43,574 nt of DNA, from the NCBI RefSeq assembly GCF_000003605.2, contig NW_003146289.1, positions 159,090 through 202,663 on the forward strand, in the 5' to 3' direction. Under the pieces are notes generated by a model. It had not been told where the DNA came from. It did not search any database and saw only the letters and a list, made by a program, of their open reading frames with translations. The stretch's first letter is position 1. Every line of letters begins with the position of its first letter. The DNA comes from Saccoglossus kowalevskii (lineage: Eukaryota > Hemichordata > Enteropneusta > Harrimaniidae). Positions 1 through 43,574 of this stretch are shown piece after piece. The position numbers and the translations under genes are program-made.

Positions 1-1040
1 AGGATACTGCGAGATAGTATCCGCATAAGTTGCCATTGAGTCTCACAGGTGGTAAAATTGAATTGGTTAACGGCCATTGTGGCGTATAACAACAATCGAA
101 ATAGTGATGGAAGGGTATTTCGGCAAACGTTATGAGTAAATTTGTCTTTTAGTGGCCACCCTGATACTCTTATTTCCATAAAAAGCATGGTAGAACGTAA
201 TTACAAATATCTCACAGGAACATGCAATCAGCAAACATGTGATAACATCGCCTCTCGTTTCAATGACGTTTGAAGATAGTATTGACAACTGTTAATAACA
301 AGATGAATATATTAATGGACGTAGTGTGTAGGTGGAGGAAGTACCTGAAATATGTATCGTCTGTATCAACGTCATAAGGATAATTCTAGCATCATAAGGC
401 ATATTTTGCATATATATCGTCTTTTAAGATTATGACGGTGAAAACATGTTTACTGCCAACCGCGATGATATACCGCATTGTTACATTGTATGTAGTGCAG
501 TACAATTGAACGCGGACTTCTGTTATTTACGTATGTTCCACGTATTTGCTGATATGTCGTATATTAGATTATTATAATATTCGCTTATCGTTGTCGTAAC
601 GCCACACGCTCATTGGTCGATTGGTGCCGCGTGCAACTCTGTTGTCAGACGATAACATGACGATGTTTGAGGTCATGTAAGAGCATACGAACAAGATTTT
701 AGACTTGTCAACATTCAATGTTTCTCCACATTTCTATGGATAGATTAAACAACAAAACCGAGTTATATGTTCAGAATATAACATCATCTACAAATGTAAC
801 TATGTGGGTACGTTCGCATGTCGTCTGCTATTAAACACTCATGCGTTATATACGTAAATATAAGCTACCAGTACACGTATATTCATTTTTTGCGACAGTG
901 TATTGTATTTTAGGTGGATTATAGGACCCCGTTTTATACATTATTGCGTGTTATAGCCTCAGTATGTAAACCCCTTTACTCATTTCAATAAAAAGCTCCC
1001 AAAGTTAACTAAATTTGTTTATTCGTTATGGTGGTTATTT
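1..1040. other. AT-rich non-coding stretch, no gene seen
   Basis: No open frame of note and no recognisable domain on either strand. An AATAAA hexamer lies near 989, but no coding block precedes it. Confidence 0.5.
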
Positions 1041-1166
1041 ACAATAATGAATCCCCAATAGCGTCATATTGGAATCGGAGAGTCTCGACGCGACAATGTG
1101 TTCGCGAATCATTGACATAAATTCTTTTGTCATCCAATATGACGCAGTAAGTGATTCAGTATTGTT
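1041..1166. repeat. Imperfect inverted repeat with ~33-bp arms
   Basis: The left arm (1041-1073) and right arm (1133-1166) are reverse complements over most of their length. Their inner 13 bp match exactly (gcgtcatattgga against tccaatatgacgc) around a loop of about 60 bp. No target-site duplication was found outside the arms, so it may be a worn MITE, a snapback structure or chance. The right arm contains gtaagt, which mimics a splice donor. Confidence 0.55.
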
Positions 1167-3429
1167 CAAATTACAAGGGCTGGGACGAGGAGGTTCGCTT
1201 TAATAATGAGCTATACTATGTCTCGTCCATTATTGCGTACATCCTTATTTGTGTTGTGATACAATAACTGGCAATGCGGAGTGCTATATTCCTTAAATAC
1301 GTGTCATTTAGAGCGTGGCTAACAGAAAATGTTTATTTGCAACAGGGAAGTCATAATGTTGTCAGGCTTTTCAAATATGCTGCTGAATCAACTGTCTTTG
1401 CGAGTCATGTGGGTAAACGGAACAATCTTCGGCTGTGGCATAACTTAATGACGTATATCGGTGAGCAGTTTCATTCGAGCAACGCTCACAGAATATTGTC
1501 AAACAAAAGGTTTTAAGTGATTCACATTCTCGGCCGAGTTAGGATATAGAAGAAGGTTTATACACAGTTATGTTTGTCTAAAGGCAGACTATGTTCAATT
1601 ATTGATATTTTAGGCATGTTAAATATAAACATGGGATACAAACATAAACATACACAAACGATATCCTAGGTCATTAGTGCAAAAATACAAAAAAAAAAAC
1701 ATGTCCAATAAAACAGCACGTTACGCCACAATCATTCAGAGAGGTAAGAAGACAAACTTGGAACAGTCAAACTAGTGAGAGAAAATGGGAACAAATCATT
1801 CCAAAGTTTTGAACAAGTCAATTTCATGAACCTCGTCTTCTTAATATGTGCGATATCATTTGATGACATCATCAATATTCAAAATGGTACTGACTTTTTA
1901 AACTACTATTTCGTTTTTAATGATAGTACGTGTTGGTGTCGGTAAAATTAATTATATTTATACTTCACAGACAATTTATTATGATTAAGAGATCATATTT
2001 TAAATCATGCCCAAAGCGAGTTGACTTTACAAAATATCGCTTATTCTGAATGAGTTATACTTTATAAACCAATAGTAAAAATACAAATTTTTAGAATGGT
2101 TTAGATATATGTGACATTTTTAACGACAAAATCATCCTATTCCACAATTTTCGTGAACTCGCAAGTAGATCGTTGCACTTAAATCTGATAAAAGGAGTAG
2201 AAGAAGCTCAACTTTATTCTCTCGAAATAATACACATATTACAGATCAGTTGTTGTTTATACGTTGTTTTTTAAATCAAGATTGACACAGTATTTCCACC
2301 ATTACCTACTTTGACTATATTTTACTTGATTAATGTGTTCTCCAACTATTTGTCACAGATATTCCTATTCAATTCATCTTGTGTACAACGTCACGTCTTC
2401 ACACATTCAATTGAAAAGCAACATTGACGCTTTGCCACGAGTTGACCTTTCCCTGGAAATAGTGGTTTTATCTTATATGGACACGTCCAGGCTTACCAGG
2501 TGCTGTCGGCACGTCTATATATGTATATTCAATGGTATGACGTCAACACGGGCAAAACCTATTGAGTGGAAAAAGACATTTATTTACTCAGGGGCAATAG
2601 TTTGCACTTTTGTTGCTACGTTCATGTAATGTCACGAACGAGGTGATGATCGTTTTATTCTGCCGCTAGATAAGGTTTTCACAAAGGAATTGATTTGAAC
2701 TAAGGCAATATTTCTGATTGATATTTCAATCGACCTCTGAAAGAACGACGCGCCATATATTTCAAAATATTTCTCCACAAGTTATTAAAATATTGATTAA
2801 TTTTAGTAGTACCACAGACGATTTGAATCAATGTTATATTAAAAAAGAAATACATGCTGCGTTGTGCCATAATGACATTATCTAAAGGGAATCATTATAT
2901 ATAAGTTTTTTTTTGTTTCCAGCATCAGCGTGAAAATAACAATTCCAGCTTTCTTTGCCGGTTTCCCCGTAGTAAATATTACATGCATGTGATGTGATAC
3001 AAATCAAATATATAAATATATTTTGTATAGTTTAATATTGCAATATTCCGAACTTGTTCTTTTGTCAAGTCAATAAACTAACTAACTGCATACAGATAGT
3101 CAACACGAACAATACCAACGCTAATAACTCAAAGTGAGCAAATAAATCAATAAAATTATTACAATTTTCAGTAGGATCGCCATCCATCCATTCGATACTG
3201 TCTAACGATTTAAAAACTTCCAAGCTTTAGACCGAACAACGAGCCAACATTTTACACTAATAATTAAATTGAAATACTATAACTAAGTACATATTTACAG
3301 AAAAACAACACAAATGAAATACGGTCCACTAAACTTCAGCAAATTATAGAATATGTAATGAGTCTGACAATTAGAACTGTAAAATATGTTCCATCAATTA
3401 TAAGAGGGGTCGGAAGAATACGGAAGCCG
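1167..3429. other. AT-rich stretch with only chance-level open frames
   Basis: Two + strand frames, 1274-1516 (80 codons) and 2333-2629 (98 codons), are slightly richer in G+C than their surroundings but resemble no family I know and are of a length expected by chance. A good acceptor-like tract ends at 2922 and is followed by 22-24 open codons and AATAAA near 3071. This is too short to call a terminal exon. Confidence 0.4.
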
Positions 3430-3495
3430 AGCAAGATTTGAACTCAGTCAGTTATAATACAGAAGTAAAACCTATTAATGTCATGATGAAGCTTA
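3430..3495 (-). repeat. Decayed tRNA-like SINE head
   Basis: Read on the minus strand, gagttcaaatcttgc matches a pol III B box (GGTTCAAATCC type). About 45 bases upstream lies a weak A-box-like segment near 3480-3495, which is the spacing seen in tRNA genes. No clover-leaf is preserved, so a SINE relic is more likely than a working tRNA. A phrase of the form gaagtaaaa-ctat-aa occurs near 3462 and again near 3554. Confidence 0.33.
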
Positions 3496-4752
3496 TAACG
3501 GATTCAAAGTTAGCGTTGTAAAGTTTATATCAGTTACTTGAACATGTTATAATGAAGTAAAATCTATCAACTCAGAGAAAAAATGCTCTTAATGGGTGCG
3601 TCAACTATATACAAATTTGGTTATTTGTTTTCAACATGGAACATATTAATTCATACTAAAACATTGTTGCAACCAGTATCAATATTCCAAATAAAACGAA
3701 TGAATGTGGAGTCATCTACCCCATAGTCACAATATTCATTCTATTGCCGCACGTAATATACTAAGATGTAAATTAGGCAAGGCGAAGTGGATAGCTGTGT
3801 ACCAACTATACAGTAACAACCAGAGAGGGTATTTGTATAGAGGACACATACGTGAGCTAAATACAATATTTCCATGCAAAAATATATGTGGCGATATAAG
3901 GTGGATCTCACAATGAGCAGTAATGCTAATAATGCTGACGTAACTTGACTACGCTCAGATCATCGGCGCCATCACCACCTGCCCTGATTCATTTCAAATT
4001 ACTGTTAATCTGAATGTACGAGAAGTGAACAAATTCTCGGCTCACAAAATGAAGTGTCGCTGCTACAGTAGATTGTCAATACACATATAGATAATTTACT
4101 CACGTAGCGATGACTAAGAGAACCTGTCAGTGACATCAATATATCATCATCAACATTTTAATACCAATTTTGTTAGGTCTTCTTATTAATAGCTACCCTT
4201 GTTAGTGTCTAATTGAAGGCAGAACTGGAGAAATGGTGATGAATGTTAATGTAGCGTGTTTCCGTAATCATTACATTACAAGAATGGTTGCAATGTAATT
4301 TTAAAGAAAGGGTCAGCAGCTTGACATGTGAAACGAATATAACAGTATTCAGATGACATCTAACAGACAACCTCAATCTGTAAAATATACAGATAGAACA
4401 CGTTATTAACATTATCTTAACGTTATCCCGTTAATGCAACCCAAAAAACCCAACAATTACATATGTAAATGAATAGCGAAATGTAATCTCTAACTAGTAA
4501 CGTATATCAAATACAGTGAAACAATTTGTCTGCTGACGAGTTAATCCTTGGGGAAAAAGAATTACAAGTATGTAGTAATAGTTCTAATTATACAATATTT
4601 GTTTCCGGATTTACCGTGTGAAAACCAAGCAATTATTTTCTACTGTTTCTGAGATTGGATTGGTTTCATCGTTTTATTTTCATGATGTTATCTCTTCATC
4701 AACGTAAGAGATTTGCTTAAATATTTCATTTCACTTTACCACATCAAAACAA
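3496..4752. other. Non-coding stretch, nothing recognised
   Basis: Only short random frames are present (3704-3916 on +, 4209-4412 on -). No repeat or RNA gene was seen. Confidence 0.4.
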
Positions 4753-4825
4753 TTTTTTTATATACTTATATATAATATATTATACATATATATTATATAT
4801 TATTAAATGTATGTTATATATTACA
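4753..4825. repeat. TA-rich low-complexity tract
   Basis: Nearly pure A/T with several overlapping short palindromes of TATATAATATATTATA type. This is a simple low-complexity tract. Confidence 0.8.
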
Positions 4826-7800
4826 AGCTTACTATATTAATGTTGAGTATTTCACTTCGCTTAGAGCATGTACAGTGTACACAACTTACATCGTTATTCA
4901 CTAGTAACATATGACAAAAAAAATAAAAAGAGGTACTGTGCTTGTTTATGTCATTACAAAACAGTTATCTAGCATGAATGATGACACGAGGTGCCGCACA
5001 TGTTTGAGGACATGGCAAGAAATATTATTACACTTATTGTAACAACAGTCTTCTTAACAAATAATATTGTATTTGAGGAATCTAATAGCAAACGGCCTAG
5101 TATTGACTGTAACAAAATACGCCATTTCCTTAGAGAATGTTATAATGCAACCGTACATTGCCACTAAGGTGAAAGCAAACACAGACCTAAAGCACTATTA
5201 CCATTTGTCTAACACTACTATACTCCTGGGGTTGTCTTTCATGACTACACTACGGGATGACAAACGTAATTTGCACAAGTACTTTGACATCTCTTCGTTC
5301 TATTCAAAAAGCATTTATTGATGGACATATTTGTCAACATGCAACATGTTTTAGTATTGTATTATTGTCATTAAACAAAACGCCTCAGCTACTACTATCT
5401 GCGTTTCTATAAATTACTGACAACATTGCGTGTCGCTGGGTCATTGTTCTGTTATGTTTGATAAGGTAAACAATTAATGAATAAACCCAATGTGGCTTAC
5501 TGTTCATTCTTCAGAACACATAAATCCTTTTAGTCAATACCTACTCAACATTAGTGAGTTTAAATCCGATCATTATATATCCATTTGTTCTGTCAATACC
5601 CCCTAGTACCTTCCGGAATAAAGGTAGTGCAGTATCTGGACGAATCACGTTAGTGTGTTTACCGTCTAGTTATGCGTCACGTGGGTTATTGATAACAAGA
5701 AATGTTCGAATGTGGAATTCACCAATTGTCACTCATCCTATGTTGCCATCTGTGAACATTAGTTATATATACACGGAATGAGTTTCCCCTGATGATGCTT
5801 ACGGATTGCTTATGTAAAGGGCGATAATACAAAAAAGTGAATGTTCGAGTCACAAATCTCTACAGACATCGAAGGTTAAAACAAAAATGTATACATACCG
5901 AACTCGGCATTTATCAAATCCTTAAACATCACACGTGAACTAGAATTTATACATTGTGTGGTCATACTTTTCCAATGCGTGTAGCCATACCATGCTACGG
6001 CTATTAATGAGCAGACACTGTGTATCCTCTTTTATTTCTTACATAACTTCATTCACCATTCACACGTATATCAACCAAATTCTCCTAAAAATAGCCGAGA
6101 GCTAGAATAGCTATATAAGGTATTCAAATCAAGGAAAGGCGGTGGAAATTTCGCACGTTGTTAAATATGTGTTATCAAGAGAAAAGATTATTTCACCAAA
6201 AAATACTTAATTACATAAACAAACAAATAAACACATTTTATAGCCAACAAGCAAAATTCAGCAAATTACATTCACTCATCTTAATCTAGGAGTAGTTGTG
6301 AAGGAGATGGCAAACATATCGCAATAGCGGTTAGTTGGATTGAGTGGATGTTTGGTTGTCTTTTTGTTGGTAAATTTTTATGTTTTTGTTTGTTTGCTGT
6401 TTGCTTTCTTGAATGCTTGCGGAGTTGTCAATCACGACGCAGCGTATTAAGTAATTCGATATCCTTTCACACTGTAGAATATTTGCATGAATAGATATAG
6501 TAGTCATCTATAAAATAGCATAACGAAATCATCTATTAGTGTTTTCGTTTTTCTCTCGACAACATGATTGTAGCAAAACAATTAAACAGAAATGACATTT
6601 GTTAAAAAGATATGATATGCCAATCAATCAATATATAATGAGAAAAAGGTCCTTTTTACTTAAGCTTCTACGCCGATGTTTTTGGAATTATTACGACTAA
6701 TTGGTTTTTTACGAATGTGTGCCAGAATATAACATGTAATTGGGGTCACGTTGAGACATTAATTTGCCCTAAGTAATATGCTGCTCTCTGAGTGATGGAG
6801 TCGATGCCGACGTCAGATATGTTACGCTATTATTATAAGTGCACTTTGGCTGACCAGCATATTTTAATGGACAGTTTTGAGATATAATTACACATGCTAT
6901 ATGTTTCAGCAAAACTGTCTATCCTTTCAGTAAAAATGTTAACGTTGTGGATATGACGTCATGCTTTCTGTTCAATATTTTCTGCTACAAGATTTAATGA
7001 ATGCGATGTGATATTATTTATAAGAGTGAGTTCAATAATTGATGATCGGATGTTATTTCCATACTAGCTCCAAGATTACATACATGTAGCTTAGGCTTGT
7101 TAAATTTTCTATTACGAATCACAATCCGTGGTTTTATATTACCCGTTTGTGAATCATATATTACCAAAATAACCCATGTGACACATAATTGAAGAATTTC
7201 TTTTGATCAATATAGCGACTTGGTATATTGATATTCATGCTGCGTTCTTGTTGTTGTCATTCGTATCAGTCACACATATTTATAACCAATCATTGGGAAT
7301 ACACTAGTCCTGCAACGCCGCACATATAATGGTACCGCAACGTGATTATATTGAGCTATTAGCGATGACCACAAAATCAGCCCCCTCTCAATGCCTTCTC
7401 ACAATGAATTAAGAACACGGAGATATTATATCGTGATAACTATAGTATAGCGGGCGTAAACATTGCTTTCAAATGGTGAATTTTCGTGGTATCGACCGGG
7501 CATGTCTTTACGACGTCGTGGAATGAAATTTGAAATAAAATATTCCGCACGTCAATGATTTTGTTGACAATTAAAAATATAATTTGATTCTCGTAAATTA
7601 AAATGGTTTTATTGGTTGAGGTTATATATGTTTTATTTAAATCATATGTAATTTATTTGGAAATAAATACTTATCTCTGTGATGCAGTAATGTGCGAACG
7701 ACAAACAAATGTCGACCTTGGTATGAACCTGCTACAGATGACGGGAAAATACAGGTTGTGTCATAAACGATTTGTATGTTTTGAAGAGACGGAGAATAAT

Positions 7801-8441
7801 TCAGTAACCATTAGATAAATTATCATTGAGCATTGCATTTAAGAGCGATAAAAAGACAAGTATTTATATTTGTGTGCGGAGAAGTTGAGATTGGAAGATT
7901 TGGAAAGGGGTTTCGCATACGAGGCTTTATATCACACAGGCTTATAACCGACATCGGGAACTATCATTTATATTTAAATTAATATAATTGTTAATAGAAA
8001 TTCAATAAATATTGTGTAAAACCGTCACTGTTTCAACATATTAGCCTATTTTGCGATAGTCAGCCATGATGTTAAAAAGTTAATATTCTTACACGGATTA
8101 ATCAGAGTGCCGGGATTTTTATTACAATGTATGGAGGTATAGAACATTATTACACTGCTATGATATGTGGATAAATATAAAGGGTCATATAAAAAAGATG
8201 TTCTAAAACCATTACGTTACTTCTCGTGACCTCGGATGTCACATTCATGCACATGCAGTTATAAATCGTGACGTCCATTGACTAAAATATGAAGCCTCAA
8301 CTTTTTAATATCACTGTCGTGATCGGCCATAACTTACTAGACGTCTTGTTAAAACCATACATTTTTGTTCGGATGTCATGAAACAAGCTTTCAAGATGCC
8401 GCACTGTAGCGAAGTAAACGCACAGTGAGCGTTCTTAGCAG
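4826..8441. other. AT-rich stretch, no gene supported
   Basis: No protein domain, RNA gene or long repeat was found. Frames at 5067-5321, 5554-5781 and 7603-7818 are of chance length. A CRE-like tgacgtca lies at 6954-6961. Oppositely oriented T-rich and A-rich runs (about 6215 and 6385) are simple sequence. Confidence 0.4.
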
Positions 8442-8757
8442 ATGTTTCAGACAGTATTTGATGCAAGCACTTCGTCATTGTACCACGGTATTGTTAGCAA
8501 CATTTCAAATGATAGTAGTTCACAACAACATCGTTGTATTCATTCAACTTCAGAGTTGATGAAAGGAATGTATGAGAGAGTGTTTTAGTAGCATTGGGAA
8601 GAATGGTTAATTTGTTTGAAAAAATATTCTCAGTGATACTCAAGCTAATGTTTTTTTGACAGAAGAGCGTGTGTACACACCCAAGCCGTGTGCGTACCCA
8701 ACATTTATACCAAATCTTGTTTCTTTATAAAATCTTGCGAACACAAACAGCCAACCT

Positions 8758-9187
8758 ATGCTGATTATCGCGTCTTATTGTCATAGTTTTGAAGCCAAGA
8801 ATTTTGCAGATATCGAAATGCTATTCCACTATCACATTACATTTCGCACGGGAAACACAATCGATGGGACCTGCAATATAACAAATACGTCATGCCCTGA
8901 TTCCTTCCTGTTAAGCCTACGTAAGTAGAAGGCAGTGTTTTTGTGGTAACGTGGGTTGACTGATCACATGTACTGCCCTTAAGAACATCTGACATATAAC
9001 AGGAAATAGTGCAACATATATCGAGTTACAAGATCGTCAGCGCCGAATAGTGGCTGGCGCAGCTGCAGTGATGGCCTTTCCAAGTAATAATTACAGTTTG
9101 TGGGACACATTTCGAAATGCGCATCTACATTGCAAAGATCCGTCTGCTAGTCATACTGAATTAGTCAAGACACAAGCCGGTTCATGA
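8758..9187 (+). CDS. Possible two-exon gene, 115-residue unknown protein
   Basis: Exon 1 would run from ATG 8758 to 8920 (54 codons plus one base), followed by a strong donor gtaagt. The intron is 8921-9002 (82 bp) and ends in ataacag. Exon 2 is 9003-9184, with TGA at 9185-9187. The base left over from exon 1 and the two opening bases of exon 2 complete a codon, so the reading frame continues across the junction. Both exons are visibly richer in G+C than the flanks, and AATAAA occurs at 9404-9409. The predicted protein has paired cysteines and Asn-Ile-Thr/Asn-Thr-Ser sequons in exon 1 and a basic then alanine-rich stretch (DRQRRIVAGAAAVMAF) in exon 2. I recognise no family. An alternative acceptor (attttgcag, ending 8811) would remove the start codon and imply an upstream exon; open frames at 8442-8588 and 8663-8786 could belong to one. 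Chance assembly remains possible. Confidence 0.33.
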
Positions 9188-10661
9188 CAATGACAAAACA
9201 CATCACAGACAAAAACGTTAATGACATGTTTTGATCAGGCAATATTACTTGTTTCATGTTATGTTCAATCGTAAACGCCATGATGTCATGCAGTATATAA
9301 CCTTATTACAGTCGTATGTCAGGTGCATTACACTCAATCACATGTGCAAGGAGCTCAGGCATGGAACAAATAAACATTATTTACTTAAATTCAATGAAGT
9401 GGAAATAAAATACAATACTATACCTAAATTCATTTAATTAAAATGCAACTTACGGTTAGAGTGAAGAGGTACATTGCTATAAAACATTTAAAATTATATT
9501 TGAGTGAACTGTATTTATAATATTATATAATTATATTACAATATATATGAATACTTACACGCATAATAAAATATGAACATGATCAAGAATATTATCACAA
9601 TTCTAGGAAATGTTATGATGCTATAACATGTTCAAAAATACGATAACGCAACAACAACAAACAAATTACAAACAAACAAGTAATGAGTTATATAATATGA
9701 ATTGGCAGCAGCTGCTTTACTAATCATACGCCTGGGCGATCGTCGATGTTATTACTTAAGACAACATGATATGATACATAAATAGTAATACAGAAATAAG
9801 TAACTAATTTATGCTATTTATGTTATTAAGTTGAAGGCACCGCAGATATATTAACTCATATCACTTATTACATTTATGATACTTTATCTATGAAAGCAGT
9901 AGCAGCATTTTGATGGAATTCATGGTATGCTCATTATTGCACACAATACTGTCCTTGCCCTTTTAATAAAATGACGCATTATTTATTAGAGCTTGAGAAG
10001 ATGGACAGGAAGGAAGAATAATAGAGATTGTCGATATGTTCAGAAAATAATTTGGTTTGTGTTATCAATGTCGGAATTATTATGAAAACAGAATATTTAT
10101 GTTTTATTATTCACAATTGATTATTTCAAACATTCACGTCTCACGTTCGATGCCCCCGAGGTACTACTGCACACTTTAGCATGACCCAATTTGGAATTTC
10201 GCGAACATCATTTGGTGGGATTTCTAAATTATTAAATCATAAGGGTAAAATTTCCACTAGGAAGAAGCCATACACTAACGAGACAAATATTAAGCAATTC
10301 GATATTGTAATTTATGTGGTTAATTTGACATCATAGTCATTCATACTATTTTGAGGGCCACAGCAGGCTTTGAGTCACGAACATTATAGTTTGTTGTAGC
10401 ATTGTTTTACAATGATTAATGGAATCAGAATTAATATAACATTTTTTTGTTTTATTAAAATGGCATTTTAAAAACCATAGTATACCATTTTCAACAATAA
10501 ATAAACTTATGTTTATGTAGCAACAACAATAAATACCAGCGATAAACGTTAAGACTGTAGTTCCACATATACAAATTTTGTGGAATTGTAAGCATGCTGA
10601 ATTACAATTTATTTAGATATGAATAATAACAATAATTAACCATAATTTCAAAATTATCAAA
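9188..10661. other. AT-rich stretch after the candidate gene
   Basis: It may begin with the 3' untranslated region of the 8758-9187 model, with AATAAA at 9404-9409. The remainder is AT-rich with no feature seen. The frame at 9231-9437 is of chance size. Confidence 0.35.
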
Positions 10662-10805
10662 ATGAATGAATCACTGTCGCCACCCGCGCATGCTTCAGGT
10701 GGCCATAGCGTGTCATTGTTCACAGAAAAGCGTCTACCCATGAGTCTTTGCGTTTTAGCTTGTGTTGTTATCGTCGCTTGGGACTCAATTCACGTGCGTG
10801 CGCAG
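10662..10805 (+). CDS. Possible first coding exon with a signal peptide
   Basis: An open frame begins at ATG 10662 and reaches a CAG|GTGACG donor-like junction after 48 whole codons (10805|10806). It would run to 10868 if unspliced. An in-frame ATG at 10740 starts a textbook secretory leader: MSLC, then the hydrophobic run VLACVVIVAW, a polar DSIH, then VRA-Q just before the donor. The patch has clearly higher G+C than the AT-rich sequence around it. A signal-peptide exon ending near the cleavage site is a common arrangement in secreted animal proteins, which is the reason for listing it. No downstream exon was identified and the family is unknown. The reverse strand holds a weak tRNA-like phrase, so a decayed SINE could also explain the composition. 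Confidence 0.25.
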
Positions 10806-10868
10806 GTGACGACCTTCCGCTTTAATTATAGCAGGCAAGTGAAGAGACAATTCAAATCTACGAAGTGA

Positions 10869-12509
10869 AAAAAAGAAAACAAAATGTATAGTATGTATCT
10901 CGCAAACGTTTTACAAATATGTGGTTATGCATATTCTGGAAGATGTGTGACGTTTGCGGTGACTTTCTTTACATACTATGCATTTGATTTTAGAAACATT
11001 CGAATCATCATAAACTAATCTTTCTTTATTGACCGGAGACGTTTGAACGCCGAGTGTCTGACGAGGCTGAATATACTACTATAAGTGTCAATTTTATTCT
11101 ACCCAATGTATTGTCGTCCGTATATTTAATTCGTGTTTAAATGATTTTATCTTGCAAGACAGTCAGTGGACATATCGAGTTGTTATAACATCGTGCACAA
11201 ACAACGCCATAAAGAACAAGAAACATATTGACAGACTTACTGACATATATCCTCAAGATATAAATTCAAGAAGGGATGTATGATGTATCGTAAATAACCT
11301 GCACGTACATACAGCTCTTTATGTGGTTGCCGCAATGTATTCTGTTACATCAATTATGATTCAGATCAGACAGGTGACAACGATACATTTTGAGATCATT
11401 ATCTAACTAGTGCATGAGTTGACGTCTTATATTTGATTTTTGTTGCCCAACTCCAACAAAACATAGCGATCTCAAATGCCGGCAATGGATCAGAAAATAC
11501 ATGATTTTATATTTAACATTCGGTACACATTTGTACAAACTACCTGTAATTCTATTACATCTCAGCACCTCTAACGGAATACGTAACATTTAATTTATTG
11601 TTCTGTAATTGCTAAACATTCATTATATTTTAATTATTAATTTATATATTTGTGATGTGCTTGTAAATGTGAATTATTTCAATGAAATTATATATAATTT
11701 AATATACAGCACCTAATATTAACGCTTTAGTGATTAGAATATTCCAGATTGTACCTTTCAACCTTCCAATAGTTGCATGTGGTTGTCACGGAAACATACA
11801 ATTGACCCAATAAATAAGAAATCACACATTTTCAGATATTTAAAAGATGTCAAAATGCAGACAAATTTATTTCAGTAATAATTTGTTAAAAATCATATTT
11901 GTGTTATAACGTCTTATTAAATTATGAATTATGATATAATTCAAATTGGTGACTCAACTCACGTGTATAGTTGTGTTAATGGTTGGAGTTTATTCTTGAG
12001 TCGAGTTACAGATTACGGAGCTTTCGGAGCGTCATAGCTTCTGCTGAAGCCTCTTTTTAAAAATTTTGTTCAATATTCATCAGCTGGTGTTTACTTGAAT
12101 GAAATGGCAAAATGTGTTACACCGTGTAAAAAGGTTAATCGATTCATGTCATGTAAAGGTCAGACTGTTTATACGCCGCGAACTGAGATTTTCTTTAATT
12201 GCTGACACGTTACTGTGTCCAATACGCCGATCGGGAAAACAACGTGGGCTTGCTTGTGATATCACATATGACTGATCGCATTTATTTTTCATTGTCGTTC
12301 ATCCTGTCCTGTTGTGGTCAAGGTTCACGCTGTGACACAGGTTGGCTAATATTCAATGTGAAGCTTCCATAATAAGCTATGTGTAAATATATTTTTATTA
12401 TGTTATTCAAATATAATAAATAAAATATTAGGTACAAAAGAAAATACGTAAACAAAAATCTCAGAAAAATACTAATGTCAATAATAGTCAAAAAAAATAG
12501 TCACGATAA
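10869..12509. other. No gene supported; one GC-balanced open frame
   Basis: A + strand frame of 57 codons (12199-12369, stop 12370-12372) has a cysteine-rich centre (SCCGQGSRCDTGW) and better base balance than its flanks. It lacks a convincing start or splice site and is not called. The rest is AT-rich and featureless. Confidence 0.35.
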
Positions 12510-12613
12510 TCAAATAGTATAAGCCATTCTGAACAAATGCGTTTTTAGCATAATTTTAAAGGTGACCACATCGTTACCTTTGTCAATGTCATATGGCAAC
12601 GTAATCGTGGACA
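12510..12613 (-). pseudogene. LINE reverse-transcriptase C-terminal tail, relic
   Basis: On the minus strand the frame reads LPYDIDKGNDVVTFKIMLKT then HLFRMAYTI and a stop (12510-12512). This matches the usual C-terminus of CR1/L2/Jockey-like non-LTR retrotransposons, in which a WNSLP-x-x-I motif is followed by a short spacer and F-K-x-x-L-K-T-x-L-F. The canonical WN is replaced by IT, and upstream frames are broken, so this is an inactive fragment. A T/A-rich stretch continuing below 12510 would be its 3' untranslated region. The clade is not determined. Confidence 0.55.
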
Positions 12614-15600
12614 ACAGCTATTACAGCTTTGAAATTAAATATCAGCTGCCCTCAAGCCAATATAGCCTAATTAAAAGGGTGAAACATGATCAGATCTGCC
12701 ATAATAATTGTAATAATCAAAAACTAAATCCCACAAGAACATGCACAATAATTTCGAATTTGAGAAATTCCGCCCATGTGATGAAATGATGATTGCAAGT
12801 TGTACATAATATAAATCGACATTTTCAAATTTCTATAAAACAATCGCTACTATTATTTCCAGTAAGCCCTTTAAATTCTTTAATAAGGCACAGACATATA
12901 ATAATTTTTATAAACACACACAATATTGTTGAAGGGTGTGTTGGCTTTGGGAACAACAGCATATTTATCGCGAAGATCAGAAAAAAACACATTAATGTAT
13001 CATGGTATCACGAGATGTAGGGATTGTAAAAAAATTCCAACATTACGGTTCCTGGTGCCTATTGCCTTTCTATAGAAAAGACGGTTCTTGCATATTTGTA
13101 ATGGATTGCGAACAGACTGGCTACTAATGTGAGAAAGCCGATTGGAAGTTGAATTAGGGAGTATATATAATGAATAGGTTTAAGCATGATCAGTGGAGGA
13201 AGCTGTGTTCAGAACGATTCTATTTTCTTCATACAAGTGTATTATTATAATAATTGTCCTACATTCAAGAATAGACAGATTCTAAATAATGAAGATGTTG
13301 ATATTGCAGCTACAAATCATATCAGACGTTAGTTCTTCAAGCCAAAGAATTTCCATTTCTTTATGGATAAATTCTGGCTATTTGTATGAGACTGCATTAT
13401 GCCGGCAATCAGGAGATATAAGGTAAAAATGTAAAAATAAAAAATATATAAAATGATGTAAAATTTCAAGTTCAAATATTGATTCATTCCATTAAATTGA
13501 AGTCACCTATAAGAAACAATACAAAGATACAAAGCAACCAACAACTGGTATATACACAACAACATGTGATTAATTATCCATCGTTATGGAAAATATCCCT
13601 ACATTTTCAGTCATTGTTTTACTATATTAATCGTCATTTATCAAATTGTTAAAATAGCAAAACAAAAGTGTAACGACTATATCATAAATACTTGCTCGTG
13701 AGATTGAATTTAATAACACAGTGAAAATTCAATTTGTGAGGATTGTTGATGGTTATGGTACATTGCCTTGAAACTGCGACTTTAATGGATGTTATGAGAA
13801 TTGGCAATTTAAGATTCCAATATCGCATGTTCAATGTCTTATGTTAACTTATATTAATTACTATTACGTAGCATTTTTTTGGTATTTGGGGTATGGTAAA
13901 TACAACTTCTTTGGCAGTTACAATTATGAGTTTGATAGTTTTTGGTTAATTTGTAAGAAAATTCTTCATTACTTCTAATACTCATATGCATATGTACTGT
14001 AGTCCTGGTATAGAGAAATATATACCTCGGATAATCGGGGAAGTGAGATATTGCTATAAAGACAACTTTTGTTTGTGAAATCGCAATTCTACAGTCGGGT
14101 AGACGTCATAGCAAAGATTAGGAAATATCAAGATACAAAGTAAAGAAACAGATTGCGATTCTTTAATTTCAAGATTACTAGGAAATACAATTTACTGATT
14201 ATCGGAAAAAGAAAGCTCTCCTGTATCAACAGATTTCTAAGATAATTTGAATTCCTATGAATGAATAAGCAAAGAATACTATGATTCTCTTTAAATGAAA
14301 TTATCAATATGTATATTGTATCAATATACAATTATCAATAGAAAATGCTAGCATACTACATATACTATTTTCAAAGACGTTGTTTTATAAATTTAGGCAT
14401 TCTGGACAGACAAAGTTATAGAATAATTTGCAGTTATTACACAGAATCGATTAAATCACTTTCAAAGGTTCTATCAATGAATGGGAAATACATTTGATGA
14501 CAGCTCTCATGTGGCGTGATGCGACTTTATTGAAGTACACACACGCGATTGATGTATTGTTATACTTCAGGACGCCATCATAACGATCACGTGTACCGCT
14601 GTCTGGTGACCTTATAACCCTGATATTCTAAGTGGCCTTTAATTATGATTCAATTCGACATGCACAGGTAACACATAACTGAATACAAGCTGTAATGATA
14701 CAATATTTTGAGACTCAGAGGCCTGATTGAAAGAATATGTTGCCTTGAATATATGGTTCATCCAGACATCAGAAACTCCACACAGTCTTCAAGTCATACT
14801 AAAAAATAATTTAAATGAGTTCAATATGTGACAAGTGGTGCGTAAGGAAAATATTACTTTAAAATGCGGAGTGAAGTCAGTACGTATGTAGTGCATGCTT
14901 TCTGTTATTTAGATTTTACACTTATATATAAACCATTTTTATTATATAATGCCCTTAAATTCAACGAGTATATTTTTCGAACGCGTATCGACAGACATAT
15001 AACGTTACCGAAAATAAATTAGTGTACATACATGCCAGATATTTCCAAAGACGCATCATTCCTTTGTTGGGAGAGACCACTTAGTCACCGGTCGATATTT
15101 TAAAATGATATTCAAAAATATTTTGGTATCGTGAGTTATGGTATAAAAATAAATAACAAATAATAATCAAAACTGTGGTCGTAGTATCCATAGCAAGAGC
15201 CAAAACTATAGATATTAGTTAAAAACAAATAAAGTCTACTGACATTGTGGAGTGACCCTATCTTATAAAATCAATCAGCAATTTCATGATCAAATATTTA
15301 TAATTCCATTACAGTAAGTAAAATCGGACAAAATTCCCGATTGCTATATGGCATTCATACGAATGAGAGCACGTTCTACATTCAATTGTTGCAGAAACAG
15401 TTCTCTCCCGATTCCTTATTACAATAAAATGTCCTTCTATATCGTAGTCGTGACAAGACGAGCAAATTGTGTAAATACATTTATTTATAAAGAACATGTA
15501 TAATGGGCACGGTATCTTAGAACAAGTCACGCTGAGTTCACTTATGACGTTTTAGTGCAAAACTAGATATACTGAATACGAGTATATGAATATCAACACA

Positions 15601-16822
15601 ATTTCGAAATAAATTGTTCGTGATATCACAAAAGAAGTTGATTATAAAAGAAGCAAAAACATCTCAGTTATAAAGATAGCACATAGTAGTCACGAATATT
15701 AATATATCTGACTCTGGATAAGTACGTCAATTAATAGGACGATTGTCGAATTGCTTCTACTATACTAATTACTCACTGAACACGATGATAGATCACGGCG
15801 ATGGGGACAACACGAACACTTATTATAGACTGTATTGATTTGGCGTTGCAATAATACGTTTTGTGATTACATCATTATGATGTAGGCGCTCTCATCAAGT
15901 CTTCATTTCAAAACGTTGACAAATAGTAATTGTGACATATTATCCTCGTCACTGCAAACCAGGGATCATCGGGTGTCATTAAATAATGATCGAAACGTGG
16001 GAATTACATTGTTTTGGTCATCTAGTATTTGTTGTAACCGTTAACATTGTAACCGTGTCTGTGAACTGAATTAATGTCTTGTCTGGTTAAACTGCTGGTG
16101 TAATGACGTTACAGATGTGAAATCTTGTTTGATGGTGATATAAATATAACATCATTGGAGTGCTAGTAATTTAACAAGCGTAGATTACGATGTCTCTTTT
16201 AATGTGAAACTGTCGTAACATTGTCATTATATGACGTGCTTCCAATGTCAGTTTATTTAATTATTGTTGCCCTTGGGTTTTCAAGCGCCAGTCCTGACTA
16301 ACATTCTACATTCTTCTAGTTTTACTTTCTTTATTTCATTTGTGACTGCTTTCCACCAGATCACGTCCTTTTTATTAGAAATAATCATGTCAATCACAGT
16401 TCCGTATTAACATAAATATACACTAGAAAAAAACGACTCCATGAAATATAACGTCTAATATCCTGTGATTGAAACACTGTCCTATTGAATGAATGAGGAA
16501 AAAACGTGGACATGTCAATACAACTAAAGTAATAACAATCTCATCATTTTTTTTTTATATTTTCACTCAAGACGCTTCAATTCAGAAAATAACAGTAGAT
16601 TATCTGCATAACATATCGGATATATATATATTATGTTTATAACGAAAGTTGGTTCGGTGGTTAGATTTAGTTATTGATGAAAACCACATTTTAGGACGAA
16701 AAGTAATTCAGTTAATTAAACTTGACAAACCATTTTGGTCGTCTTTTGCACTCTATGAAATCATTTTAATTTGCAATGTAATAACAACGTAGCAAAATAA
16801 ACTGCACAAATCATTTCTTCAG
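12614..16822. other. AT-rich stretch, no gene seen
   Basis: Its left end may hold more of the LINE relic at 12510-12613 in unreadable form. No other domain was recognised. Small hairpins occur, for example at 14311-14329 (gtatattg arms). The minus frames at 14128-14331 and 15309-15530 are of chance length. Confidence 0.4.
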
Positions 16823-17217
16823 GTGGGCGATTTTTTGGATAAACAAAAAAGGACAGGTTCCTATAGTCTTCACAGCGCTGTTCCAGACGACAGTGCGTAT
16901 TGAGCCACATTTTGAACTGGCATAGACACATGTCAACAATTCGCTTTTATTATTTATGTGCTAAATTATATTCTATATATTGTTTGTGCATCAAAGATTC
17001 GACCAGCGTTTTTTTTATCTAGCCATTGTAAGTGCGCTTATTCACTGCACGCTATTTCTAACTGTATTTTTCAGCGTGCCTGCTTACAGCGGTAAAGCGC
17101 ATTTGCCGAGTTGCCAGCTTTAATCTTGTGTTCAACGGTTATAATATTCGTATGAGTGCATGTAATTACGATTATAGTGAAAAAAAAATCAAAATATGTC
17201 GACATATTTGTCGCTAA
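16823..17217 (+). other. GC-balanced patch: possible exons or SINE head
   Basis: Two acceptor-like sites are followed by open frames on the + strand. After tttcttcag (ending 16822) come 26 codons to TGA at 16901-16903. After the sequence ctaactgtatttttcag (ending 17074, with a branch-point-like ctaac) come 46 codons from 17077 to TAA at 17215-17217. The second block can equally be read as a decayed tRNA-like head, with an A-box-like cttacagcggtaaagcgc at 17083-17100 and a B-box-like tgtgttcaacgg about 43 bases later. Neither reading is secure and no protein family is recognised. Confidence 0.2.
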
Positions 17218-18349
17218 ATTATCCTGAATATGATACGTGATCGAATTTGATTTACAAGTATAATTATAATGCCGACTGTTTGACGACAAATATTAAATTC
17301 TATAAGAGCGTATGAGAATATCAATGGCGTCAAATGACAAAATAATTGCACCCAATGCGATGACATTTGCTTTTAATGCCAGAATAACACACTCATTAAA
17401 ATATTGTCACGAATTATAATTCACTTTCCGCTAAGATGCATGTCATGATGGTAATCATTGTCGCTTTACACGGCAATCCACTGAACACATATATAAGCTG
17501 GTTGTCAGAATTATTTGAATTATGTTTCTGATGAAGGCAGTCTTGGTCTATTATTGTGATTAAATGGTTTATTGTTATCTTTCATTGGAATGACACACTG
17601 TCTAGACTAGAGTATAGTAATCACATACGTGTATGGATTATATATTTATATTTAAACAAATGTCGTTTTTAGTTACCACCTTTACAATAAATGGATCTTC
17701 TGGAATATTCGTTGCGATGGCAATTATTCAAACAACTGTGTCGTGTAACGTTTGTAGAAATCACCGACTGGTTATTATGCACATTATGACGGGCATGTGA
17801 TGGTTCAAAACCATTGCGATTTAGAAGCATAACTATTTTACGAGCATTTGTGAAACTAAACATAATTCTATTGGTGCTTGTACAATCATGCTACTTAATA
17901 TGTTAATTTAATGCAATGGGACTGTCAGAGAATACCATAGTATTCTGTCCAAACGTGGAAAAGAATATAAATCCCAATGAATACAAATTTCTAAACTAAT
18001 TATAACGTATAATACTTCATCAACAATCGTGACAGGCGTCTACTATCATGTATCTGAAGTGTTGCACGTTCCATAAGATGTTTTACAATTAGTATCCAAT
18101 TAGCCGGTCATTGCCTTCGAATCCTCAATCTCGTAACTACTTTCCGTTGCAATATATTTAGCACGCAACAGTTGTGAATAGTCCAAGAATATATTTTATA
18201 TTTTAACAATATACTCCTAGCTCAGACGAAACGATATACATATGCACATATCGCCCGGTAGTCACTAAATAATTATTACAGATTGAATGCAAAACGTATA
18301 CGTAGCAATGTAAATTTAACATTTGGGAGTAAGGAAACAAACAACGTAC
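17218..18349. other. AT-rich stretch, nothing recognised
   Basis: Contains only a chance-size minus frame at 17669-17863. No repeat or RNA gene was seen. Confidence 0.4.
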
Positions 18350-18502
18350 TTTATTGTTACAGTATTTAACACTATTTTGAAGCGATTGATGCTGCACTAG
18401 GCGAATAAAAACGCGCTTTGTTGGACCGGGCAATTCTGGATGATGGTGTGGCAGATTCACCTTTTTAAACGCAACCCCTATTACTGACAAATTATACCCC
18501 GG
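18350..18502 (-). CDS. Possible internal exon, 51 codons, unknown protein
   Basis: On the minus strand a pyrimidine-rich tract ending in tttttag (AG at 18503-18504 on the + coordinates) precedes 153 open bases. These run exactly in phase to a gtacgt donor (18344-18349). The encoded stretch begins PGYNLSVIGVAFKKVNLPHH and has a proline/histidine-rich centre and a basic second half. The base composition is more balanced than the neighbourhood, and both boundaries fall between codons. Against it: the family is unknown, partner exons were not found, and 51 open codons between two consensus sites can arise by chance. Confidence 0.2.
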
Positions 18503-19029
18503 CTAAAAACTAAAACTCACAAGCAATAGCTTTTAATTTCGGACTTTGATTACACTTAAATGGTTTACCGTAATAATATCGCGTCAATGCAGGCGCACCA
18601 GTCAGAGCACTTTTCCAGTACCTCAGATTTTTCGCCAGATTCCTTTGAGAAATAATGTGAAATATATGCATAGTTAGGTGAATGGAATTAAAAAGATTAA
18701 AAGGGATAAGGTTATTATATTTCTGGTCTAAGCTAACACAAAGACTTAAAGACGCTCAGCATGCATGGCGTAGATATTGCCTCTCGTCATTTATTGTCAA
18801 TCTGATGCGCATATATTGAATCTTTTCATTTAAATGTTCATTGCCATTTGCATTTATGAAATCAACGATTACACGATTAACATAATCGGTGCTCGTTTAG
18901 ACTACTCAGCATCACCAATTAGATATGTAAATTAGATAACACTACGTTTTGAACTTTGCTGCATACATGCTTGTATGAATATAATTAGAGGAACTCAACA
19001 TTGAACTGAACATACAACAAAACAGTAAC
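18503..19029. other. No gene seen
   Basis: AT-rich sequence. The lower part (about 18900-19030) could be the body of the SINE whose head lies at 19030-19107 on the minus strand. Confidence 0.35.
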
Positions 19030-19107
19030 ACTGGTTTCGAACGCGCATAGCGTGGCGCCTCACCGCTGCAGACAGACGCGCTAAACACTGAACCAAACAC
19101 ACTAACG
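19030..19107 (-). repeat. tRNA-derived SINE head or tRNA pseudogene
   Basis: The minus strand reads ttggttcagtgtttagcgcg, a good A-box/D-arm (19077-19096), followed by a GC-rich anticodon-like section and the B-box-like gcgttcgaaacc (19033-19044). The spacing is about that of a tRNA gene. The anticodon arm does not pair cleanly, so a SINE head or pseudogene is more likely than a functional tRNA. Its upstream side is separated by only about 25 bp from the hAT MITE at 19133-19289. Confidence 0.55.
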
Positions 19108-19124
19108 CCGACAAGTTTACTCGA

Positions 19125-19297
19125 AATGACCTCAGTGGCGGATCCAGAGGAGGCAGGGGGGCCATGCTCCCCCAAACGCATGACGATTCTATCATCTGGA
19201 TTACGCATAGCTTCTCTGCGATTTACGCTCCGTATATCTTAAGCGTAGCTTGGACCCCCCCCCAATACATTTTGCTGGATCCGCCACTGAATGACCT
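19125..19297. mobile_element. hAT-type MITE, 157 bp, with 8-bp target duplication
   Basis: Perfect 15-bp terminal inverted repeats (cagtggcggatccag at 19133-19147 and its reverse complement at 19275-19289) bound a 157-bp element. It is flanked on both sides by the identical 8-mer aatgacct (19125-19132 and 19290-19297). Terminal repeats starting CAGTGGCGGATCC and 8-bp duplications are typical of the hAT superfamily. Inside the repeats sit a G-run (19156-19161) and a C-run (19254-19263) that extend the symmetry imperfectly. There is no coding capacity, so it is non-autonomous. The exact target duplication suggests a fairly young insertion. Confidence 0.9.
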
Positions 19298-19394
19298 CTA
19301 ATGAACACACCTCACAGGCTTGTATAAATGAAAATACATAGGCCTGAATTTCAACACGACGACATAAACAACATATATTATTTTAACTATACAG

Positions 19395-19478
19395 CTGGAA
19401 GGCCTTCTATTCATGGCTCAGCACGAACCACGTACATTCATACTAGCGGCTGGCAAAAAGCAAAACTGGGGTCCAAAG
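19395..19478 (+). CDS. Possible internal or first coding exon, 28 codons
   Basis: An acceptor-like ttaactatacag (ending 19394) is followed by 84 bases open in phase 0, up to an AAAG|GTATTC donor-like junction at 19478|19479. An in-frame ATG with a fair context (ttcATGG) lies at 19413. The residues after it include MAQHEPRTFILAAGKKQNWG. The patch is about half G+C against an AT-rich background. If unspliced, the frame ends at TGA 19533-19535. The family is unknown and the block is short, so it is only a candidate. Confidence 0.22.
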
Positions 19479-19535
19479 GTATTCGTATGTAGGTCTTTAG
19501 TCTTTGCGATAGTATTGAAATTGGTAATTTTATGA

Positions 19536-20021
19536 TACATTTGGTTTCATTAAATGTGTTATTTTCAGACATCAATAGTGTTATCGACATAGACTAAGCA
19601 CGTAACACAAACGTGCGACGCCATGATCGCAAAGGCTAAGGACCGATACAAGAAAAACCGGGTTCGGGATGAGTCTGCTTGCACAAACTTCGTAGCATGT
19701 TTTTCTGCAGAAAAGTTCACATTTCCCGCACGAACATATTAATAATACTTTCAAATGCTAAACGTATTCAACAACAATAAATCGTTTAGTCTGTCAATGT
19801 TTTGAACCAATGTTTTAGTAGCGTTGTATTTGGGGCTTGCTCACTGTGTAGTTGTGTACTAAGAATTTGATGTATACGTACATGGCGTACATGAAACAGG
19901 GAATGTCGGCTATGGTGTTCCATTAAGGCCATAATTGAAAAAAACACACCAATAAATAAAACAATAGAAGAATAAATAATAGAAAGAAGAAAAGATATGG
20001 TGGGATATGTAAGATATATGG
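19536..20021. other. No gene supported
   Basis: Mixed-composition sequence. The minus-strand frame of 127 codons at 19786-20169 runs across the dispersed repeat at 20022-20101, has no recognisable domain, and is taken as chance. Confidence 0.4.
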
Positions 20022-20101
20022 TAATATAGGAAGATGAAAATACCCCTCTAAAATACCGAGAAATTACGGCATGCTGTAACTTATCGCGGTACGGTAACAG
20101 A
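20022..20101 (-). repeat. Dispersed repeat, copy A (inverted to copy B)
   Basis: The reverse complement of this ~80-bp segment aligns with 28918-28996, at about 80% identity by eye. Shared blocks include tgccgtaattt, cggtatttta and ggggtattttcatc. It must be a member of an interspersed repeat family. No terminal repeats or target duplications were recognised at the edges of the alignment. Confidence 0.75.
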
Positions 20102-21049
20102 TAAGGTTCAAAATGTATTGCTATCTGCTTGGCACTCCTATATTTTGTTTGTGGTGAAAAATAATACATCCACTAATTTGAGTCGGTTTGCATCAGCTAT
20201 AAACACGATTATTTACTCTGCTTAATAACAACACATATGACTGTGCGAGTCTTCCACAATACTGGCCTGGGATGAAATGAGACTCATCACACTTGTTGTG
20301 ATTTGTTTCTAACTAGTTGTTAAGGGTGTGTGAATCTAGTATTCGCACAGAATGCAGCAACATGTGTTAGAAATTGATAGGCGATTCTTCAAAAAATAAT
20401 CAATGCTGTTATAACAACCTATATACCATCTGAAAACGTAGATATATGTGAATACGGTAGCTCATTATATTAACACTGTGTGCTTCCTGGAGCTTAAATC
20501 AAAATATATTCCAATTTAAATCAAAAGTCTGAACTGAACTGCACAGCAATACCAATCTCTATCAACACATGACAAATATAGTATTCAAATACACAGACAA
20601 ATGTCTCAAACACAGTACGCGTAGGGCGGCAAAATTCACTTTAAATTTCTCTTTATTTAGACAAATTATACAAGCAGATCACGAAGAGAGGATGTTAACT
20701 CGCACAAAGCTCAACAAAATAATACTTTTCACTGCAATAGTCAAATAGGGAAAGCATGCGTGGCAAACTAGCCATTTTATGAAACTGTTCATTTATGTCG
20801 CGTATCGTGCTCCCTTGACAAGTTATTCGCGTAAATCCGGGACGAATTTCCGCAGATTGAGGTGGATACAGTCTGATGTCTTTCTGTAATATGCAAATCT
20901 CTAATAATAAAACGTCATGGTTATGCTAACAATAAGGTTAACAACATACAACTTGTATCTTGAAGTAAAACAGTTTAATATTTACTACACAAAACTTGTC
21001 ATCTGGCACTGAAAAGCATAACTGAAATGCATGTTTCCTAGAAACATGT
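20102..21049. other. AT-rich stretch, nothing recognised
   Basis: No open frame, repeat or RNA gene worth calling. Confidence 0.4.
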
Positions 21050-21732
21050 ATGTCTTTAGTGATTGCATTACTGTTAACCCCAGCGCCAATCCGCGGTTAT
21101 TACACTATAGTGCACATCATTGTTAATAACGATGTTTTTGTGCACCACCTGCCATGCTCTTGGGCACTGAATTTATATTTAATTTTATCGATACTTGGCA
21201 ATCTTTTCGAGCAGCTGATTCATGTGACAAACTCTACGAATAGAACACTGACACTCCATTGCCCCGGATTGTGCGGGCTCATCCACGATTATTTGAACTT
21301 TTCATATGTCCCTATGAGCAACTGCTCTAGTTTAACGCCTCAACAATGTTCTTACCTACTTAAGCAGAACGGTCTATATGTATGTACGTGTATAATTGTA
21401 TTTTTCCTAACATAATGAATATAACAACATGACCATTTCACTGGTGCTCAATTTGGATTTCAAATTAATAAAATAACACACACAATAGAAATTTAGTGAG
21501 CGTATTACAAACCAAGTACTGCCAGCATAATAGTAATTACTAAAACGAATTATAATTACGTGTGTCTAATTTCACACTAGCACGGTTCAGAACGTCTGGA
21601 GGTAAACTGCTGTTTAGCGGAGCTTGTATGACCCGATGCCTCGCGGACGATATATTTCGAAATGACGACATTACATACGAAGACACCGTTATGCTTGACG
21701 TTGTTACTAGCCGATGCGTAAGAGTGATTTAA
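21050..21732 (+). CDS. Possible two-exon gene for a secreted or membrane protein
   Basis: The first block starts at ATG 21050 and could splice at gtacgt (21384), after 111 codons plus one base. The second block could begin after the acceptor-like ttcacactag at 21581, where two bases complete the codon. It then reads 49 codons to TAA 21730-21732, or splices at a strong gtaaga donor after 21717. The first block opens with a leader-like MSLVIALLLTPAPIRG and carries four N-glycosylation sequons (NST, NRT, NFS, NCS), several cysteines and internal hydrophobic runs. The second block is acidic (LADDIFRNDDITYEDTVMLD). Base composition is more balanced than in the flanks. If unspliced, the first frame ends at 21413-21415. 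No family is recognised. A 121-codon frame is near the chance maximum for this window, so the support is phase continuity plus composition only. Confidence 0.25.
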
Positions 21733-23912
21733 ATGGAGGTACTAATGTAAAACAGCTGAATAAACTCTCGTGCATTTACTTCTCTTTCCAAAAGAGAACG
21801 CACGCAAACGACATATGGCATTTCTGATATATGTAGCATTACAAATATATATTTGTATTTGCCTAACAACATTTTGGAATCTATTACCAGTATTTCTCTG
21901 GTTTTTGATGTTTTCGTAAATCTAAGATTGCTACTGATAATAAGTTTCTGAAAAGTGCAATGAACTCATTATCGACCACCATCGCCTGGTCTCGGTAATA
22001 CGTCAAACCAAGAGAGGCAGAGATAGAACTTATTTTTGTAATATGATATATTTGGGGACAGCAAAGTTATCTGTGTAGATGTTAAAAGATCCCATTAGTT
22101 GATCAATGATTTTATCTTTATCTTCGTTGCCATGAAGATTTCTACAAATATGTGGATACTAGTAGGAACAGCGGTTCCATCAGTCATAGTCACATTAGAA
22201 CACCGACAAGACTAATTTTACCTGGAAAGCTGTTTTCAAGGAACGTTATTGAAATATATATTATGATCCACTGCAAATAACGAGCTATAAGACCGACATA
22301 TTCGGTGTTAAAATATCACGTTATTTAAGTATAGATATCGCTATCATTCGCCGTTTTATTAAAAATTGGCATTGCTCGCGTATGTAAATTTACAGATAGC
22401 GATTTGTGTAGGATGTGGAATAAAGTATGTTTCTAGTTCGCATTTGTAACGACGGCTCTGGTAAGTTTGAATATAGGTGACAATTGAAAATTTAAATAAA
22501 CGACATCGCTGAACGAGTAACGTCAACCCAGTAACGTTATCTAATAGAAAATATAAGGCATGCCGTCATGACTAATTTTATTATTGTTACACACGAGCTA
22601 TCAATTAATCGCATGTTTGCTTCGATTGCATAATCATTATCATGATACGGGCAATTGTGGTATCACTGATGTATAGCTGCGTCAGGGTATCGATCTTCTA
22701 TTAACATTTACGAACAGAACATTGAGGTTGTCATATTTGATGAGTCGTCTTATATGGTTTCATATTTTACTGTAGGATCAGGTTCCATGCATGTACCTAA
22801 AATATTGGCAATGTTCTATTATTTAGGTTCGTATGCTCAGACCTAATATGAAAATATAAACGGGAAAACATACGTTTCCGCAACTACTTTTGTGCAAACT
22901 CCTCTATTTATTTACTAGCAATCTGCTAGCAAGTGTGTTTCTATCATGTCACGTTTAATATATAACAAACGCCTTTAGTGTCGATATTATGCCTGCAGAT
23001 TATTATCAGCAACAGAGACATGAAAATTGACGAAGTGACATTACGTATGTTTGATTCTATAGCTGTCTGTTTTCTGTATGGTATTTTTAAAGTTTACCTG
23101 CAGCAACATTCACATCACCACAACACTGTATCACCAAAGTGAATTTCAACATTTTCATCACGTGAATATCGTAATTGCTTTGGGCGGTTTCATAAGATTG
23201 ATAAAACCATATCTCAATTTGTCTGAACACTAATTAGTCGCCTATGTGCACTGAACAAACAAATCAATACGTATACATGCCAAATTATAATAGTCATGCT
23301 CAGTCGTTTATCAAAATAACTCGAAGTCTAGTCAACGTCGATTGTATCACAGTCCCTTGACATTTGTAAATTGGCCAATTATTATCTGTGAGACATAAAC
23401 AGAAAGCAATATTCTGTCTAGTCCTCTGCATCCGCCGATTCAATGCATGACAGGTTCTATACATTGGTGTGTGCCATGTAACAATGAGAATATAATTAAT
23501 ATACCATTTATGATATTAAAATGTGGATGAGGGTGGTTGGCTTACTTTTTTCATTTACAGTAATTACAGAAAAAATTTAGAGCAATTTTGACATGCCTGC
23601 ATAATATATGACATGTATTATCATAGTAACATGTTTTACCCTTTCCAAGAAGAATTTGAAAAGTTAATGTGCGAGAAAAGCTAAAATTACATATATGTTT
23701 ATTTGAACTTTTGAATGTTGACCTTATTGGTAATTAACAATCGCAGTTCTTACATTGCTAATCACAAGAGACATATGATATGCAAATTATTCGAGATAAA
23801 TAATTGTTAAATCCGTTAACCCCGAAACTATAAAATAATACTAGTTTTTTATTAGTCATTTAATAATGACTAAATACAAAGTAATTTTAGGCAGTAATTA
23901 ACAATTCCAAAA
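21733..23912. other. AT-rich stretch, no gene seen
   Basis: Nothing beyond short palindromes such as tacaaatatatatttgta at 21840-21857. Confidence 0.4.
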
Positions 23913-23936
23913 TAATATAATATTAATATTATATTA
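23913..23936. repeat. Perfect 24-bp A/T palindrome
   Basis: A self-complementary A/T sequence centred at 23924/23925, inside a longer nearly G/C-free tract (about 23905-23985). It could form a cruciform. It is probably low-complexity DNA. Confidence 0.8.
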
Positions 23937-23939
23937 AAT

Positions 23940-25437
23940 ATTAAGTAATATAATAATTAATTTTTAATATAATTATTGTGTTTGGTTAACTATATAATAC
24001 AAAAGGCTCCAGTTTCAAGGTTCAACGATTTAATATTTTATTATTACATATTTGAGGTAATTAATTATTCTCGATTATAGATGGCGATGTCTGTTCAAGG
24101 ACATTTCGATCAGACATTTCTCAACTATTGTTTGTTTATTGTCAACCATAAATATATGTGTTGCATACTGCCTGGTTTTACAAATTTAGATTCTCTTCAT
24201 AACATTATACTCAAGTTATGCACAGGTAATTTGAAACGAGAATTCGATTTCCAACGACATGCATATTGTGAAGTTGCAATCATGTTGTATTAACTTTCAA
24301 AGATGAAACTTGCGGAATTATATAATTATAATGTAAATTAGTTCAGTAATTAATATGCACAAATTAATATTAAACTATTAAATGGCACAGAATTTATTAG
24401 ACAGCATGCTGGAATAAATGTTCAATTCATTAAGAAATGACGCTTGTTCATTCACATGATAATCTCAATTAATTATTGTATCTATTATGTTATTAATGCA
24501 TATATATTTTCATTGAATCAGCACGAAATTTATTTAACACAAATAAAATGTTTATTACACGGATACCCGCAAAGTATGCACTCAGTGACAAATGCTACAG
24601 TCGATATTTTTGATATGCTGAACTGGACTTTGAACTTTGCCGTATCTACGTAATAACCTCATATTACAGAAATAATACTATAATGTTCTGAGTGGAGTTA
24701 TGTGGAATTTTCAAAGCTGCGGATACTCTGCTGAAATAAAATATGTCTGATTAATTGACAAGGTTAATTGCACATTTATTATCCTTCGTATAAACACATC
24801 CATGTCAGTTTTTTACTTTTATTTTTAATTTATTTTTTTTAATTTATTTTTAGCAATAATTATTGTTTCATAAACTAGGTCAAGGTGTTTCTCTAATAAC
24901 TTGCTGTCCCAGCTAACACATTAACTCTTACATGAAGTTGAGGAAATGTAGTATCCAGATCAAACATATTTTTCCAGTTTGAATTAGATCGTTAATATCC
25001 AAGGGCGATTGACACAATTTATGTACACAAGTACAGGTGATATTACTTATTGGGTCCATTAAAACGTCACTGTATTGATGTAATAAGGCGAACTGTTGCA
25101 ACAGCAATATACAATAGTTTCTGTTCAGAGTAAACATTGCTATATTGTGCCCACTCATCTATGTAAATTCACACTCCGAGAGCCAAACCATGCGTGGTTG
25201 TCTAGGAAACAAAATAAAAATAATTGCAACTTGTGCACTAAAGACAGCAGGGTTCTTGTGATAGGACAACATCGGTATTAAACATTGTACATAGATAAAT
25301 GTAAAACATGAATTGAGGTCATCGGCCGGCTGTGTGTCTACCCGCCATCGACTTATAATTGATTAGAGAATATCCAATCCAGTCAGTCAATCAGCTGTGT
25401 TGCTGTGTTGTTTGTCCGTCGATGCGACGAGGACCGT
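23940..25437. other. AT-rich stretch with a T-rich tract
   Basis: Frames at 24081-24293, 24444-24653 and 24928-25158 have no recognisable domain. A T-rich direct repeat (unit tttaatttattttt) lies at about 24818-24853. Confidence 0.4.
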
Positions 25438-25580
25438 CTAGTCATCCCGGGGTCGGGGTGATCTTGTTCTGCGGGTCCGCAGGTGGTTGGTGAGGGCAGT
25501 CTGCACCGGGATATCTGGGAGTGGTAGCAGCTGATACATGGTTGTTGGCCCTGTTCTTCCTTGCCTGCCTGCACAGCTTG
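25438..25580 (-). other. GC-rich islet of unknown origin
   Basis: G+C rises to about 60% by eye for some 140 bp, with abrupt edges into AT-rich DNA. On the minus strand two overlapping frames stay open. One contains a Cys-x-x-Cys start and a leucine/proline-rich run (MYQLLPLPDIPVQTALTNHL); the other is Ser/Thr/Arg-rich. It could be an exon, part of a transposon coding region or a captured fragment. No family is recognised and no flanking duplication was found. Confidence 0.3.
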
Positions 25581-28500
25581 TGCATCTCTTTATATATAGC
25601 ATTTCAATAAGGTATACGTACTCTGGAATGTTACATAAAGAATTAGTGTTCACATTTAATTTGAACTGTTTTATTATACTTATATCCAAACATGTATATA
25701 TACTATAAGCCTAAGCTACTCACGAATTACAAACCAAAGATCTATGTGCTGTTAAATATTACATTCATTAGAATGCTGATGATCGTAGATGTGGGCTGAT
25801 GCTGTGGTTGAGGATGAAACTCACTTATCATTTAATTGAAGTATAACACTCAGAAAGTAGTAATCCTGATGAAGAAAATATATGCTACTTAAACTGCCCC
25901 CACAGATTTACACATAACGTAGAATACGTGGGTATGATAACAAGTAAACGGAGGATACGTCCAACCGCCCGGATTAAGCTTGAACAAATTCACATGGCTC
26001 TATTATTACCCCATGTTTATCCAATTCCATGGTATCGTGCCGTTGTCATCACGACTTCTTATCACGCCTCTTTTTTTTCACTATTTTGACTAACTAACAT
26101 ACTTCCCCTTCATTGTACATTTTATTCGTATATGTGCGTTTGAATAGCACAATCAGTCGTCAACATTCCATATAGCTAAGTGTAAAAAAATAATCATAAT
26201 TTTAACATATGGTCAAATTATTACAAGTAAGGCTGCTATGCGCAAATGAAGCCACGTTAGACTTGGTGATTATCACGACCATACGTAGGCTGACAATTAG
26301 TTTATATAGGGAACTTATTCAATTAAGCTGATTTGATTGAATCCACCATAACCAACTGAAGATTGTGCTAAAGTTACCCTTAATCAAGCCTATGTTTCCA
26401 TGTCAAACTTTGTACTTACACGACTAAATATAATGACTGATGTTATGAACACCAGTATAGAAAACATTGGGTTATTGTGACTATATGATATTACGAGGAT
26501 TGTTTCACCTGATATCGATATGGCATTTAGCATTCTCCTCATCTCCCATGCGTTGTTGATGATATGTGACGTGGGTGTGTTCTGATTCAAGTACCCACGA
26601 GATCAAACGCACCATTTCAATTGTTTATTCATGCACATACGCGTTAATATATATAATAGTAAATGTACAAGTATATATCCACCATACAACCACGAAAATC
26701 GAATTAGTATTATAGTTAGAGCAGAGTAATATTGTATCACAATATGACAATATACATCTGTCACATTGAAATGACATCATATAGCGAAGGGCCACTAAAA
26801 GTGTTAAACTTCAGGGGATGGTAGAAATGCATAAATGTCAACTGTGATATTATGTTGACCTCAATAAATATTCATATCTTTTCGTGAATCATTACCAGTA
26901 TAACTATTAAATATATGTACGTATAAATGATAGGTTCTGGTCACAGTTAAAATTGCTGCAACTATTTCAATTCTGGCATAACAAAATGTCAGAACTATGT
27001 TTTTTATAGTTGCCAGTCTGTGTATGGCAATGTGGTGAGGTGACATTATGAGGTAAATATATATACCTCTTCTGCACTAAAATAAGAGCATTTAAATAAT
27101 GCTCTGTCATTAAGTTATATGAACACAACTATTCTTATGCATTGTGGCTCATTGTAATAAAAACATCGAAGCAAATATCTGTCACCGTAAAGTTGAAATA
27201 ACATCATACCAAACCAAAATCAATATAAATAATCGACAAATGTGTCATACGAACTCAAATTAAGAAAGACACAATTTATATTCACACTAGTAACACCAAT
27301 AAAAGATATAGTACATCAATTTACATTATTGATTTTTTTATTCTAAATATTGAGTATGCTACACCGCTAATGTCAATTATCAATATCCATTCAGTCGTAT
27401 AATGTGTGAGATTACGTCACCCAGTTACCCATTGCGCCGATCTGTCAATCTGTAAAAGAAGAATGGGATGAGACGTTCTTGTTGCGTTTTAAATGCAAAA
27501 TTATACATTAAAGAAGATGATGCTTTACGGTGACTCTTATTTAGAATACATGATACATGGGGTTGAATTACCAACAAGCTTACTAACGAATCGAAGCATT
27601 ATGATATTTTAAATAGAAAGACCAAGAAATATTACCATTATAATAGAGGACTGGACAACGCGAGCAAATATCCCACACTTTCGAGGTTTAGTCACGTGTT
27701 GTGTATTGTTGTAATGGTATTATAAAATTACACGCAACAACACTTATCCGATACATAGTAAGTGAAAATATTCGTCGCGGCCTTACTCTTGCATACAATT
27801 GCAAAATGTTAACGTTATGATTGAACACGGGGGAGACTTTTAGGTATCTTGTACGGCAATTTCAAATCTGATAAAATTGTCATATGATTGAGAAGGTTTT
27901 CACCCCTATGCAATAATCGGTAATCAGCGTGACAATTATTGAAAATTAAATACCTATAAAATATCATGAACATGATGTAGTCAATATATTACCTGCCCCC
28001 AAAACAAAATTATTAATAAACTGTAAGTGTTAGTGTTCCGAGTAAACAAGTCTAATACGTCACCCGTGTTGTGCATTACATTGAGCCATGTTAAAATACA
28101 TCATCAATTGTGTCTCACTTCGCTTCAGACGTCCAATACGTCAGAATACGATAAGATTGTCTAAATAATTATGCGTTTTGAACGAAAGAGCTTTTTTACA
28201 ATCATACGCTTTTCTACTAAATGAATTGACAATTTCAGTTTTCTTCTGATAACTACGTCACTGATCGTGCGCAAGTATATATTCGCCACATAAGAATGTG
28301 TCTGCAACCTGCAACCTTTTTGCACAAGTTAAATTGATTTATATTGTTGATTTCAGAAATGTACTAGAATATATGAACTGAATATAATAACCAGAAGTGT
28401 AGCAACTTTCTACTATGGAATCAGCATTATTATGCTCACGGTAGCCTAGAAACCAGATAATTCGAAACTTATCCACTTAATTTATGCAGTAATTAGTGAT

Positions 28501-28917
28501 GAACGTTGTTAGGTTAACATGTACTGACTAGGTGAGGTAAATGAATTATTTTCTGAATTAACGTTTCACAAGATTTTACAAGTGTACGCGTCGACGGGTA
28601 CATCATTAACCTCTGCCTATACAACACCATGACATATAGCCTCCATAGGTTTGTGATTGTATTTTGAGTGAACTCATTATTTTATGTATAATTAAAGGGC
28701 CGTGATCGTCACGAAGCGAGTGTTCTAATTTCATGTAAATAAACAATATATTTGACAAGCGTTGTGTACGTCGATATGAGTTCCATATTGAACAGGACTC
28801 GGCTCGACGACTGAGACTCTTTAAAAGTTAAGCGGCTTGCCGACATTGGTAGTTTATTTTTCTTCTTACACGTGTTGTGCACGCGCGCCATAAACAAGTA
28901 ATAACCATTATCATACA
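25581..28917. other. AT-rich stretch, no gene supported
   Basis: Short shared phrases of the form atctgtcac...ttgaaat-acatcata occur near 26757 and 27178 and may be worn repeat copies. An acceptor-like aatttcag (ending 28238) is followed by 32 open codons to TGA 28335-28337, which is within chance. Minus frames at 26390-26590 and 26861-27046 have no recognisable domain. Confidence 0.4.
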
Positions 28918-28996
28918 TCTGTCACCGTAACGCCATAAGTTATAGCGTGCCGTAATTTAGCGGTATTTTACGGGGTATTTTCATCCTACCATATTA
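28918..28996 (+). repeat. Dispersed repeat, copy B (inverted to copy A)
   Basis: Matches the reverse complement of 20022-20101 over about 80 bp, with scattered substitutions. The flanks do not align, so the match marks one shared repeat segment about 8.9 kb from its partner. Confidence 0.75.
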
Positions 28997-29415
28997 GGAA
29001 ATACGAATTTCAAATATGGAATGATTACGCGCGAAAGCGTCCTCTAATAATAAAAACAAACATGGCTGCCACCAGAGTTCGACTCCACACAAAGAAGTTG
29101 TTTTTTCTGTTCTAAACATTTTGAACTTCGGCATTCAAATGGTGTATCCTTGGAAGGATAAGATGTATGATAATAAGGTTATTCCGAGAATACCACAAAG
29201 TATGCACTCAGACACGCCTCGCATCGACCTCTGCTGCTGTACTGTCTTCGTGCATAAATTGAGGTGTTTTCGTAATAACCTTATATTATTGTAAATGATG
29301 TGTTGCGTAAAAATGTCACCGTGTTGTGCAGATGTGCACTTAGGAAAATATATGTTACAACCATATCCCGATGCAACATAACGAAAAAATACAACTAAGG
29401 AATGAGAAGTCAATA

Positions 29416-29622
29416 TCAATATTATATTATAAAAAATACATACATATAGTCTTTGTAATGCAATAGTCGTCAAGACTGTCTATAATTATTTTTGCCCTAA
29501 GGGCAATATATTCCACTGTATCAATATTATATTATGAAAAATACATACATATAGTCTTTGTAATGCAAAAGTCGTCATGACTGTCTATTATTATCCTTGC
29601 CTTAAGGGCAATATATTCCACT
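29416..29622. repeat. Tandem duplication, two copies of a 105-bp unit
   Basis: Copy 1 (29416-29520) and copy 2 (29521-29622) differ at about seven positions in 102 aligned bases. Each ends with a short palindrome: ttgccct-a-agggcaa at 29492-29506 in copy 1, with one change in copy 2. The minus-strand frame 29135-29473 overlaps copy 1 and shows no domain. Confidence 0.93.
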
Positions 29623-29639
29623 ATCTATGTAAGATAAGT

Positions 29640-32600
29640 GAGCACATATTTATATATTGTTTACTCAACCGCTTCAATTAGTCTAAATAGTTCTTACACG
29701 AACATACATAGGAACTATGATTCATTCATTCTAGAGAAGAACGATATTTTCCGTAGCGGTAATCCTGGAAAAACAAATGAAGATAAGCATACTCAACACC
29801 AAATTATTTTTTGTGTAATGCTGATTTATTTATTTACCATTTTCCAATCGTTATAATTCTCCATAGCACAGTAATAAAATTATCCCAATCATTGTTCATT
29901 TTTTGTACTAAAACAAATGTTTGTCAAATGTCAAATCGAGAAAAATGAATGCTAAAATAACATAAAATAATTATAAACATTGTTTTAAATTTGAATATAA
30001 ATCCACTTAGCCGATTAAACAATTGATTATAATAACGACAGTTGATAATAAAGAAACGAATTTAAACCAAGAACGGTAATATCAGTATAAATCAACTGAA
30101 TATGAAAAGAAACAAATGGACGTGAAAGACATGTTTCCAATCATTCTCGTATAATCATATAGCAATCCAAGTGTTCATGTCTGTAAGTTGCAACTCTGGT
30201 TAAATTCTGTGCTGTACGGTACAATGTGATAAGCAATCTCCGGCAAACCATGTACGTCTGAATTACACCTCCTGTACATGGTTTCCTTTAACAAAAGACA
30301 AGGTCAATTCTGAATTGTAGTAAAGGATATACCTCCAGGAACAACTCACGGGTTATCCGACACGTGCTGTACATTTCATCGAACATAATCAATTCCCCTA
30401 GTTTATTTTTTATTACTCTTGAAAATGAATTGTATACAAGTGGGAATGTGACATCTGGCTACATTGACGTTTTATCGTAACGTTCTCATCGATCCACATT
30501 AAACAAAAACCTACATATATTACAACTGCGTATGTGATGTGACTAATTACATCAACTTTTTCAAGGCATATAACAAATAGAATATGTGTTAAGCCAAAAA
30601 AAGTAAATTCATTATGATTGCGATAAAGCCAACTGTTTTATCTTTGATGTACGCCCTGTTCATAATCCACTGGTATATTGACCCTACTGAACTTAGCCTA
30701 GGGGTGAGAATTTGTTCGACGACTAATTCACAGTCAGTCACGGAACGGTTGTAAACGTACTTTGCGAAACCTCAAGGTTATTGCAAGTGATAATATGTGT
30801 TCGTAATCCGAGTCCACATTGTATGTTGTTGTCCACGGATGTGTAATTCAATTCCGTGCGTCAACGCACAAACTAATTTCATTTAGTCATTGAACATAAA
30901 CAAAAATGATTGCTAGTTATTAAGTACACATTGCGGTCTTAATTCATGCTCCTAAAATAATTCGAAGACATTTTTGTGGATTTTTTGTTAATGAGACATG
31001 CATTACAGTAAACGTGAGTCATTGCATGTGATAGGTTGTGTGTCTATTTCTTGACAATGATCTATTTCATCATTGCTGCCAAATAGTTTATTCATAATTG
31101 TTATATGTTTTAGTATTATTTGTGGCACGTCTTAATCTTTAGGAATAAACAGACCGATTCACCGATTCCCGATATATCAACGTTAGCAAAGGCAGCAATA
31201 TAAATTTGATTGCCATGTGAAATGTATCCATGGGTATACCATGTAATATCACTATATACATTATATACCTACTACAAAAAACATAAATCAAAAATATCAT
31301 AAATCCATAAACCATGTACGTCGTGATATTATCCATGCCCAATACACAAATCACTGTAATCCATTGTATTGTCACCATTGCTCATTAAAGCTACAGTGGC
31401 ATGTGTGATTATATCGCGAGCATATATGGTTTCGTCGTTCAATCATTCAATTTTCAATCATATCAACATCATACTATAAAGTAAGCTGGTATCAGCGAAA
31501 CTGAAAGCAATGAGTGGACAGCAACAAGAAAGAATGGGCAAATCATAAAACAATAAATGCACATTCATCTAAGTTAAGACATTTTCCTTTTTTTCAGAAA
31601 AGAGGTGGGCTAAAATAAATAAGCTTGTAATCGTCGATCGCAAAATCGCTTTACTATAATATTGATAGAAAACCAAATAATTGTAAAAAAATATTCCCGA
31701 AAGAATATTAACTTGCGCTACTATGTGGGTTAATACAGCCATGACCCAATTATGTATTTTAGAACATGCAACAAACATGCCTTGTGTTAGATGAATCTAA
31801 TAATAAGAAACATATGTTAAAACGGTGAGTTAAACCTATCAAGTTCAAGTAAATTTCAATTATTTGAATTAATAATACACACACGTCGTATGTATTATAC
31901 TAAACTGATTAATCGTCTTGTCCCTTTGAATGCCGGTGGTCATGTTTATTAACACGTCCACGAGTCTAATTTCAGATATATTAATTTCGATCTGTTGGTT
32001 GTTATAATATCTGGAACAGTGGATGCGGTCGATTGCAGTGAGGGCTTTGTGGACAAAATTGTATACGTCGAAGATTTAGGCTAGAATGCGTGAAATTGCT
32101 AGACTTATTCAAGTCACTTGCATTCGTGCTTCGAACAAAGACGATTGAAGTGCTACTAGCGAGCTGCCTGCGCGGGGACTGGATACTTTGGGCCACAGTC
32201 TCGTATGTGTCAATCACTTCACGGGGGAATCACTGTGGGAAAACATTGTTATAATAAGCAGCACATTAAATGTTTGACAGTTGGTCACCAATCATGATGT
32301 TTACTTTACAATTATGGTATATATTATATTGCATACGTCGGCGCTACAGTTTTGTATACGTAACTACGACAATAGTGTTTTCGTAAGGGCGATTGCCGTC
32401 ATGTAACACTAGGTCAAATTTAGTGGAAACAGACAATGTATTTTGTACGGTTTGTATACGTCGCATGGAATATGTTAAAGTTTAGGATTCTAAACTATCA
32501 CAATTGGTGTTCATTGCAAATCGCTGTCTTTCTCAGACAAAATCGCAGTTAGTACATATTTTTTTTAATTCCTTTTAACCATTTTTATAGAACAACAACA

Positions 32601-32859
32601 TTGTAAACATTATACTGAATATGACATCATACAATAATTTCAATTAAATTAAATTAGTGTTTGTTTTTAAAATGTATTATGGTAGTTCTACCAGTATATA
32701 TGTCATCAATTCAATTGGAAATGTGTCACGATAAATTTGAGTCTCTCTGTTCGGGTTCCATTTGACAGACATGTGTCCATTTACCTGGCCTAGAGAAAAC
32801 TATTTCGATATAATTATTACTAGGGTAATCAAATATTTTATGAGCTTGAAAATGCTCTT
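29640..32859. other. AT-rich stretch, no gene supported
   Basis: A hairpin with perfect 11-bp arms (aaaccatgtac at 30245-30255, partner at 30274-30284) is present, and the 14-mer starting it recurs near 31311. A minus-strand frame of about 58 codons (roughly 30600-30775) and the minus frame 32002-32217 have balanced composition but no recognisable family. The word tgtatacg occurs three times within 32060-32460. Confidence 0.4.
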
Positions 32860-33560
32860 GCTTTTTCAGGCCGCCAAGTTTTTAATTTTTATTTAAGTGT
32901 ATATAAAGATACATTATTAGCATGCGTTGGAAGCCTGGGTTGTCAGCATATAATAAACGAAATAACTTTAGTGCTGATATAAAGATGAATTGATTCAACA
33001 AGATCATCAATACATATAAAAGAAAAGTAGCGGAGACAGAGTGCTCCCTTGTTTCACTCTCATTTTTCAGTTGAAAAAGTCAGTTATTCCCACTGGAAAA
33101 CGACATAAACTTTAACATTCACATACTTGGCATACATAACTCAGAATGTACTATACCATGTATCTGTGTGGATAGCTCGATATAAGTGCCTGTATTGTTT
33201 ATATTATCTATGGCAGAAAAGTTCTTATGAAATCCAGTCTGTTCCTCTACTAAAGGATTATAAATTTCTACCCACGCATTTAATCTTTTATACAGAATGT
33301 CACTGAGCATTTTAGCAATACTATTAGGGTAATTCCTCTATAATTGTTGGCATCATCCAACGCACATTTTTGCAACGATAAAATTAAACCTGCAACTCAC
33401 TGCTGAAGAAATATATCTGGTGAGCAATTTCTTTTTCAACTAAATCCTGCATGTTTTACTATAAATACCAGTGGCTATATTTGCCTGTATACGTACTATA
33501 TCTGAATCATGTATTTCAAAATCAATGTCAATATTATCCACATCCCATCGAAATAATATC
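32860..33560 (-). pseudogene. Decayed non-LTR retrotransposon reverse transcriptase
   Basis: Minus-strand reading gives, in order, the expected landmarks of a LINE RT with frameshifts between them. NYRGIT is at 33328-33345. A finger segment follows, with VEEQTGFHKNFSAIDNI inside the 63-codon frame 33119-33310. Then comes VKQGSTLSPLLF (about 33021-33056), continuing after a one-base shift as ICIDDLV, and finally LLYAD near 32942-32956. The canonical second Asp of the YADD active site is replaced by Asn, and stops interrupt the frame, so it is inactive. A possible SKSIF-type post-RT remnant lies near 32860-32880. Segments above 33350 may be pre-RT sequence. The clade is undetermined; the NYRGIT wording differs from the NYRPIS typical of CR1. 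Confidence 0.85.
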
Positions 33561-34859
33561 TGCTACATCAGCATTTCAATATAAAAAAACGATACAAACA
33601 TATGGAAATGATTTTCTAAATAAAGAATAAAAAAAATGAGTTTAAGTTTATTATCAATTGTCAATATCTCACGCTCTCCTACCTATAGTGTATACATATA
33701 TACCAGTTATGTCGCTATGCCCAGCAATGTAGTACATATGCACACTTTCTAAAGTGTCATTGCATCCTTTTGTCCGAGCTATTAAAGCAGAGGTTTTGAA
33801 CGACAGGCCTTAACCTCTAAAAAAATGTTGGTAGATTTAATGAGCCTGATTATAGCTACAATAACACTGTTACCGTGATATAGCAGATTGCGTCAATATA
33901 CCATGTAGTCCTCGGGTTGCATATAGACAACATGTGATTAAGAGTCTCAATAATATTTTGCGGATGCGACATGCATAAACCTGAGCTAAATTGTCTTTGT
34001 ACCAAATTTTTACACTGGATTATTACGTCCTGATGTATAGACAGTGAACCTCAAACCACTTGTGTTAGTCATAGAATAAGCTGCACGAGGTAATGCTAAA
34101 GCAAATTACATTTAACCCATTGCAAAGCCTAGCCTTGATTGGTTTGGATTGAGTTACAGACAACAGTTCCAGACACTGAATATCACTCCTGACTTCTTTT
34201 CCACAGAAAGCATGGAAGTACGTGACATGGCTGTGTGGCTTTCTTATGGCGATTCTTCATATGGCAAATTAATACGTTCTTGGATACTTATATTACTATT
34301 TTGCTCTAAAGCGTTGAATGCTTAGTGAAATCATAGGCGATTATATAAATTTGATCCTGTCATCTGGTTGGTTTGATGTGAAGAAATCTTCCGACAGTTA
34401 ACTCATATACTTTTTACCGGTATGCACTGCTACTTACTCCTCGTGTGGAACCGTCTATGGCTACGTGTTCGTTATCCAGAAACTCATATTTATGTATTTG
34501 TTCTATATCCAATATGTAGTGTATAAACATGTAATCTCCATAATGTAACGTGAAATAATGAACCTTCCACTATCACCCTTTATGAGTATTTCTTCAATAG
34601 CAATTGTGTGGCGAGGTGAACAAGTGTATGAAATGGGTTGTACGGTTCATATTCGTATATATAAAAAACATTTTAAAAATTAAAGTACTGGTTAACAGAA
34701 AATATTCCAGAGGCTCTAAAATATAAAGCTGACAGCCCGAATATTCACCCTGTTCGTGGGTTTGTGACTAATCACACAACAGAACGTAAATAGAATTGAC
34801 TCACAGTGTACACGAGATTATTATATAGACCAACACATTGGCGTGTGTTACATCATGGA
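33561..34859. other. AT-rich stretch, no gene supported
   Basis: A good acceptor-like cttcttttccacag ends at 34206 and is followed by two open frames: 21 codons to TAA 34270-34272, and 37 codons from ATG 34212 to TAG 34323-34325. A small hairpin with 7-bp arms lies at 33789-33818. The evidence is too thin to call an exon. Confidence 0.35.
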
Positions 34860-35075
34860 CCAGCAGCTGCTCATAATATGCACATTAAGCCGTTACCCAT
34901 TCTACAAATCAGCGGCCTCCATATGCAATTACATACATATGTCCGTGGGTACAATCCAATCAGTTGCCTTCACTAATTATTATGCACATGTCATATTGTA
35001 GGTACTATCCAATCAGTGCCGTCATCAATGTATATATGCATGTCTATTTAGTCAGGCCGTGTACCAGTCAAGTCG
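34860..35075 (+). repeat. Degenerate ~51-53-bp tandem repeat carrying CCAAT motifs
   Basis: At least three, possibly five, diverged units follow one another. The common core aatcag recurs at 34907, 34958 and 35011 (spacings 51 and 53), each followed by a -GCC-TC- segment and a -tatgca- and -atgtc segment. Two units contain atccaatcag (34954-34963 and 35007-35016), a CCAAT-box match. The last unit carries tatatatg at 35031-35038, with a plausible start region about 30 bp downstream (near 35061). No histone-like or other coding frame follows, so promoter activity is only a possibility. Confidence 0.6.
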
Positions 35076-35347
35076 CTCTCCAACCTATGCTTTAGTGAAT
35101 ATATCCAGGTGGTTCACCATAACGTATCAATATAAATCTTGTGTTATGGGAGTTTTCTTTATCATATGCCACCATCATTAAGGGAATATGGACTTGAGAT
35201 TATAAGGTTACCTTATACTTCTTGTGTTATCGAATGTGAACTGTTTAAGATTTAATGTGTTATTGTAATCATTACTTTAATGGGTTCCATCTTAGCAGAG
35301 GATTATATTACAATGTCCGGGTCATTCTAGCGACAAATTTAAATTGA

Positions 35348-35662
35348 AGGCATCATAATCCAACGCATATTCTTTTGTTATTACATTATTCATTAATCCA
35401 ACCTCATATTACGTACAGACTGGAATTTTGGGGAAGTACATATTCATCACATATAAAAAAAGTATTCTAACTACCCAAACATTATTGAACAAGTTATAAA
35501 ATTTCTGAACTTACTGCCCATTCTGCCTCTATTTTCAACCAGCTTAACATTTTTGACATTTATAAAATTCAAAACTATCTCCTTTTAATTTGTTTGCTCG
35601 ATGCTATTAATGGAAACATAACATGTAAACCCAAACCTGCATTATATTCAACACAATCATAA
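35348..35662 (+). pseudogene. LINE C-terminal region (post-RT), relic
   Basis: Two consecutive frames give a clear non-LTR retrotransposon signature. From 35348 the frame reads THILLLLHYSLIQPHITY, then LEFWGSTYSSHIKKVF, ending at a stop (35468-35470). This matches the common pattern LYYSLIYPHLTYGIEVWGSTY...K. In another frame from 35507, LTAHSASIFNQLNIFDIYKI continues to TAA 35660-35662, matching the AHTAPLF..LNILDIYK block that follows in intact elements. The QKKAIRII segment expected between them is scrambled by stops and frameshifts. The copy is truncated at its 5' end. The ATT tract starting 20 bp beyond the stop may derive from the element's own short-repeat 3' tail. Confidence 0.88.
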
Positions 35663-35681
35663 CACTAAACAACAAAACAGG

Positions 35682-35750
<69 letters not shown>

Positions 35751-35757
35751 GTTGTTG

Positions 35758-35828
<71 letters not shown>
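35682..35828. repeat. ATT microsatellite, 49 units, with GTT block
   Basis: 147 bp of pure trinucleotide repeat: ATT throughout, except four GTT units at about 35751-35762 that keep the register. It lies 20 bp after the LINE stop codon at 35660-35662. Confidence 0.98.
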
Positions 35829-37022
35829 TTAAATAGGTAGGTTGGACAATAAATGAAATATATGTTTTGTACGTTCTTCCACCTAGGGTTTAAAGTCTAG
35901 TTTTGATTATGCAATGACTCAACATTAAAGAATATGTGTCATCACATTTATGTCAAGTATAAACATAATGATAACGTAACTATGTCTCAACACCACCTTC
36001 ATACGGTACTGATTTACAACCTGATACTATTTTCTTTGCCAAAAAAAACTAAATTGAATATCACCATGAAAAAATCTAGATTTTCTTTTTATTTGCCAAC
36101 GAAGATAAAATAGTAAGTTTCCGTGTATAAAACATTTTACATGTATAAAAACGCCACAAGGAACGACAGACGGTTTTGTGGAAGCAAATAAATCACAATA
36201 GATAAGTTATTCAAAGTAAATGACACAGGTATTCCTGTCTATTTGCATCTTTGCGACCATTGATTCACATGGCAACGTCAATGAAGTACACGAATTAATT
36301 GCGTGAACGTAGTAGAGCATGTAACTGGCAGACGGTGTCGGAATCGCGAAATGATTTGATTTGACAGATTTGAAACATATATGACTACAGCATCGCGAAA
36401 TTCCTGGACAACATAGACGTAAATAAATAGTTCTGCAAACAGTTAATTTTACATTTAATTGTCATTCGTGAGCAATATATATAACGAGAAATAATATATA
36501 CACTTCTAAGGTTCTTATCCTCTGAGGAAGTTGTTGAATAGTGGTTCTGATTTGTTCCATGAACAAAAATTTGTCTGCATTGACTGCCCGATCTCGTGTT
36601 ATACGTGAAATCCAAAGTTAAATACAAAAACAAAAACAAAAAAAACAGTGCTTTCGATTCGACAAACGTATTTTGGTATATCCATGCCTAATATTGCGCT
36701 ATACATATGATGGTCAATTTTGCTGAAGTAAAGCCATGTTTTGTACGGAAAAATCGAGATTTGAACATTGAGCTATAAAAAAAATAAAATCGTATTCAAA
36801 ATCAAATCATTCAATTTTAGCGGATGACGTTCGGTCCACGCCATTCACACAATTCGTGAGATGAACGGAAAATCACCTTATGAAATTTTAGTTTATTGCA
36901 TGTATTTTTATTTGAAGCGTAAAATTATATATTTGGTTTAGGATTGCTGAAAATACCTTATGGTAGAACCTCGTCCAAAAAAGCTAGTAACTATAGCTAG
37001 CGTTTTTGTAGTTGTCGTTTAA
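35829..37022. other. AT-rich stretch, nothing recognised
   Basis: Only a short CAAAAA run (about 36627-36645) and a chance-size minus frame (36385-36639) were seen. Confidence 0.4.
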
Positions 37023-37256
37023 CTATAAATTGAAGGCCTGCTTTGATGTCGAGGCTCTAGCAAACGTCCAAAGTAAGTAAGAACGAGGATGTATAGCATG
37101 TATAGCCGAAAGCGTCATTCTTTGACGAAGAATTCTTGCAAATTCAGCAAGGTATAGATGTTTTTTATGCATCCCCACGAGAATGTTGTGTAATACGTAC
37201 CTTATTTTGTGCAGAAGGACAACTGGCAAATGATCATCAGAAATAACACCTGATTC
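37023..37256 (-). other. Unidentified open frame abutting the transposon
   Basis: The minus strand is open for about 77 codons from the transposon edge to a stop at 37023-37025, and formally continues into the element (to 37475). The part outside the element reads protein-like (for example RYVLHNILVGMHKKHLYLAE) and includes a strong donor consensus, aataag|gtacgt (near 37197-37202). The hydrophobic/basic pattern loosely recalls an OST-HTH/LOTUS module, but that is a guess. If it was once coding, the insertion would have cut it. It may equally be a chance frame. Confidence 0.2.
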
Positions 37257-37273
37257 ATGTACACTGTAAATCT

Positions 37274-38170
37274 CGGAAGCACTTTCATGTTTTTCATTAA
37301 AACACACCGTTTTAATTGAAAACACACTGTTGTAATTAAAAACATGTGTATTATATAATAACAGTAGTGTTTCAGTATTTTTAGAAAAGTGTTTTAGGGA
37401 GTTATTAAAACACTTTTTGATGAAAATTAAGCACATTGTAAACACACAAAAATACACTCTTCCGAAATAAAACACTAGGTGTTTTACGGTGACATAAATG
37501 TGTAATTAAAGTGTTTATTGATAGAACATTTAAGGGCTAATTCACCTTTATGCAAAATTGAGTGAAAAGTCTGAGTAAAAATTACGGTATATATGCCAAC
37601 TAGACAATCACCGAAAGTGACGTCATGACATTACCTCCAGAAAATAATTTTATGTCACGCACCAACATATATGGTCTTACCAACCTAAGTACAACTAGAA
37701 ATCGAGACACGTGGTGAATTAAGTACCTCGTGGCCTAACGGATTTTATTAATCCGCATTTGGTGAACGGTAGTTGTAGCATTCTCACATGTTGTTTTTTC
37801 TGGAAAAATTCTCAATTTGAACCACTTCAGAAAGCAAAATCACCAACGATGTTTCAACCCAAAACACCAAACTATAAATGTGTTCAGAGTGTTAATGTAA
37901 AATACACATTTGTGTTCATGCGTAACTAAAACACTTTTTTACAAATTGTTTTGTCTTGAAACACTTTCTAAAACAAACACACATGTAATGTTTCAAGATA
38001 AAACACCCGACTATGCATGTTTTATAGGTGTTTACATATATGACATGTACAAACGGTCATAAGAGTAACTAAAGCACTTTTCCTTGAAACTGTTTTAATT
38101 TAAGGCACTCCAGAAAACAAACATGCAATGATTCAACCTAAAACACCCGATTATATACAGGACACTTGTG
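37274..38170. repeat. Left subterminal motif-rich arm
   Basis: Dozens of variants of aaacac, cactttt and gtgtttt occur in both orientations, including the perfect hairpin aaaacac-tag-gtgtttt at 37469-37485. A gap of about 37500-37850 interrupts the motif field and holds a tRNA-like segment, which suggests a later insertion. Confidence 0.7.
37729..37790 (+). repeat. Decayed tRNA-like segment inside the transposon
   Basis: The phrase cgtggcctaacggat resembles a tRNA A box/D arm. It is followed by aatccgcatttggtgaacgg and a weak ttgtagcattctc at the B-box position, like the head of tRNA-derived SINEs. It lies in a gap in the left motif arm. No foldable tRNA remains. Confidence 0.3.
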
Positions 38171-38458
38171 TATGCCGTCTACGGTATGCATCTATAATAT
38201 ACACAATACTTATTGTCGATTTTATGCTGCATATTTATTGGGAAAAAAATTGGCAGCAAGTCATACTGTGCATGTAGAGATAACTTTACCGATTTTTGTA
38301 TTTTGAGAGAGTGCATACCATGTACCTGTCACAAGTTTGATAACTGATGGAATTAAACATGCACGATGCTGTTATCAATGTTCGAGTGAGTAAACTGGAC
38401 GACGGTGCGCTAAACAGGCAATTATTAACTGTGACCTAATCATTCCATTTCTTTACAG

Positions 38459-38536
38459 CTCTTATTCTATTGGCGGAGCCTCGGTGTTGAATTCCAATAT
38501 GGTGATTACCACGCACCAGTGCAAATTGTCGCCTAA
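38459..38536 (+). CDS. Possible terminal exon inside the transposon interior
   Basis: A strong acceptor-like tract, cattccatttctttacag (ending 38458, preceded by a branch-point-like gacctaat), opens a frame of 25 codons to TAA 38534-38536. The residues include FYWRSLGVEFQYGDYHAPVQ. AATAAA follows at 38608-38613. The block has more balanced composition than its flanks. It could be a captured host exon, the tail of an element gene, or chance; 25 codons alone prove nothing. Confidence 0.18.
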   Translation, partial: LLFYWRSLGVEFQYGDYHAPVQIVA

Positions 38537-39266
38537 TTTAAACGAGCTCCTTTAAGCCTCTAATAATACATAACCATTCAATTGTTATTTAGAAATGTAA
38601 TTAAAGCAATAAATACAACATGAAAACAAATATTGAACAATAAATAAGTTTGCTACTTCTTTGCAAAATATTTTGAGATACCTTTCGTAATCGATGGTTG
38701 ACATTAATGTTTGTTGCGTGTTCTAGTAATGATTACTTGTGTCGTGCGCACGTCCATCCAGGATTGAATGATACTATCGGGAGTATACGTAGACAGGTGG
38801 CGTATTCGTTGAAGAAGCAATAACAACTTGAACCAAATGAAGTCTTTTTTTTGATTTACTGAGGAAAGAAGGAAATCGGAAGTTATCCTAAACAAACCTG
38901 AAGGTATGATGATATTGTTACTCCTTTACGAAGCGTGTGGAAAGTGTAATTGATAGAGCCAGCTTCGGCAGTTGTGTACTACATTGTTATTTGCAGCGGC
39001 CTCAATTCATTTCTTATGTTCGGCATAACTGATTAACACCTGCCAACACCCCGCAGATCAAGATAGAAATGTTGCAGAATTTAACAGGAAATTTCAGTTC
39101 ATTTCGTTTGTGGTAATATTTTCGTCTTCTCATTACATGCGCGTTAGTTTATAACAACAATATCGCATTGTTTGAAACAATAATGATAAATATTTGAACA
39201 TTACTCACTGCATTTTGATAATATTATACTTTTCAGATTTTAAGAGAAGCGATCGGAGCGAACAAG

Positions 39267-39428
39267 ATGAAACTGCTAATGTTGGGAATTAATTTTGTCC
39301 TGTTAATATGGGTTACTACTGAAAGGGTTCAAATATGTTATTGCTCGTTTCAGTTAATTACTCATGTTTTGAAGTGTAAATTTTCGCAAATATTGGATAT
39401 TGTATCTACAGTTTCACGAAAGGTTTGA
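39267..39428 (+). CDS. Possible small secreted peptide ORF, 53 codons
   Basis: A pyrimidine-rich tract ending in ttttcag (39236) precedes a 30-base leader and an ATG in good context (gcgaacaagATGA). The frame starts MKLLMLGINFVLLIWVTTE, a signal-peptide-like profile, then a short cysteine-containing tail (QICYCSFQ), and ends at TGA 39426-39428. It lies in the motif-poor interior of the candidate transposon. Either a captured gene fragment or chance would explain it. No homologous family is recognised and no clear downstream donor was found. Confidence 0.18.
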   Translation: MKLLMLGINFVLLIWVTTERVQICYCSFQLITHVLKCKFSQILDIVSTVSRKV

Positions 39429-39689
39429 ATTTCAGTACTAGTAAACACACTCACTCACGCGATTGATAACTATCTTTTACAACAATTATACATGTCTGTT
39501 TTTCTTAAATGTTACACTCGAACTTACTTTATTAATGTTGATTATGTGATTTGTTTATCGTTTGTTATGATTACTGTACAATAGTGCAAAGTGCCTCATC
39601 ATGAAATGCATCATTTGATATATTTTGTTTTCAGAAATAATAATTGTAATGATTTTTTCACCATGTTATCAGTGTAAATACATTTTAAA

Positions 39690-40391
39690 ATGTGTCTCTG
39701 TTACAAACACTTGTCAATATTGTGTTTTACTGTTCAAAGTGTTGCGACGATAAACACTTTTTCAATAAATATTTCTGGTGGAAACTCTTTTCAATGTGTG
39801 TATTATTAAATAAAACATGTTGACACATTTTTATATGTGTCGTGATTATAAACACATTACAAAATGTGTGTCTAGTAAAAGCACTTTTAAAAGTGTTGTG
39901 ATAATAAGCACTTTTTATACATGTTCCTGGAGGGAACACTTAACAAATTGTGTGGCTAGTAAAAGCACTTTCAAAAGTGTTGTTATAATAATCACTTTAT
40001 ATACATGTTCCTGGTGGAAACACTTTAGAAATGTGTGACCAGTAACAACACGTTTATATACATGTTTCTGGTGGAAACACTTTTAAAAAGGTGTTTTAAT
40101 GTGTTATGGGTAAAAACATTCCTGAAATGTTCCGCTAAAAGTGTTTTCATAATATACACTTCTCGCAATTATGCAGATTATAAACACTTTAAGTTTTTTT
40201 TAAAGTGGGACAAGCTTATAAACACTTTAAATGTTTTATCACAAAACAGTAAAAATGATTTATTTTAAAACAGTAGCGTTGTAAAATAACTCATTTGCGA
40301 TTTTGAAAAAAACACTTAATGTGTTTAATTAAAAATCACTAAAAAGTGATTTTAAAGAGGGGACAAAAATGTGTCATATTTTAAAACGCAT
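39690..40391. repeat. Right subterminal arm with ~84-bp units
   Basis: Repeat units sharing ctagtaaaagcactt, the half-palindrome aaaagtgtt and cctgg-ggaaacactt recur with 84-bp spacing (ctagt at 39872 and 39956, then ccagt at 40039). A shortened third unit and an outlying copy near 39739 are also present. Within them cacttttaaaagtg (39882-39895) is a perfect palindrome. Near the terminus, aaaatcact-aaaa-agtgatttt (40332-40353) forms a perfect 9-bp stem. Confidence 0.8.
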
Positions 40392-40487
40392 AGATTTACA
40401 GTGTATGTATGATAGTTAATTACTAATGTGAAACAACGCAGAACGTTGTTATACATTTTGAGGTACAGGTTTTAATATATATAATTA

Positions 40488-40740
40488 CAACTCCATCAGT
40501 TCAATAAGTAGAGTGGACACTCGGTGGCTTGGATGGCCGAAGGAACCTGAGTTAAAATTAACCGGTTCGATCGATCACTTTTTGCGGTCACTTGCACTGG
40601 AGACGGGTGTTGTTTTGTTGACATTTTTTTCGATGTCATTTAAGCCTGGGATTTGTTATTAACATCTATCAGCATAATGTGATAATGAACCGGGAGGAAT
40701 GTGGATAGGATGGAATGAATGAATGGATGGAATGAATGAC
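40488..40740 (+). repeat. Decayed tRNA-derived SINE with repeat tail
   Basis: cagttcaataagtagagtgg (from 40497) resembles an A box of the CAGTTGGTAGAGTGG type. Two B-box-like phrases follow at about 40548 (gagttaaaatt) and 40562 (ggttcgatcga). A unique body then leads to a simple tail of tggaatgaa-type repeats (about 40710-40740). The order head, body, simple-repeat tail is that of a SINE. It lies about 80 bp beyond the right end of the transposon. Confidence 0.45.
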
Positions 40741-42842
40741 AAGAACTGTACGTGACCGTTGCGGAATAACATTTGTGAATAAAAAATACAATTTACTAAA
40801 TAAAGGTTTCTGCAAGTTGTGCATGAAAGAAGCGGAATATGCCGGTAGAATGCCCGTATAGTGATGTTACTCTAATTTTAGCAACACTAGATAATATATA
40901 TTTTTCGCCGTGTTGGTGGTGTGAAAGTTTTAGGTAAAACCAGTAAACTAAAAACACAGTTTACTGTCTAGAGTCCAAATTCTCATCAACTTATAAGCTG
41001 GTTTAAACTTCTCTCTGATAAATAAAGAGAATTACCAGAGGACAACATGGATTAACAAAAAGGTTTTAATTTTTAAATAGAAAATGTACCTACATTGCAA
41101 AAATCATCTCCAATCCCGAAAAAATGGGGAACTGGACATTGACAATTTGAGGTGCTTGAAGTCTTACTGCAGTTTAGCAAACTGAAAATAAAAATAAGTA
41201 GTTAGTGCAGCACGATCGATTTAATTTAATTTGTTTGAGTTTTTTTATTTGTAAGTGCATGGAGCCAAGGTTCTTGTTGGCTTTTTCGATTAACAACACA
41301 ACATGCTAGCAAAAAGAATATAGTCCGAACAAGGATCTTATTTTAATAAAAACTCATAGCTAATAAAATGGCGTAGTTATAGACGCGCCGCCAGTCACTG
41401 GCTCTTGTGATATACGAGGTTTTTATTAATATGCATAACTGATCGACATGCAGCAACTCTTGTGTACACGGCCCAGCTGCCACATTAAATTTTAGTATAC
41501 GAATGTCATTAGAACAATAACGCAAAATGCCAACGCTCCTGTACACGTGCGTTGAATTCACAATTTCTTGGACTTTACGAGCATATCCCATTTGAAAATG
41601 TGGGCAAAATCGTTGAAAGGAATATGAGACTTTCCCTAATATAGGAGGCTATAAGTCACATAAGACCTTTTGACTCGCCAATTTCTGGATATAAAGTCCT
41701 CCCGTGCGGTCTTTTTTTATCCTGGATCAAACTTTTGTATCCCCAAATAGTCCTCGTACTCGAGCTTTATCTTATACTAAACGTGCGACCTCAACAACGT
41801 GCCATATGTTTTGTTAAAAACCGGCGGCATAAGTAAGTCTTAGCTCACGTCTTTTTAAAAAAAAAAAACGTTCAGTCGTTTTACAAATAGTAATGTGTGT
41901 ATATGAGTATAAGTGCTACATTGCTACGCAAAGATCATGATTTGTAACGTACAATGTCAGCAGTGACATTTCACGCTAAACGGCACAATTATAATAGATA
42001 TGCAGCTACGACATGTGTCATTATACATTGGATAACTACATGTGGGCACAAGTAGAGTCTTGAGGGAATAACGAGCCTCTCATCCATAAAAAAACGTCAT
42101 TTGTTCCACCATTTAGAAGTGTCTTAAAGCAACTGAAGAGACTCAGCACTATTGAAAGTGCCATTTTCTACCTGAATTGACTTTTATTTGGGTCTGCATT
42201 TGTACTTGTCAAATACGTTCTCATTTGTAAACAAATCTTTAATTTTCCTTTGATTTTCATTCATATTATTATTATCATTATTATTCAATTACATTTCTCA
42301 AATGAATGTTACACTACGTTTTCATTTTTGATTTTTAATTACATATATCCATAATAAATATATTATGTTATACGTATCAAGAAACAGACGAATGATGTTA
42401 GTGGAAGTTTGTCAATATTAACACTGATAACATTCATGTTAAATGATTTCATTTACCTATATACACATAATGGAAATAAAGGAGAAGAAGCCATCATGAT
42501 CATAACAACTAGCCGCACAAATTTAATGTATAAAACAAGTAACGCAAAGCGGGTCGAAAGGTATGTTGCCAACTAATGTTATGAGTACAAACCGCAATCG
42601 ATCAATTAATAAATTGAATTGATGTAACAATTCATCCATCTCATGCTCTCTACTTGAAATGCAGAATAACATGTATTGTTTGCATGTGTGTTGTCCCCAA
42701 GGTTTTAATATTCAGTGTGTTTATTCATCGGTAGTTAATCTGCAACAACTAGTAATTTAGAATTCCTGAATGCCCTACATGACGTTTTAGACATTATTAT
42801 CCTGAACATTATTATTTTCTCATAATTACAAAGGTACCATAT
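40741..42842. other. Mixed stretch, no gene supported
   Basis: A short inverted repeat (agtaaac/gtttact near 40945-40970) and a poly-A run near 41855 were seen. The minus frame 41343-41591 has no recognisable domain. Nothing else is supported. Confidence 0.4.
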
Positions 42843-42849
42843 GGCAGAG

Positions 42850-43574
42850 TAACTACTCATACCAATTCATCAGCTACTCTGTGTACTCATACCAATTCAC
42901 AGTTACTCTGTGTACTCATACCAATTCACAGTTACTCTGTGTACTCATACCAATTCACAGTTACTCTGTGTACTCATACCAATTCACAGTTACTCTGTGT
43001 ACTCATATTAATTCACAGTTACTCTATGTACTCATACCAATTCATAGTTACTCTGTGTACTCATACCAATTCACAGTTACTCTGTGTACTCATATTAATT
43101 CACAGTTACTCTATGTACTCATACCAATTCATAGTTACTCTGTGTACTCATACCAATTCACAGTTACTCTATGTACTCATACCAATTCATAGTTACTCTG
43201 TGTACTCATACCAATTCACAGTTACTCAGTGTACTCATACCAATTCACAGTAACTATGTGAACTCATACCAATTCACAGTTACTGTGTGTACTCATACCA
43301 ATTCATAGTTACTCTGTGTACTCATACCAATTCACAGTTACTGTGTGTACTCGTACCAATTCATAGTTACTCAGTGTACTCATACCAATTCATAGTTACT
43401 CTGTCTACTCATACCAATTCAGAGTTACTCTGTGTACTCATACCAATTCACAGTTACTGTGTGTACTCATACCAATTCATAGTTATTCTGTGTACTCATA
43501 CCAATTCATAGTTACTCTGTGTACTCATACCAATTCATAGTTACTCTGTGTACTCATACCAATTCACAGTTACT
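42850..43574. repeat. 29-bp minisatellite, at least 24 full units, open at the right
   Basis: Unit tactctgtgtactcatacca plus attcacagt repeats in exact 29-bp register from 42875 to 43570, with a degenerate partial unit at 42850-42874 and a cut-off unit at the window end. Variants fall into classes (ctgtg/ctatg, acc/att, cacag/catag). Units at 42991-43077 and 43078-43164 form an identical three-unit, 87-bp higher-order block. Because 87 is a multiple of three, long frames translate through it. They are artefacts, not genes. Confidence 0.98.

Follow-up and report, generated by a model that had tools for sequence, protein, structure and literature searches.

A candidate non-autonomous, CACTA-like DNA transposon with two long subterminal motif arms

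Short matching ends with long blocks of repeated motifs inside them are an architecture already known from plant CACTA elements. As far as the available text of the cited papers goes, CACTA elements in general carry subterminal repeats that extend over several hundred nucleotides (PMC8978399), and in Spm/En such repeats are bound by TNPA, which acts with the transposase on the ends for excision (PMC2613891). The same source describes the soybean element Tgmt*, which has 24 repeats in 732 bp on its right side and another 4 within 159 bp on its left (PMC2613891). Subterminal repeats are also reported in hAT elements (PMC4298943). The wider CMCT group is characterised in the available text by mostly CA..TG ends and duplications of 2-5 bp (PMC12730594), and animal CACTA members with a 2-bp duplication have been described (PMC6004678, PMC1636069); Spongebob, an animal element like SmTRC1, starts with CCC and has a 2-bp duplication (PMC4298943). 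The zebrafish element EnSpm-N6_DR is given as 346 nt (PMC3485254).

Here we describe a locus in a 43.6-kb stretch of DNA (43,574 nt; the whole of it is called the window), which we read with moderate confidence as a single copy of a non-autonomous DNA transposon of the cut-and-paste type, ~3.14 kb long and most probably belonging to the CACTA/Mirage/Chapaev (CMC) group. Perfect short inverted ends, motif-dense arms that start just inside them and the lack of recognisable coding sequence all argue for a transposon. The points against are that a single copy is seen in the window, that the ends share 14 bp only, that the flanking repeat varies with the end chosen, that no related transposase was found, and that the TIR scores low with the arm motif. 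Terminal inverted repeats (TIRs) were taken from a listing of inverted pairs (pair I17) and from the border test below. The features, from left to right, are:

37257..37261, no strand: left flanking direct repeat, read as ATGT (37257-37260), ATGTA (37257-37261) or TA (37260-37261) according to the end chosen
37260..37273, plus strand: left TIR, TACACTGTAAATCT, whose first TA is possibly target duplication
37274..37551, no strand: left arm, proximal motif cluster; 13 sites (from 37276) with spacings near multiples of 11 bp
37552..37873, no strand: left-arm stretch of 322 bp without motif sites at the threshold used
37874..38152, no strand: left arm, distal motif cluster; 12 sites within a degenerate ~140-bp repeat
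38181..39650, no strand: middle, with 4 motif sites and without a Pfam match
39651..40391, no strand: right arm; 32 motif sites
40392..40405, minus strand: right TIR, the perfect complement of TACACTGTAAATCT
40404..40409, no strand: right flanking direct repeat, read as TA (40404-40405), ATGT (40405-40408) or ATGTA (40405-40409)

Among the described systems, Tgmt* resembles the element in its short CACT-type ends (in Tgmt* an imperfect 13-bp CACTA inverted repeat), its asymmetric arms of similar length and its mixture of direct and inverted motif copies, with stem-loops predicted for Tgmt* (PMC2613891). It differs in its length of 20.5 kb, in encoding a transposase, in its 3-bp ATA duplication, in its motif (TTGGCAG/AATCTTACAG) and in having CACTA rather than CACTG ends, according to the available text of that paper (PMC2613891). 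ENS1_Cis, CMC-NA_1 and CMC-NA_2 share the CAC..GTG ends and, if TA is taken as the duplication, its 2-bp length; the CMC-NA elements are MITEs, however (116-422 bp for the MITEs of that paper), and long motif arms are not described in the available text (PMC6004678). Chapaev elements likewise have CAC..GTG ends; their duplication is stated to be generally 3-4 bp, and TWA for Chapaev3 (PMC4079192), whereas the exact CAC ends of our element fit TA only. The animal TRC element SmTRC1 is a CACTA relative that contains a tandem-repeat region and has a 2-bp duplication in 7 of 14 copies, but the source gives it ends that start with CCC, a 54-bp inverted repeat and a Transposase_21 domain (PMC1636069). 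The arm length, which a preliminary description of this DNA had called very long, has precedents in CACTA elements: with its 24 repeats in 732 bp, Tgmt* shows that long motif arms are not new.

The same description had reported exact 13-bp TIRs 3.14 kb apart. These are real; the repeat is in fact a perfect 14 bp, the 13 bp being the same repeat counted from ACAC. The termini are of the CAC..GTG type (CACTGTAAATCT at 37262-37273, its complement at 40392-40403), and 14 bp is all the sequence that the two ends have in common. As stand-alone evidence we rejected the bare pair, because inverted pairs of 14-mers 200-6000 bp apart are expected by chance in the window (Markov-2 mean 4.5, against 2 present). 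The position of the repeat is more telling. In a border test with 60-bp windows at the outer edge of each motif block, the longest inverted match in 4000 random pairs was 11, compared with 14 observed; the corresponding values were 12 and 14 with 100-bp windows, and 12 and 13 with 40-bp windows, which cut the repeat to 13. A perfect 14-bp repeat at these borders is more than chance.

We also considered the TIR as one more copy of the arm motif and rejected this. Both TIRs score low on the arm-motif model (1.8 and 2.9), so the ends are not simply another motif copy, and sequences within 2 mismatches of the TIR 12-mer are about as common as chance predicts: the window has 9 with both TIRs counted, against 6.8 expected, and 29 of 100 shuffles yield as many. 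The exact pattern CACYGTAAA occurs 5 times in the window (Markov-2 mean 1.25; 1 of 200 simulations reached 5), two of the five being the TIRs that suggested the pattern, and at least 3 occurrences were reached in 26 of 200 simulations. With one mismatch allowed, the count is that of chance (27 against 26.6).

What adjoins the ends depends on where they are placed. With ends CACTG..CAGTG the adjoining direct repeat is TA; with ACACTG..CAGTGT it is ATGT; a left end CACTG combined with a right end CAGTGT, an asymmetry of one base, gives ATGTA. Since TA is its own reverse complement, a TA duplication is indistinguishable from two more bases of inverted repeat. An identical 4-mer on both flanks had been noted before and is there, as ATGT at 37257-37260 and 40405-40408, so that the span first proposed, 37257-40408, equals the repeat-bounded element plus ATGT on each side. 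A shared flanking 4-mer is expected by chance in 0.66% of cases when the register is fixed and in 2.5% when any of four registers is allowed, which amounts to mild support. Next to the CAC ends we found no 3-bp direct repeat of the plant CACTA/EnSpm type and no TWA duplication of the Chapaev3 type (GTA on the left, TAT on the right).

The flanks bear directly on whether the element might belong to a different superfamily of TIR transposons, one with TA target sites or a 4-5-bp duplication, its ends being only CACTR-like. Tc1/mariner-like elements are an example of a superfamily with TA target sites. We consider such an origin unlikely. It would account for the TA next to CACTG at either end, and the duplication can be taken instead as ATGT or ATGTA; furthermore, no transposase was found in the element. 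However, in the available text of the sources CAC..GTG is called invariable for Chapaev (PMC4079192) and is common to CACTA elements with 2-bp duplications (PMC6004678), whilst direct and inverted subterminal repeats belong to full-length CACTA elements (PMC8978399, PMC2613891). These points are not decisive against other superfamilies, and hAT elements have subterminal repeats too (PMC4298943). The CACTG..CAGTG ends fit the CMC group, a probable assignment that draws on a few terminal letters together with the arm layout. The earlier reading of the locus as non-autonomous and CACTA-like holds for the TIRs, the arms and the non-coding character; its CACTA part depends on those few letters and on the arm layout, and the flanking repeat is ambiguous.

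The arms measure 921 bp (left) and 755 bp (right), or 53% of the element, in line with the half proposed previously. A position-weight model fitted on the arms has the consensus AAAACACTTTTAA, and its sites number 25 in the left arm and 32 in the right (57 in total), with 4 in the 1.47-kb middle; the same model finds 116 sites in 1-37256 (3.1 per kb) and 9 in 40409-42850. The exact words AACACTTT/AAAGTGTT occur 15 times in the window: 5 in the left arm, 9 in the right, none in the middle and one outside. Both orientations are represented, as had been claimed, with 15 plus and 10 minus sites on the left and 17 plus and 15 minus on the right (32 plus and 25 minus overall); the 57 sites provide subterminal repeats in direct and inverted orientation, as in CACTA/EnSpm elements. 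The description of the arms as densely filled holds for these 57 sites and fails for the 322 bp of the left arm (37552-37873) that contain none.

To avoid circularity, a model trained on one arm was scored on the other. The left-trained model found 25 sites in the right arm, compared with a mean of 1.48 and a maximum of 4 in 122 outside windows, and with a mean of 4.5 and a maximum of 9 in Markov-1 sequences of the right arm itself. The right-trained model found 13 sites in the left arm (outside windows, mean 1.48, maximum 4; Markov-1 of the left arm, mean 3.8, maximum 11).

The sites are regularly arranged in places. In the right arm, nine plus-strand sites follow one another at 27-29-bp steps (39849-40074), most of them lying inside an 84-bp tandem unit at 39850-40056 (2.5 copies). 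Four of the eight gaps between the nine contain a minus-strand site, so neighbouring copies make short palindromes. Folded as single-stranded DNA and compared with 20 shuffles each, both arms fold better (right, z -5.1; left, z -3.8), whereas 901 bp of the middle (38400-39300) fold no better than shuffles (z +1.9). In the proximal cluster of the left arm, none of 500 jittered site sets had an 11-bp period as strong. The period is weaker in the left arm as a whole (0.012) and absent from the left distal cluster (0.976) and the right arm (0.394); the phasing is exploratory, as it appears in one of the four sets looked at. A self-match within the left arm (37817-38014 with 37956-38154; 67% by blastn, with which direct repeats D5/D6 agree) marks the degenerate ~140-bp repeat. 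Units of 28 and 84 bp on the right and of ~20 and 140 bp on the left point to local tandem duplication as the probable way in which the arms grew.

The same tandem structure, with the 84-bp unit and its 2.5 copies in the right arm, could also be taken as a sign of two minisatellite-like blocks that share a common word and are flanked by an inverted repeat through chance, with no transposon involved. That bare 14-mer pairs are common enough in the window, and that a second copy is not seen there, would agree. We nevertheless regard this as quite improbable: the same motif lies in both orientations in two blocks 1.5 kb apart, and the perfect inverted repeat at their outer borders was matched by 0 of 4000 random pairs. 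On these sequence features, a TIR-bounded, non-coding element with motif arms is well supported.

The left-arm gap raises the question of a nested composite, in which an older element would subsequently have been lengthened by insertions into its middle or into the gap, its present length then differing from that of the mobile unit. The 322-bp site-free stretch and a middle unlike the arms point that way. Against this, the end of the stretch, from 37817, matches the distal cluster and is part of the left arm's own degenerate ~140-bp repeat, and, among the 25 of 47 inverted pairs listed, those around the stretch (I5, I8 and I22) consist of arm-motif words. A composite seems to us distinctly unlikely; it is compatible with either a CMC transposon or one of another superfamily, so these likelihoods are not mutually exclusive.

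The element has no recognisable coding sequence. Its six frames have no Pfam domain at E up to 1, including no CMC-type DDE transposase, as expected for a non-autonomous copy, and none of the stop-to-stop frames of 90 codons is fully contained in it. The sole listed frame that touches it (37023-37505, minus strand) crosses the left end.

For a non-autonomous CMC element, a transposase encoded elsewhere would cut at the CACTG ends. By analogy with Spm/En, a DNA-binding protein supplied in trans, either the transposase itself or a TNPA-like partner, would coat the arm motifs and might pair both ends ahead of excision; a dense array of direct and inverted copies would help such binding to be cooperative. 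A bolder proposal, which we hold to be very unlikely, is an unnamed CMC family, probably of animals, that would assemble its transposition complex on two very long arrays of the motif (~57 sites) with helix-set spacing, the arms rather than the 14-bp ends being the main recognition signal. Behind the helix-set idea are the left proximal cluster, with spacings close to multiples of 11 bp, and the 27-29-bp steps on the right. If copies exist, they would represent one more family among the CACTA relatives that have short CACTG ends, and the role of the motif arrays could be compared with that of the repeats that TNPA binds in plant Spm/En; as a single copy, the element is a matter of ordinary repeat annotation.

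No second copy was found in the window: matches to the TIR 12-mer with as many as 2 mismatches are no more frequent than chance would give, and when blastn compared the element with the remainder of the window, the strongest hit spanned 23 bp (E 0.009). Exact end pieces of 20 and 22 bases are absent from viral_contigs, which is weak evidence because that collection is not eukaryotic. None of the papers found that combine CACTGTAAA and transposon concerns such an element, judged by titles. A pattern for the motif array (AACACTTT-gap-AAAGTGTT-gap-AACACTTT) found 10 stretches in viral_contigs and 116 in genome_contigs, the 80 of these 116 that were listed with titles being bacterial. The 9-base TIR core occurs in 5 of the 126 motif-array loci (L001-L126), once in each and never twice, and we took these loci, of which only L002 and L051 were inspected further, as unrelated. 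L051 (1-8000; an Alphaproteobacteria MAG) has 22 AACACTTT/AAAGTGTT words and L002 (1-5147; IMG/VR) has 15, several of them outside ORFs of at least 100 codons. Both loci also carry consecutive ORFs of 406, 103 and 326-327 codons, and possibly share one mobile or phage-like unit unrelated to the element. Elsewhere in the window, a possible second element was considered: a perfect 12-bp inverted repeat, GTCACCGTAAAG, with CAC..GTG inside, lies at 27181-27192 and 27523-27534 (starts 342 bp apart); no flanking duplication was found at this pair, and the window has 58 non-low-complexity 12-mer pair positions in its distance range.

By inference, the window, with 66% A+T by base counts, looks like eukaryotic intergenic DNA. 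It contains no tRNA according to ARAGORN (bacterial code) and no Rfam match that reaches the gathering score. A six-frame Pfam scan covered 1-42850 and had no match above the curated cut-off; frames were read with X at stops, and remote or broken exons may escape such a scan. Its single weak row is Orf78 (E 0.0069; 17.1 bits, cut-off 29.4) at ~35607-35792 in converted coordinates, overlapping an ATT array. That array, at 35682-35828, comprises 49 copies of the trinucleotide with 98% matches. A stretch resembling a tRNA-derived SINE lies at 40520-40745, 115 bp past the right end of the element; it contains TGGCTTGGATGG and GGTTCGATCGATC, which we take to be A/B-box-like words, and has a tail of GAATGAATGAATGG type. 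ARAGORN calls no tRNA in this stretch, and the sole row of an Rfam scan of 40300-41000 is STnc150, whose score of 19.2 falls short of its gathering score of 60. Further repeats in the window are a tandem duplication of a 105-bp unit at 29414-29622 (93% matches), an inverted dispersed repeat of 81 bp at 20022-20102 and 28917-28996 (85% identical), and a tandem array of a 29-bp unit at 42854-43574, with ~25 copies and 92% matches, which continues past the window end.
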